In this document: one piece after another, positions 1-62,976 of the stretch | Numbering within the stretch: the stretch's first letter is position 1 | How the letters are laid out: the number at the start of each line of letters is the position of its first letter | Source of the DNA: Lysobacterales bacterium | GTDB lineage: Bacteria > Pseudomonadota > Gammaproteobacteria > Nevskiales > Salinisphaeraceae | NCBI GenBank assembly: GCA_002715985.1 | Contig: PBAO01000053.1 | Coordinates: 1-62,976, forward strand | Reading direction: 5' to 3' | DNA length: 62,976 nucleotides | Notes under the pieces: generated by a model | What the model was told of the DNA's origin: nothing | Seen by the model: only the letters and a program-made list of their open reading frames with translations | The model's database searches: none | Made by a program: the position numbers and the translations under genes

Positions 1-177
1 CGGGTCGTGCCGCCGAGCCGCTATATGGCGCTGGCCGGTACCGAAAAAGAGGAAAAAGCCGAGCGCCGCCAGGTGATGAACGAGCTCGGCTGCAGCGAAC
101 TCGATGCCGCACTGCATATCGCCGCGACGATGGACGAGGCGCGCGGCATGAAGCCGAAAACCCAGGGAGACCCATGA
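1..177 (+). CDS. C-terminus of ICE conjugative transfer ATPase (TIGR03744/PFL_4706-like), 5' truncated by window
   Basis: In-frame RVVPPSRYMALAGTEKEEKAERRQVMNELG...GDP*; position immediately upstream of the PFL_47xx-like cluster. Confidence 0.55.
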   Translation, partial: RVVPPSRYMALAGTEKEEKAERRQVMNELGCSELDAALHIAATMDEARGMKPKTQGDP

Positions 178-761
178 ATCAAGATCAGCCCAGCGCCTGT
201 CAGGCACGCGCGCCGTTCAAGGCCGTTCAAGGCAAGCACGGCGTCAAGTTTCGCCAAGCGCCCCCACCCGGGCAGACCGGTCCTGTGCTCGAGCTCGAGC
301 ACACCGGCCACGATCACGTGGTGCTCGATGTGCGCGAACGCTATCGGCTCGCCAGCGGCGGTATCGGCTCGCGCCACCAGGTGCTGTTGGCCCTCAACAG
401 CCACCAGGCGGTCGAGCTCGCCGGCTTGTTGTTTCACTTCGTCGACAGGCACCTGCGCAACGACGCCGAAGCGCCCTTTCATCACATCGTCACGACGCCC
501 GAGCGGGCGGCGTGTGGCCCCAACTGGCTGATCGAGGACCAGGAGACCGCGATCGAACGGCTGGGTCGCCGGCGATCGCGCAGCCATGTCCTGGGCCTGA
601 TGCAGCGTTTTCTCGAGGTCTGCGAGGGCGAATCCTTCGTCAAGGAGGTCTGTATGAACCTGGCCTTGTGGGCCAATCGATCCGGGGACGCCTTTGCTGT
701 GGCCAAAGCCGAACAGGCGCTGTACCAGATGGCGATGGTGCCGGACACGGTTGGGAACTGA
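174..761 (+). CDS. hypothetical ICE-associated protein
   Basis: 195 aa ORF overlapping the stop of the ATPase (ATGA) inside the tra cluster. Confidence 0.5.
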   Translation: MNQDQPSACQARAPFKAVQGKHGVKFRQAPPPGQTGPVLELEHTGHDHVVLDVRERYRLASGGIGSRHQVLLALNSHQAVELAGLLFHFVDRHLRNDAEAPFHHIVTTPERAACGPNWLIEDQETAIERLGRRRSRSHVLGLMQRFLEVCEGESFVKEVCMNLALWANRSGDAFAVAKAEQALYQMAMVPDTVGN

Positions 762-771
762 TGGGGCAACG

Positions 772-1170
772 ATGACACGCGTTGTTGACGCAATCACCGG
801 AATCGCCCTGCTGGCCGCGGCGTTCGCGGCCACGGCCGGTACCGAGGTCTTCACCGTCGCCGGCGTGCCGGTGACCCATGTGCCGGACAACGCGACGGTG
901 GTCGAACTCGACAAGCCGTCCCGGCTCGACAAGCAGCTGTCACAGGGCCTGCCCGACAAGAAGGATGCCGCGGCACGGGCGGTCCAGAAACGCGTGGCCG
1001 GCTTCAAGAAAGCGTATGGCGAGGCTTATAGCGGGCTCATGCGGGCCTGGCGGCTCGGTGTGACGAAAGTCCCGGCGGTCGTGGTCGACGGCACCTACGT
1101 CGTCTATGGCCAGCCGGACGTGACGGCCGCGGTCGCCGAGATCCGCCGGGCCGAAACCAGGGAGAAATGA
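772..1170 (+). CDS. TIGR03757-family (PFL_4709-like) integrating conjugative element protein
   Basis: AGTEVFTVAGVPVTHV...GVTKVPAVVVDGTYVVYGQPDVTAAVAEI; order matches the ICE cluster. Confidence 0.7.
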   Translation: MTRVVDAITGIALLAAAFAATAGTEVFTVAGVPVTHVPDNATVVELDKPSRLDKQLSQGLPDKKDAAARAVQKRVAGFKKAYGEAYSGLMRAWRLGVTKVPAVVVDGTYVVYGQPDVTAAVAEIRRAETREK

Positions 1171-2123
1171 TCATGACCGATCGACGTGTCCCGATCCTGT
1201 TGTTTGCCGGGCTCACATTGCTGGTGAGCGCGTCCGTCGTGCCGCGGCCGGCCCAGGCCATCGATACTGGCACGATCGTCGCATCGGCGGCGTCCTGGGC
1301 CTGTTTGGATTACCAGGTGACCGGCGTCTGTGTCTGGCTGACCTGTACCCCGTTCGGCTGCTATACGCAGACCAGCGTCAAGGTCCGGCATTACATGCCG
1401 GAGCTCGTGGTCTCGGTTTATCAGCAAAGCGGCGATAACCCGTGGTCGGTTATCTCGCCCCTGGCCCCGTCGAACGCGACCGCCGAAGGCGGCGGGAATC
1501 GCACGGAAGGCTGGGCCGGCCGAGACCACAAGATGCTGCGGTTCAAGAATGCCGACGCAGTCGGCCATCCCGCCGCGGCCGGCTTCGATCTGCTGTCGAG
1601 TGTGGGCTACACCTGTGAGGCGGCGGCGACCCCGATGCAGCCCTATTTCCTGTCGGTATTCGATTCTCTGGCCTGGCGGGCGGGGGTGCCGGAATCGGCC
1701 TATCCCGAAGCGCTGACACCCGGCGCACGAACCATCAGCCAGACTGGCGACCAGTGGGGCCACGTCTATCCGCGCTCGGGCTTCGTCACGCAGAGCAACG
1801 ATTACAAGGCCGCAGCCGTGATCGCCCAGCGCGTGGCGGATTTCGTCACTCGATCCGGCCAGCCGCATGTCTATACGCCGCTACAGGGTCACGACAAACC
1901 AGGTTACTGGGCACCGGGCCCGGTCAGGGAAGGCGATGGGTCGACCGGCAAGTGGCAACGGCTGCAACCGAACCTGACGAAGTCGTGCTCGGTGTTCCCC
2001 GATCGCGGTATCGCCGCGAGCTATTCAAACGTGCTCGCCGACGACGGCGACTATGTCTGGGCGCTGTGGCGCCCTTACGAATGCTGCAAGCGGCGCGGCG
2101 AAGAACTGATCTTTGCCAGTTAG
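1167..2123 (+). CDS. TIGR03756-family (PFL_4710/TraU-like) ICE protein
   Basis: Signal peptide then CLDYQVTGVCVWLTCTPFGCYTQTSVKVRHYMPELVVSVY; overlaps previous stop. Confidence 0.75.
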   Translation: MIMTDRRVPILLFAGLTLLVSASVVPRPAQAIDTGTIVASAASWACLDYQVTGVCVWLTCTPFGCYTQTSVKVRHYMPELVVSVYQQSGDNPWSVISPLAPSNATAEGGGNRTEGWAGRDHKMLRFKNADAVGHPAAAGFDLLSSVGYTCEAAATPMQPYFLSVFDSLAWRAGVPESAYPEALTPGARTISQTGDQWGHVYPRSGFVTQSNDYKAAAVIAQRVADFVTRSGQPHVYTPLQGHDKPGYWAPGPVREGDGSTGKWQRLQPNLTKSCSVFPDRGIAASYSNVLADDGDYVWALWRPYECCKRRGEELIFAS

Positions 2124-2133
2124 GGAGATAACA

Positions 2134-2553
2134 ATGAACAACGACACTCACTGGGGTCTGCGCACGGCCATGATGGCAATGCTGATCGCCGGGATCGCAT
2201 TGCTGGCCGGTTGCGGATCCGACGTCGGGCCGTCGGTCGACAAGGTGCGTCTGGATCTACTCGACCGGATGAACCAGATGTATGGCGGGCTGCTCGAGAC
2301 CCATGACTTCGAGATCGATGAACGTCAGGTGCTAAGTGAGGACCGGGTGAAGTTTCATATCGTCGCCAGCTTCAAGCTCGATCCCGAACGTGCCCAACAG
2401 GTCCGGTCCTCTCACTCGAAAACGATCCGTCAGCAATTCGCGTTGCGCAAAGCCGGGACACTGCAGGGCAAGGACGAACGCGCAACCTTGATTTACAAGC
2501 GCACCGGACAAGGCGCCTGGCAGATCTACAACGTGCAGCAGGGTTACCAATAG
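2134..2553 (+). CDS. lipoprotein, ICE-associated
   Basis: N-terminal lipobox-like sequence IALLAGCGSD. Confidence 0.55.
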   Translation: MNNDTHWGLRTAMMAMLIAGIALLAGCGSDVGPSVDKVRLDLLDRMNQMYGGLLETHDFEIDERQVLSEDRVKFHIVASFKLDPERAQQVRSSHSKTIRQQFALRKAGTLQGKDERATLIYKRTGQGAWQIYNVQQGYQ

Positions 2554-2563
2554 AGGCATCGTC

Positions 2564-4033
2564 ATGATTACGAGGTTCCGAACAGTCGTGACGTCACTCG
2601 TTCGACATCGATCATGGGTGGGCGTATCGCTCTGTTTGCTGTGCCTGGCACTGCCAGCGACGGGCTGGACCGCCTCCGGCGACGATCTGTACTACCGGAT
2701 CGGCGGCGGAGGGCCGGTGAGCGCGTCGGCCGGCCGGGGCTATCAGCCCGGGCAACTCGGTTTAGGGATCAACTGGAACCAGGGTTCGGCCTGCAGTGGG
2801 CTCGATCCCCAAGCCACCGTCGCCAATCAGCTCAACGGCGCGACCCGTGGTTTTCAGAATATGATGGGCTCGGTGGTGCAGAACGCCACCGGTGCGGTCG
2901 CGGCCCTGCCGGCGATGATCATCCAGCGCGCCGCGCCGGGCCTTTATGACCTGCTGTCGAACGGTGTGCTGCAAGGCCGGCTGGACTTCAATAAAGCCAA
3001 GACATCCTGCAAAGCCATGGCCAAACGTGCGGCGGACGCCATTACATCGGGCGGCTGGCAGCAACAGGCCCAGGCGGAGAACTGGGAGAACACCGCCGCG
3101 ACCAACGGCGATGCGGTGGCCGCCGAACAGACTGTCGAGTCGCAAGGCGGCGACAAGGGCGTGACCTGGGTTGGCGGCGAAAAGCGCGGCGGCACCGCGC
3201 AAGCGCCGGTCGAGGTCACACACGATACCGCCGTCGCCGGCTACAACATTCTGCACGGCCGCACGGATCCAACCAGCACGCAGCCGGTCTCCGGTGGTGG
3301 CCAAGGCTGGGGCAGCGTGCCGACATCCAGCGGCTCGTGGCCCGGCAGCGGCGGCTCGGGGTCGAACGGAGGATCGGGCAGCATGGGCAGCGGTTGTCAC
3401 GGCGGCATGTGCACGGTCTGGGGCTCGCCTACCGAGGCGTCGCAATGGATTACCGACGTCGTCGGGGAGAGACAGATCCGGACCTGCAGCGGCTGCGAGA
3501 AAGTGCAGTCGAAGTCCGGTACCGGCCTGATGCGTGCCCTCGAGGACCAGCAAGACAAGATCGAAACCAAGCTGACGGCCATGGCCAACGGCAGCCAGCC
3601 GATCACCGATGCCAATCTGCGGGCGGTCTCGGCCGGTGCGACGCTGTCGGTGTCCCGCGGTGTCATCAAGTCGCTGCAGCATGATCCACAAGGCGAGCTC
3701 CTGACGCATCGGCTGGCATCCGAGATGGCCTTGGCGCGAACCCTCACGCAGGCCCTCTGGGCACGGCGGATCATGCTGGCCGGCGCGGACGAGCCCGGTA
3801 TTGCCAACAACAAGGAGGGTCAGGACGCGATCAACGGCGAATTGACCCGTCTCGACCGCGGTATCGAGGCATTGCGGACCGAGATGGAAGTCCGTCGGTC
3901 GCTGGCCCACAACGCCGCCACGATGGCCCTGACCCGCAACCAGGGCAGCGCCGATCGCGGTACGCCCGCCAACACGGAGGCAGGTGATCGCGAGATCGAC
4001 AGCCGAGGGGCCATCGATGGCAATAACCCATAA
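2564..4033 (+). CDS. TIGR03755-family (PFL_4711-like) ICE protein
   Basis: DDLYYRIGGGGPVSASAGRGYQPGQLGLGINWN...GCHGGMCTVWGSP...; cluster order. Confidence 0.7.
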   Translation: MITRFRTVVTSLVRHRSWVGVSLCLLCLALPATGWTASGDDLYYRIGGGGPVSASAGRGYQPGQLGLGINWNQGSACSGLDPQATVANQLNGATRGFQNMMGSVVQNATGAVAALPAMIIQRAAPGLYDLLSNGVLQGRLDFNKAKTSCKAMAKRAADAITSGGWQQQAQAENWENTAATNGDAVAAEQTVESQGGDKGVTWVGGEKRGGTAQAPVEVTHDTAVAGYNILHGRTDPTSTQPVSGGGQGWGSVPTSSGSWPGSGGSGSNGGSGSMGSGCHGGMCTVWGSPTEASQWITDVVGERQIRTCSGCEKVQSKSGTGLMRALEDQQDKIETKLTAMANGSQPITDANLRAVSAGATLSVSRGVIKSLQHDPQGELLTHRLASEMALARTLTQALWARRIMLAGADEPGIANNKEGQDAINGELTRLDRGIEALRTEMEVRRSLAHNAATMALTRNQGSADRGTPANTEAGDREIDSRGAIDGNNP

Positions 4034-4394
4034 AACCAGCCGACTCGGCGCCTGGGCGGTCTTTCTGATCGCCTGGGCTGCGGTCATTGTCGCGGCGCTG
4101 GCTATCGTCGCGGTCGGCGTGTCGATGGCCGGCAGCGCGGTCGGCTTCCGCGACTGGCTGGCCCGCATCGCTCCCTACGCCCTGATCTGGCGTGTTGGCG
4201 TCTATGCCGTCGTCGGCACGCTCTATATCACCCGATGGCGCCCGCGCTTGCGCGCAGCCCAGCAACGCCAGACCGATGGCGGCGAAGCGGCTCACCAACG
4301 ACTTGTTCGTGTCGAGCGGATGTTGCTGGTGGTGATCGCCGTGATCGAGGCGGCGAATCTGCCCGATCTCATCGGCTGGATGTCGGCGGGCTAG
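4017..4394 (+). CDS. small membrane protein of the tra cluster
   Basis: MAITHKTSRLGAWAVFLIAWAAVIVAALAIVAVGVSM..., hydrophobic helices, between TIGR03755- and TraG-like genes. Confidence 0.55.
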   Translation: MAITHKTSRLGAWAVFLIAWAAVIVAALAIVAVGVSMAGSAVGFRDWLARIAPYALIWRVGVYAVVGTLYITRWRPRLRAAQQRQTDGGEAAHQRLVRVERMLLVVIAVIEAANLPDLIGWMSAG

Positions 4395-4406
4395 CGGAGA
4401 ACCGTC

Positions 4407-5915
4407 ATGAGTGTGGATCTGAGCGTATTCGATTTCTTCGAGAACGTCGTGCTGATGCTCGGCTGGATCGTGAACAACGCGATCTGGGGCGTTCTCAACA
4501 AGACGATGCTCGCCGCGGTGCCCTTTGCCGCGCTCATTATACGTGAGTGGTATACCGCGCGGCGTGAAGGCGAGGACGAGGGCAACAAGGGTCTGCTCTC
4601 GCTCAACCGGATCGAGACCACGCTGTACGCGATGCTGCTGGTGTATGCGTTCGCCGCGGTCCCGCTGCTGAGCGTGCAGTTCGCGCCGGCGAATTACGAT
4701 CAACAGCACTATGAGCAATGCGGCATGAAGGTAGCGGGCAGCGGCACGTCAACTGGCGCCGGGGCATCCTTGGGCGGCAAGACGGCCGATATTCCGCTGT
4801 GGTGGGCGGTTGTCCACGCGGTCTCGAACGGTATCACTAACGCCGCGCTGGCCGCCCTGCCTTGTAACACCGACTATCAGTATCTGCGCACCGAACTCGA
4901 TCGCACGGCGATCCAGGATCCGACGTTGCGCAGCGAGGTCGTGCGGTTCCAGCGCTGGTGTTATGGCCGCTCCCGGACCCAGCTGTTCCGTAAATCCGCC
5001 GGTCTGGACGCGGCCACGGCCAAGGATACCGACTGGATCGGGTCGCACTATTTCCTGAACACCGCCGGCTACTACGATAGCTTCCAGTCGCATCGTCCGG
5101 TCCAGGGGTTTGCTTACAACGGGTCGCGGGACTCCGGCTTCGGGACGGGACCGTCGCAAGGCGGCTACCCCACCTGCAAGCAGTGGTGGTCCGCGTCCGG
5201 GAACGGGCTCAAGGCCCGCCTGCACGATCAGATCGATACCAGCCTTTGGCAGAACATCCATGCGGCATTCACGTCGTCGACGGCCGACGACTATGCCATT
5301 CGGGCCCTGCTGAATACGCATGGCGGGATGGCCAACGGCAATTCGAGCAGCGATGTGATCTCGGGTTCCGGCGGCGGCAACGGACTTAACAGCACGGTCG
5401 GGACGGTGGCCGGTGCCTTCGGCGCCGGGCTCGGCTGGCTACCGGCCGAAGGCATGAAGGATGTCGCGGCACGGGCCATGCCCATGGTGCAGTACCTGCT
5501 GATGATGGCGATGGTCATCGCCATGCCGATCCTGATCGTGATTTCAGGTTACAGCGCCAAGGTCGTCGGGATCCTGACCTTTTCCTACTTCGGGATGGCC
5601 TCGCTGACGTTCTGGTTCGCCCTGTCCCGGTGGCTGAGCAATAACCTGGTGGACATGCTTTACCAAAGCGACGCGGCCAAGCTCGGCTTCATGGCCGGCC
5701 TGAGCAATGCCTACGATATTTCGATTCTGACCCTGGTACAGGCGACGATGGTGGTTGTGTTACCCACCGCATGGCTTGCGATGTTGGGTTGGGCTGGGGC
5801 TGGAATCGGCTCTGGATTAGGTAGTGCCGTTCAAGGAGGCTCGAAAGAAGCGGGCGCGGCAGGCAAGAAGGGAGGAGAAAAAGGCAAAAGTATGGCGTCA
5901 GGAGGGAAACTATAA
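4407..5915 (+). CDS. TraG N-terminal-like conjugal transfer mating-pair protein
   Basis: ~500 aa multi-TM protein at the TraG position, Gly/Lys-rich C-terminal tail. Confidence 0.7.
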   Translation: MSVDLSVFDFFENVVLMLGWIVNNAIWGVLNKTMLAAVPFAALIIREWYTARREGEDEGNKGLLSLNRIETTLYAMLLVYAFAAVPLLSVQFAPANYDQQHYEQCGMKVAGSGTSTGAGASLGGKTADIPLWWAVVHAVSNGITNAALAALPCNTDYQYLRTELDRTAIQDPTLRSEVVRFQRWCYGRSRTQLFRKSAGLDAATAKDTDWIGSHYFLNTAGYYDSFQSHRPVQGFAYNGSRDSGFGTGPSQGGYPTCKQWWSASGNGLKARLHDQIDTSLWQNIHAAFTSSTADDYAIRALLNTHGGMANGNSSSDVISGSGGGNGLNSTVGTVAGAFGAGLGWLPAEGMKDVAARAMPMVQYLLMMAMVIAMPILIVISGYSAKVVGILTFSYFGMASLTFWFALSRWLSNNLVDMLYQSDAAKLGFMAGLSNAYDISILTLVQATMVVVLPTAWLAMLGWAGAGIGSGLGSAVQGGSKEAGAAGKKGGEKGKSMASGGKL

Positions 5916-5971
5916 ACGCCATGACAATTTTGCAGGCAGCCGCCACTTTTGTGTGGCAGCTTCCTATTGTT

Positions 5972-6481
5972 TTACCTGATTCTCCAACCGTTCATATATT
6001 CACCATAGCCATCCCAACCATTGCGCATACCATCGTAGTCATCGTCCTCGTAGCTATTGTCTTCGTCATCGGTCGCACTTTCAGGAATCCCGTTCGCGAG
6101 CACCAGGCCCAGAAGCGTTGCAACGGTCAAGGTGATGAGAACGGCCTGCCAGTGCATGACCGCCAGGACGACAACCATCGCGGCAAGTGCCGCAGCGATG
6201 CCGATCGTGGCTCGTTGGCCAAAACCGTGGCGGTGGATGGCATAGGCGATCATCGGTATGACCGTCAGGGCCGCGCCGGTGGCCAGGAAAGCGCTCAGGC
6301 TGTCGAACGCACCGATCAGGCCGGCGCCTTCGGCCCGCGGATCCAGCAGCGCGGTCAGCACGCTCAGCAGGATCCAGGCGACCATCCCCACCGTGCCGGC
6401 ACCAAGCCAGCGCATCATCGTCCAGACAGACGACGTCGAGTGCCTCGCTGCCGGGTTCGTCTGCGCACTGTGGGTGGCCAT
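5972..6481 (-). CDS. hypothetical multi-TM membrane protein with acidic C-terminal tail
   Basis: MATHSAQTNPAAR...WILLSVLTALL...AALTVIPMIAYAIHRHG...ESATDDEDNSYEDDDYDG. Confidence 0.45.
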   Translation of the reverse strand: MATHSAQTNPAARHSTSSVWTMMRWLGAGTVGMVAWILLSVLTALLDPRAEGAGLIGAFDSLSAFLATGAALTVIPMIAYAIHRHGFGQRATIGIAAALAAMVVVLAVMHWQAVLITLTVATLLGLVLANGIPESATDDEDNSYEDDDYDGMRNGWDGYGEYMNGWRIR

Positions 6482-6619
6482 GATCGCCTCCGACCTTGAT
6501 GCTTTCTCGACAAACAGCGTAGCGCTACAGCGACAGGGGCGCAATTTCGCCGCTTGCGTTATCATCTCCTGCCACTATAGTAACATCACTACATAGTGGC
6601 CCAGTTTTGAGGTGATGCC

Positions 6620-6874
6620 ATGACGATTACGACTGTGAGTAGCCGCGACTTGAACCAGGATGTTACCCGTGCCAAGAAGGCGACTGAGAATGGCCCGGTG
6701 TTCATTACGGATCGGGGAAAGCCGGCGCATGTACTTTTGAGCATCGAGGAATACCAGCGACTCACCCACCAGCGTCGCAACATCGCGGACGCGCTGGCGA
6801 TGCCGGGTGTTGCGGATATCGAATTTTCACCGCCGCGAGTGGACATCGAGACCCAGCCGGCTGAGTTTTCATGA
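6620..6874 (+). CDS. Phd/YefM-type antitoxin
   Basis: TTVSSRDLNQDVTRAKKATENGPVFITDRGKPAHVLLSIEEYQRL. Confidence 0.85.
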   Translation: MTITTVSSRDLNQDVTRAKKATENGPVFITDRGKPAHVLLSIEEYQRLTHQRRNIADALAMPGVADIEFSPPRVDIETQPAEFS

Positions 6875-7299
6875 TGTACGTCCTGGATACCAACGTGGTA
6901 TCCGAGTTGCGGAAGGTGCGGTTTGGCAAAGCCGATCCAGCCGTCGCGGCGTGGTCGGAAAGCGTCGACGCCGCCGCCCTTTTCATCTCGGCCGTCACCG
7001 TGATGGAGTTGGAATTAGGTGTCCTGCGAGTTGAACGCAAGGATGCCGAGCAAGGCCAGTTGCTGCGCGCCTGGCTGGATCAACATGTCCTGCCGGAGTT
7101 CTCGGACCGCACGTTGCCGGTGGATACGCCCGTGGCACGCCAGTGTGCCCGGCTTCATGTGCCCGACAAGCGCGGCGAGCGGGATGCGCTCATTGCCGCG
7201 ACCGCCCTTGTACATGGCATGTCGGCCGTGACCCGTAACGTCGCCGATTTCGAGCTGACTGGTGTCGGTTTACTGAATCCGTGGGAGTTTGATCATTGA
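6871..7299 (+). CDS. PIN-domain VapC/FitB-type toxin
   Basis: MYVLDTNVVSELRK...AVTVMELELGVLR...RDALIAATALVHGMSAVTRNVADFE; start overlaps antitoxin stop. Confidence 0.88.
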   Translation: MMYVLDTNVVSELRKVRFGKADPAVAAWSESVDAAALFISAVTVMELELGVLRVERKDAEQGQLLRAWLDQHVLPEFSDRTLPVDTPVARQCARLHVPDKRGERDALIAATALVHGMSAVTRNVADFELTGVGLLNPWEFDH

Positions 7300-7457
7300 G
7301 CGAAAATACGCGGAATGATCGGCTTAGAGCGCTTGACGATGCGATCAAGCGTGGATTGGCCGATGCTAATGCCGATCGCATTCAGCCAGCCGAGGCAGTG
7401 TTCGATCGCCTTGAGCGTAAATATCAAGCACAAGCTGGACCCGACGCCGCTGAATGA
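7296..7457 (+). CDS. short ParD-like antitoxin, TTG start
   Basis: LSENTRNDRLRALDDAIKRGLADANADRIQPAEAVFDRLERKYQAQAGPDAAE*; start overlaps vapC stop. Confidence 0.55.
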   Translation: MSENTRNDRLRALDDAIKRGLADANADRIQPAEAVFDRLERKYQAQAGPDAAE

Positions 7458-7525
7458 TCGTCGAGACGGCCAAAGGCGATCTGGAAGCCATCGCGGCAAC
7501 CCTCTCCCCCAACTGCCTAGCATAG
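7454..7525 (+). pseudogene. ParE-like toxin remnant (first ~23 codons)
   Basis: MIVETAKGDLEAIAATLSPNCLA*; ParE-type N-terminus (..DLEAI..) then premature stop; ATGA-type overlap with preceding antitoxin. Confidence 0.45.
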
Positions 7526-7553
7526 CTGGCGGTCGGTCGGGACGCCTACGTTT

Positions 7554-7850
7554 TTACAACCGCATCTTCGGATCCATGGTCGCATGCAGTACGCGCACAA
7601 TTTCCAAATCCTCGACCCGCATGCGATACCAAACGATATGCGAGCCCATGGGAGCGCTGCGTAGACCCGGACGGATCTCGTCACGTACAGGACCGAGCGC
7701 CGGATTCTTGCTCAATTGCTCAAACCGACGATCCAACTCATCCGAATAACGTAGCCACTGCTCGTGTCCCCACTGCTCGACCGTGTATTGCCGAATCTTT
7801 CGCAGGTCCGTCGCCGCGGCCGGCGACAGTCGAATGGGTCTAACCGGCAT
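7554..7850 (-). CDS. RelE/ParE-family toxin
   Basis: IRLSPAAATDLRKIRQYTVEQWGHEQWLRYSDELDRRFEQLSKNPALGPVRDEIRPGLRSAPMGSHIVWYRM. Confidence 0.88.
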   Translation of the reverse strand: MPVRPIRLSPAAATDLRKIRQYTVEQWGHEQWLRYSDELDRRFEQLSKNPALGPVRDEIRPGLRSAPMGSHIVWYRMRVEDLEIVRVLHATMDPKMRL

Positions 7851-8079
7851 CCAACTCGGCTTTCAGGCGGCGCCAATCGGTATATTCACCGCGGTCCAGT
7901 TGGTCGATTCCGATATCGAGCTCGGCGCGCAACGCGGACAAGTGCGTTTCCCGGTCTTCCATTTGACGTAGTGACTCGCGGATGACTTCGCTGGCGTTGC
8001 TATAGCGGCCGGTGGCCAGTTGTCTCTGAACAAATTGCTCGAAGTGAGAGCTCAAAATCACGCTGGTGGTGCGTGGCAT
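7840..8079 (-). CDS. ParD-family antitoxin
   Basis: MPRTTSVILSSHFEQFVQRQLATGRYSNASEVIRESLRQMEDRETHLSALRAELDIGIDQLDRGEY; overlaps toxin gene. Confidence 0.88.
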   Translation of the reverse strand: MPRTTSVILSSHFEQFVQRQLATGRYSNASEVIRESLRQMEDRETHLSALRAELDIGIDQLDRGEYTDWRRLKAELDAG

Positions 8080-8382
8080 GGCATGGCCTCGTTTCACGTG
8101 TGTTATCAAATAGTACACCGACGACTGGCCGGGTGCGACATGTCTTGGACCGCGCCCGGCCGTGTGCCGCCGTGGGCGGGCGAAAGATCGCCGCTGAACT
8201 AGCCACCCCCGTAGGCCTGAACGGCGCCATCGTGTGCCCGCCGCATGCGGCTACCGCGGGCGAGTCGCCCCGAGCCCTTCCTTGCCGAACTCGGGCGCCG
8301 TCAGGCGCGAACCTTGGTGCGATACGCCGCGGGGAGCGAGCCGACGGTTCGTTGTCGAGGATTCCCAAACGGTCGATTCGGC

Positions 8383-8862
8383 TTAGAGCCCAGCTTCGTC
8401 CAATAACGCCAGGCACTCGGCCCGCTGGCTCGGCAGCTTCCTATACACGTCAGGATCGAACGCCTCTGTCCGGCGTTCGTCGGCATACAGCAGTAGGGCT
8501 TCTACGTTGGCCGTCGGATGCTTTTTCTTGAGCATGCCCATGTAGAGCGTGGCCTGGTAATGGTCGCGTCGGCGGATCTGGCCTCGAAAATGCGCTTTCT
8601 CGTACTCGCTTATACGATGAAGTGGTTTCCCTCTCTGAATAGCGCATAGAGCTTGCCCGACAGGCCATCCGAGAAGATGATCTGGCTCGTATCGAGACCG
8701 TGGCCACTCACACCCCATGTCGGCTTGCTCGAGGCGGACGTCGAATGTCTTATGAAAGTCGCGACGGGCCGAGCGCCAACTGTCGCTGCGAAACCAGACG
8801 ATTGCGATCGCAACCGCTACGACAATGATGGTCTGTAGTGCCATGCCGGACTGCTCGCTCAA
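8383..8862 (-). pseudogene. Cas4-like / PD-(D/E)XK nuclease-like gene with two apparent frameshifts
   Basis: Frame 8383..8862 reads SEYEKAHFRGQIRRRDHYQATLYMGMLKKKHPTANVEALLLYAD; missing middle is in frame 8610..8813: GLDTSQIIFSDGLSGKLYALFREGNHFIV*. Spliced order resembles Cas4 motifs. Confidence 0.45.
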
Positions 8863-9074
8863 TGCGCCAAGAGGAAAAGCGCAATCGCCACGGCTATCGT
8901 GACGAATGCGATGGCCTTGCCGATACGTGGTCCGGTTTCACGCGGCCTGACTCGGTTCTGGTGCGCCCTCGGATATCGCACGCGACCGAGATGCTTTCGG
9001 AACGCATCGGGATCGTCAGCGAACTCGGCGAGCTTGCTGACCGGAACCAGTTGGCGCTTCTTCTTATGGCTCAT
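8859..9074 (-). CDS. small basic hypothetical protein with C-terminal TM helix
   Basis: MSHKKKRQLVPVSKLAEFADDPDAF...IGKAIAFVTIAVAIALFLLAH. Confidence 0.4.
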   Translation of the reverse strand: MSHKKKRQLVPVSKLAEFADDPDAFRKHLGRVRYPRAHQNRVRPRETGPRIGKAIAFVTIAVAIALFLLAH

Positions 9075-9132
9075 GGCGTTCGCGTGAGCGGGCTTTTCGT
9101 CTGTTATACCAACAACGCATTGTCACTTTCGA

Positions 9133-9400
9133 TCAAGGCCAAGACCGCTGGTCGCTGGGTAGGTGAGCATAGTCATCGATGACCGCAACCTGCAGCGCCG
9201 GCTGACCGCCCCACTGCCAGAACACCAAATTCGTGTCATGACTGCGGGTACCGATCGCCAGGCTCGGCACAAGGATGGCGACACCTTCGCGGCGAAGTTT
9301 TTCGGACAACGCCCAGCTTGGCGGCAATTCGCCGATCGCCTGCCAATAGGCCCAATCGCAGGTGACATGGTCTCAGGCCACGCCGGCGTCGTCGCATGCA
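9133..9400 (-). pseudogene. 3' half of a RES-domain toxin (ParT/MbcT-like), with in-frame TGA
   Basis: CDDAGVA*DHVTCDWAYWQAIGELPPSWALSEKLRREGVAILVPSLAIGTRSHDTNLVFWQWGGQPALQVAVIDDYAHLPSDQRSWP*. Confidence 0.65.
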
Positions 9401-9526
9401 GCCGGCGTCGAAAGACATATAGGCTGAAACTTCGGCAGATGTTGCGTAGTCGCATCTGTGACATGAAAGCTCGGGTCGGCAGATTATCGCCTCCCGCCGT
9501 TGCGCCTATTGAGAACATCCGTTTGT

Positions 9527-9565
9527 TACTTCCAAACGCTGTGATCAGTGCAGCGTTTGGAAGTA
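9527..9565. repeat. 15-bp perfect inverted repeat, 9-nt spacer
   Basis: TACTTCCAAACGCTG-TGATCAGTG-CAGCGTTTGGAAGTA. Confidence 0.85.
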
Positions 9566-9605
9566 TCAGCCGGTGAGTCTGCTCATCGGCCAATAGCGGT
9601 CGTCT

Positions 9606-9753
9606 ACTGAAATCGACTGCAGAGTATAGGCGAACGCGCAATTTGCGAGCCGTACAACTCTTGCTGGGACATACCAAGCTAGAAAGCACGGTGCGCTATC
9701 TCGGGATTGAAGTCGATGATGCGCTCGAGATGTCGGAGCAAATAGAGGTATGA
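9606..9753 (+). pseudogene. C-terminal tail of a tyrosine recombinase/integrase
   Basis: YRRTRNLRAVQLLLGHTKLESTVRYLGIEVDDALEMSEQIEV*. Confidence 0.7.
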
Positions 9754-9962
9754 GTAACGTTGGCGCCAATCGAGCTAACTGCGAGGCTCGTTTGGCGCCT
9801 ACACGTACGGCCAAAAGCAGACATTTCGCTTTTCATCTCAGCCTAGCGTGGTATTGCCTCAGACCGGATACGAACTATCCGAATTCGGATTGAGTCCTGT
9901 CTGACCTTAAGGCTGATCGACAGAGGGGGCCACCGCAGCCGCACGAGGTAAGACTACGAGAA

Positions 9963-12900
9963 CTACGCGCCCCCTGCGCGCGTCGCGAACACACGAGACC
10001 CGCTGTACGTCCGATCCGACGTCAGCAGATGACCGATGGCCCAACCGGCCGTGCATGACAACGCCCCAACATTATCCTTGCGCATCGACCGAAACGCAGC
10101 CTCGATCAACGGGCCGCCGTAGTTTTCTCGTCCGCCGACCAAATGCTCCAGCAGGTGATGTGAGACCCGGTTGCGATACGGTAGGTGTCGACTGGGAATG
10201 AATCTCCCGCCGGGCTCCCACAGCGCATCGATGGTCATACCGATGAACCAGGCATGGAATAACGCGTTAACCGGCCGCCCCGGGTTGTCCCCCACCGGGG
10301 CCAGGCGCTGGATCAGCGGCCCGGGCGCCGCGTGCCCGTCGGCATGATCCAACGCGGCTGCGGTCACGAGGTCGATGGGCGACACGAGACTGAGGTCACT
10401 CCCAATCGCTGCGTAGTCCGCCTGGCAGCAAACGAAGGGCTCGGGGCTCATCGCCCCGTGCATGACCCCAGCAAGGTGTATGACCTGCGGACATATCGCC
10501 TCGCCATGGGTCAGTGCCGCAAAGAGATCGCGGGCACGGGCGTCGTCCGATACCAATAACAGCCCCTGGTTGATCGCGAGCACCATGCTATCGAATACCG
10601 GCAGCGGCATTTCTAGCGCCAGTTGACGCAAGCCGGCTGGCACCGCATCCGACATCTCCTGAGGGGCGAGGACAGCATGCTCATTTGCCCAGGCGATCGC
10701 GCCCTCGAGCGCAGACCGCTGGGCCGCCAGCTGGTCTTCCTCCGTGGTCACCCCGACCAGCCGCTCCGACGTCGCCGTCCACTCAAGATGGAGCTGATCG
10801 CCCGGCGGCTGGGCGTCGAGGTACTCAAGCCGCCCCTGAAGCTGATCGAACACGGCGCGTGGCAAGTGGATCGGACCGCACAGCTGTTCGATCAGCTCGA
10901 GCGTGCCCTGTGACCAGGCTACCCAGTAGCTCATCATGTCTAGTACGCAACCCGACGGTGGGCGCGATAGCAGCCTGTGCGCCTGGCTGACCGGATAAGC
11001 GTTGGCGCCAGCCACCGCGATATGACGACCCTGTTTGCGGACCATGTCCGCCGCTTCCAGTCCGCCGACACTGAACGCCCAGCCCAACATCTCGAGCGGC
11101 ATCGGCAACCGGCAGTATTGCTCGACTTGGCGCGCGATCGCGTCAGCGCGCGCTCTGATCTGCGCCTCGATCGGGGCGAGGCTCGCCTCCGGGTCATCCC
11201 TGTCCATCTCTATTGACTGGATATCGGAGCGGTAGAAGCGAGCCTCGAAATTCGATCCGATTGTGCGCACGCGCTCGAAGTATTTGTGCTGGACCCGCAC
11301 AACCTCACCCCGACCTCGCCCTTGCTCTTCGAACTGGTGGCCGTGCGATGCGCCCCAAAGCGTGGCCACTAGCGGCTGGTCGGGCTCAAGTGCAGCTTGG
11401 TCGATCGCGCGAAGCTCGGGATCGGGCTCAACGACAAACTGTCGCTGTTCGCCGTCGTCATACCGAATGGTCACGGCGGCCTGCGCGGTGACGCCATCAA
11501 GACGCCATCGCTCGTCGCCCGGGGTGCGCAGTTGATGGCCTTGGATCAACTGAAACAGACAGTCCCAGGCCTTGGGTTCGTCCTGATGCGTCATATATAA
11601 CCGGTAGGCGAGCGCAGCCGCCCGGTCGATGTAATCGAAGCGCGCCAGCAGATGGACGATCTCACACTCACGCTCGAGGGATGGCCAGTCCATATCCTCG
11701 ACAGGCGCGGCGAGGAGCGCGCGCGCCGCCGGGACGTCTCTATCGCGTGCGCAGGCATAGCTGAGCAGCAGATGCGCCATGCCTGAGCGCGGCGCCATGG
11801 CGATCAGCGGCTCGAGCTCGACCCGGGCGCGGGTCGGGTTGTTCGTATTCCATGCGTGAAGCGCAACCATCCAGCGCAGTTCGCTGGATTCACGTACCGG
11901 CGCCGGCAGTCGCGAGAGCTCCGTATCGAACAGGGCGTCGCGGCGCGCTGACGATAACAGCCGCAGATACTGGACCGCCTCGCGAGAGCCCGACGCGACA
12001 TTCACCCGGCCTTCGATCAGCCGAACGGCCGCGTCGGGCAGACCCCGCGCGGCGAGCATTTCAGCCAGCTGCGCCCGATCGGCGAACGGCGTGGCCTCAG
12101 GCACGGACTCGACCACACCACGCGCGCGCTGGCGGGTCGGGTCGCCCGGGGGGGTCGCCACATCACGGCATACGGCCAGCACGTCGGCCAGAGCCTCGCG
12201 CCCGGCCGCGGCCAGCCGCGCGATGCTGTCGTCCAACGCCGCCTGGTCGCCGGCGGCCAGGCTGTAGAAGGCCATTAATCGACATCGCTGAATCTCGAGG
12301 CTGTCGTCCTGCACGCCCATCTCGCGCAGAACAGCCACGGCATCCGAGTCCTTGCCCTGGGCATTGAGCATCTGGGCGCGCAGCAGCTGGTTCGCGGGCG
12401 TCTCGCGCGTGGCCAGATACGCCAGCGCCTCATCCAGGCGACCGACCTCACCCAGCAAGCTGGCATAGAGATGTTCCAGATGTGGTTCGAGCGAGATCCG
12501 ATCGAACACGCGCACGATCAAATCTAGCGCTTCTTGTTCTCGATCGCACAGGCGCAGGAGCAACACCGTGTTGTTCGCCTGGGCCGACAGCGTGACGTCA
12601 TCGACCCGCTCAGCAGCCAGCTGCTCTTCACAGCCAGCCAGTGAGATATCCGCAGCCCGGGCCAGCACATCCGGTGCAACGCGTGCGTCATGGGCCCGGT
12701 TCTGATCCGGGCCTTCGAGCACGCGCGCGAGCGTCGCGAAGGCACCCAGGCGCTGCAGCTCGGTATGCTCTGGATGGAGCGCGGCCAGCGCGGCGATCGT
12801 ATCGGCGAAGCCGTCGGTCTGACGCCACCGGTGGAATTCGGCCAGGCCGAGAGCCGCCTGCGCTGTCCCGACCAGGTTTGCAGGGATATCATCCGCCGGA

Positions 12901-13979
12901 TTGCCACTCCAGTCCATACGCGCCAGCGCCAGCAGGCGAACAATCACCGCACTGGCGTTGTCGGGCGCATCGCTCGCGGCGAGTGATTGGGCGGCGAGTT
13001 CGGCCGCGCCCTCGCAATCATCCTGCATCAGACGCGCCAGGGCCAGATTCGCGATCGCCTGGGGACGGGTGGGGTTGAGGGCGTGGGCCGCCTCGTACGC
13101 CGCAATGGCCTTCGCGATCTCATGCCGACGCCCGCGAACATGACCGAGCAGCGCTTGCAGCCGGTATCGAGCCCGGGGCGCGTCCGCCACGCTCGGCTTG
13201 TCGAGCATCGATTCCAGTCGCTGCGCCAAGGCCTCGGTGGTATCGCCGGCATCGACCGCCGCCTGGAGCTCGTCGATCCATTCGTGAAGGGTGGCGTCTT
13301 CGCCTTCGTCGCCGGCATGGTCGGGGGTGTGCAGTCCGGCACTGACCGGGACGGGGCCCTGCATTTGATCGAGCCGGCTGAGCACCTCGCGAACCATAGT
13401 CTGGGTCGCGTTGTGCCTGTCCGCGTCGCCAGAAGTGAAGTCCGCATCGTTGTTCCCGCAGTACGCGCGGTAGAGGACGTCGTCCTGGTAGACCATCTTC
13501 GAGATGTCATTCCAGGTCCGCAGCTCGATCGCCGGATCGTCGCCGCCCGCGAATTCCTTTCGGACTGTGACCAAGGCGTCGACGCCTTTCCGATCGTCCG
13601 GCGCCGTGGTAGCAAAGATCAGGGTGTCGATACTGAAGGGCAGCTTGCGCGTCTTCTTGATTTCGGTTCGCAGTACTTCTGCCATTAGTGGATTGTCCGT
13701 GCGCTTGCACTGGATCCCGATTAGCCGATGAGGATCACCATCGACCGCAATGAGAGTGTCGATGCCATCCTGGGCCTGGCCACCGCGGCCATAGGGTTGC
13801 GGGTTCGGGTCGTTGTAAAAACGCCCGAAGAGCTCGACACAGAGACGCTCGAAGGCTTGCCAGTCCTTCGGCACCGGCAGCTCGTAGCCTTCGCGATAGA
13901 ACACCGGGCCCGACAGCAGGGCCCGGCGGCCCGCCACATCCGGTTGCTCGTCCGGCCCGCCCTCGTTGTCCCCCGTCAT
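9963..13979 (-). CDS. PD-(D/E)XK nuclease - TPR - GreAB-C-like - PIN-like large protein (candidate conflict/defence effector)
   Basis: N-term WQAFERLCVELFGRFY...GRGGQAQDGIDTLIAVDG..LIGIQCKR (D...QxK nuclease core); long helical/TPR repeats; GreAB-C-like QPLVATLWGASHGHQFE..GEVVRVQHKYFERV; PIN-like GCVLDMMSYWVAW...LLLVSDDARARDLFAAL. Confidence 0.7.
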   Translation of the reverse strand: MTGDNEGGPDEQPDVAGRRALLSGPVFYREGYELPVPKDWQAFERLCVELFGRFYNDPNPQPYGRGGQAQDGIDTLIAVDGDPHRLIGIQCKRTDNPLMAEVLRTEIKKTRKLPFSIDTLIFATTAPDDRKGVDALVTVRKEFAGGDDPAIELRTWNDISKMVYQDDVLYRAYCGNNDADFTSGDADRHNATQTMVREVLSRLDQMQGPVPVSAGLHTPDHAGDEGEDATLHEWIDELQAAVDAGDTTEALAQRLESMLDKPSVADAPRARYRLQALLGHVRGRRHEIAKAIAAYEAAHALNPTRPQAIANLALARLMQDDCEGAAELAAQSLAASDAPDNASAVIVRLLALARMDWSGNPADDIPANLVGTAQAALGLAEFHRWRQTDGFADTIAALAALHPEHTELQRLGAFATLARVLEGPDQNRAHDARVAPDVLARAADISLAGCEEQLAAERVDDVTLSAQANNTVLLLRLCDREQEALDLIVRVFDRISLEPHLEHLYASLLGEVGRLDEALAYLATRETPANQLLRAQMLNAQGKDSDAVAVLREMGVQDDSLEIQRCRLMAFYSLAAGDQAALDDSIARLAAAGREALADVLAVCRDVATPPGDPTRQRARGVVESVPEATPFADRAQLAEMLAARGLPDAAVRLIEGRVNVASGSREAVQYLRLLSSARRDALFDTELSRLPAPVRESSELRWMVALHAWNTNNPTRARVELEPLIAMAPRSGMAHLLLSYACARDRDVPAARALLAAPVEDMDWPSLERECEIVHLLARFDYIDRAAALAYRLYMTHQDEPKAWDCLFQLIQGHQLRTPGDERWRLDGVTAQAAVTIRYDDGEQRQFVVEPDPELRAIDQAALEPDQPLVATLWGASHGHQFEEQGRGRGEVVRVQHKYFERVRTIGSNFEARFYRSDIQSIEMDRDDPEASLAPIEAQIRARADAIARQVEQYCRLPMPLEMLGWAFSVGGLEAADMVRKQGRHIAVAGANAYPVSQAHRLLSRPPSGCVLDMMSYWVAWSQGTLELIEQLCGPIHLPRAVFDQLQGRLEYLDAQPPGDQLHLEWTATSERLVGVTTEEDQLAAQRSALEGAIAWANEHAVLAPQEMSDAVPAGLRQLALEMPLPVFDSMVLAINQGLLLVSDDARARDLFAALTHGEAICPQVIHLAGVMHGAMSPEPFVCCQADYAAIGSDLSLVSPIDLVTAAALDHADGHAAPGPLIQRLAPVGDNPGRPVNALFHAWFIGMTIDALWEPGGRFIPSRHLPYRNRVSHHLLEHLVGGRENYGGPLIEAAFRSMRKDNVGALSCTAGWAIGHLLTSDRTYSGSRVFATRAGGA

Positions 13980-14417
13980 TCACGCCGCTCCTCGCTTCCA
14001 CGTCCGCGAACCACGATACGGCATTCGGAAAGACCGTAGGAGTCACCCGGTCTTGGGCGTTATGGACTAGGTAATATCGCCCGCAGCTGGCAACGTGGGC
14101 GTTCCATCCGTCGACTCTCGCTTGACGGGTATCGCCGGGACCCCGACTGATCCGGCTCAAATCAGCCGCGCATCCCACCAGATCGTCGGGGGCTAGTCCC
14201 AGTCGGGCAACCAGCCCTTGGTCACGGCCTCGTGGGCGACGCCCACGGGAATCGTAACCTCGATGACATTTTGGTTGGGCGACATTAGGCCAGCGGCATG
14301 GACGAGTTTTTCCGGCGTACTTACGCCAGATGGACGTTGGCCCACGCTTTAAGCTGTTAGTTCCGATTTTTCTAGAAAGCATGTCTGGCGCGGCCCGGCT
14401 AACGTCCGCTTCGGGTC

Positions 14418-14556
14418 CAGGCTGTGTGAAAACTCACTCCTGTCGCGGTCCAGCTGAAAACCGACGCTTTGTACGCCTGCTGGCGCCACGATCGGCTACT
14501 GGGCACGGGTAAAAGAACCCCTGAAATGTCCATGTTCCGAGTTGTACACAGTCTTG
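14418..14556 (-). mobile_element. 139-bp MITE, copy A, reverse orientation, abutting the IS1182-like element
   Basis: CAGGCTGTGTGAAAACTCACTCCTG...CCCCTGAAATGTCCATGTTCCGAGTTGTACACAGTCTTG; aligns along its length with the reverse complement of copy B. Confidence 0.75.
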
Positions 14557-14559
14557 ACC

Positions 14560-16239
14560 TAGGCTGTGTGAAAACGCCACCCGCCGTCTAAACTACTCCC
14601 GAGCTGAGAGCGGAGTGCTTGATGAGTCGTTTCGTGACCGGTGAAGATCGTTCGCAGAGCACGCTGCTGCCAGCGAGCCTCGACGACTACGTCACCGAGG
14701 ACAATCCAGTCCGAGTGGTCGATGTCTTTGTCGACAACCTCGACCTCGCCGATCTCGGCTTCGAGCGCGTCATCGCTCAGGCTACCGGCCGACCGGGCTA
14801 CCACCCGGCCACGTTGCTCAAGATCTATATCTACGGGTACCTCAACCGGGTACAGTCCAGCCGACGGCTGGAGCGCGAAGCACAGCGCAATATCGAGCTC
14901 ATGTGGCTGACGGGTCGTTTGGCACCAGACTTCAAGACGATCGCGGACTTCCGCCGGAACAATGGTCCGGCGATCCGACGCGTATGCCGTGAGTTCGTGA
15001 TGCTGTGCCGTCGTCTCAACCTGTTCTCGCAGGCGCTGGTGGCCATCGACGGCAGCAAGTTCAAAGCCGTTAATAGCCGTGATCGCAACTTCACCCGCGC
15101 CAAGGTCAAACGGCGCATCGAGCAGATCGACGCCAGTGTCGCGCGCTATCTTTCAGAACTCGACAGTAGCGATCGTCAACGTCAAAGCGAGGTCACCGAG
15201 GCTCGCACGACAAAGCTTCGAGAAAAGATCGACACGCTGCGATCGGAAATGCAGCGCATGCAGGTTATGGCGAAGGCCGTAGCAGCAGCGCCCGACCAAC
15301 AAATCTCATTGACCGACCCGGATGCGCGCTCCATGGCGACCAGCGGTAAGGGCTCGGGGATGGTCGGCTACAACGTTCAGTCAGCGGTCGATGCCGAGCA
15401 TCATCTGATCGTAGATCACGAGGTCACCAATGTGGGCCACGATCGCACGCAACTGCAGCCGATGGCGGATCGAGCCCGTTCAGTCATGCAGGCCGATGCT
15501 TTGGCCGCGGTCGCCGACCGCGGTTACTTCAACGGCGAGCAGATCGTGGCCTGCGAGACGTCTGGCATCCAGGTTCATGTGCCTAAGCCGCAGACCTCCA
15601 ACAGCCAGGCCCGGGGCCAGTTCGGCAAGCGCGACTTCATCTATGAACCGGGCAGCGATACCTATCGCTGCCCGGCAGGCCAGATACTCATCTGGCGCTT
15701 CACCACGGTCGAGAAAGGCCAGACACTCCATTGCTATTGGAGCTCAGCCTGCAAGGCCTGTGCAATCAAGACGCAATGCACGTCGGCGGCGCAACGCCGC
15801 GTCAAGCGATGGGAGCACGAATCGGTGCTCGAGACCATGCAGCAACGCTGGATCGGGACCCGAACTTGATGCGGATACGGCGACAAACGGTCGAGCATCC
15901 CTTCGGCAAGTTCAAGTTCTGGATGGGGTCGACGCACTTTCTGATGCGCACGCTCAAGCATGTACGAACGGAAATGAGTCTGCACGTGTTGGCGTACAAC
16001 ATGAAACGCGTGATGCGGATTATCGGGATCGGGCCATTGATCCGGGCAATGGCTGCCTGAGCTTGTTCGTGCCCTTTAAACGGCACCTTCGAAGCGGCCG
16101 GAGGCGTGTCCGAGCGTGATGAAGTCCGGTCGCCGAGTTCTTATCACTCTAGCCCATTGCCGCCACGCGGCGCCCTCAGCGTCTGACATAGGCAACTGAT
16201 GGGGAAAGTTCGCCAACTCACACGTTTTCACACAGCCTG
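14560..16239 (+). mobile_element. IS1182-family-like insertion sequence
   Basis: Terminal repeats AGGCTGTGTGAAAACG.../...CGTTTTCACACAGCCTG around a DUF772/IS1182-like transposase; GGTC on both sides of the MITE+IS unit (14414-14417, 16240-16243). Confidence 0.8.
14619..16060 (+). pseudogene. IS1182-like transposase, frameshifted near 15850
   Basis: MMSRFVTGEDRSQSTLLPASLDDYV...VLETMQQRW|IGTRT*; continues in another frame as LDRDPNLMRIRRQTVEHPFGKFKFWMGSTHFLMRTLKHVRTEMSLHVLAYNMKRVMRI; consistent with loss of one C in CGC(C)TGGAT. Confidence 0.8.
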
Positions 16240-16263
16240 GGTCGCGATCGGCCAGTAGTGGGC

Positions 16264-17205
16264 TCATCCGGTTTTGACGGTTCGAAACACCCTAAAGCGC
16301 GGGCGCGAAGGGATCGGCGCCGTAATTACCACCAGGCTAGTGATGATGAGCGCCACGCCAGCCCACCCCGTAGGCGAGAGCATTTCCCCGACGATCGCAA
16401 TCGCAAGGATCGCGGCAACCACCGGCTCGAGTAACGTGATGGTTGTAGCGGCGCTCGCGCGAACACGCGCGAGGCCGAATCCAAAGCAGACGTAGCCGAT
16501 AAACATCGGCACGAGCGCCATATAAACGCCCACGTTGAAGTTGCGCCAGGACTCCAGAAACGGCCCGCCGGTCACAAACAGTACAGGCATCAACAGCGCG
16601 CCGCCGAGCCCGAAGATCGCGCCCATGGCGACGGACGATTGGACGCCCGACTGCATGATGCGACGCGCGGCCCAGGAGTACACTGCATAGCTGAGGCCCG
16701 CCACCAGGCCGGCTAGGATGCCAGGTAGAACATGCGCTGCATCCTCAGATACTCCAGAACCGTGCTGACTGGTAAAACACAGTAAAGCCATGCCCAGCAG
16801 GCCAATCGTGGATCCAGCAAACCAGCGCCGAGTGAGCCGCAAATTATCCAGTTGCCATTCGATCAAGGCCGACAGTAACGGGGCCGATCCAATGGTAACG
16901 ACGGTCCCGATTGCAACGCCGGCAAGATCCATGGACGAGTAGAAGGCAAGCGGATAAATCGCGACCGCGACGCCGCCGAGCAGAAGATGGCGAGCTTGGC
17001 CGAGCAGTGCGCTTCGGCCGCGCTGAATACCGCGCCAGGCGATCAGTGTTTGTAATAGACCACCGATACCCATTGCAGCGGCACCGATAGCCAGCGGTCC
17101 GACGCCCGGTGCGAATGTCGCTGCGGTACCGGTCGTACCCCAAAGGATTGCAGCGATGACAATGCCCAGTACACCGAGTAAATGCTGACTCGAAGTGCTC
17201 GTCAT
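16264..17205 (-). CDS. EamA/DMT-family transporter
   Basis: MTSTSSQHLLGVLGIVIAAILWGTTGTAATFAPGVGPLAIGAAAMG... Confidence 0.85.
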   Translation of the reverse strand: MTSTSSQHLLGVLGIVIAAILWGTTGTAATFAPGVGPLAIGAAAMGIGGLLQTLIAWRGIQRGRSALLGQARHLLLGGVAVAIYPLAFYSSMDLAGVAIGTVVTIGSAPLLSALIEWQLDNLRLTRRWFAGSTIGLLGMALLCFTSQHGSGVSEDAAHVLPGILAGLVAGLSYAVYSWAARRIMQSGVQSSVAMGAIFGLGGALLMPVLFVTGGPFLESWRNFNVGVYMALVPMFIGYVCFGFGLARVRASAATTITLLEPVVAAILAIAIVGEMLSPTGWAGVALIITSLVVITAPIPSRPRFRVFRTVKTG

Positions 17206-17789
17206 GACTGTTCCAAAAGATCGGTGGCAATGGCTTTCGCTGCATGCAGACAATTCGCGTTGCCATCGAGACCGCCACGCGCGATCGCCCCCTCCAGCAA
17301 AAACGCCAGATGTTTTCCAATCCGAGCCGCACGTTCTGGTTGTTCGGGGTAAATATCGTTCAGATGAGCGCACAGCAGTGATTCGACCTGCGCCTTATGC
17401 CGTCGCACGGCCGCCCGGCCCGGATCGCCGGCGGACAGTTCGGCCGCGGCATTCAACAACCCACAACCGCGAAAGCCGTATTCATACGCGGTCGAAGCGT
17501 GATCTATATAGGCATCGAATACCGCGATTACGCCTGCAACAGGGTCGTCCGAGGCCTGTTGGCGAACTTCATAGAGTGCGAGCCATTCGTCGTGTCGCGC
17601 ATCGATATAAGCACTGACAAGAGCCGCCTTCGATGGGAAGTTGTTGTACAGACTTTGTTTGGCGACGCCCGCTCTTTCGGTGATCGTGTCGATACCCGTG
17701 GCCGCGATGCCATCGGCATAGAACAGATCGCTTGCGGCTCGTAGCAACCGGTCACGCGCGCGGCCCGGTGCAGATTGGCGCTCTGGCAT
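17202..17789 (-). CDS. TetR/AcrR-family regulator
   Basis: ARDRLLRAASDLFYADGIAATGIDTITERAGVAKQSLYNNFPSKAALV HTH; ATGA overlap with EamA gene. Confidence 0.88.
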   Translation of the reverse strand: MPERQSAPGRARDRLLRAASDLFYADGIAATGIDTITERAGVAKQSLYNNFPSKAALVSAYIDARHDEWLALYEVRQQASDDPVAGVIAVFDAYIDHASTAYEYGFRGCGLLNAAAELSAGDPGRAAVRRHKAQVESLLCAHLNDIYPEQPERAARIGKHLAFLLEGAIARGGLDGNANCLHAAKAIATDLLEQS

Positions 17790-17809
17790 GCCTAGTCCCG
17801 AGATCGAAA

Positions 17810-17829
17810 TAGGTAGGTCAGTCTACCTA
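17810..17829. promoter_or_regulatory. candidate TetR operator palindrome
   Basis: TAGGTAG-GTCAGT-CTACCTA directly upstream of the TetR gene. Confidence 0.6.
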
Positions 17830-18186
17830 GTCCTATTTCAATAGTCTATCTAAGCCGTACGCACAGCTGTCGACAAGATATCCGGCAACAGACTGCTTGC
17901 TAGAAATGCATGAGCGAACGGCCGCTTTGGGTCGCGATCGGCCAAAAGCCAAGGCTAGCGTTATAGCTGTCGCTGTGGCGTCCCGTTGCAACGGAGACTT
18001 CCCAAGTCGCCAGGGGCGATACGATGTCTTCTGGCTTTGCACCGCGCCCTTTGGTTACAAGGCGAGGACCCGGGCACGGTCCTCGCCCTCCACGTCCTCG
18101 GCTGTACCGGGGCGCATGCCAAACCGAACAGCACTCGATTATGGGCTAGCCGCGATGCTCGAGGGTCGACGACGTCTTAGATGGAC

Positions 18187-18741
18187 TCATAGCGATTCGT
18201 TCGTAGCGTGCTTGGCCGGCTTCCAACGGCGTAGTTCCGTGTCGTCTTCGTAGGAGGGCAGCGGTGTGGGTAGCGTGATCAGTTCGATGACGCTGCCCCA
18301 GGGCCTCGTGCCATAGCAGAAGTAGTTGCCTTCACCTTTCTCGGGCGGAAACATCAGCGGCTGCGGCTCGGTGAACATCCGCCCGCCGGCCGCCTCGAAA
18401 AGCCGAATGGCTTCTTCGATGTCGTCCACGTAAACCGCGAAGTGCTGCAGGCCGTAGTCGCTGGGCCGCACCGGGTCTGCCTGATCGGCCGCGTTCATTT
18501 CGAACAATTCGAGCCCGGGACCGTATTGCAGTTTGAGCATGCGGACGGCCGAAATGGTCGTACCCTTGGCGACGTGCAGGATGTGTTCGGGCTCCTCGCC
18601 TTCGAGCGGCTCATCGTCGGGCGCGACCGAGTCGTAGATCACCTCGGCGCCGAAGGCGTCCTGAAAGAAACGTGTGGCGGCTTCAAGATTTTTGACCGTG
18701 ATGCCGACATGATCCATGCCGAGTGCGAGATTGCTCTGCAT
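18187..18741 (-). CDS. VOC/glyoxalase-family protein
   Basis: MDHVGITVKNLEAATRFFQDAFGAEVIYD...GLELFEM...GLQHFAVYVDDIEEAIRLFEAAGGRM. Confidence 0.85.
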   Translation of the reverse strand: MQSNLALGMDHVGITVKNLEAATRFFQDAFGAEVIYDSVAPDDEPLEGEEPEHILHVAKGTTISAVRMLKLQYGPGLELFEMNAADQADPVRPSDYGLQHFAVYVDDIEEAIRLFEAAGGRMFTEPQPLMFPPEKGEGNYFCYGTRPWGSVIELITLPTPLPSYEDDTELRRWKPAKHATNESL

Positions 18742-18757
18742 GACAGACTCCTATGGT

Positions 18758-19354
18758 TCAGAATTCGGCGCTGGTGCCGAATTGGTTGGAAAAGACAAAA
18801 TCGCACTGTGGCAGGCGCTGGCATGGTTTGGCTTCTCGTTCGCGCAGCGAGGCGTCAGCGTTATCGGCCGCATCGCGATAGCCGATCGCCATGGCGGTAT
18901 AGGCTTCGGCATCGTTCGGAATGCCGAATGTTCGCCGAGCGGCGGCCGGGTCCAGCCCGATCATCATGTGAACGAACAGATCGTGGCGGCTGGCCTCGAA
19001 CACCATCTGTCCCGCGGCCAAACCGAGATCGTGTGGTGCGGCCTTGTTCTCCTTACCGCTTTCGGCAAAGCGGTGGCGGTAGATGCCGATCAACAGTACC
19101 GGCGCGTGCTTGGCCCATACTTGGTTGCCTTCGGCCAGACAGTTGACAATGCGATCGTGCGTATCGTCTCGGTTTTTGCGACTGACCAGAAAACGCCAGG
19201 GCTGTTCGTTGAAGGATGAAGCCGACCAACGCGCGGCCTCGAAAACCGAGCGCAGTGTGTCGCGGGGCACCGGTTGCTCGCTGAAGACATATGGGCTCCA
19301 GCGCGTCGCCAATCGGTCGTCGATCGGGAAATGCGTAGGGGCGATGTTATTCAT
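18758..19354 (-). CDS. nitroreductase-family protein
   Basis: RWSPYVFSEQPVPRDTLRSVFEAARWSASSFNEQPWRFLVSRK. Confidence 0.85.
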   Translation of the reverse strand: MNNIAPTHFPIDDRLATRWSPYVFSEQPVPRDTLRSVFEAARWSASSFNEQPWRFLVSRKNRDDTHDRIVNCLAEGNQVWAKHAPVLLIGIYRHRFAESGKENKAAPHDLGLAAGQMVFEASRHDLFVHMMIGLDPAAARRTFGIPNDAEAYTAMAIGYRDAADNADASLREREAKPCQRLPQCDFVFSNQFGTSAEF

Positions 19355-19458
19355 GGATAGCGCCTCTCGGGCGGATATCGATCGAGACGATCGATATCCG
19401 TGGTCTTGAGTGAATAGAGGGCAAAGAGTCGCGCGGATAGCACGGGCCTTGCGCCGGA

Positions 19459-20316
19459 TCAGAACTGTGCGGCACTCGTCTCGAAAGACCGTTGCGCCAT
19501 GTCTTCGAGCGGTAGTTTGCGGTGCGATTCCGAAAGGATCTCGACGCCCCAGGGTCCGTCGAAGCCCGTAGACTGCACGGCTTTAATGAAGGCCGGCACG
19601 TCGAGCACGCCGTCGCCCGGCAGGCGACGGCGATGGATGGTGTCCATCCAGAGTGGCTCGATCGGATATCGATCGGCATCGTCGAGTTCGACCCCGCCGA
19701 TATAGACCGGGTCGATCTCGCCGATCTCGTGGTATTCGATGCCGGCGCGCGCCAGATGCCAGATATCGATCAACAGGCCGCCGTTGCGCTGCGCCGCACC
19801 TTCGACGATCTGCCGAGCCCGACCCACACTGCGTACGTTGCTGAAGGGCATGATCTCCAGGGTGAGCGCGGTGTTGTAACGGGCGGCCTCGACGGCCAGT
19901 TCGCCGAAGCAGTCGACCATGCGGGGCACGTCGGCCTCCTGTTCGTCCTCGCCCAGACCGGGCGCGACCTTGACGGCACGAGCGTTCAGCGCATCGGCTG
20001 CCTCGAACAGTTCCTGCCGCATCTTGTCGGAGGCGCGCTGGGCCTCGCCGGTCTTGTACCAGTCGGCCAGGAACTCGAACTCGATATGCTTGATGCCGTG
20101 ATCGGCCATGATCCGATTCATTTCGGCATAGCCGAGCCGGTCCTTCGTGGCCATCAGATCCTGATGAACCAGACCGATGCCGGTATAACCGGCCCGGGCC
20201 GCGGCTTCGACCCGGTGCTCGAAACGAAACGGGCTGACCTCGTTGTCCTGAAACGGGTATACGTCGCCGGAGATCGTGAAATACGCGGCGAGCAGTTCGG
20301 GATGGGTTGTTGCCAT
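19459..20316 (-). CDS. sugar phosphate isomerase/epimerase (AP endonuclease 2-like TIM barrel)
   Basis: RVEAAARAGYTGIGLVHQDL...HIEFEFLADWYK...LTLEIMPFSNVRSVGRARQIVEGA...GLLIDIWHLARAG. Confidence 0.82.
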   Translation of the reverse strand: MATTHPELLAAYFTISGDVYPFQDNEVSPFRFEHRVEAAARAGYTGIGLVHQDLMATKDRLGYAEMNRIMADHGIKHIEFEFLADWYKTGEAQRASDKMRQELFEAADALNARAVKVAPGLGEDEQEADVPRMVDCFGELAVEAARYNTALTLEIMPFSNVRSVGRARQIVEGAAQRNGGLLIDIWHLARAGIEYHEIGEIDPVYIGGVELDDADRYPIEPLWMDTIHRRRLPGDGVLDVPAFIKAVQSTGFDGPWGVEILSESHRKLPLEDMAQRSFETSAAQF

Positions 20317-20425
20317 GAAAGCCTCCAATATCGTTTATGCGAATCCATCGTTCGCGACTGGAGACAACGGTACGGTCAACTCATGAGAGGATAAACAGAC
20401 GCCATATCGACACTCTGTAAACCAA

Positions 20426-21343
20426 ATGTCTACCGAAACCGGGCCGCTGCTGACCGGCATCCATACGTTTGTGACCGCGGCGCGTTGCCAGAGCTTCACC
20501 CGAGCGGGCGAGGAGCTCGGCATCAGTAAATCGGCCGTCGGCAAAGCCATTGCTCGTCTCGAAGCCCGGCTCGGTATCGCTCTGTTTCATCGCACGACGC
20601 GACATATCTCGCTGACCGCCGATGGCCAGGCGTACTACGCCAGCTGTGCCAATGCCCTGGAGACACTGACCGAGGCCGAAAGAGCACTGGTCACGGGCCA
20701 TGAACGGCCGGCCGGACGCCTGCGCGTCGATATGCCGGCGGCGTTTGGCCGCACAGTGCTTCTGCCGGTGCTGCTCCGCATCACGCAACAACACCCGGAC
20801 CTGCGCCTGACCGTGACGTTCAACGATCATCTGGTCGACCCGATCGAAGAGGGAATCGATCTGTTGGTGCGGTTCGGGCCGGTCGAGGACAGCACTGGGC
20901 TTGTCGCCCGACCGCTCACGCGTCAGCGCCTGGTCATATGCGCCGCGCCGGCGTATCTGGCAGCGCACGGTCGTCCAACATCCATCGAAGCGCTTAACAA
21001 TCACCGCTGTATCGTGGGATATCGCCGCGGTCGGTCGCTGGCATGGACCGTCGAGAATGCTACCGGCGAATCGGTGCGCATCGATCCGCCGCCGACCTTC
21101 GAGCTTAGCGACGGCGATGCCATTTTGCGGGCAGCTCTCAGCGGCTGCGGCCTGTGCCAGGTGCCGATCTCGCTGGCCCGGGAAGCAATCGACAACGGCG
21201 ATCTGGTCCCCGTGCTCGAAGCACAATCCACCCACGAAGTACCGGTACACGCCGTCTGGCCGGCGACGCGCCATCTGCTGCCGAAGGTGCGACGAGTCGT
21301 CGATGAGCTGCTTGAGCAAGCCCGGCTTGGCGCGCTCGATTAG
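20426..21343 (+). CDS. LysR-family regulator
   Basis: IHTFVTAARCQSFTRAGEELGISKSAVGKAIARLEARLGIALFHRTTRHISLTADG. Confidence 0.9.
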   Translation: MSTETGPLLTGIHTFVTAARCQSFTRAGEELGISKSAVGKAIARLEARLGIALFHRTTRHISLTADGQAYYASCANALETLTEAERALVTGHERPAGRLRVDMPAAFGRTVLLPVLLRITQQHPDLRLTVTFNDHLVDPIEEGIDLLVRFGPVEDSTGLVARPLTRQRLVICAAPAYLAAHGRPTSIEALNNHRCIVGYRRGRSLAWTVENATGESVRIDPPPTFELSDGDAILRAALSGCGLCQVPISLAREAIDNGDLVPVLEAQSTHEVPVHAVWPATRHLLPKVRRVVDELLEQARLGALD

Positions 21344-21380
21344 AGACAACAGGGTTTTCGGCGTATGTCCGCTCTGGGTC

Positions 21381-21519
21381 CAGGCTGCGTGAAAACTCGG
21401 AACATCGGCATTTCAGGGGTTCGTTTACCCCTGCCTAGTAGCCGATTGTAGCGTCAGCGGGCGTACAGAGCGTCGGTTTTCAGCCGGACGGCAACCGAAG
21501 TGAGTTTTCACACAGCCTG
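21381..21519 (+). mobile_element. 139-bp MITE, copy B
   Basis: CAGGCTGCGTGAAAACTC...GAGTTTTCACACAGCCTG, flanked by GGTC (21377-21380 and 21520-21523). Confidence 0.85.
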
Positions 21520-21661
21520 GGTCGCTATCGGCCAAAAAAGCAGAAAATTACACTCGCCGTAGCTGGGGCTGGGTGCCGGCACGGGCGCCACTACAGTGCT
21601 GGGCCGAGGCAGTTGCCGTAGTGCGGGTATGTGGCGAGCGGCTTTTCGCTCTACGTCGTGG

Positions 21662-22381
21662 TCAGCGCTCGATATCACCGCGATGGACGGCGATCCGGAT
21701 AGCTTGGGCCGTCGTCGTGGCGCCGAGGCGCTGGCGTATTCGGCGCAAATGGTTTTCTACCGTACGTTGCGACAAGCCGAGTGTCGCGGCGATATCGGCC
21801 TGGCGACGTCCAGCGGCGATCCAGGCCAGCACTTCTTTTTCACGGTTCGACAACTGACTGCTCATTTCGGCGACAGGTGCCTCGAGCAGGCGACGCGCGG
21901 CACAGAATGCGGCGGTCGCTACAAGCGTCAGCGCCAGACGAACTGTCGAAGACGCGTTTATACGCTCTCCGCCCAGGCTCATGGCGCCCTCGAGCCCGAG
22001 CGGGCCGAATACCGGGATCTGCAGGCCATGGATACCATCACCACGCGGCGCACGAACAACACGGTATTGTTCGCCCTTCTTGCCTTGGGTTTTCGTCCAG
22101 AAGAACGGCTCTTTTGCCTCCAATATGTGGTGCGTCATCGGGCAGCGGCGAATATAGGTATCGGCATCGACGCACTCGCCATCGTCGAACCAATCCCCTT
22201 CCACCCAGTAGATGCGCTCGACCACCTCGTCCCGTGCCGCCGTGGCGGAGAACAGGACGAAGCGGTCATAGCCGAACGGTGCTGAATAGGCACGAACCGT
22301 CTCTTCGATAGCGGTCAACGTGCCGGCATGCTCGACGGCGAGCGTTACGTTGAACGCATTATCGCCAGCGGCGGACGTCAC
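21662..22381 (-). CDS. LuxR-family regulator with autoinducer-binding-like N-terminus
   Basis: C-term [53 protein letters not shown]-term [16 protein letters not shown]. Confidence 0.85.
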
Positions 22382-23238
22382 GCGTTAGACACGTCTTCGA
22401 GCAAAGCCTGGGCTGCGAGTTTGCCGAGCGCATTGCCGGCGAGCGGACTGTCGCCGGTCAGCAGTTTGCGATCGCGGTGTGTGGCACCGGTGATGTCGTC
22501 GTTGATGATCTCGAAGCCAAGCCCTTCGAGCTTCTCGCCGAATTTCCAGGTCAGATGGCCCGGCATGTAACCCATATCGGGCGTCTGCGCGTCCAGCGAA
22601 TCGGGAAAGGCACAGATCTTGTAGCCCCTGTACATGTCGCTGTCGCCGACGGACAGGAACGCCGCCGGGCCATGGCAGAGCGAGATCACGAACTTGTCGT
22701 TGTGGTGAACCCATTCGAGAACGGTTTTCACATCGCGGCTATCAGGCAGACCGATTAGAGCGCCATGCCCGCCGGGAATGAACACGGCCGCATAGTCGCC
22801 GCTGTCGAGCCCCTTTTCAATAACGTCGGCAAGCTTCAGCGGTGTCTTGAACTGATCACGGTACTTGGCGAAGAAGTTCTTGACCTCTTCATCCTCTGAA
22901 GGCATTGCCCAGTGCTCGAACTTGACCGGATTGCCGGAGATCGTCGCCACGTCGAAGGCGAAGCCGGCCTTGGCGAGGTGAACCATCGGCAACAACGTCT
23001 CCACCGGGTGGTTGCCGGTCGAAAACATCGTGCCGTTGTCGGTCAGCAGGTAGCGCTCATCGGCGCCGATCATCAGTACTTTGAGACGTCCACCCTGATA
23101 GGCGTTTGGGTAGTCGGCGCCTTCGAGATCGGAGTTCGGCGAAGTGAACTGGCTCAACGAATAGGGGGACGGGAAAAATGCATTGTCCTCGGCCGGATCG
23201 GGGGTCGGGCGTTTGTCTTCCGGTTGCAGCTCGGTCAT
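22378..23238 (-). CDS. hchA: Hsp31/glyoxalase III HchA-like DJ-1/PfpI protein
   Basis: [31 protein letters not shown]...[17 protein letters not shown]...[15 protein letters not shown]. Confidence 0.88.
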
Positions 23239-23479
23239 GGCTTTTCCACACGTTCGATGAATTCTCCAACCCAGTATATTCTCGGCACGAGTACGTATGA
23301 GGGTTATACCTCAATCCGCTGCTTGCTGTACGCAGACGCAGCTCGGCAAAATTGGCGACCGAGCTTCTGCTTGGGTCGCAATCGGCCAACCGAACGAAAC
23401 GGCAGGTCGATGATGAATTGCCCGGGCCATGGGCGTCGCCCCGGTCGTCGAATTAAGATAGCCACGAGCTTCACGGCGC

Positions 23480-25073
<1,594 letters not shown>

Positions 25074-25077
25074 CGAA

Positions 25078-26118
<1,041 letters not shown>

Positions 26119-26161
26119 CTAGATGGCATAATCGGAAAGAGTTGATAACTTGAGTGCATAA

Positions 26162-27055
26162 ATGCCCGCCGGCAACTACGATCATCTGGCGACGTTTTCG
26201 GTCGTGGCTCGGGAACGCAGCTTCACGCGGGCGGCCGCCAAGCTCGGCATGTCGCAGCCGGCGCTGAGCCGCGCCATGCGCAACCTGGAAGAGCGGCTGG
26301 GTGTCCGGCTGCTGGCGCGCACCACGCGTAGCGTGTCCCCCACCGAAGCGGGTGAACATCTGCTGCAGGTGATCGCGCCCCGGTTCGAGGAGATCGACGC
26401 CGAGCTGGCGTTGCTCAGCGAATTTCGGGACAAGCCGGCGGGGCGTATCAATATCACCGCCGGCGAACATGCAGCGATCACGATTCTGCAGCCTGCGCTG
26501 GCCCGGATCCTGCCGAACCATCCGGATATCCACGTGGAGATCAGTGCGGATTACGGGCTCACGGATATCGTGGCCGAGGGGTTTGACGCCGGCGTGCGCC
26601 TGGGCGAACAGGTTGCCCAGGACATGATCGCCACCCGCATCGGCCCGGATATGCGGATGGCCGTGGTGGGCTCTCCGGCATACTTCAAGCGCCATCCGCG
26701 CCCTGATACGCCGCGCGATCTGCCCCGGCACAACTGCATCACGAGTCGATTGCCGACCTACGGCGGTATCGCGGCCTGGTCGTTCGAGAAAGACGGTGAA
26801 GACTTGAAGGTACGCGTTGACGGCCAGCTCGTCTTCCGCCCCATCGCGATGCGCCTCAATGCCGCCTGCGACGGCCTGGGACTCGCCTGTATGCCCGAGG
26901 ATCTGGTGCAGCCGCATGTCGTGGACGGGCGATTGGTCCGTGTACTTGCGGACTGGTGCCCAGCGTTCTCCGGATACCATCTTTACTACCCGAGCCGGCG
27001 CCAGACGTCACCCGCATTCACTTTGTTTCGGGATGCGTTGCGCTATCCGACTTGA
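26162..27055 (+). CDS. LysR-family regulator, divergent from the AKR genes
   Basis: [59 protein letters not shown]. Confidence 0.92.
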
Positions 27056-27117
27056 AGCGGCGTTCGAGCGTGTGAAGAGATAGGGCTGCGCGAACGACCT
27101 AATGGCTGCTTCGGGTC

Positions 27118-27256
27118 CAGGCTGTGTGAAAACGCTGAATAGGACCGTTTCAGGGGGTCTCTTGACCCCTACCTGCTATGAGGTCGGGGCTTAGATGGGC
27201 GCACAGGAGGTCGGTTATCTACGGAGGGGCGATCGAGGGAGTTTTCACACAGCCTG
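27118..27256 (+). mobile_element. 139-bp MITE, copy C
   Basis: CAGGCTGTGTGAAAACGC...GAGTTTTCACACAGCCTG, flanked by GGTC (27114-27117 and 27257-27260). Confidence 0.85.
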
Positions 27257-27274
27257 GGTCGATAGCCGACATTC

Positions 27275-27580
27275 CTACCGCGAGCAATCCGCCGCTAGTA
27301 AAAAAGCTAGCGGTCGCGGTTCGCTGCACGCTCGATCCAGCACCGCGGCATGATCGACCTGATAACTGACGATAGTCAGTGGCTGCAGGTGCATGACCAT
27401 GCCCTGTGCAGCCTCCGTGATGGCCCCCATGATCGACGTTGCGGTGTACAGCATCGGCGTACCGGGCTTGTTGAAGCGGCCACCGTACAGCGCCGCCCCC
27501 TGGCCGGACGCCGGATCGAACGCCCATTTCGGATCGTGGGCGCGATACACGAGCCCTTGAAAGCGGAACAGCGCCGGCAC
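27275..27580 (-). pseudogene. 5' half of a RES-domain toxin, truncated at MITE/REP-like junction
   Basis: ALFRFQGLVYRAHDPKWAFDPASGQGAALYGGRFNKPGTPMLYTATSIMGAITEAAQG...PLTIVSYQVDHAAVLD then loss of similarity. Confidence 0.75.
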
Positions 27581-27956
27581 TAGGCGAAGCCGCCCACCGC
27601 GATTCTCGACAGATGGGTTTTGACGGCCTCGGCCAGGCCTTCGGCCACGAGATCCGATGCGGTCCGCTGGCCGGTAGCGGCTCACTCCGATACCAGGCGT
27701 AGGCTTGCATATCCGAGCCGGTCCAGTGGCTCACGCGGTTCAGGATCTCAACGACATCCCGCATACGCCGTTGTGTCGGGCCGCTGCGCTCACGCTCTCG
27801 CTTGCGCAACGAATCCGCCGACAGGCCGATGGCCGCGGCCAGTTCGCTTTTCGTGACATGGAGTGTCTGGGCCAAGGCGTTCGAGAGTACGCGGTCATTC
27901 TGGATGACGCGTTCGTACAGGGGGACCGGCGGTGCGATTTCGATTGGGCTCGTCAT
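27580..27956 (-). pseudogene. Xre/MbcA/ParS-like (DUF2384-type) antitoxin, frameshifted
   Basis: MTSPIEIAPPVPLYERVIQNDRVLSNALAQTLHVTKSELAAAIGLSADSLRKRER...WYRSEPLPA; expected C-term TASDLVAEGLAEAVKTHLSRIAVGGFA* is in another frame. Confidence 0.7.
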
Positions 27957-28211
27957 GACGCCCCTCATATCGGACGTTTTATGAGTTAACTAGTATGGCA
28001 TACCGACAACGCGCGGTCAGCCTGCTGGGCGCATTTCCCGGTCTCGCGGATCATTGACAGCGTGCGCCGCGCAGCGGCAAGCTATCCATACACCCCACCG
28101 CTAGGTTTATAGCGGCCCTTGAAGCCTCGCCGGGTCGTGCGACGAGGCGCCTTTCTAGGTTCGATCCAAACTTCGCCATCAACTGCCGCTCTGCCGGCGG
28201 TCCTTTGCCCA

Positions 28212-28267
28212 CCAGGGAAATATCATCCCTGGGCGGATCGGTGTTTCCCGCTCTCAGGAGAAACACC
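28212..28267 (+). promoter_or_regulatory. structured leader L1
   Basis: P1 CCAGGGA/TCCCTGG; P2 GGGAAATATC/GGTGTTTCCC; P3 GGTGTTT/AAACACC before ATG. Confidence 0.7.
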
Positions 28268-28729
28268 ATGCATCGCTTCACGCGCGACGATCGTCAATCA
28301 ATCCTCGATCGGGTCTATACCCATTTCATCGAAAACCAACAGCCCGCCGGACGTGACAATGGCGGCGCGCGCTGTCTCTATCACGGCGTCGACAAGAACG
28401 GGCCGCAGGTGTCCTGCGCGATCGGGATCTTCGATACCGATCATCGGTTCGACCGCGAATCGCTCATCACGTTAGGGGTTCGTCAAATGATCGACGTCGA
28501 CCCAGACGCGCTCGCTGACGTGTTCGGTAGCGCGGTGTTCAACGACCTGGATCTCGAGTTTCTAATCGGCGTTCAGGATGAACACGACCTGGCCGTGCGC
28601 CGTGCCGCATTGTCGGACCCGAACTTCGACACATTCTTCATCGAGGAATTGGCACACCGGCTTGATCGTTTTGCCGGTGAACAAGATCTCGTTTCGCCGT
28701 GTTCACCGAGTGATCTCGGGCCCGGCTGA
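28268..28729 (+). CDS. hypothetical ICE accessory protein
   Basis: ORF with SD AGGAG and leader L1; MHRFTRDDRQSILDRVYTHFIENQQPAGRDNGGARCLYHG. Confidence 0.65.
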   Translation: MHRFTRDDRQSILDRVYTHFIENQQPAGRDNGGARCLYHGVDKNGPQVSCAIGIFDTDHRFDRESLITLGVRQMIDVDPDALADVFGSAVFNDLDLEFLIGVQDEHDLAVRRAALSDPNFDTFFIEELAHRLDRFAGEQDLVSPCSPSDLGPG

Positions 28730-28873
28730 GTTATAGACACTCGCTCATGCGAGCACTTTCTTCCCGAGCCGAGTTGGCTGATGGTCTTGAACGCATTGCG
28801 TGCGATGAGGACCTGGCGCCGGTTCATTCTTTCTAATCCAATGCCACGCTTACGCGGGCCTTTCTTCACCCAC

Positions 28874-28933
28874 CACGGGGCAGTTCCACCCCGTGAGGCG
28901 TGGTGTCTGCCCCTTTATCCAAGGAGCATCACC
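28874..28933 (+). promoter_or_regulatory. structured leader L2
   Basis: P1 CACGGGG/CCCCGTG; P2 GGGGCAG/CTGCCCC; TGGTG vs CACCA at start codon. Confidence 0.65.
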
Positions 28934-29374
28934 ATGACGCTTGAAACCGACGACTTCGTGACGGGTCAATCGATTCTCACCACAGCCACTCGGGTGCCAG
29001 TGAATCGGCGCATGCAGTTTCTACCGCGGTTTCTCGGCCACGACATGCGGGTCGGCGAAGCCCTGGTTTATGACTGGATGCAGGCACTTGCCCCGGATTA
29101 CGGCGGCGGCTACTGGGAGTTTTACGAATTGAGCAACGGCGGCTTTTACATGGCGCCCGAGCTCGGTTGTGAAACGATCCGGATCCGCTGCCCCGGCAAT
29201 TTCTACGACGCAACCATGTCGCCCGATGCCGCCGGTATCGTCGCGACGCTTTATGCGCTCAATGCGTTGGTCTGGAAGACACGCAAAGCGGAACTCAGGG
29301 ACATGTTCGACCGGCTTCGTGATTACGCCGGCGATCATACCGAAGGGCCGAAGATCTTCGCGGCCATCGACTGA
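28934..29374 (+). CDS. klcA: ArdB/KlcA-family antirestriction protein
   Basis: VNRRMQFLPRFLGHDMRVGEALVYDWMQALAPDYGGGYWEFYELSNGGFYMAPE. Confidence 0.85.
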   Translation: MTLETDDFVTGQSILTTATRVPVNRRMQFLPRFLGHDMRVGEALVYDWMQALAPDYGGGYWEFYELSNGGFYMAPELGCETIRIRCPGNFYDATMSPDAAGIVATLYALNALVWKTRKAELRDMFDRLRDYAGDHTEGPKIFAAID

Positions 29375-29416
29375 ATTGGACCGACCAAGACACGCTTTTA
29401 AGCGCGTCATTTCCCA

Positions 29417-29473
29417 CTGCGGGGCATATCACCCCGCAGGGCGTGGTGTGCCCTTTTTTCAAGGAGTATCACC
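29417..29473 (+). promoter_or_regulatory. structured leader L3
   Basis: P1 CTGCGGGG/CCCCGCAG; P2 GGGCATATCA/TGGTGTGCCC. Confidence 0.7.
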
Positions 29474-29932
29474 ATGCTTTTAGCGCTATCCGACGATGAT
29501 GCAATGATCGTTCGCCAGGCGAGCGAGATCATGAAGCGCCACTTGATCTCAGATCGGACCGTACTGAGCAGCCCGATGGATACTCGGGAGTATCTGCAGC
29601 TTCAGATCGCACACCTCGAGCACGAGGTCTTTGGCGTGATCTTCGTCACTAATCGCAATCAGATTATTGACGATCGGATCATGTTTCGCGGGACGATCGA
29701 CGGCGCTGCCGTCTATCCGCGCGAGATCGCCAAGGAGGCTTTGCGGCTCAATGCGTCCGGTCTGGTGCTTTATCACAATCATCCGAGCGGTGTATCCGAG
29801 CCGTCCTGGGCCGATCGCGACATCACGGAGCGGATCACCCAGGCGGTCGGATTGTTCGATATGCGCGTTCTGGATCATCTGATCGTGGCGAGCGATCACG
29901 CGACCTCGATGGCCGAACGCGGTCTCATTTGA
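29474..29932 (+). CDS. RadC-like JAB-domain protein
   Basis: VIFVTNRNQIIDDRIMFRGTIDGAAVYPREIAKEALRLNASGLVLYHNHPSGVSEPSWADRDIT. Confidence 0.9.
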   Translation: MLLALSDDDAMIVRQASEIMKRHLISDRTVLSSPMDTREYLQLQIAHLEHEVFGVIFVTNRNQIIDDRIMFRGTIDGAAVYPREIAKEALRLNASGLVLYHNHPSGVSEPSWADRDITERITQAVGLFDMRVLDHLIVASDHATSMAERGLI

Positions 29933-29939
29933 CGTTCAC

Positions 29940-29964
29940 GACCAGGGCTTCGCCCTGGTTTTTC
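29940..29964 (+). terminator. Rho-independent terminator
   Basis: ACCAGGGC-TTCG-CCCTGGTTTTTCTTT. Confidence 0.75.
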
Positions 29965-29971
29965 TTTCTAA

Positions 29972-30031
29972 CCCCATCGGGGCATGCCGCCCCAATGGGG
30001 TGGCGTGTGCCCGATTCATTCGGAGTACACC
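29972..30031 (+). promoter_or_regulatory. structured leader L4
   Basis: P1 CCCCAT.GGGGC/GCCCC.ATGGGG; downstream GGCGTGTGCCC and ACACCATG. Confidence 0.6.
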
Positions 30032-30616
30032 ATGCAGACACAAGCACAGATCTATCGCTCTGTTCGCCATAAACAGTCGGCTCTGCCAGCGCTATCCGCC
30101 TGGCAGCACGCCGGTCAGAAGCTCGAAGTCGATCGCTGGATCGCCCGCGTCGATTTCGAGTGGAACGACCCGATCGCGCCGCGCTTTGCGCGGTGGCGTG
30201 AGTCTGGATTCGACATCGAAGCCTGTCTCGAGACCGATGAACACGGCTGGGATCTAGTCGGCGTCGACACGATCGGCGAATTTCAAAATCGCTGGGTACC
30301 CGGCGCGATCGCACACGATCGATTCAACAATCGCGTGCTCGACTGGTTCGTGCCGGCCAATGCCAGCTATGCCCAGGCCCATCCGGTATACGGCCAGGCT
30401 CAGTACAAACGGGCCTGCGCCTATGGCCACGATTGGGACTACCTGGTTTTGACGGTCAAGGCCATCCGGGCCGATGTCGAGCTCGGCGTGGCCGTGCTCG
30501 GCGGTATCGAATCGGATAGCGACGAGGATTTCGTGACCGAGTCGGTGTTCGACCTCACGGCCGAGGCTATCCAAACGGCTGGCCTCAAACTCCGCGAGCT
30601 CTGCGGCGAATGCTAA
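30032..30616 (+). CDS. hypothetical ICE accessory protein
   Basis: 194 aa ORF after leader L4. Confidence 0.6.
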   Translation: MQTQAQIYRSVRHKQSALPALSAWQHAGQKLEVDRWIARVDFEWNDPIAPRFARWRESGFDIEACLETDEHGWDLVGVDTIGEFQNRWVPGAIAHDRFNNRVLDWFVPANASYAQAHPVYGQAQYKRACAYGHDWDYLVLTVKAIRADVELGVAVLGGIESDSDEDFVTESVFDLTAEAIQTAGLKLRELCGEC

Positions 30617-30661
30617 CGAGCTCGTTCGCTGCCGGTTTTACCTGAGCCCGGCTTTCATCCA

Positions 30662-30717
30662 TCGGGGATCCACCATCCCCGAGGGCTTGGTGTTTCCCGT
30701 TTTATTGGAGAACCACC
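30662..30717 (+). promoter_or_regulatory. structured leader L5
   Basis: P1 TCGGGGAT/ATCCCCGA; TGGTGTT and AACCACCATG. Confidence 0.6.
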
Positions 30718-31117
30718 ATGAAATACGTCGTGGGCTATTCACTGCCCTACTTCCACCACGTCCAGGTCGGCATCGAGGCCGACTCCCCGGATCATGCGAT
30801 CGAGCGTGCTCAGGCATTATTCGATACGGGCGAGATCTGGGATGACACGCCGGGAGCATCCCTTGCTTCGGGATGATTTCGACGAGGACGTCGACGCTGG
30901 AGTCGCGCTTACGTTCGAGATCGTACAAACGATCGAGACCGAGGGCGATTTCCCGGCACCGGATCACAGCGTCAATCAGCTCCGATCCGACGCCAAAGCA
31001 CGGGCTGCGGCCCGCGCGCTCGTCGCGGCCTATCAACAAGGCGAGGCCAACGGCGGTTCGATCGATTGGTCGGATCTCGATGTGGCCTATGAGCTCGCCC
31101 TGGCCAGCCAGGGCTGA
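30718..31117 (+). pseudogene. hypothetical ICE accessory gene with 1-nt frameshift near 30853
   Basis: MKYVVGYSLPYFHHVQVGIEADSPDHAIERAQALFDTGEIWDDTP| then +1 frame EHPLLRDDFDEDVDAGVALTFEI... Confidence 0.6.
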
Positions 31118-31173
31118 TCAGCTATAACGAGCTGATCTGACAAAACCGCGCCCATTCAGGGGCGTTTTATCCA

Positions 31174-31233
31174 CCCGCAGGGGAACATCACCCCGGCGGG
31201 GCCTGGTGTTCCTCTTTTCACAGGAGCAACACC
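31174..31233 (+). promoter_or_regulatory. structured leader L6
   Basis: P1 CCCGC.GGGG/CCCC.GCGGG; P2 GGAACATCA/TGGTGTTCC; P3 GGTGTT/AACACC before ATG. Confidence 0.7.
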
Positions 31234-31536
31234 ATGAAAACGACATCGACCCAGTCCGCCGGTCCTTCCGGGGCAAACTGCGACACCACGCCGCCGACGC
31301 TGGCCATCGTCATCGAAGGTGGCCTGGTGCAAGCGGTGGTGACCGATCGTCCAGAGGCCATCCGTGTGAACGTTCGGATCATCGACTACGACACCGACGG
31401 TGCCTCTGACGATGAGCTGTCAGAGGTGCCGCAAGGCGACGGCTCGTTCTGCGATGCCGTCGTCGATCATCGAGACCTGACCGAGGCGGCTATCGACCTC
31501 CATCACATCGTCGACAAGACCGATTCGGATCCATAA
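31234..31536 (+). CDS. hypothetical ICE accessory protein
   Basis: 100 aa ORF after leader L6. Confidence 0.55.
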   Translation: MKTTSTQSAGPSGANCDTTPPTLAIVIEGGLVQAVVTDRPEAIRVNVRIIDYDTDGASDDELSEVPQGDGSFCDAVVDHRDLTEAAIDLHHIVDKTDSDP

Positions 31537-31637
31537 GCGGCGTTGATCATTCGTACTGACGTCATGCTAGGCCGGTCGCACTGCGGCCGTGCCGAGCTCA
31601 ACACAAACGTCCGCTGACGCGGACTTCTCATCATCCA

Positions 31638-31702
31638 CCCGCCGGGGAACACCACGTCCCTGGCGGGCGCCGGTGTTCCCCTTTTTTCACAGGAGCAACA
31701 CC
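31638..31702 (+). promoter_or_regulatory. structured leader L7
   Basis: P1 CCCGCC/GGCGGG; P2 GGGGAACACC/GGTGTTCCCC (10 bp); P3 GGTGTT/AACACC before ATG. Confidence 0.72.
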
Positions 31703-32218
31703 ATGGGATGGTTAATCACACAGGGCCAGACGAAGGCCGAACTCATCGAACACCTCACCGAAGGTGACGCCAACCTGCGCACGCATCGGCAATGCGTGCG
31801 GGGCAACGTACTCTGGACCATTCAGGAAAACCTGAAATACCTGGGGTTGGGTCGATTCATCGTGGCGTATCTGATGGTTCACGATCCGGGCTACGGCTGG
31901 GGCTATAAACCCGTCGAGGAATCGATGGGGCCGGCCGAGCTCTCGTGCCCGGTGTCGTATCTCGACGCAGTACCCGTGCCCGATAGCGAGTTCGCTGCAC
32001 CATGGCGAGAGCGTGTTCGGCGGCGTCATGCCGACAAACAACGCCTCAAGCGCACGGTGGCCGCGGCCTCGATCGGCGATCAGGTCACGCTCACCGAAGG
32101 GTGTTTTCCGCACACGGTGACGCTGACGTCCCGGAAACCGCTGATCGGCCAAGCCGACGACGGCTCGTGCTGGCGGATTCCCCGCCGGTGCATTGCGTCG
32201 ATCAATTCGACCGCCTGA
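31703..32218 (+). CDS. conserved ICE accessory protein
   Basis: MGWLITQGQTKAELIEHLTEGDANLRTHRQCVRGNVLWTIQE..., after leader L7. Confidence 0.65.
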   Translation: MGWLITQGQTKAELIEHLTEGDANLRTHRQCVRGNVLWTIQENLKYLGLGRFIVAYLMVHDPGYGWGYKPVEESMGPAELSCPVSYLDAVPVPDSEFAAPWRERVRRRHADKQRLKRTVAAASIGDQVTLTEGCFPHTVTLTSRKPLIGQADDGSCWRIPRRCIASINSTA

Positions 32219-32227
32219 CCAATTTAG

Positions 32228-32253
32228 GGCCCCTTTTCGAAGGGGCCTTTTTT
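32228..32253 (+). terminator. Rho-independent terminator
   Basis: GGCCCCTT-TTCG-AAGGGGCC-TTTTTT. Confidence 0.88.
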
Positions 32254-32453
32254 CGCACAATCATTGTGGATAACCTGCGTCGCCACGCCGCGCAAACGCA
32301 GACCGGCTGCGGCCCGGCTGGGATCTGATCGGTCTTTGACCAATCCGCCCAGGCCGCCCTCAAAATTCCGGCAGCGGCGTGTGGGATTTTGTATTATGTC
32401 GCCGCACGCGATCGCGCAGATTGATCCTGTCATTCACCAGACGACGATCGGCA

Positions 32454-33026
32454 ATGCGGCTTCCGGAGACACTACGGCGTCGCCTTTTGACCTGGGCGCG
32501 GGAATACCACAGCGAGGCTCGGCCCAGCGATTTCCTGATCCAGAACGAGAACGGTCCGTATCTCGCCCGATGGTATGTTATCCGCCAGGGTCGGCGCTGG
32601 CTCGATCGGTCGCCGGCGATCCGGCGGCATGATCTTGAGCACGAGAATCCGCGGGTCGACGGCGGCCGACGTAACGTATTCGTGCATCAGTTTCTGGCCA
32701 GCGACGACGATCGGGCGTTGCACGACCATCCCTGGCCCTGGATCACGATCATTCTCGACGGCGAATACCTCGAGCATGTGCCGGCCGACGCCCGGCATCC
32801 GGGTGGGCCGACCGTAGCCCATCGACGACGCGCCGGCGATGTGGTCATGCGATACAACGCCGCGCGACCGCATCGCATCGAACTGATCGATCATCGCCCA
32901 ACCACGACGCTGTTTCTCACCGGCCGAAAACGCCGCGAATGGGGCTTTTACTGTCGCCAGGGCTGGCGGAACTGGCGCAATTTCACCGCGACGGACGGCC
33001 GCGGTGGATCGCGCGGGTGCGCGTGA
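32454..33026 (+). CDS. cupin-like hypothetical protein
   Basis: NVFVHQFLASDDDRALHDHPWPWITIILDGEYLEHV... Confidence 0.6.
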   Translation: MRLPETLRRRLLTWAREYHSEARPSDFLIQNENGPYLARWYVIRQGRRWLDRSPAIRRHDLEHENPRVDGGRRNVFVHQFLASDDDRALHDHPWPWITIILDGEYLEHVPADARHPGGPTVAHRRRAGDVVMRYNAARPHRIELIDHRPTTTLFLTGRKRREWGFYCRQGWRNWRNFTATDGRGGSRGCA

Positions 33027-33083
33027 ACGCGATCGATGGCACACGTTCAATCGGTAAGCGGCCACCCGAACCAACGTCCGATC

Positions 33084-33112
33084 AAAATTCCGACACGCCC
33101 TGTCGGAATTTT
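33084..33112 (+). promoter_or_regulatory. 12-bp perfect stem-loop upstream of PH-domain gene
   Basis: AAAATTCCGACA-CGCCC-TGTCGGAATTTT. Confidence 0.7.
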
Positions 33113-33172
33113 CTATTGTTCGAGCTACGCCGGCCGGACAGCATAAGCCCGTCATTTCGACAGGCTCTGACG

Positions 33173-33691
33173 ATGAACGATGCAACCGACGACCGAGACG
33201 CGGTGGACGCCCGCATCAAACCCGCACCGGGCTCTACCGAGGATGAGCAGATCTTGTGGTCAGCCACTCCCGGCCACGTCACGAATCTGCATATCTACGT
33301 TGTCGCCGTGATTGCCGCGGCCGTGCTGGGCATCTACGCGCCCTGGCCGTGGGTCGGCTTGGCGCTGATTCCGCTGACGGTCGCCGGCGACTATGCCGCT
33401 GCGCTGCAGGCCACCCGCTACGAGCTCACCAGCCAGCGTCTACGCAAGAAGTGGGGCCTGCTCTCGCGTCGCGGTGAGGAAGTCGAGCTCTACCGCGTGG
33501 AAGACACGAATCCAACGGCCCCGCTGCTGTACCGGCTGGCTGGCCGCGGCAACGTCGAGGTGCTGTCGGCCGATCGCACGAACGACGATCTGATGCTCAA
33601 GGCGATCAAGAATCACGAGCGGGTTCGGAATCGGATTCGCGAGCACGTCGAAACAATGCGCCGAGACAAAGGCACGCGCGTCGTGGAGTGA
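33173..33691 (+). CDS. bacterial PH-domain (DUF304-like) membrane protein
   Basis: EDEQILWSATPGHVTN...YVVAVIAAAVLGIYAPWPWVGLALIPL...YELTSQRLRKKWGLLSRRGEEVELYRVEDT. Confidence 0.75.
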   Translation: MNDATDDRDAVDARIKPAPGSTEDEQILWSATPGHVTNLHIYVVAVIAAAVLGIYAPWPWVGLALIPLTVAGDYAAALQATRYELTSQRLRKKWGLLSRRGEEVELYRVEDTNPTAPLLYRLAGRGNVEVLSADRTNDDLMLKAIKNHERVRNRIREHVETMRRDKGTRVVE

Positions 33692-33798
33692 GCGCCATGG
33701 CTTTGAGCCCCCGTACAACCATCGAAGATCGCATTGTCCAAGCGGGCAAGCCTGCCGCCGAGGTTTTTCCGTTGCCCGCAGCGGGCGAATCCGAGGTG

Positions 33799-34093
33799 AT
33801 GAATCGGCCGATCCTGTACTGCGCCCGCTGCGGTGCCGAAATCCAAACGCGGCACATCGTCTGGCAGATCAGCCGATGGCCGGGCAGTCGATATTCGCGC
33901 GCTGCACGGCTGCCCGCATTGCCGGTTCGGCACGAGACCGCGACTGCGCTGGTACGCCGACGGCCGACTCGAAGGCCCGCATCCGGACACTGGCCGCTGG
34001 GTTCATTATCCGGCAATCACGCCCCGATACCGCTTTTACAGGCGCTGGGTCGAAACGGCGCGGCTGCTGTTCGGTGGCACACCGCAGCCTTGA
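33799..34093 (+). pseudogene. zinc-ribbon-like small protein gene with apparent frameshift
   Basis: MNRPILYCARCGAEIQTRHIVWQISRWPG| then +1 frame ..DIRALHGCPHCRFGTRPRLRWYADGRLEGPHPDTGRWVHYPAITPRYRFYRRW. Confidence 0.45.
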
Positions 34094-34132
34094 TAACTGT
34101 CGCCCATGCAAGTCTTGCAGGAGATCGATCGC

Positions 34133-34927
34133 ATGACACGCCATAATGCCCTTGTTGCGGCGATCACCGGCATCGCCTTGATCAGCGGGATCGCGGCGGG
34201 CCCGGCCGCGGCCGAATCCCCACCGCAGCCGAACTACCCCAAAGTGCTCCGCCGGATGGTCGATGCCGGCGAGATCCAGGTAGTGAAACAATTTCCCACC
34301 GACAAGCCGGGCCTGACCGGCTATCGGGTCAAACGCGACGGCTACCAGACCGTGGTCTACGGTGAAGACGATTATCTCATGCTCGGCCCACTCTACGGGC
34401 CGAAAGGCACGAATCTGTCGAAACGCTATAAACGGCAGCATCAATCCCGGCCCGACGTCGCCCAGACGATCGACGGCTTGGATTCCGAACATCTGATTAC
34501 CGAGGGCGCGGCCGATGCGCCGGCGTTGTACGTCTTTCTCGATCCCAACTGCATTTTTTGCCACAAGCTCTATCAGCAGACCGCCCCTTTGGTGAAACAG
34601 GGCAAGCTGCGGATCCACTGGATCCTGGTCGGCGTGCTCGGTTCGAGCAGTATCGGCCGGGCTGCCACGATCCTGTCGGCCGATGATCCCGTCGGCATGC
34701 TCGCCCAGGACGAGGCTGGCTTTGACGTGGCCAATGAACAAGGCGGTGTCACGCCCAAGAAACCGGATGACAAGATAGCCAATGTCCTCGATCGCCACCG
34801 CGACGCCATGTTCAACGTCGGCGGTCGCGGTACGCCCGTGGTGCTGTTCCAGAATCCGGACGGCCATTGGCAGGCCCGGCAGGGTCTGCCGCCGGTCGGC
34901 TGGCTTGACCATTACGCGCAGGATTAA
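34133..34927 (+). CDS. DsbG/DsbC-like thiol:disulfide interchange protein (ICE type)
   Basis: Signal peptide; ADAPALYVFLDPNCIFCHKLYQQ...GGRGTPVVLFQNPDGHWQARQGLPP. Confidence 0.82.
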   Translation: MTRHNALVAAITGIALISGIAAGPAAAESPPQPNYPKVLRRMVDAGEIQVVKQFPTDKPGLTGYRVKRDGYQTVVYGEDDYLMLGPLYGPKGTNLSKRYKRQHQSRPDVAQTIDGLDSEHLITEGAADAPALYVFLDPNCIFCHKLYQQTAPLVKQGKLRIHWILVGVLGSSSIGRAATILSADDPVGMLAQDEAGFDVANEQGGVTPKKPDDKIANVLDRHRDAMFNVGGRGTPVVLFQNPDGHWQARQGLPPVGWLDHYAQD

Positions 34928-34962
34928 GCTATCCCATGGGCTCATCCGCCCCGAGGACCCCT

Positions 34963-35166
34963 ATGATAAAAGTCGATGGGCCCTGCCCCGAATGCAGCCA
35001 ATCGCCGGTCAATCGGTTCGATCTAATGGACGGAGAGATTTGGATCTGTCCCGGCTGTGGCTATCAGGAGATCACCGCCGGCGTAGACATCGAAGCGCAA
35101 CTGAATGCCCTGGCCGAGCACGATCCCGAGCTCGCCGCCGGTTGGCGCGAGACGCTGGGTATCTGA
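34963..35166 (+). CDS. small zinc-ribbon protein
   Basis: GPCPECSQSPVNRFDLMDGEIWICPGCGYQEI (two CxxC). Confidence 0.65.
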   Translation: MIKVDGPCPECSQSPVNRFDLMDGEIWICPGCGYQEITAGVDIEAQLNALAEHDPELAAGWRETLGI

Positions 35167-35179
35167 GCCTTGGCGCGTG

Positions 35180-35443
35180 ATGGCACGACCCTCGCCGCGC
35201 GAAGCCAGCCAATGGCGTCCCGTCAGCTATTTCGTCTTGATGTTGTTTGTCGTGCTTTTCGCGCTCGCCCTAATCGGTATCGCGCCCTGGATTCAAGCGC
35301 TTTATGCCAGCTGGGTCGGCGTCGGCGTGATCGCCCTGGTACACGCCGAGGTCGAGCCGGAAACCCCGCAACGCTTCGCCGCGAATCTCAAACGCTTTCT
35401 ACGCAGCCATATCTGGCCGCTCTACATGCCGAGGAATCGATAG
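35180..35443 (+). CDS. small membrane protein
   Basis: MARPSPREASQWRPVSYFVLMLFVVLFALALIGIAPW... Confidence 0.5.
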   Translation: MARPSPREASQWRPVSYFVLMLFVVLFALALIGIAPWIQALYASWVGVGVIALVHAEVEPETPQRFAANLKRFLRSHIWPLYMPRNR

Positions 35444-36347
35444 ATGGTCGATGAGCGGAGCTCGATGTAAGAGGTGGCCGCCGGGATGCAGCGGGCGGAA
35501 TACGCCCCTGCTATGAGTTCTGTCGGTGTCAGCGGCCGGATCTACTCGATACGCTGATTACCGGCGCGGATCGCCTGGGCGCGATTGCGTTCGAGCTCGA
35601 ATGCCAGCAGCCGAACACGTTGCTCGCCTGGAAATTTCCCGAGGCCTATGCGCTCGTTGCCGTCCTGCCTGACGCGCTCGATGCGGCCTGTGAACGCCGC
35701 GAGGCCGATACCTACACAACTCTGTTGGCCGATGGCATCGTTCGCGGATCTCGCAGCCATAGCTAGCGCCTGCGCGCACATCCGAAACGCGACGCCACAG
35801 ATCAAACATTACGGCCACCAGACGCCGGATCCACAGAAACGTCTTTTCGCCGAATGACGACTACAGTCGAGCACATCAAGGACCGGATCTCGCGCTACAA
35901 CGCGCTTCGCGTCGGCTATATTACCGTTCCTTAACCCACGGTCATGCAGGCACGGGTTGCGCGAAACTGGCCAGCCCGCACGCGACCTTCGATTCGCGAT
36001 TATAGCGGTAGCATCGCGGCAACATATCGGGCGGCTCGATCGTATCTGAATGAGCTCGAGCCGCATCTGTCGGTCGCGCGTCGGTTGCGCGATACTTGGG
36101 ATCAATTCACGACACCGAAAAATCGTACGCCCTGCACCGTTGCGATGACTCAAGAATACCAACCTAGACGAGATTGCCGCTTGACGAACCGTCAAGGTCG
36201 TCGCGTGCTTTGCCACGGGTAAGCAATATAGCCACGACTTAATATAATATCACTGTAACAAATTGATTTGTATGTTGTTTCAAGGCACGATGCGTACATC
36301 TTTATAAAGCTGCTTCCAAGTTGTTGCGGCTCCTAACTGGTATTCGC

Positions 36348-36911
36348 GTGTCATTCATCACTTCGTTGTCGCTCGGTCTGAGTCTGTCCATGGATGCATT
36401 CGCGGCCTCCGTCGCGCAGGGCGCCAAGACCCGGAGCACCCGAACACGAGAAGCATTGCGTACGGCTTGTTATTTCGGCTCCTTCGAGGCCATTACTCCC
36501 GTGATCGGCTGGACCCTGGGCACGCTGTTGGGCTCGGCGATGGCGCATATCGACCATTGGATCGCCTTCGGTTTGCTGGTGGCGATCGGTCTCAAGATGA
36601 TTTACGACGCTTGGCGCGCACCCGAACGCGCGCAGCGTCAGAGCGGTCCGGGATTCGGTCGGATGGCACTACTGGCGTTGAGCACCAGCGTGGATGCAGC
36701 CGCGGTCGGCGTAACCCTGGTCGTGCTGCAAATACCGATCGTCATGGCCGCCCTCGTGATTGGTAGCGCGACATTTGTCATGACCTGCGCGGGTTTCATG
36801 CTCGGCGGCATCGCCGGGCGTCGCATGCCGCGCTATGCGGAAGGCCTGGGCGGACTGTTGTTGATCGCTATCGGGACGCAAACCCTGCTCCAGCACACGG
36901 TTCTCGGTTAA
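36348..36911 (+). CDS. mntP: MntP-family manganese efflux pump
   Basis: LSLGLSLSMDAFAASVAQGAKTR...ALLALSTSVDAAAVGVTL. Confidence 0.85.
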   Translation: MSFITSLSLGLSLSMDAFAASVAQGAKTRSTRTREALRTACYFGSFEAITPVIGWTLGTLLGSAMAHIDHWIAFGLLVAIGLKMIYDAWRAPERAQRQSGPGFGRMALLALSTSVDAAAVGVTLVVLQIPIVMAALVIGSATFVMTCAGFMLGGIAGRRMPRYAEGLGGLLLIAIGTQTLLQHTVLG

Positions 36912-36943
36912 CTCCGGGCGCACCTTCTCAGTCGAATTCGAAC

Positions 36944-37660
36944 GTGTATCTGGACGCACTGCTCTTTACGCTGATTCCCATTGCTGCGGCTGCCTTCTCG
37001 GGGCTCGTCGTAACCATTCACACGCCGCGCAAGCAGGTCACCAGTGCCGTGCAGCACCTGGCCGCGGGTGTGGTATTCGCCGCAGCGGCGATTGAATTGG
37101 TTCCCGGCGTGCTCCATTCGGCGCCCGGCCCGGCCATCGTGGGCTTCGCGATCGGAATCGCGGTCATGTTTGCCCTGCGGCAGTTCAGCGACGCCGCCGA
37201 GCGGCGCTCGAAACGGCGCGGTTCGCCGGTGGCGATTGGCTTGATCGCAACCATCGGCATTGATTTCCTGATCGACGGTGTCGTATTGGGCGCGGGCTTT
37301 GCCAGCGATCGAAGCACTGGCATCCTGCTGACGATCGCGATCGCGCTGGAATATCTGTTCGTCGGTTTGTCCGTGTCCGCCACACTGCCGACCCGGTCGC
37401 CCTGGGCATTGATCGGTTTGCCCACGATGCTGGCCTTGCTGACGTTAGTCGGGGCGGCGATCGGCGTGGCCACGCTTACCGGCGCTTCCAAGCCGGTCAT
37501 GGCCGCGGTCCTGGGCTTTGGCGCCGTGGTCTTTATGTATCAGGTCACCGAGGAACTACTGGTCAAAGCGCATGAGCAAGGCGACACCGCGTTTGGCTCG
37601 GCCACATTCTTCGTAGGGTTTCTTTGCTACCTGCTGATCGAACAGGCGATGGCGTCTTGA
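36944..37660 (+). CDS. ZIP-family metal transporter-like protein
   Basis: VQHLAAGVVFAAAAIELVPGVL...IGIDFLIDGVVLGAGFA...EYLFVGLSVSATL. Confidence 0.75.
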   Translation: MYLDALLFTLIPIAAAAFSGLVVTIHTPRKQVTSAVQHLAAGVVFAAAAIELVPGVLHSAPGPAIVGFAIGIAVMFALRQFSDAAERRSKRRGSPVAIGLIATIGIDFLIDGVVLGAGFASDRSTGILLTIAIALEYLFVGLSVSATLPTRSPWALIGLPTMLALLTLVGAAIGVATLTGASKPVMAAVLGFGAVVFMYQVTEELLVKAHEQGDTAFGSATFFVGFLCYLLIEQAMAS

Positions 37661-37747
37661 GATGACGGCGCGAAGGCGGATGGTCATGCAAACCGCCGAA
37701 GCCGAAGAAAAAACGGTCCGAGTCCCGGCGCGTCTGTTTTTGGTTAA

Positions 37748-38085
37748 TCAGGCGATGTCGGTATCGGACAAAGCGGCCAGGATGCCGCACTCCTGCACCG
37801 GGTGCTCGCCGTCACAGGCCCGCTGCAAACGCGTCAGGCTCGCTTCGAGCGCCTGGAGCTTTGCGACGCGCTGACACACCGAACGTACCTGTTCGTCCAG
37901 AAGTGTATCGACGGCGTCGCAGGGTTGCTGCGGATGATCGGCCAGCCGCAGGAGATCGCGAACCGAGGCGATGGAAACACCCAGCTCCCGGGCGCGGTTG
38001 ACGAACGCGAGACGTTCGAGGTCGTCCGGCTCAAAGTACCGATAGCCGTTGTCACCGCGTCGCGCCGGCGGTTGAGGCGGATGGG
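37748..38085 (-). pseudogene. MerR-family metal regulator (CadR/ZntR-like) lacking its HTH N-terminus
   Basis: PPPARRGDNGYRYFEPDDLERLAFVNRARELGVSIASVRDLLRLADHPQQPCDAVDTLLDEQVRSVCQRVAKLQALEASLTRLQRACDGEHPVQECGILAALSDTDIA* preceded by in-frame TGA and no HTH. Confidence 0.65.
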
Positions 38086-38117
38086 TCGCAGCCGCTCAAT
38101 CGTGCTGGAGTCCGCTC

Positions 38118-39087
38118 ATGAGTCACGACCACAATCACAGCCATGATCACGGTCATAGCCACGGGCACGGTCATCATGACCATAGCCACGCCATTTCGGC
38201 CGACGCGGATCGGCGCTACTTGTTCACCGCGCTCGGTCTGCTGGTCGGGTTTATGGTGGTCGAAGTCGTGGTCGGTCTCATCGCGCAGTCGCTTGCACTG
38301 ATCACCGACGCCGGCGCCATTGGCATGTCACTGGTGGCGATGCGCCTGGCCAGCCGGCCCGCCTCGGGGCGTTTCACGTTCGGGCTCAAGCGGGTGGAAA
38401 TCCTGAGTGCCCAGGCGAACGGCCTCACGCTCTTGTTGGCTCTCGGTCTGGTTCATCATCGAAGCGATCATGCGACTCATCGAGCCGCCGGCCGTCGATA
38501 GCCTGCTGGTGGGCATCGTGGCCATCGTCGGCGCGATCGTGAACATTGCGGCGGTCATGGCACTGAGCCGGGCCAACCGGAAAAGCCTTAACGTCGAGGG
38601 CAGTTTTCAGCATATCCTGACCGATCTCTATGCGTTTATCGCGACCGCGATCGCCGGTTTCATCATCTGGGCGACGGGCTGGTACCGCGTGGATGCGCTG
38701 GCCGCGCTAATTTTCGCCGGGCTCATGGCCAAGGCCGGTTACGGCTTGGTGCGCGAGTCGGGCCGTGTCTTCCTGGAAGCCGCGCCGGCGAACCTGCATC
38801 CGTCGACTCTGGATGATGCCGTGCGCCAGGTTCCCGGGGTGTTGGATGTCGACGACCTGCATGTCTGGGAAGTGACCTCCGGCATGCCGTGCGTCTCCGC
38901 CCGGATCTGGGTTGGCGCGCAGGCCGACTGCCATGCCATCCGGCATTCAGTCGACGCCATGCTCCACGATCGGTTTAATGTCGAGCACAGCACGCTACAG
39001 ACCGAGCACCAGCAGGATGACGCCGAACCAGCAAGCAACCGCGAAGGGCCGGGTGATGCCTGCGTGTTCGGCGGCGCCAGCGCTTGA
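38118..39087 (+). pseudogene. CDF-family cation efflux protein (CzcD-like), frameshifted near 38448
   Basis: His-rich N-term then RRYLFTALGLLVGFMVVEVVVGL...ILSAQANGLTLLLALGL|; continues +1 frame as VWFIIEAIMRLIEPPAVDS...; compatible with a 5-bp contraction of ggtctggtctgg. Confidence 0.78.
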
Positions 39088-39114
39088 GTGATTCTCAAAT
39101 CGCACTGAGCTGCG

Positions 39115-39981
39115 CTATTCGTTTAAAAAGGGCGCGATCGCGTTTGCGACGGCCTCCGGAAACGCCTCGTGAACGGCGAGCTTTCCGTGGTCGAGTCGCC
39201 GGGTTTCGACTCCGGGCAACTCGGCCAATGCCGCCATATCCGCGCGTGATTTCAGCGGCGTTTCCTCGCCATACACGACCAAGATCGGCACCCGCACCCG
39301 ACGGGCCAGATCGAGGAACGACACGCGGCTTGTCACCGGGTCGAGACCGCCACTGACAAAACGCACGGAGGCGTGCCGGGCGCCCGGTGCGCGAACGACG
39401 GCGCGTTTTTCAGCCAGCCGATCGCCGGCCAGCCATTCAGGATCGCTGTAGACGTGACCTTTAACCATTTTGTCGAGGATCGGCCGGCTCACATTGAGCC
39501 GATAAAGTGCGGACCCCAGCATGGGCATATCGAATGCCGCGCGGATAGGGGCGAACCAGGGCCGTTGGCCACCCATCATGGTCGGCAAGGGGCCACGCCA
39601 CGTCGGCGCGATCAGAACGAGCCGGTCGATCGTGCCCGGCCGCTCGACCGCTTGATGCAACGCATAGGTGGCGGCGTGGCCGGCAGCAACGACAGCATGC
39701 GGCGGCTGCGCTATCTGATGCAGGGCGTCATCGAGGAAGGCCGACAGCACTCGTGGCGTCCAATCCACGCGCGGCCGCGGCCGGTCGCCGAATCCGGGCC
39801 AGTCAATGGTCGTAGCGTGAAACGCCGGCGCAAGCCGATCCATAAGCGGTCGCATTTCACCGCGCGTCGAGATCGAACTGAGCGCCGGTAGTAGGACCAC
39901 GGAGCAACCGCCGCCGGCGGCCTCCATGCCGAGGGTCACGTCAGCGCCCTCCCAGGTCCAGTCTAGGGTGTGAGTCGCCAT
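39115..39981 (-). CDS. alpha/beta hydrolase
   Basis: VVLLPALSSISTRGEMRPLMDRLAPAFHATTIDWPGFGDRPRP...VVAAGHAATYAL...DHGKLAVHEAFPEAVA. Confidence 0.82.
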   Translation of the reverse strand: MATHTLDWTWEGADVTLGMEAAGGGCSVVLLPALSSISTRGEMRPLMDRLAPAFHATTIDWPGFGDRPRPRVDWTPRVLSAFLDDALHQIAQPPHAVVAAGHAATYALHQAVERPGTIDRLVLIAPTWRGPLPTMMGGQRPWFAPIRAAFDMPMLGSALYRLNVSRPILDKMVKGHVYSDPEWLAGDRLAEKRAVVRAPGARHASVRFVSGGLDPVTSRVSFLDLARRVRVPILVVYGEETPLKSRADMAALAELPGVETRRLDHGKLAVHEAFPEAVANAIAPFLNE

Positions 39982-39995
39982 CGTGGGTTCTTCCG

Positions 39996-40184
39996 TTAGC
40001 GGCGCGCCCCGCGCGCGGCGAGTTTCGCCTCGCGCCGGCGGCGTTCGGCCATAACGCGTCGGCGCTTGGCGTCGGTGAGTTGGCGCCACCGGCGAATTTC
40101 CGCCGCGGTGCGCAGGCACCCGACACACAGGTCGGTTTTGCGATCGAGCTTGCAGACGCCCACGCAGGGCGAGGCCACCGCCAT
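39996..40184 (-). CDS. DUF1289-family protein
   Basis: SPCVGVCKLDRKTDLCVGCLRTAAEIRRWRQLTDAKRRRVM. Confidence 0.88.
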   Translation of the reverse strand: MAVASPCVGVCKLDRKTDLCVGCLRTAAEIRRWRQLTDAKRRRVMAERRRREAKLAARGARR

Positions 40185-40187
40185 GGT

Positions 40188-42188
40188 TTATGCTGCCCTC
40201 GGCTCGGGCGGGCGAGCGGCGGCCGCCGGGTCCTTCTTCTCGGGCGCCGGCAACAGGCGCGCCGAGTTGAGGATGAACACCAGCTCGGAGACGACATGAA
40301 TTGCCGCCGCGAGTAGTGGATTGAGAAAGCCCAAGGCCGCCAGCACGATGCCGATCGTGTCGACGCCAATCGTGCCGGCAAAATTCTGCCAGATGATGCC
40401 CCGCGTGCGCCGGGCCACGGCGAGCGTCTCGACGAAGCGCTCGAGGTCGTTGCCCAGCAGCACCACGTCGGCGCTTTCCTGGGCCACGTCGGTGCCCGAG
40501 CCCATGGCGATGCCGACATCGGCCCGCGCCAGAGCCGGCGCGTCGTTGATGCCGTCGCCCACCATCGCGATCTTGTGTTTTGGGCCTACGAGCGCCTGCA
40601 CGCGCGCCAGCTTGTCCTCCGGCAGCAATTCCGATTCGATATCTTGGATGCCGAGGGCGCCGCCGACCGCATCCGCGACCCGGCGGGCGTCTCCGGTGAG
40701 CAGGACGATACGGATGCCCATGTGATGTAAGGCGTCGACCGCGCGTTGGGCTTCCGGCCGGACGCTATCGGCGATCGCGATGGCGCCCAGCAGGCGTCCG
40801 TCGCGGGCGACCAAGACTTCCGAACCGGCCGCGTCCTGATCAAAGTCCGCCGGCACATCGATCCCGTTGTCCATCATCCAGGCCCGATTGCCGACGAGGA
40901 CGGTCGCGTCAGCGACCTGGGTCGTAATGCCCCGGCCCGGGGTGTAGTCAAAACGCTTCGGCTCGGCCACGGAACGGCCCTGGCCGCGGGCGTAGGCGAC
41001 GATCGCCTTGCCCAGCGGGTGCTCGGAGCGCAGTTCAGCCGCCGCGGCGGCAGCGAGTAGTTCGTCGCCGGTGATGCCGGCCACGGGCACGAGCCGCTGC
41101 ACTTCGGGGCGACCGAAAGTCAACGTCCCGGTCTTGTCGAGCACGACCGTGTCAACCTGGCCCAAAGTCTCCAGGTGCACGCCCCCTTTGACGATGGCGC
41201 CCAGCCGCGCCGAGCGGCCGATCGCGCCGAGGATGGCCAGCGGCGTGCCGGCGGCGATGCCGCAGGCCCCGGCGACGATGATCACGGAGATCGTGGCATA
41301 GATGTCGCGCGTGATCAGGAAGGTCAGGACGGCCGCGCCGAGCGCAAAATACACCAGATAACCGGCCAGGCGATCGGCCAGCCGCTGGACTGGTGCGCGG
41401 GATTGCTCGGCGGCCTCGACCGCTTCGATGATCTGGCCGTAGCTGGTGTCCCGACCGAGCCGCTCGGCGGCGATCTCCAGCGCGCCGGACTGGTTGATGG
41501 AGCCGGCGAAGACCTTTGCACCCTCGGTCTTCTCGACCGGCATGGATTCGCCGGTGATGCGCGACTCATCGACGAACGAATGCCCGGAAAGCACGATGCC
41601 ATCGACCGGCAGCCGGCCACCGGGCGCTACGAGGATGGCGTCACCGACCGCCAATTCCTCGGAGGCGACGGATTGAACGGCACCGGCCCGCCGGACCGAG
41701 ACCTCATTCGGCAGGAATTCGACCAGATCGCGGATCGCTTTGCGACCGCGCCCGACAGTCAGGCCTTCCAGTACTTCGGCGACCAGCACGAACAGAGTGA
41801 TCACCAGCGCCGTGAAGAATTCGCCGATCGCCGCGGCCGCCGCGATCGCGATCGTCATCGACAGCTCCATGGTCATCCGGCGCTCGACGACATTCTCGAA
41901 AGCCTCCTTGAGAATTGGCCAGCCGCCGATCAACAAGCCAGCGATGCCGATCAGGCTGACCGCCGCAAACGGCTCCCAGATACGAAACCACACCAGCGCG
42001 GCCACGACCGCCACAACCGCAATGCGCGCCGCTTCCGGCCACTCGAACGGATGATCGTGGTCATGCCCGTGTTCATGATCGTGATGATGAGAACCATGCC
42101 CATGATGGGACGAGGCTTCCGGCGCGGTCGTGCGTGTCTCGGCGCGATCGGCGAGTGTGTCGTGCTGGGTTGTCTGCGGGTCGGACAT
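40188..42188 (-). CDS. heavy-metal P1B-type ATPase with noncanonical TM metal motif and His-rich N-terminus
   Basis: [55 protein letters not shown] in place of a CPC-type motif. Confidence 0.9.
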   Translation of the reverse strand: MSDPQTTQHDTLADRAETRTTAPEASSHHGHGSHHHDHEHGHDHDHPFEWPEAARIAVVAVVAALVWFRIWEPFAAVSLIGIAGLLIGGWPILKEAFENVVERRMTMELSMTIAIAAAAAIGEFFTALVITLFVLVAEVLEGLTVGRGRKAIRDLVEFLPNEVSVRRAGAVQSVASEELAVGDAILVAPGGRLPVDGIVLSGHSFVDESRITGESMPVEKTEGAKVFAGSINQSGALEIAAERLGRDTSYGQIIEAVEAAEQSRAPVQRLADRLAGYLVYFALGAAVLTFLITRDIYATISVIIVAGACGIAAGTPLAILGAIGRSARLGAIVKGGVHLETLGQVDTVVLDKTGTLTFGRPEVQRLVPVAGITGDELLAAAAAAELRSEHPLGKAIVAYARGQGRSVAEPKRFDYTPGRGITTQVADATVLVGNRAWMMDNGIDVPADFDQDAAGSEVLVARDGRLLGAIAIADSVRPEAQRAVDALHHMGIRIVLLTGDARRVADAVGGALGIQDIESELLPEDKLARVQALVGPKHKIAMVGDGINDAPALARADVGIAMGSGTDVAQESADVVLLGNDLERFVETLAVARRTRGIIWQNFAGTIGVDTIGIVLAALGFLNPLLAAAIHVVSELVFILNSARLLPAPEKKDPAAAARPPEPRAA

Positions 42189-42204
42189 GGCGGTGACTCT
42201 GGCG

Positions 42205-42477
42205 TTATTTGAGGTAAGCGCGCACGACATCGATGAGTTCGGCGGCGCCCTCGGATCGCTGCTCGGTCGTCAGTTCCGCGTCGGCGACGTGCTCCTGGAT
42301 GTGGTCCTCAACCACTTCGGCCATCAATCCGTTGAGCGCACCACGCACGCCGGCGATGCGCTGAAGCACGTCGGCACAACCGTTTTCGTCTTCGAGCGCG
42401 CGCTCGACGGCTTCCATCTGGCCGCGGATACGCCGTACCCGGTTCAACAGCTTCTTTTTCTCGCGCGTCGTATGCAC
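42205..42477 (-). CDS. CsoR/RcnR/FrmR-family regulator
   Basis: TTREKKKLLNRVRRIRGQMEAVERALEDENGCADVLQRIAGVRGALNGLMAEVVEDHIQEHV. Confidence 0.9.
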   Translation of the reverse strand: MHTTREKKKLLNRVRRIRGQMEAVERALEDENGCADVLQRIAGVRGALNGLMAEVVEDHIQEHVADAELTTEQRSEGAAELIDVVRAYLK

Positions 42478-42503
42478 GTCGTTTTCTCTCCGCTTCGTCT
42501 CAC

Positions 42504-42527
42504 GATAGTATGGCCCCCTATATTATC
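42504..42527. promoter_or_regulatory. candidate CsoR/RcnR-type operator in divergent promoter
   Basis: GATAGTAT-GGCCCCCT-ATATTATC: AT-rich near-inverted repeats around a C/G tract between regulator and MFS gene. Confidence 0.6.
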
Positions 42528-42543
42528 AATCAAGGGCGACGTT

Positions 42544-43743
42544 ATGACAGAAAAGCCCATCGCGGGCCTTTGGCGCAATCGGGTCTATCGACATCTGTTT
42601 GCGGCCCAGATCTCGGCCCTGGTCGGCACCGGTCTGACCACGATCGCGTTGGCGCTGTTGGCCTACGACCTGGCCGGTGGTGATGCCGGCCGTGTTTTGG
42701 GCATCGCTCTGGCCTGCAAGATGGTCGCTTATGTGGCCATCGCCCCGGTGGTGGGCGGCTATGCCCAACGCTTGCCGCGCAAGACGTTGCTGGTAACGCT
42801 GGACCTGCTGCGGGCCGGGTTTGTGTTCTGCCTGCCGTGGGTAACGGCGGTGTGGCAGATCTATGCTCTGATCTTTCTGTTGAACGCCTGCTCGGCGGGC
42901 TTTACACCAGTCTTCCAAGCCACCATCCCCGAAGTGGTGACGGACGACGCGCAATACACGCGGGCATTGTCGGCCTCGCGCTTGGCTTACGAGCTCGAGA
43001 ATCTACTCAGCCCGACCCTGGCGATGGCGCTGTTGTTCCTGGTGTCCTACAACCAGTTGTTCATACTCAACACGCTCGCCTTTCTCGGCTCGGCGGCTCT
43101 GGTCGTAACGGCTGTCCTACCGGTCGCTGCCGCTGAAACGACGTCGATCAATGTATGGCAGCGGGTGACGGCCGGCATACGCCGATATCTGGGTAATCGT
43201 ACGCTGCGTTCGGTGTTGACGCTCTACGCGGGCGTGGCCGCCGCCGGGGCCATGATCATCGTCAATACCGTGGTCTATGTACGCGAAACGCTGGGCGGCG
43301 GCGATGTCCAGGTCGCCCAAGCGTTCATCGCTTCGGGCGCGGGCTCGATGCTCGCCGCGTTGGGGTTGCCGCGCTGGCTGGATCGCCATTCCGAACGCGG
43401 CGCGATGCTCGCCGGTGGCCTGTTGCTGGGGTTGGCGTTGTTGGTCGGGGGCATCTGGCGGCCCGGCTTTGCCGGCCTACTCGGGCTCTGGTTCGTTCTG
43501 GGCATCGGCCTCGGCCTGATCCAGACGCCGGTCGGGCGCCTGTTGACCGCCGCCAGCGACTCGGCTAGCCGTCCGGGGTTGTTCTCGGCCCAGTTCGCCT
43601 TGTCACATGCCTGCTGGTTGATTGGGTATCCGCTCGCCGGGGTGCTGGGGTCGGCGTTCGGGCCACGCCCCGCCTTGGTGGTGCTCGGCATCATTGCGTT
43701 GGCGGCCTGGGCCTTGGCTGATCGTTTATCGCCCTCTGAATGA
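42544..43743 (+). CDS. MFS transporter
   Basis: MTEKPIAGLWRNRVYRHLFAAQISALVGTGLTTIALALLAYDLAGGDAGRVLG... Confidence 0.85.
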   Translation: MTEKPIAGLWRNRVYRHLFAAQISALVGTGLTTIALALLAYDLAGGDAGRVLGIALACKMVAYVAIAPVVGGYAQRLPRKTLLVTLDLLRAGFVFCLPWVTAVWQIYALIFLLNACSAGFTPVFQATIPEVVTDDAQYTRALSASRLAYELENLLSPTLAMALLFLVSYNQLFILNTLAFLGSAALVVTAVLPVAAAETTSINVWQRVTAGIRRYLGNRTLRSVLTLYAGVAAAGAMIIVNTVVYVRETLGGGDVQVAQAFIASGAGSMLAALGLPRWLDRHSERGAMLAGGLLLGLALLVGGIWRPGFAGLLGLWFVLGIGLGLIQTPVGRLLTAASDSASRPGLFSAQFALSHACWLIGYPLAGVLGSAFGPRPALVVLGIIALAAWALADRLSPSE

Positions 43744-43756
43744 GAGCGGTTTCGAC

Positions 43757-44955
43757 ATGAAGGCAATGGACCCGCGCAACCGATTGACGCCGAAACAGTT
43801 CGCGCTGGCCTTCGGCATCGTCAGCATACTGGCCGATTTCGTCTACGAGGGCGCGCGGGGCATTATTGGCCCGTATCTGGCGACGTTCGGCGCCTCGGCG
43901 CTGATGGTGGGCCTGATCACCGGGTTCGGTGAAGCTGTCGCCCTGATCTTTCGACTGGTTAGCGGGCCGCTGTCCGACCGCTCGGGTCGGTACTGGGCGC
44001 TGTCGATCACCGGCTATGCGATGACCATCATCGCCGTGCCGTTTTTGGCCGTCGCGGGCCTGTTCTGGCAAGCGGCCGGCCTGACGATCGCCGAACGCTT
44101 CGGCAAGGCCGTGCGTACGCCGGCGCGCGATACCATGCTCGCGGCGGCCAGTACGGCGTCGTTCGGGCGCGGTCTGACCTTCGCCGTGCACGAGGCGTTG
44201 GACCAATCGGGCGCGTTCGTCGGGCCGCTCGTCGTTGCCGGGATGATCGCGCTATCCGGCTATCGGGCCGGCTTCGCCGTGCTGGCGATCCCCGGCGTAC
44301 TGGCCCTGCTCACGCTGGCCTGGCTGCGCCGCGCCGCCCCGTGCCGCGGCCGACGGCTTATGAACCCGTGAGCGAAGACGAGGCATCGCCGCACGCCGTC
44401 GGTAACGCGCCCCTGCCGGGCCGCTTCTGGCTGTATACGGCGTTTACGGCTGTGTCCATGCTCGGTTTTGCCACGTTCGCGGTATTCGCCTATCACGACC
44501 AAGCTCAACACGTGATGGTCCCGGCACTGATTCCGGTGACCTACGCGGTGGCCATGGGCGCTGATGCGCTGGCCGCGCTCGGCTCGGGCTGGCTCTATGA
44601 TCGGATCGGTCTGCGGGGATTGATTGTGGCGCTGCCGCTTACGGTCCTCGTACCGCTGTTCGCGTTTCAGGATTCGCCCGGCCTGATCTGGGTCGGGGCC
44701 GTGGTCTGGGGTACGGTCATGGGCGTGCACGAGTCCACGCTGCGCGCCGCGGTGGCCGACCTGGTACCGGCAGCACGCCGCGGGACCGCTTACGGCATCT
44801 TCACGGCGACCTATGGCGTCGCCTGGTTGGCCGGCTCAACCATGATCGGTGCGCTATACAGCGTATCGATTACCGCGGTCGTCGCGTTCGTCGCGGCCAC
44901 CCAGATCGCCGCGCTTGCCTTGTTTGTGCCGCTGATTCAGCGTGAGTCTGGCTGA
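43757..44955 (+). pseudogene. second MFS transporter, frameshifted at a C-run near 44337
   Basis: FALAFGIVSILADFVYEGARGIIGPYLATFGAS...LALLTLAWLRRAAP| then -1 frame VPRPTAYEP...FWLYTAFTAVSMLGFATFAVFAYH... Confidence 0.78.
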
Positions 44956-45249
44956 TATGGCGGGCCTGCGGAGTCCGATGACTGTCTCGCTATGATTTGC
45001 CCCATGAGTTCGGTCGCCATTCGAAAACGCGTTGCAATGTGATCGGCCACTTTCCTGGATTCGAGCATGATCCAGAAGCGGGCTACCATTACTCATTGCT
45101 TGACGAGGCCGCCGTACACGCATCACTTGTATGCCCATTTGAAGTACACCCTAACTGGGCGTCAGGCTCATGGCTTCAATTGCGTCAGGATAGAGCCGAT
45201 TTCGCTAATAATTATTGTGTTTCTCGTTCGGCTCAGATATTTTAAAGCA

Positions 45250-45588
45250 ATGCTGCGCGTTATCGCGATATTCCTGCTTGTAATGCAAGCGCTGGTCGCT
45301 CAGGCCGGTGTTCAAGGGATATCGTGTCTGCACAGCCCGTCGGGCAAGTCGCCGCACAGCGCGCTGTCTGCCGCCCATGGTCAAGCTTCGCAACCGGACC
45401 AGCCGCCTCGGCACGAGATGTGTTGTTGCGATGTGATCGGGAGCTGTGCTTCTAGCGCTTTGGCAAGCGATTCGCTCGCCTCCGATATGCCTAGTCCGCA
45501 TCCCGTCTACCCGCTCGCGAGGACGACGTCGCGCGTGCAGCTTGGCTTTGTACGGCTTCCTTATCGCCCCCCGTCTTTCGCTATTTAA
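45250..45588 (+). CDS. small exported Cys-rich protein (paralog A)
   Basis: MLRVIAIFLLVMQALVAQAGVQGISCLHS...HEMCCCDVIGSCASS; paralog at 53453. Confidence 0.65.
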   Translation: MLRVIAIFLLVMQALVAQAGVQGISCLHSPSGKSPHSALSAAHGQASQPDQPPRHEMCCCDVIGSCASSALASDSLASDMPSPHPVYPLARTTSRVQLGFVRLPYRPPSFAI

Positions 45589-46108
45589 CTGACGCTCAGC
45601 AACGTCTGTGACGTTGCGATCCGGTTAAAATAGGCGTCTTGTGATTGTTATCGCAATGAATCGGTCGTAACGACCGGTTCGCGGGATGGTCTGGTCGTAA
45701 TGCCGTGGCCAATAGCAACCGCGAGTCGCTACATGAAAGGCGACCCTCATGACCTGTTTCCCTTCCGTGGCCAAGCGGTCCAGCTTGACCGTGCGCGACG
45801 TCCTGGTTCCGCTTGGCAACATCTGCTCGTATCCAAGTCAGATACGTCGTCGGTCGGGCCGCCCATTGAAAATGGGATCGCCTGTGCGGCATCCGCTGCG
45901 ATCAGACCAGTGAGCGTCCCCGTCGCATGACCCGGCATATGTCGAGGTGTTATCAGTAGCGTTTCGGTGTCGGGCTGATCACTTCAAGCCTGTTCCAGTT
46001 GCTTGTTGGACTTGGCGGAATTCCGCCGGTTTCGAAAGCTGTAACGGAGTGCGATCGCCCACACCGGCACCGGATCATCCCGGTAGTGCCCCTGTTACCG
46101 GGGTGTCA

Positions 46109-46138
46109 GCGGTGACACCGAATCCACGGTGTCACCGC
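46109..46138. repeat. 12-bp perfect inverted repeat
   Basis: GCGGTGACACCG-AATCCA-CGGTGTCACCGC. Confidence 0.8.
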
Positions 46139-46259
46139 GATTCGGCCCTCGGGTATCGAGCCCTACTCCCCCTAACCGATACCCGCGGGCCGTCTTTTAC
46201 TTCGAATACGGAGGCGATTTTGAAAAAACTCAAGAGCTATGGCGAAGCGCGTCGTAACG

Positions 46260-46365
46260 GACCCGAAGTCGATGTTGGCCCGCCACGCATGAACGATAAG
46301 CAAACGAACACGCACTTCTCCAGGCGATGACCGCCGTCGGCATGACCTGTCGAGAACCCGCCGCT
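46260..46365 (+). pseudogene. decayed copy of the multicopper oxidase copA start
   Basis: CCACGCATGAACGATAAGCAAACGAACACGCACTTCTCCAGGCGATGACCGCCGTCGGCATG parallels 54586-54658. Confidence 0.55.
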
Positions 46366-46571
46366 CGCAGAGCGTCCGGTCGTGAATCCGGCAACCGCGG
46401 CTCATTGGCCGCTGTATCGTCTCGGCCCGCCTTGGCGTGCTGTCGGATGCGACACACGCGGGCCAGCTTCACCCGATCGGCGACAACGTCGACCGGCGTA
46501 TCCTCATCGGATCTACCGATGATGCTTCGGTTGGGTCCGCACCGCGTTCCGCAGAGCCAGAATCCAACGAT

Positions 46572-47204
46572 ATGAAAGCTCGACTCTCGATTCATGATTT
46601 GGCAAGCGGCTACGGCGACCGCGCGCTGTTTTCCGGCCTGACCGCTGACTTTGGCGCAGGTAGCCTGACCCATGTCCTCGGCGAGAACGGGGTCGGCAAG
46701 ACCACGTTCCTGCGTACGCTGGCCGGTCTGCATATGCCCCTGGCAGGTCGGATTGTGTGGCATAACGACGACGGAATGGCCACAGCTGACATGTCAATGC
46801 TCGATCGTTTGTGCTACGTCGCCCATGAGAACAGCCTGAACGGCGCGTTGACTCCAGTGGAGAATCTGGCGTTTCTCATGCGCGTGGCAGGATACCCGAC
46901 CTCAAGCAAGAGAATCTGCGACGTACTTTCTGAACTGGGCTTGGCCCGCTTGCGGCATCGGGCGTGTCGCCTGCTGTCTGCCGGTCAACGGCGACGCGTA
47001 TCGCTGGCGCGCCTCTGGCTACGCGATGCCGGACTCTGGTTACTCGACGAGCCCGCAGCGGCGCTGGATGCCTCGGCTCGCGTGCAGTTGGCGCAGCGCA
47101 TCGAAGCACAGACCGCGCTCGGCGGGATTATTATTTTCACAACCCATGAACCCTTACCGTTGGCCGATAGCCTCGTCACGTCTGTGTATCTGCCGACATG
47201 CTGA
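46572..47204 (+). CDS. ccmA: cytochrome c biogenesis ATP-binding protein CcmA
   Basis: LGENGVGKTTFLRTLAGLHMPLAGRI...LSAGQRRRVSLARLWL..LWLLDEPAAALD; operon context. Confidence 0.88.
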   Translation: MKARLSIHDLASGYGDRALFSGLTADFGAGSLTHVLGENGVGKTTFLRTLAGLHMPLAGRIVWHNDDGMATADMSMLDRLCYVAHENSLNGALTPVENLAFLMRVAGYPTSSKRICDVLSELGLARLRHRACRLLSAGQRRRVSLARLWLRDAGLWLLDEPAAALDASARVQLAQRIEAQTALGGIIIFTTHEPLPLADSLVTSVYLPTC

Positions 47205-47866
47205 GTGTCTTCTGGGCGGTACTGCAACGCGATCTGCGATTGGCGATCCGACAGCGCGGCGCCATCGCGCATCAATTGCTGTTCTTCGTTCTGATCCTGG
47301 TGCTGTTTCCGCTGGGTATCGATGCGGATCGCACGATGCTGGTTGCGGTCGCGCCGGCGATCATCTGGATGGCCGTGCTGCTGTCGCTATTGCTTTCGCT
47401 ACAACGCATGTTTCAGGCGGACAACGATGACGGCACGCTCGATCAATATCGGCTGAGCGTCGAGCCGCTTGCCATCATCGCCCTGGCCAAGGTGTTGGCC
47501 TGGTGGATCGGCAGCGGGCTGGCGTTGGTGGTCGCCGCACCACTGATCGTGCTGCTGCTGGGGGTGCCACCGCAGGCCATATGGGCCATGCTCGCCAGCT
47601 TGGCGCTCGGCACCCCGGTGTTGAGCATTATCGGCGCCATCGCCAGCGCGCTGACACTGAGTCTGCCGCGCGCCGGCTTGCTGCTCAGTCTGTTGGCGTT
47701 TCCCTTATATGTACCGGTGCTGATATTCGGTTCCGGTGCGATGCATGCGGCCATGGTCGGGCTGCCTTATGCCGGCGCACTCGATCTACTGGGCGCTCTG
47801 CTCGCATTGGCGATCAGTCTGGGCCCCTGGGCAATCGCCGCTGCGCTGCGTGTTGACCAATATTGA
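47198..47866 (+). CDS. ccmB: heme exporter CcmB
   Basis: LQRDLRLAIRQRGAIAHQLLFFVLILVLFPLGID..., operon context. Confidence 0.88.
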   Translation: MLSVFWAVLQRDLRLAIRQRGAIAHQLLFFVLILVLFPLGIDADRTMLVAVAPAIIWMAVLLSLLLSLQRMFQADNDDGTLDQYRLSVEPLAIIALAKVLAWWIGSGLALVVAAPLIVLLLGVPPQAIWAMLASLALGTPVLSIIGAIASALTLSLPRAGLLLSLLAFPLYVPVLIFGSGAMHAAMVGLPYAGALDLLGALLALAISLGPWAIAAALRVDQY

Positions 47867-48058
47867 TGGTAGCTGCTGTATTCTGCCGGTTTTGGATTTT
47901 GGTAACTGCAACCGGCGAATGCCTGTCCGATCGATCGAATATGGACGTTGGATGATCGAAAACAATATGGATTCAGCCCCACAGCCAAGTGCTAGCCATG
48001 TCGCGAGCCGCCGGTTCGTGGCCCGGCGTGTCTCATGGCTTCGACCGGAGACCAGACC

Positions 48059-48814
48059 ATGAGCCACTCGTCTGCGATGCGCTGGCTGCATCGATTCGGC
48101 TCGTTGCCTTATTTCTATCGCGTCAGTCGGTTATGGGCCCGGTGCCTAGCGCTGCCGGGGCTCGCGATGGCCGGTTATGGGGTCTATGCCGGACTGGCGA
48201 TCGTGCCGCCGGATTATCAACAGGGCGATGTATTCCGGATCATCTATATACACGTGCCGAGCGCCTGGTTGTCATTGTTCGGTTATACCGCCATGGCAGT
48301 GGCAGGCGTCGTGATCCTTGTGTGGCGATTGAAGATCGCCGAGATCTTTATCATAGCCGCCGCGCCGATCGGGGCTTCGTTCACTTTCCTGACGCTGGTG
48401 ACGGGCTCGATCTGGGGCGAGCCCACCTGGGGAACATGGTGGGTCTGGGACGCCCGGTTGACCTCCGAGTTGATTCTTCTTTTTCTGTATCTGGGCGTAA
48501 TTGCCCTGCATCAGGCGATCGAGTCGCCGCGCATCGCGGCACGGGCCTGTGCGTTGTTGTCGGTTGTGGGCGTTATCAATATTCCGATTATCCATTACTC
48601 GGTGGTGTGGTGGAACACCTTGCATCAAGGCTCGACCATTCGCCCGTTGGGGGGCTCGACCATGGAAACCGATATGATCATCCCATTGCTAATCGGCGCG
48701 CTCGGATTTACCCTCATCTTCGGCTGGCTGACGCTGTGGCGCATGCGCGCGCAGCTGATCTGGCGTGAACGCCGTAGCCGCTGGGTGACACGGATGATCC
48801 ATCATGAACGATAG
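48059..48814 (+). CDS. ccmC: heme exporter CcmC
   Basis: YQQGDVFRIIYIHVPSAWLSLFGY...GSIWGEPTWGTWWVWDARLTSELIL. Confidence 0.95.
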   Translation: MSHSSAMRWLHRFGSLPYFYRVSRLWARCLALPGLAMAGYGVYAGLAIVPPDYQQGDVFRIIYIHVPSAWLSLFGYTAMAVAGVVILVWRLKIAEIFIIAAAPIGASFTFLTLVTGSIWGEPTWGTWWVWDARLTSELILLFLYLGVIALHQAIESPRIAARACALLSVVGVINIPIIHYSVVWWNTLHQGSTIRPLGGSTMETDMIIPLLIGALGFTLIFGWLTLWRMRAQLIWRERRSRWVTRMIHHER

Positions 48815-48971
48815 CTGGCAGCAGTTTCTGCATATGGGCGGCTACGCACGCTATGTCTGGAGCGCCTACGGCATTGCCGCGGCGGTGATGCTGGCCAATG
48901 TGGTCGCGCCGATCGTGGCATTGGCCCGTATCAAGCGGCGTATCGCCCGGGAAGAATTCGTCGATGACTAG
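48804..48971 (+). CDS. ccmD: CcmD
   Basis: MNDSWQQFLHMGGYARYVWSAYGIAAAVMLANVVAPIVALARIKRRIAREEFVDD*. Confidence 0.85.
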   Translation: MNDSWQQFLHMGGYARYVWSAYGIAAAVMLANVVAPIVALARIKRRIAREEFVDD

Positions 48972-49428
48972 GACACGGCGTCGGCGACTGTTGCTGGTGG
49001 GAATGTTGCTGGTCGGCCTGGGCGCGGCCGCAGCATTGGGTCTGTCTGCGTTTCGCCAGAACCTGCTGTATTTTCATCAGCCCAGCCAGATTGTCGCCGG
49101 CCAAGTACCGGTCAACACCCGTTTTCGTATCGGCGGACTGGTCCAGCGCGGTTCGGTGCAACGTCACGGCCACGATTTGACGGTGCGCTTCGCGGTGGCG
49201 GATTGCGATGCCAGCGTGCCAGTCGTATTCAACGGCACGCTGCCCGATCTGTTCCGGGCGGGCCAGGGCATCATCGCCTACGGCATGCTCGATAAGCAGG
49301 GGGTGTTCGAGGCCGATCAAGTCCTGGCCAAACATGATTCGAATTACATGTCGCCCGATGTCGCCAAGGCACTGAAAACCGGCCAGAAAACCAATTGCAT
49401 GCCCGCCCGGATGCAGGCCGCACGATGA
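48964..49428 (+). CDS. ccmE: heme chaperone CcmE
   Basis: LFYFHQ-like region, FRIGGLVQRGSV..., VLAKHDSNYMSPDVAKAL. Confidence 0.93.
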   Translation: MTRTRRRRLLLVGMLLVGLGAAAALGLSAFRQNLLYFHQPSQIVAGQVPVNTRFRIGGLVQRGSVQRHGHDLTVRFAVADCDASVPVVFNGTLPDLFRAGQGIIAYGMLDKQGVFEADQVLAKHDSNYMSPDVAKALKTGQKTNCMPARMQAAR

Positions 49429-51410
49429 TTCCCGAACTGGGCCATCTGGCACTCGTGTTGGCGCTCATGATGGCGCTAGTACAAAGCCTGTGGCCATTGT
49501 ACGGGCTGGCCGCCGGACGCCCGATTTACATGCGGCTGGCCGCACCCGCAGCGCTCGGACAGTTCCTGATGCTGGGCGTTGCCTTCGCCGCGCTCGCCTG
49601 GGCCTTCTACGTCAACGACTTCAGTGTCGTCTACGTGGCCGACAATTCGAACACCAATCTGCCTTGGTTCTATCGACTGGGCGCGGTTTGGGGCGCCCAC
49701 GAAGGCTCATTGTTGCTCTGGATGACGGAACTGGCGGCCTGGTCGTTGGCCGTTGTCCTGGCCAGTCGCAGTCTGCCGCGCGAGGTATCGTCCTGTGTGC
49801 TGGCGGTGATGGGGCTGGTGAGCGTCGGCTTTCTCGTGTTTACGCTCGCCACATCCAATCCGTTCACTCGCCAGTTTCCGGCTCCCGGCCAGGGCCGGGA
49901 TCTCAACCCCCTGCTACAGGACCCGGGCCTGGTCTTCCACCCGCCGATGCTCTATATGGGTTACGTCGGTTTCAGCGTGGCGTTTGCTTTTGCCATCACG
50001 GCCCTGATCACGGGCCGGGTCGACAGCGCCTGGACCCGCTGGACCCGACCGTGGACGCTTGCGGCCTGGGTGTTTCTCACCATCGGCATCACGCTCGGCA
50101 GTTGGTGGGCCTACAACGAACTCGGCTGGGGCGGCTGGTGGTTCTGGGACCCGGTCGAGAACGCTTCTTTCATGCCGTGGCTGGTCGGTACCGCGCTGAT
50201 TCATTCGCTGGCGGTGACCGAGAAACGCGGCATTTTTCAGAGTTGGACCGTGCTGCTCGCGATCACGGCCTTTGCTCTATCGCTGCTCGGGACCTTTCTG
50301 GTGCGCTCGGGCGTGCTGATTTCGGTGCATGCGTTTGCGACCGATCCGGCCCGCGGAGTCTATATTCTCGGGCTCCTCGCAGGGGTAGTGGGCGGCTCGT
50401 TGCTACTTTATGCATGGCGCGCACCGCGCTTTGCAACCGGAACCGAGCCGGTGGCCGTGCTGTCGCGGGAAGGTCTGCTGCTGTTGAACAATATCTTTCT
50501 CGTGGTGGCGGCCGCCGCGGTCCTTATCGGCACGCTGTATCCGATCCTCGCCGACGGCCTGGGGCTGGGACGCCTGTCGGTCGGCCCGCCGTATTTCAAC
50601 AAGGTATTTTTGCCGCTTACCGCCCCCCTGGTGCTGCTGGTCGGCGGGGCCGCAACGATGGCCTGGAAGCGCACGCGTCCGGTGGTTCTCACCTCGAGAT
50701 TGTGGTTGCCGGCGATACTTGCGGTCCTGGTCGGTGTCGGTCTGCCGCTGTTCACGGTCGGCACCCACGCGGTGGTGGCGGTCGCCGGCTGCGCGCTCGG
50801 CTCCTGGGCGATTCTCGCTGCATTCGAGGATATCGTCAGGCGCACGAGGGGACGACGCCTCAAACTGCCGCGTCAAATCATCGGCATGACGCTGGCGCAC
50901 GTCGGGGTCGGCGTATTCGTGATCGGCGTTAGTCTGGTCAGCGGTTTCGGCGGCGAACGCGATATCCGCATGCGGCCCGGCCAGAGTCTGACCATTGCCG
51001 GCCACAACGTCACCTTCAATGGCATCACCGCCCAGCAAGGGCCTAATTATGTCGCACAGGTCGGCACGTTCACCCTCCGTCAGGGGGATCGCGTGGTTTC
51101 GCGTATCCATCCGGCCAAACGCCGCTACGACGACAGCGACGCCGTGATGACCGAGTCCGGCATCGACCGCGATGTGTTCGGCGATATTTATGTATCGCTG
51201 GGCGACTCGCTCGAAGACGGCGCCTGGAGTGTTCGCGTCTACAACCGGCCTTTTGTACGCTGGATCTGGGCCGGCGGCTTCCTGGCCGCCCTGGGTGGTT
51301 TGCTCGCCCTCTCTGACAAGCGTTATTGGCGACGGCGACGTCGCCGCCACGAACCCCACGATCCCGCAGCGGCCGCACGTGGGCACGCCCGTCGTGAGCC
51401 CGCCGTCTGA
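49425..51410 (+). CDS. ccmF: CcmF
   Basis: WGAHEGSLLLWMTELAAWS...ELGWGGWWFWDPVENASFMPWL. Confidence 0.95.
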   Translation: MIPELGHLALVLALMMALVQSLWPLYGLAAGRPIYMRLAAPAALGQFLMLGVAFAALAWAFYVNDFSVVYVADNSNTNLPWFYRLGAVWGAHEGSLLLWMTELAAWSLAVVLASRSLPREVSSCVLAVMGLVSVGFLVFTLATSNPFTRQFPAPGQGRDLNPLLQDPGLVFHPPMLYMGYVGFSVAFAFAITALITGRVDSAWTRWTRPWTLAAWVFLTIGITLGSWWAYNELGWGGWWFWDPVENASFMPWLVGTALIHSLAVTEKRGIFQSWTVLLAITAFALSLLGTFLVRSGVLISVHAFATDPARGVYILGLLAGVVGGSLLLYAWRAPRFATGTEPVAVLSREGLLLLNNIFLVVAAAAVLIGTLYPILADGLGLGRLSVGPPYFNKVFLPLTAPLVLLVGGAATMAWKRTRPVVLTSRLWLPAILAVLVGVGLPLFTVGTHAVVAVAGCALGSWAILAAFEDIVRRTRGRRLKLPRQIIGMTLAHVGVGVFVIGVSLVSGFGGERDIRMRPGQSLTIAGHNVTFNGITAQQGPNYVAQVGTFTLRQGDRVVSRIHPAKRRYDDSDAVMTESGIDRDVFGDIYVSLGDSLEDGAWSVRVYNRPFVRWIWAGGFLAALGGLLALSDKRYWRRRRRRHEPHDPAAAARGHARREPAV

Positions 51411-51943
51411 TGCGTTGGCCCGTTGTCATCCCCGGTCTGGTATTGATTGGCCTGGTCGCTATGCTGGGCTACGGGTTGACGCGACAGCCGAGCATCCTAC
51501 CCTCGGCGCTGCTCGACCGGCCCGCGCCGGCGTTCAATCTGCCGACGCTCGCCAACCCCGACCGACATGTCACCACCCAAGCGCTCCAGGGCCAGGTCTC
51601 TCTGGTCAACGTCTGGGCGAGCTGGTGCGTGGCCTGCCGGGCCGAAAGCAGCCGGGTCGCCGAGATAACCCAGCGCACCGGCGTTCCCGTGATCGGGCTG
51701 AACTATAAGGACAAACGACCTGATGCCACACGCTGGCTGACCGTGTTCGGCAATCCGTTCAGCGTCGTGGCGGTCGACGCGTCCGGCCGCGTCGGAATCG
51801 ACTGGGGTGTCGCCGGTGTACCCGAGACGTTTGTCGTCGACCGACAAGGCGTCATCCGCTACAAGGTCGTCGGTGCGATTACCGAACAACAGATGAATCA
51901 GCGCCTGATCCCGATTCTGAACAAGCTCAAGAGCGCATCGTGA
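51410..51943 (+). CDS. ccmG: thioredoxin-like CcmG/DsbE
   Basis: LVNVWASWCVACRAESSRVAEITQRTGVPVIGLNYKD...GVAGVPETFVVDRQG. Confidence 0.92.
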   Translation: MRWPVVIPGLVLIGLVAMLGYGLTRQPSILPSALLDRPAPAFNLPTLANPDRHVTTQALQGQVSLVNVWASWCVACRAESSRVAEITQRTGVPVIGLNYKDKRPDATRWLTVFGNPFSVVAVDASGRVGIDWGVAGVPETFVVDRQGVIRYKVVGAITEQQMNQRLIPILNKLKSAS

Positions 51944-52437
51944 TGCCTCGGTTCTGGCTCTATCTGCTGGGTCTATGCGTGTTGGCGGCTCTATCCGCGT
52001 CGGGTGCCACCGCCCGAGACATGAGCGACGCGCAACTCTTGCGCTATCACAATCTCACCGCACAATTACGATGCCTGATCTGCCAGAACCGCAGTATCGC
52101 CGAGTCGGACGCGCCACTGGCGGCCGATCTGCGCGCACTGGTCGCCACACAGATCAAGGCCGGCCGAAGCGACCGCGAAATAAAACAGTATCTGGTCGAT
52201 CGCTACGGGGCCTGGGTACTCTATGATCCACCGTTCAACTACGCGACCTGGCTGCTCTGGCTGGGGCCGTTCGTGCTGTTGCTCATCGCTCTCGCTATCG
52301 CGTTGAACATGCTGCGAAAGCGCCGGCCACGCTCGCCCCACGGCCGGCCACTGGATCGTGCCCGGCTGGCCGCCGTGCTCGATGAAAATCCAGACGAGCG
52401 AACACGGCAGGCCGCTAGAGACCGAGACGCCCAGTGA
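51943..52437 (+). CDS. ccmH: CcmH
   Basis: LTAQLRCLICQNRSIAESDAPLAADLRALVATQIKAGRSDREIKQYLVDRYGAWVLYDPPF. Confidence 0.93.
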   Translation: MPRFWLYLLGLCVLAALSASGATARDMSDAQLLRYHNLTAQLRCLICQNRSIAESDAPLAADLRALVATQIKAGRSDREIKQYLVDRYGAWVLYDPPFNYATWLLWLGPFVLLLIALAIALNMLRKRRPRSPHGRPLDRARLAAVLDENPDERTRQAARDRDAQ

Positions 52438-53279
52438 CGATATTCCTGTTTCTGTCGCTGGCCAGCGCGATGGTGGCCCTGTGTCTGGCCCTCGTTCTGA
52501 TCCCGATCTGGCGCGCCGGCGGCGCAAGGCGGGCACAACGGCGCGAGGCGAACGTCGAAATCTATCGTCAGCGTTGTGCCGAAATCGATCGAGACGTCGC
52601 CGCCAGCCGCCTCGCCGAATCCGACGCACAGGATGAAAAAGACGAATTGGGCGCACGCTTGCTCGCCGATATCGACGCCGAACCCGAGTTATCGGCCCGG
52701 ACGATAACGGCCTCCGCCTCTCGCCGAGGCCCTACACGTCCATGGTGGGGCAGCGTGCTTTTGTTGCTGTTCATCGCCTTTGGCGCCGCCGGCTATGGAT
52801 GGCTCGGAGACTGGCAGGCTATCGAGAAGACCGGCATGCCTAATATCGATCAGATGATGGCCGGGCTCAAGGCACGTGTCCAGGCGCACCCGGAAGATCG
52901 CAGCGCGCGCCTGCTTTTGGCGCAAGCTCAACGGCGCCAGGGCGATAATGCCGGCGCGGCAACCAATTTTCATATCCTGAATCAGCGATCCGCAGCGCCG
53001 CCGAATACCGATCTGATCGCAGCAGAAGCCCAGGCGAGGCTCGCGGCCGGCGGCGATTTAGCCGGTCGCGCGGGCGATCTTTACAGTCGATTGCTGAAGC
53101 TGGATCCAAATAACCGTGAAGCCCTCTGGTATCTGGGCTTGCGTGCAGCCGAGGCCGGCCGAAACACGAAAGCCATACATTTCTGGGATCGCCTGCTCGA
53201 ACAACACTTGTCGACCGAGGCTCGGGCGATGATCTCGAGCCGTCGCCGCAGTCTGCTCCAAAATAAATCCGATCCGTAG
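52434..53279 (+). CDS. ccmI: CcmI/CycH-like TPR protein
   Basis: DIDAEPELS...GDNAGAATNFHILNQRSAAPPN...DLYSRLLKLDPNNREALWYLGLRAAEAGR. Confidence 0.82.
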   Translation: MTIFLFLSLASAMVALCLALVLIPIWRAGGARRAQRREANVEIYRQRCAEIDRDVAASRLAESDAQDEKDELGARLLADIDAEPELSARTITASASRRGPTRPWWGSVLLLLFIAFGAAGYGWLGDWQAIEKTGMPNIDQMMAGLKARVQAHPEDRSARLLLAQAQRRQGDNAGAATNFHILNQRSAAPPNTDLIAAEAQARLAAGGDLAGRAGDLYSRLLKLDPNNREALWYLGLRAAEAGRNTKAIHFWDRLLEQHLSTEARAMISSRRRSLLQNKSDP

Positions 53280-53452
53280 GCACTATGGCGCCGCGATCGG
53301 TCATCAGGACGGCATTTGTGGCTACGATATCTTTTTGCCCGGTGCTGCAATATCTGAATGTGATTCTAACCCCGTGGAGCACACCGTAACGCTGTCGCAA
53401 GCGCCATCTCGACCATTGACCTCCAAACCACGAACGGGGTCGCTTACCTGCT

Positions 53453-53800
53453 ATGTTGCGTGTATTTGCCATCGCTATACTCTTGATGCAAGCACTCGCC
53501 GCTCAAGCGGGAGTTGCCGGCATCTCTTGTGCGCATACATTGGCTCATTCATTCGAGCGCAACGCTTCGGTTGTCGCAGGCCACCCCCAGGCAGCCGAAA
53601 GTCCGCAGCCGAATACCCACCATGAAATGTGTTGCTGCGACGTTGTCGGCCATTGTTCCTCCAGCGTCGTGGCCACTCACATACCGACGCTTAACCAAGC
53701 CTATCCGACGATACATCCGAGTGGCCGTACAATCGTCGGTCCCAACGCCGGCTATACGGCCCCGCCTTACCGCCCCCCGTCTCCGGCCGTATATTCCTGA
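53453..53800 (+). CDS. small exported Cys-rich protein (paralog B)
   Basis: MLRVFAIAILLMQALAAQAGVAGISCAHT...HHEMCCCDVVGHCSSS. Confidence 0.65.
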   Translation: MLRVFAIAILLMQALAAQAGVAGISCAHTLAHSFERNASVVAGHPQAAESPQPNTHHEMCCCDVVGHCSSSVVATHIPTLNQAYPTIHPSGRTIVGPNAGYTAPPYRPPSPAVYS

Positions 53801-53968
53801 ACGCGCCAGACACTGCCAGCGCGTAGTGTCGTGCATCTTCAGTTCAAGCGACCTTACTAAGGCCTTGCGGGCCGCATCCGGCTCTCCGCTGTGACCTTCA
53901 TGAGCTGCTGTCGGCGATTAGCCGGCAACGGCCTGTAAGCCTGTCGCTGCAAAACGGGAAACAAGACG

Positions 53969-54595
53969 ATGAAAACCTTCAAGATCGTGCTGGCGACGCT
54001 GGTCGTTAGCGGCCTCGTCGCGGGCGCCACCGGCGCCGGCATCATTTATTCCGGCGTCTACAACGTGGGCGCCGACAACCATCATCTGGACGCCACATAC
54101 TGGGTGCTCAATCAGGCACGCAAACGCTCCGTGGCGGCCCATTCCGCCGACATTCAAGCACCGGAACTCGGCGGCCACGATCAGTTGGTCGAAGGGGCCG
54201 CCCATTTCAGCGAGATGTGTACCGGCTGCCACGTGCCGCCGGGTGGGCAGATGTCCGAGGCCGCCCAGGGCATGTATCCCCAGCCTGCCAACCTGGCGGA
54301 ATCCGGCGAAGAGATGCCGCCCCGCCAGATCTTCTGGACGCTGGAACACGGCATCAAGGCTTCCGGCATGCCGGCCTGGGGCGAGTCCGACGGCCCCGAA
54401 GCACTGTGGGCCTTGACCGCGCTGATCAAGGCTTTTCCCGACATGAACGGCGCCCAGTACCAAGCGCTGGTCAACGAAGCCAAAGCCAAGGGCATCGGCG
54501 AGGACGAACACTCACATGGCAGCCACGGCGACGAACACAAGCCGGGTTCCAATCATTCCGAGTCAACCGAAAATACGGAGGGCCACCACGCATGA
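53969..54595 (+). CDS. exported c-type cytochrome with His-rich tail
   Basis: FSEMCTGCHVPPGGQMSEAAQGMYPQPANLAESGEEMPPRQIFWTLEHGIKASGMPAWG (CxxCH); tail EDEHSHGSHGDEHKPGSNH. Confidence 0.88.
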   Translation: MKTFKIVLATLVVSGLVAGATGAGIIYSGVYNVGADNHHLDATYWVLNQARKRSVAAHSADIQAPELGGHDQLVEGAAHFSEMCTGCHVPPGGQMSEAAQGMYPQPANLAESGEEMPPRQIFWTLEHGIKASGMPAWGESDGPEALWALTALIKAFPDMNGAQYQALVNEAKAKGIGEDEHSHGSHGDEHKPGSNHSESTENTEGHHA

Positions 54596-56478
54596 ACGAC
54601 CAGAAAACAAATACACAGCGCCGGAGACTTCTCCAGGCGATGGCCGCCAGCGGCATGCTGGCGGGCCTGGATATGTTTTTGCCCGGCGTCTCGTGGGCGG
54701 ATACCATGCGCAAGGCTGGCGAGGCCGCGCGTGTTAAAGGTGGTCCACCACGGTCGGTCACCCAGGATTTCCACATCCGTCGCGAAGGCATCGGCATCGC
54801 CGGCGGCCACGCCTCGTCGGCCTATACCATCAATCATTCCATCCCGGGGCCGATCGCGGAGTTGTGGGAAGGCCACGACGCGCTGCTACGCGTGCATAAC
54901 CATATCCCGGACGAGATCACCTCCATCCACTGGCACGGTATCCTCTTGCCGTTCCAGATGGATGGCGTACCCGGCGTGACCTTTCCCGGCATCCAACCCG
55001 GCGAGACCTTCGAGGCGCATTTCCCGGTACGCCAGTACGGCACCTACTGGTACCACAGTCACGCCGGCTTTCAGGAGCAGGTCGGCCAGCTCGGGCCGAT
55101 CGTGATTCACCCGGCCGAACCCGAGGCCAATCCAGCCGACCGCGAATACGTGTTGGTACTGACCGACTGGACGTTCGAGGATCCCGCGCGACTGTTCGCC
55201 AAGCTCAAGGAATCCAGCGACTACTACAACTTCAACCAGCGCACGCTGGTCGACTTGGTCGACGAAGTCGAACAACAGGGGCTGACCCAAACCATAAAAT
55301 CGCGCCTGGCCTGGAACAAGATGCGCATGAGTCCGCGCGATATCGCCGATGTCACCGGGCACACTTATACCTATCTGATGAACGGCCAGCATCCAGCCGC
55401 CAATTGGACCGGGCTGTTCAACGCGGGTGAGCGCATCAAGCTGAGAGTCATCAACGCATCGTCGATGACCTATTTCAATGTGCGCATCCCCGGCCTGCCG
55501 ATGACTGTGGTCGCGGCCGACGGCCAGAACATCGAGCCGGTCGACACCGACGAGTTCCAGATTGCGGTGGCCGAAACTTATGACGTGATCGTCGAACCGG
55601 CTCCCGACAAGGCCTATACGATCATGGCCGAATCGATGGACCGCTCGGGCTATACCCGCGGTACGCTTGCGCCACGGCCGGGCATGAGCGCGACCGTGCC
55701 GGCGCTGCGCACGCCCCCGACTCGCACGATGATCGATATGGGCATGCCGATGCAGGGCATGGCGATGGACGACGAGTCGGGCCAGAAAATGTCGATGCCG
55801 CAACCCCACGACGGGGCGCAGATCAGCGCTATGGGCGGCATGGCAGGCATGCAGCACTCTCAAGCGATCAATCGTGCCACCAACCCCGTTGCCGATGATT
55901 TGTCGCATATGGGCATGGGCAACTCGGGCCCGGTGATCGCCCGGCATGGCCCTGACAAGCATGGCCCGGGCAATATTACCGTGGCTCAGGCCGAGCGCTA
56001 TCGGCTGGCCGACCGGCCGACCGGCCTGGCCGACGTCGATCATCGTGTCTTGACTTACAGCCAACTGCGCAATGTCTCGGTACCGCCGGATAAACGCGAG
56101 CCCTCGAAAACCATCGAAGTGCATCTCACCGGCAACATGGACCGCTACATGTGGTCGTTCGACGGCCACGAGTACTCACAGGCCAAGCCGATCGACTTCC
56201 CCTACGGCGATCGCATCCGGCTGATACTGGTCAACGACACCATGATGGAACACCCCATTCATCTCCACGGCATGTTCATGGAACTGGAAAATCACCAGGG
56301 CAATCATGGGCCCTATAAACACACCATCAGTGTCCTGCCCGGCTCGCGGGTATCGTTGCTGGTCACTGCCGATGAACCGGGCCGCTGGGCCTTCCATTGT
56401 CATCTGCTCTACCACATGGAGGCCGGCATGTTCCGCGTCGTGCGTGTCGCCCCCGCCTCGGAGATCGATCATGCCTAA
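54592..56478 (+). CDS. copA: CopA-family multicopper oxidase
   Basis: SIHWHGILLPFQMDGVPG, GTYWYHSHAGFQEQVGQLG, HPIHLHGMFMEL, WAFHCHLLYHMEAGMF; Met-rich segment. Confidence 0.95.
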   Translation: MNDQKTNTQRRRLLQAMAASGMLAGLDMFLPGVSWADTMRKAGEAARVKGGPPRSVTQDFHIRREGIGIAGGHASSAYTINHSIPGPIAELWEGHDALLRVHNHIPDEITSIHWHGILLPFQMDGVPGVTFPGIQPGETFEAHFPVRQYGTYWYHSHAGFQEQVGQLGPIVIHPAEPEANPADREYVLVLTDWTFEDPARLFAKLKESSDYYNFNQRTLVDLVDEVEQQGLTQTIKSRLAWNKMRMSPRDIADVTGHTYTYLMNGQHPAANWTGLFNAGERIKLRVINASSMTYFNVRIPGLPMTVVAADGQNIEPVDTDEFQIAVAETYDVIVEPAPDKAYTIMAESMDRSGYTRGTLAPRPGMSATVPALRTPPTRTMIDMGMPMQGMAMDDESGQKMSMPQPHDGAQISAMGGMAGMQHSQAINRATNPVADDLSHMGMGNSGPVIARHGPDKHGPGNITVAQAERYRLADRPTGLADVDHRVLTYSQLRNVSVPPDKREPSKTIEVHLTGNMDRYMWSFDGHEYSQAKPIDFPYGDRIRLILVNDTMMEHPIHLHGMFMELENHQGNHGPYKHTISVLPGSRVSLLVTADEPGRWAFHCHLLYHMEAGMFRVVRVAPASEIDHA

Positions 56479-57283
56479 GACGACGCATCAAATCCTGATA
56501 GTCGGGTTGGCGTTTGTCATGGCCAGCGCGGCCGCACCGGCGCTGGCCGGCGCGCCGCCCGGCAAGGCCAACCCTAAGAGCGTTGTGCCCAAGGGCGCCG
56601 AAAACGCATCCAGCGGCGCGCCAGCGAACTGGGCGCCCCCCATCCGTGATAATGCCCTCCACAAGTACAGCAGTATCAACCGTCTCGAATACGGCACCGG
56701 TAATGCGCCCGACAGCTATCTCTGGGAAGGTCAAGGCTGGATCGGCGGCGATATCAACCGTTTCTGGTGGAAAACCGAAGGCGAAGGCGCAACCACCGGC
56801 GGCTCGCCGGATTCGACCTCGTTCGAGGCTGACTACGGACGCGCGATCACTCCGTTCTGGAATGCGCTGATCGGTGCACGCTACGATATCTACCCCGGTA
56901 AGGATCGCGCGTTCGGCATGGTCAAACTGCAGGGCCTGTCCCCCCTGTATATCGATACCGAAGCCTCGTTCTACGTCAGCCAGGACGGCGTACCCAGCTT
57001 TCGCGGCGAATTTCAGTACGAGCCGTTGATTACCCAGCGCCTTCGCCTAGCGCCGCGAGCTGAAATAAATCTCGGCGCGCGCGATGCCAATTACGGCTTG
57101 GGCGGAGGTCTGCAGAGCACCTCGCTCGGCCTTCGGCTCAAGTATCAGATCGTGCGTGAATTCGTACCGTATATAGGTGTGCGCTGGGAGAAGAAATACG
57201 GCGACACCGCCAAAATGGCTCGGGCGGACGGCGGGACAAGCTCCTCGACAGCCTTTGTGGTGGGCCTGAGTGCTTGGTATTAG
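56471..57283 (+). CDS. copB: CopB outer-membrane copper resistance protein
   Basis: YLWEGQGWIGGDINRFWWKTEGEG...PFWNALIGARYDIYPG...YIGVRWEKKYGDTA. Confidence 0.92.
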   Translation: MPKTTHQILIVGLAFVMASAAAPALAGAPPGKANPKSVVPKGAENASSGAPANWAPPIRDNALHKYSSINRLEYGTGNAPDSYLWEGQGWIGGDINRFWWKTEGEGATTGGSPDSTSFEADYGRAITPFWNALIGARYDIYPGKDRAFGMVKLQGLSPLYIDTEASFYVSQDGVPSFRGEFQYEPLITQRLRLAPRAEINLGARDANYGLGGGLQSTSLGLRLKYQIVREFVPYIGVRWEKKYGDTAKMARADGGTSSSTAFVVGLSAWY

Positions 57284-57450
57284 CAGGCATCGCGACACCA
57301 CCGCGTTGCTGATTGATGACGTTGTCCGAACGCGTACCGACGGTGGTCTTGTGCATCACTCGGGTTCGTCGACGTCATTCCACCCGACCCCGAGTTGCCA
57401 TTTTTCGATATTCGACCCTCAAATCCAATCTCAAAACCCTGGAGTCTGAG

Positions 57451-58404
57451 ATGTCAAAAGTAACCGAGGCAGTCTACCGCTGGCTGGATTTCGATCTTCG
57501 AGCGCCGCACGACATTCCAGCGCGAGTCACGGCGTCGCAACAACTGACTTTTTACGGCCTACGGATTGTGTTCGGGTTGATCTGGCTGTTCAACGCGTGG
57601 ACGGCCTCGGCCAGCGCAAATAAACACGCAATTGCGCAATTCATGGGCCTGTCGTTCGGCTCCTGGCCCGTTCGCGTGATCGGCAACGGTGTTTTTTTTC
57701 TGGATCTAATAATGGCGGTGGCGCTGCTTTCGGGCCGCGGCATGCGCGCCGCCCTCTGGTTGGGCGTTGTGTATCTGATCGTGATGTGGGTCGGCGTTTC
57801 CCATACCGGCGGTTTCAATCCCGCCGCCGGCCAGACCGATCCGGGGATCGCGCCGCCTTATCTGATCCTGTTTATCTTGACGTTCGCCTGCTGGCGCCTG
57901 AGCCAGGCCGCGCCAGCGAACAACAATGCCGTGGCGCAGGAGCACGCCCGTCTGTGGATCCATGCGATGCGCCTGGCATTCGGTTTTTTGTGGGCCTGGG
58001 ACGCACTGTTCAAATGGCACCCTTACTATCTAACCCATATGGTCGCCTATCTGACAGCGGCTCAAGATGCCCTACCAGGCTGGGTGGCAACTTACGACCA
58101 GATGTGGATCAACGTTATCAGCTTTGTGGGCCCCGTTCTGGTTGGCGTGCTGGCTGCGCTTCTTGAAACGGTGCTCGCCTGGAGTCTCATCACCGGCAAG
58201 CTGATGCGATGGCTGCTACCGATCGGCGGCATCTATTCGCTGGTGATATGGTCGACGGCCGAAGGGTTCGGCGCACCATATACAGCCCTTGGCCAAACCG
58301 GCATGACCGGCAACATGTTTGGCAACGCCGCGATTTACGCCCTGATCTTTTTCACTTTCATGGCCGTTTACCGGTGGCCCAAGCCCATCACCGCATCCGT
58401 CTGA
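57451..58404 (+). CDS. membrane protein with two DoxX-like halves
   Basis: Repeat: LRIVFGLIWLFNAW / MRLAFGFLWAWDALFKW and LDLIMAVALLSGRGMRAALWLGVVYLIVMW / LETVLAWSLITGKLMRWLLPIGGIYSLVIW. Confidence 0.65.
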   Translation: MSKVTEAVYRWLDFDLRAPHDIPARVTASQQLTFYGLRIVFGLIWLFNAWTASASANKHAIAQFMGLSFGSWPVRVIGNGVFFLDLIMAVALLSGRGMRAALWLGVVYLIVMWVGVSHTGGFNPAAGQTDPGIAPPYLILFILTFACWRLSQAAPANNNAVAQEHARLWIHAMRLAFGFLWAWDALFKWHPYYLTHMVAYLTAAQDALPGWVATYDQMWINVISFVGPVLVGVLAALLETVLAWSLITGKLMRWLLPIGGIYSLVIWSTAEGFGAPYTALGQTGMTGNMFGNAAIYALIFFTFMAVYRWPKPITASV

Positions 58405-58463
58405 TACGTCGTTAACCGAACGACGCAAATTCCAACGCCTGAAATCATCACCGGGTGACAAAT

Positions 58464-59570
58464 ATGACTTTCGTTTCGATCCTCGGCGATACGCTCTACA
58501 CGATCGCCGGCATGTTCTGGAAAATCCTGTGGGCGCTGGTTCTCGGCTTTGCGATCTCGGGCGCCGTCCAAGCATTCGTTCCCAAACGCCGCATGGTGCA
58601 GGTCATGGGGGACGACAGTGCGGCATCGCTGTCTCGAGCTGGTTTTTTCGGCGCCATATCTTCGTCCTGCTCTTACGCCGCCGCCGCCATGAGCCGCAGC
58701 GTATTCATGCGCGGCGCTCATATCACGGCCTCAATTGCCTTCATGATCGCGGCGACCAATCTCGTGATCGAGCTGGGCTTCGTGCTGTGGTCGTTGATGG
58801 GTTGGCAGTTCGTGGTCGCTGAATTTGCGGGCGGCGTGTTGCTAATCATCGTTATGGCGCTTCTCATGAAGCTCGTCGGGCCGGTGAGGGCATTCGATCG
58901 GGTACGCGAAGCCCACACTGACAACGATACGGATGACGACGTCGCTGTCCCGAGCCTGCTCAGCCTCGATGGTTGGCGCCAGGCGGCCACTAATTTCATG
59001 ATGGACTGGTCGATGATCTGGAAGGATATCGCCATCGGTGTGATCGTCGCCGGCGCGATGGTGGTCTGGGTACCCGACGTGTTCTGGCAGGCGTTGTTTC
59101 TATCTAGCGGCCACGGGGGCGATGTCAGCCTATTGCAGATGATCGAAAACGCACTCGTCGGGCCGCTGGTCGCCGTGGTGAGCTTTGTATGTTCGGTCGG
59201 AAACGTGCCCTTGGCCGCCGCTTTGTTCAACGGCGGTATCTCGTTCGGCGGCGCGCTGGCCTTCATTTACGGCGATCTGATCGTCATCCCGATGTTGCTG
59301 GTCTATCGCCAATACTACGGCACCCGACTCGCAGCGATTCTAGGCGCCATTCTGTATATCGCCATGGCGGTGACCGGCTTCGTCGTCGACCTCATTTTCT
59401 CCGTCGGCGGCTGGGCGCCCGATTCAAGCGCGGTCGACGTCGGATCGATGGAATTCTTCAGCCTAGATTACACATTTTGGCTGAATCTGATTTTTATCGG
59501 TGTCGGGCTGGGGCTCTGGGCTCTGTCCAGGCAAGCCAACGCCCAGTCCCACTGTGCCCATCATCACTGA
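58464..59570 (+). CDS. permease (PF03773-like)
   Basis: AVQAFVPKRRMVQVMGDDSAASLSRAGFFGAISSSCSYAAAAMSRSVFMRGAHITASIAFMIAATNLVIELG. Confidence 0.82.
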   Translation: MTFVSILGDTLYTIAGMFWKILWALVLGFAISGAVQAFVPKRRMVQVMGDDSAASLSRAGFFGAISSSCSYAAAAMSRSVFMRGAHITASIAFMIAATNLVIELGFVLWSLMGWQFVVAEFAGGVLLIIVMALLMKLVGPVRAFDRVREAHTDNDTDDDVAVPSLLSLDGWRQAATNFMMDWSMIWKDIAIGVIVAGAMVVWVPDVFWQALFLSSGHGGDVSLLQMIENALVGPLVAVVSFVCSVGNVPLAAALFNGGISFGGALAFIYGDLIVIPMLLVYRQYYGTRLAAILGAILYIAMAVTGFVVDLIFSVGGWAPDSSAVDVGSMEFFSLDYTFWLNLIFIGVGLGLWALSRQANAQSHCAHHH

Positions 59571-59637
59571 TGGAGGCGGCCATGCCGGCACCACCAACCC
59601 AACCGCCATACCTCGATCAAAACCTAAAAGGGGCATT

Positions 59638-60225
59638 ATGAAAGACTCAACGACACATTACGGACTCGTCAGCCGATTCTTGCACTGGCTACTGGCCCTT
59701 CTGATCATCGCGCAGTTTTCGCTGGTCTTTGTTTTTACATGGATCGTCCCCGAGCACGGGGGCGAGCACCATCACCATGAACATCAGGCCGCCAGCCTGC
59801 ATGAGACGGTGATGATGCTCCATAAATCCGTTGGGGTGCTAATTCTGCTGTTCGGCTTGATCCTGATTGCGTGGCGGCTGACGCAGCCCAAGCCCTCGCT
59901 ACAGTCGGACCCTGCATGGCAACGAATGTTGGCGCGCGTCGTCCATGTCGTGATCTATATGATCGTTATCGCCCAGCCTATTTTCGGAATTTTGATGGTC
60001 ACGTCACACGGCCAGTCCATACCGTTTTTCGGGCTGTTTTCGATTCCGGCTTTCATCACGCTCGGTGAACAAGTCGGCGCGACGCTCGGGACACTGCATG
60101 CATTCACGGGCTGGTGGCTCGTCTTGATCGCGCTCGGCGTCCACATCGCTGGCTCGCTCTATCATCACTTCGTACGCAAAGATGATGTCCTGACACGCAT
60201 GTGGCGCGGTCGGGCCGACACATAA
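59638..60225 (+). CDS. cytochrome b561-like protein with His-rich insertion
   Basis: YGLVSRFLHWLLALLIIAQFSL...GGEHHHHEHQ...LHKSVGVLILLFGLILIAWRL. Confidence 0.82.
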   Translation: MKDSTTHYGLVSRFLHWLLALLIIAQFSLVFVFTWIVPEHGGEHHHHEHQAASLHETVMMLHKSVGVLILLFGLILIAWRLTQPKPSLQSDPAWQRMLARVVHVVIYMIVIAQPIFGILMVTSHGQSIPFFGLFSIPAFITLGEQVGATLGTLHAFTGWWLVLIALGVHIAGSLYHHFVRKDDVLTRMWRGRADT

Positions 60226-60324
60226 TAGGCCGGTCAATCGGAGTGACCAACAACCCGGGCGAGGGAAACTCCGACATACGTCGATTCGACCCGCCCAGTC
60301 GGGCCCGATCGCATTAGAACATCT

Positions 60325-60343
60325 CCCGGGGCGAGGCCCCGGG
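60325..60343. terminator. hairpin between convergent genes
   Basis: CCCGGGGC-GAG-GCCCCGGG, no strong T-tract. Confidence 0.4.
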
Positions 60344-60350
60344 GGCTGAT

Positions 60351-62885
<2,535 letters not shown>

Positions 62886-62901
62886 ATCGGCCTCCTCCGC
62901 G

Positions 62902-62976
62902 TTAGCGGTATTTCAGAATATCCATGAGCTCGGCCACGATCGCTTCGTCATCGCCCCGTTCATGGGCGGTGACCAC
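62902..62976 (-). CDS. C-terminus of a small regulator (possibly CsoR-like), truncated by window
   Basis: [24 protein letters not shown] upstream of the Cu+ ATPase gene. Confidence 0.35.

Follow-up and report, generated by a model that had tools for sequence, protein, structure and literature searches.

Introduction

Trp-type attenuators and translational riboswitches are built from four strands that can form three alternative helices. The radC RNA (RF01754) sits in the 5' UTRs of genes for integrases, methyltransferases, antirestriction proteins or RadC. This motif is a cis-regulatory RNA of proteobacterial conjugative elements (Weinberg 2010, PMC2864571), and its function was not found in the literature searched. 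In the MS2 maturation-protein leader and in hok and aapA mRNAs, a transient co-transcriptional fold yields to a final fold that governs access to the Shine-Dalgarno sequence (SD); in MS2, it is the transient fold that allows translation (PMC6733600).

The leader described here precedes seven genes in the window (the whole analysed stretch of 62,976 nt). It shares four strands and three alternative helices with the attenuators and riboswitches, but has neither a leader peptide nor a conserved aptamer core, and what it controls appears to be access to the SD. Genes of the same kinds lie downstream of the radC RNA and of the leader, and the two adjoin in most radC RNA occurrences examined. However, the radC RNA model (149 positions, no SD hairpin) is unlike the leader in sequence and structure, and the leader sits 3' of the radC RNA and mostly occurs without it. 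Like STAXI (RF01728; PMC2864571), the leader recurs as a structured element close to genes for antirestriction and ssDNA handling on mobile elements, but STAXI is a tandem pseudoknot, whereas the leader masks the ribosome binding site (RBS). While the MS2 and hok/aapA cases are single phage or toxin mRNAs, the leader is portable, precedes dozens of unrelated genes and carries a built-in RBS mimic. An SD-enclosing hairpin is common to the leader and ROSE-like thermometers (RF02523); the leader differs in being GC-rich and in its competing helix P2, and gave a single hit, below the gathering score.

Seven Leaders on a Conjugative Element

The following features were located in the window:

1167..5912, + strand: TraU and TraG_N conjugation genes (Pfam E 1.3e-58 and 3.6e-51)
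28084..28171, + strand: head RNA R3, directly 5' of L1 and 3' of a conserved TTGACA
28203..28270, + strand: leader L1, in the order P1, linker, anti-SD strand, U-rich loop, SD, CACC, ATG of gene 1
28268..28729, + strand: gene 1, 153 aa, with orthologs in other Salinisphaera arrays
28864..28936, + strand: leader L2, 5' of the KlcA/ArdB-type antirestriction gene (R2 model, 67.9 bits)
28934..29374, + strand: gene 2, antirestriction protein (PF03230 KlcA/ArdB, Pfam E 1.9e-27)
29408..29476, + strand: leader L3, 5' of the RadC-like gene
29474..29932, + strand: gene 3, RadC-like JAB domain (PF04002, Pfam E 6.6e-40)
29967..30034, + strand: leader L4, the weakest model match; P1, P2 (12 bp) and P3 all fit
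30032..30616, + strand: gene 4, 194 aa, no assigned function
30653..30720, + strand: leader L5, by model match and fold
30718..30876, + strand: gene 5, 52 aa
31165..31236, + strand: leader L6, by model match and fold
31234..31536, + strand: gene 6, 100 aa, no assigned function
31629..31705, + strand: leader L7, the top match (70 bits with the R2 model)
31703..32218, + strand: gene 7, 171 aa, DUF6927 (PF21992)

The positions originally given for the seven ATGs and their leaders were all confirmed. Since TraU and TraG_N are encoded in the window, the array sits on a conjugative element (Salinisphaera). No Pfam family was found for gene 1 in a Pfam search. Compared with a relative's version (L087, 132 aa), gene 5 is shortened in the window.

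The minimum free energy (MFE) fold of all seven leaders consisted of P1 and P3, with values of -28 to -38 kcal/mol and GC-rich hairpins. Folding was far stronger than that of dinucleotide shuffles (z of -3.5 to -5.6; L1, -4.1). L1 was matched by the R1 model with an E of 1.2e-10 within the window. A forced P2 fold lay 10.1 kcal/mol above the MFE in L1 and 4.5 kcal/mol above it in L4. In L3, P2 is formed by GGGGCATATCAC/GTGGTGTGCCC, and GGAG is contained in P3.

Distribution of the Leader and the Genes Behind It

A covariance model was built from the seven leaders, as had been proposed with the original prediction, and was later rebuilt. Outside the array, the seven-leader model recovered two copies that had not been used to build it, both from a second contig of this genome (E about 4e-9 and 7e-8), and it matched in 17 of 100 relatives. 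With the rebuilt model, matches were obtained in 25 of 272 gammaproteobacterial genera; the 224 matches fell into 53 loci, with a single strand used per locus by all but one match. The distinct leaders among the best 150 of these 224 matches form the 142-leader set, in which 141 leaders end at an ATG. Plasmid matches were found in Enterobacter, Pseudomonas, Shewanella, Burkholderia, Rhizobium and Tistrella, and on public plasmids the end of 28 of 29 matches coincides exactly with a CDS start that had been annotated independently. The occurrence of the leader is far beyond chance, and with further copies in its own genome, in relatives and on plasmids, the element is not confined to the seven copies counted originally.

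Exact-pattern hits in Oscillospiraceae genome contigs were rejected as chance (best model E 0.004; one inspected hit lay in a coding-looking open stretch). The sole exact-pattern hit in viral contigs had no P1. A DNA similarity search also led to RadC genes on large plasmids, and these lacked the leader.

Comparison with Rfam, including STAXI, had likewise been proposed, and the leader proved to be no Rfam family in searches by gathering score and by E-value. No radC RNA match was obtained over 28000-31900 at E 10 or in the window at the gathering score, and the radC RNA model (at least 40 bits needed) found none at the leaders of the same genome. The STAXI model did not match the leaders. The leader was not found in literature searches whose scope excluded the supplements of PMC2864571, which could mention a hairpin 3' of the radC RNA.

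At least 48 unrelated gene families follow the leader, among them the STY4534-type ICE replication protein, ArdC, KlcA, RadC and methyltransferases. The family of gene 7 is the biggest protein cluster behind it (21 of the 142 leaders). The predicted shared control element for accessory genes of conjugative elements was supported. The ArdC, KlcA, RadC and methyltransferase genes are a gene context that the leader has in common with the radC RNA, a likeness of context only.

RNAs Upstream of the Leader

In the stretches examined, 21 of 22 radC RNAs lie 0-30 nt 5' of a leader match or overlap it, and on two plasmids six of eight adjoin a leader likewise. A radC RNA was present in 8 of 40 leader-bearing genomes. 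R3, a second structured RNA and a new one, consists of three hairpins (covariation of 0.791 vs. 0.220 after shuffling), with a likely pseudoknot GGATCG/CGATCC, and lies directly 5' of a leader in 26 of 34 cases. Neither RNA is found upstream of L2-L7 of the window, and the same holds for most leaders. The leader itself has no conserved core of the riboswitch type, and a radC RNA or R3 domain precedes a minority.

Three Mutually Exclusive Helices

P3 is the hairpin GGTGT..CC(U-rich loop)GGAG..CACC, which encloses the SD itself. It had been predicted as GGTGTT paired with AACACC; its masking of the start region was borne out, but the hairpin is more extensive and takes in the SD. This SD-enclosing fold was adopted by 134 of the 142 leaders and by 47 of 50 held-out leaders. 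P2 can form because part of P1, its arm together with its loop, is a mimic of the RBS strand. L4 and L5, which had been thought to fit P2 and P3 less well, have 12 and 11 P2 pairs, respectively, both with P3. Three divergent leaders are matched three ways: L070 (GTTACTCTCC / GGAGAGTAAC, mimic GGGGAGTAAT), L109 (GGTCTGTC / GACAGACC, mimic GGGGACACCG) and L072 (GACTGGTCTCC / GGAGATCAGTC, mimic GGGGGATCATT). A terminator-like hairpin, P0, noted by eye upstream of all seven leaders, was family-wide no more structured than controls.

Standard pairs filled 91.8% of cells (75.0% after shuffling), and covariation was 0.307, compared to 0.111 when shuffled and at most 0.067 when slid. In an R-scape-like test, in which substitutions were re-thrown on the tree, five pairs reached E<0.05, only in P1 and P3, and one extra pair, also of P1, reached E<0.5. 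Single column pairs of P2, which had been left out of the covariance model, were below significance, and the support for P2 is at the strand level. When native and swapped strands were compared in phylogenetically independent pairs, native strands prevailed for P1 (35:4, p 1.7e-7), P3 (32:3, p 2e-7) and P2 (32:7, p 3.5e-5), and also when only the P1 loop was set against the anti-SD strand (25:10, p 0.008). None of five unrelated strand pairs was significant in this test. Fifty further leaders, held out, repeated the covariation and fold picture, with P2 covariation reached in 0 of 2000 permutations. Thus, the prediction of three mutually exclusive, covarying helices that mask the translation start held against phylogeny-aware controls and in further leaders. 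A conserved hairpin pairing the SD and a conserved helix excluding it, two of the marks of a translational riboregulator, were both found.

Fold Energies along Transcription

Before the SD is transcribed, P2 was favoured in 133 of the 142 leaders, by a median of 5.8 kcal/mol, compared to 40-54% when the anti-SD strand was taken from another leader. After transcription of the SD, the MFE fold was not P2 in 129 of the 142 (median gap 7.1). The held-out leaders behaved alike (P2 in 44 of 50 before, non-P2 in 45 of 50 after). These energies, which are equilibrium values and not kinetics, flip in the order expected of an MS2-type leader, i.e., nascent open and final closed.

In forced P2 folds, at least three quarters of the SD was free in only 20 of the 142 leaders, because RNAfold pairs the SD with the 5' flank. 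This pairing showed no covariation in the P2 state (13:23), but it makes a clean ON state less certain. The SD was also paired at 152 of 236 control starts in these GC-rich loci, so pairing alone is not diagnostic.

Proposed Switch and Alternative Explanations

Judged by these folds, the leader is probably a cis-acting bistable RBS leader, a translational switch that would rest in the OFF state at equilibrium and be ON transiently or when stabilised by a factor. The four strands would be the P1 5' arm plus loop (the RBS mimic), the P1 3' arm, the anti-SD strand GGTGTNCCC and the RBS strand GGAG..CACC-ATG. In state A, strands 1 and 2 would form P1 and strands 3 and 4 P3, hiding the SD and the start region; in state B, strands 1 and 3 would form P2, so that the mimic occupies the anti-SD strand and the RBS is released. 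The strands form three covarying helices whose energies place B before the SD and A after it; we infer that A is OFF and B is ON. Because state B lies a median of 7 kcal/mol above state A, it needs kinetics or a factor. The nascent RNA may allow brief translation before settling in A; alternatively, the leader may be held in B by a protein or by an RNA domain upstream of it (radC RNA, R3). Each accessory-regulon gene of the conjugative element would thereby receive a tight, pulse-like output. Of the translational switch foreseen originally, the helices, the masking and the shared control stand, and switching in cells and any link to transfer or entry are predictions. A single antisense RNA common to all is disfavoured by the differences among the seven leaders of one genome.

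A riboswitch-like expression platform, with P1, P2 and P3 of the leader set by a radC RNA or R3 that responds to a ligand or protein, appears doubtful. The adjoining radC RNAs (21 of 22) and R3 copies (26 of 34) favour it, but most leaders have neither RNA, and it accounts for operon heads only. An unlikely alternative is a transcription attenuator, in which P2 and the U-rich stretch form an intrinsic terminator, P1 is the antiterminator and P3 is secondary. P2 is indeed a long GC-rich hairpin and, as a terminator requires, is favoured over P1 while the SD is still to be transcribed; terminator-like sites are listed at L3 and L6. At least five T within 8 nt follow P2 in 70 of the 142 leaders, where a terminator calls for a U-tract in all members. 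Since P2 is equally kept in leaders without a U-tract (23 of the 27, which come from 16 loci), termination cannot be its general role; moreover, the strongly covarying P3 hides the SD, so an antiterminated transcript would be untranslatable.

Near-identical leaders sometimes occur within one element (L109/L110), as expected of ordinary RBS hairpins that were recently duplicated and do not switch. This reading is quite improbable, as covariation of P2, a helix left out of the model, was seen both in independent pairs and in the further leaders. Several near-identical copies are also among the thirteen matches in genome G281, which, together with the 48 unrelated gene families beside the leader on conjugative elements, would suit a DNA element, be it a single-stranded promoter, a protein operator or a cassette recombination site. 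Its position is fixed relative to the SD and start codon, with the SD inside P3; P1 varies freely in sequence while retaining pairing; and sense-strand wobble pairs (G-T, 133) outnumber those of the opposite kind (A-C, 76), making a DNA element very improbable. Melting of P3 by heat, as in an RNA thermometer, is extremely improbable: P3 does enclose the SD, and one distant leader gave a sub-threshold ROSE_3 hit (26.6 bits vs. 43 needed), but the hairpins are GC-rich and very stable, and a thermometer requires neither a covarying P2 nor an RBS mimic.

For the translational switch, a broader role is possible, though tentatively proposed: a regulon-wide RNA timer in conjugative elements of Proteobacteria, in which nascent P2 would open the start and final P1 and P3 would close it, so that only young transcripts are translated. 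At operon heads, the radC RNA or R3 would modulate this timing, with the radC RNA as the sensor half of such leaders.

Significance

The leader is a widespread, well-supported RNA family, new to Rfam, that marks much of the accessory regulon of conjugative elements. It offers a simple annotation marker for antirestriction, ICE replication protein and methyltransferase genes and for dozens of unknown genes. The radC RNA gains a downstream partner, and the three-helix mechanism is concrete and testable. The leader may explain how conjugative elements restrain many unrelated genes. If the flip with synthesis order works in cells, it would illustrate in general how translation can be confined to nascent mRNA, used here by mobile DNA to restrain costly genes.

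Seven Leaders of One Fold

The contig derives from a Salinisphaera-type genome, for which a pattern scan named Salinisphaera japonica and S. hydrothermalis as public relatives, and carries the conjugation genes TraU and TraG_N. The array region comprises the following features:

28084-28171: head RNA at the head of the array, 3' of a TTGACA conserved in Salinisphaera
28203-32218: seven-gene array, small genes in a row, each with its own leader of about 70 nt up to its ATG
Gene 2: KlcA/ArdB-type antirestriction protein (Pfam)
Gene 3: RadC-like JAB protein (Pfam)
Gene 7: DUF6927 (Pfam)

The other array genes tested matched no Pfam family. Gene 5 (30718-30876) is shortened in the window strain: it encodes 52 aa, whereas its counterpart in a relative (L087, from 3490) has 132 aa. 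Elsewhere, the minus-strand gene at 9966-13979 encodes a PIN-TPR-GreABC domain protein of 1338 aa, which may belong to a defence or stress system on the element.

The minimum-energy fold was identical in layout for all seven leaders (L1 to L7; z of -3.5 to -5.6), with a 5' hairpin, P1, followed by a second hairpin, P3. The strands of P3 are, in order, GGTGT..CC, a U-rich loop, GGAG and CACC; thus, the SD lies inside P3, and P3 abuts the ATG. The GGTGTT/AACACC pairing originally predicted as P3 is present, although it forms only part of this SD-enclosing hairpin. In the alternative helix P2, P3's own GGTGTGCCC strand (the anti-SD strand) is instead bound by the loop of P1 together with its inner arm (in L3, GGGGCATATCAC), which is possible because this part of P1 is similar to the RBS strand (GGAGTATCACC). 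The mutual exclusion proposed for P1, P2 and P3 holds as described, and L4 and L5, previously regarded as poorer fits to P2 and P3, fit too. Terminator-like hairpins (P0) lie just 5' of each leader (29940-29960 and equivalents upstream of the others); no promoter-like sites were seen between the array genes despite P0 before every leader, and P0 was not conserved as a structure across the leader family.

A Family Preceding Unrelated Genes

The covariance model suggested in the original prediction was built from the seven window leaders with P1 and P3 only. It revealed two more copies on another contig of the same genome, one ahead of a DUF3577-type gene and one ahead of an ArdC-type gene, and also matched 17 of 100 relatives. 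After rebuilding from 71 matches, the model was run on 370 genomes of the class, covering 272 genera; it detected the leader in 27 genomes and 25 genera, and as many as 13 times in a single genome. The 224 matches fell into 53 loci, and all but one were same-stranded within their locus. Among the 142 distinct leaders from the best 150 matches, 141 ended in ATG, and 48 protein clusters, unrelated by BLAST, lay behind them. These include DUF3577 (annotated as STY4534 family ICE replication protein), ArdC, SNF2/DEAD-like, DUF6573, DUF6094 and C5 methyltransferases, CbbQ-type AAA, DUF3150, DUF4942 and others.

Plasmids of Enterobacter ludwigii, Pseudomonas aeruginosa (pY89), Burkholderia glumae and Paraburkholderia phenoliruptrix carried several copies each and a Shewanella baltica plasmid one; on these plasmids, the annotated CDS start coincided exactly with the match end in 28 of 29 cases. 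Carriers among the Alphaproteobacteria were Tistrella mobilis and Rhizobium. One chromosomal array was flanked by TraU, TraN, TraK, TraC, TrbI-like and topoisomerase genes, in a tally pooled with a second region. In one genome (L109 1-9500, L110 1-5000), 13 matches preceded unrelated genes; several were near-identical, some accompanied by near-identical head RNAs, a pattern suggesting that the control element itself was recently copied or underwent gene conversion.

Covariation of P1, P2 and P3

In the 142-row alignment, standard pairs made up 91.8% of cells (75.0% when shuffled), two-sided changes occurred in 18 of 20 pairs, and the covariation score was 0.307, compared with 0.111 for shuffled and at most 0.067 for slid controls. 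An R-scape-like test used a G statistic with APC and a null of parsimony substitutions re-thrown on a FastTree tree, the trees resting on about 80 columns. It returned exactly five column pairs at E<0.05, of which P1 contributed three and P3 two; the sole other pair at E<0.5 was also in P1. Single P2 columns fell short of significance. When native and swapped strand binding were compared in phylogenetically independent leader pairs, native won for P1 (35:4), P3 (32:3) and P2 (32:7, p 3.5e-5), and for the P1 loop alone against the anti-SD strand (25:10, p 0.008), while no signal came from five strand pairs used as negative controls. Since P2 was absent from every model, its covariation is not a fitting artefact. 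Fifty additional leaders outside the model-building set yielded 0/2000 permutations for each of the three helices, with the controls again negative. Thus, the predicted covariation was borne out for P1, and for P2 at the level of strands but not of single columns.

A Proposed Switch Set by Order of Synthesis

In the transcript preceding the SD, P2 was more stable than P1 in 133 of 142 leaders (median 5.8 kcal/mol), compared with 40-54% when the anti-SD strand came from another leader. With the RBS present, P1+P3 was more stable in 129 of 142 (median 7.1 kcal/mol). In the window leaders, P2 dominated at equilibrium only at transcript lengths of about 42-63 nt. The nascent RNA would therefore pass through P2 (state B, putatively translation ON) and settle into P1+P3 (state A, putatively OFF); state B would either be brief for kinetic reasons, giving translation a short window, or be held by a factor. 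The chief weak point of this switch is that the SD was free in only 20 of 142 forced P2 folds, because of pairing with the 5' flank, a pairing that does not covary.

Control of all leaders by a common antisense RNA is argued against by the seven leaders of one genome, which differ in sequence while keeping their internal complementarity. A plain terminator is likewise argued against: P2 is kept in 23 of 27 leaders lacking a U-tract, and P3 would make the read-through RNA untranslatable.

RNA Domains Upstream of the Leader

Of 22 copies of the Rfam radC RNA in the stretches examined from other elements, 21 lay directly 5' of the leader, as did 6 of 8 on two plasmids; this RNA adjoins or overlaps the leader's 5' end, e.g., in L127, L128, L089-L097 and L113. 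This near-constant placement suggests that the published radC model is too short, ending before its expression platform. In the window's own genus, the head RNA, not radC RNA, occupies this position. It comprises three covarying hairpins (covariation 0.791 vs. 0.220), holds CCCUUGAAG, likely forms a GGATCG/CGATCC pseudoknot and, in the window, matched nothing in Rfam. Its model hit 11 of 40 leader-bearing genomes (6 genera; further sites at L018 6058-6147, L106, L102, L109/L110 and L105), and in the stretches searched, 26 of its 34 copies were directly 5' of a leader. Given this placement of both RNAs, array heads carry an extra RNA domain, and the leader recurs gene by gene. A longer head RNA variant occurs without a leader match behind it (L018 7982-8061, L086 2755-2859, L088 214-318). 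The head RNA also contains CCUUGAAG, the reverse complement of CUUCAAGG, conserved in radC RNA (RF01754); either coincidence or an interaction in trans could account for this.

Relation to Known Switches

In the Rfam comparison proposed earlier, the leader matched by model neither radC RNA, STAXI nor any other family tested. It would work like an attenuator-type three-helix switch, with SD access as its output. Closest in logic is the MS2 maturation leader, in which a transient fold allows translation (as discussed in PMC6733600). This kind of switch is already known. The novelty, to the extent that these tools can reveal it, lies in the leader family, in how portable it is across dozens of genes, and in an RBS-mimic design combined with an order-of-synthesis flip.
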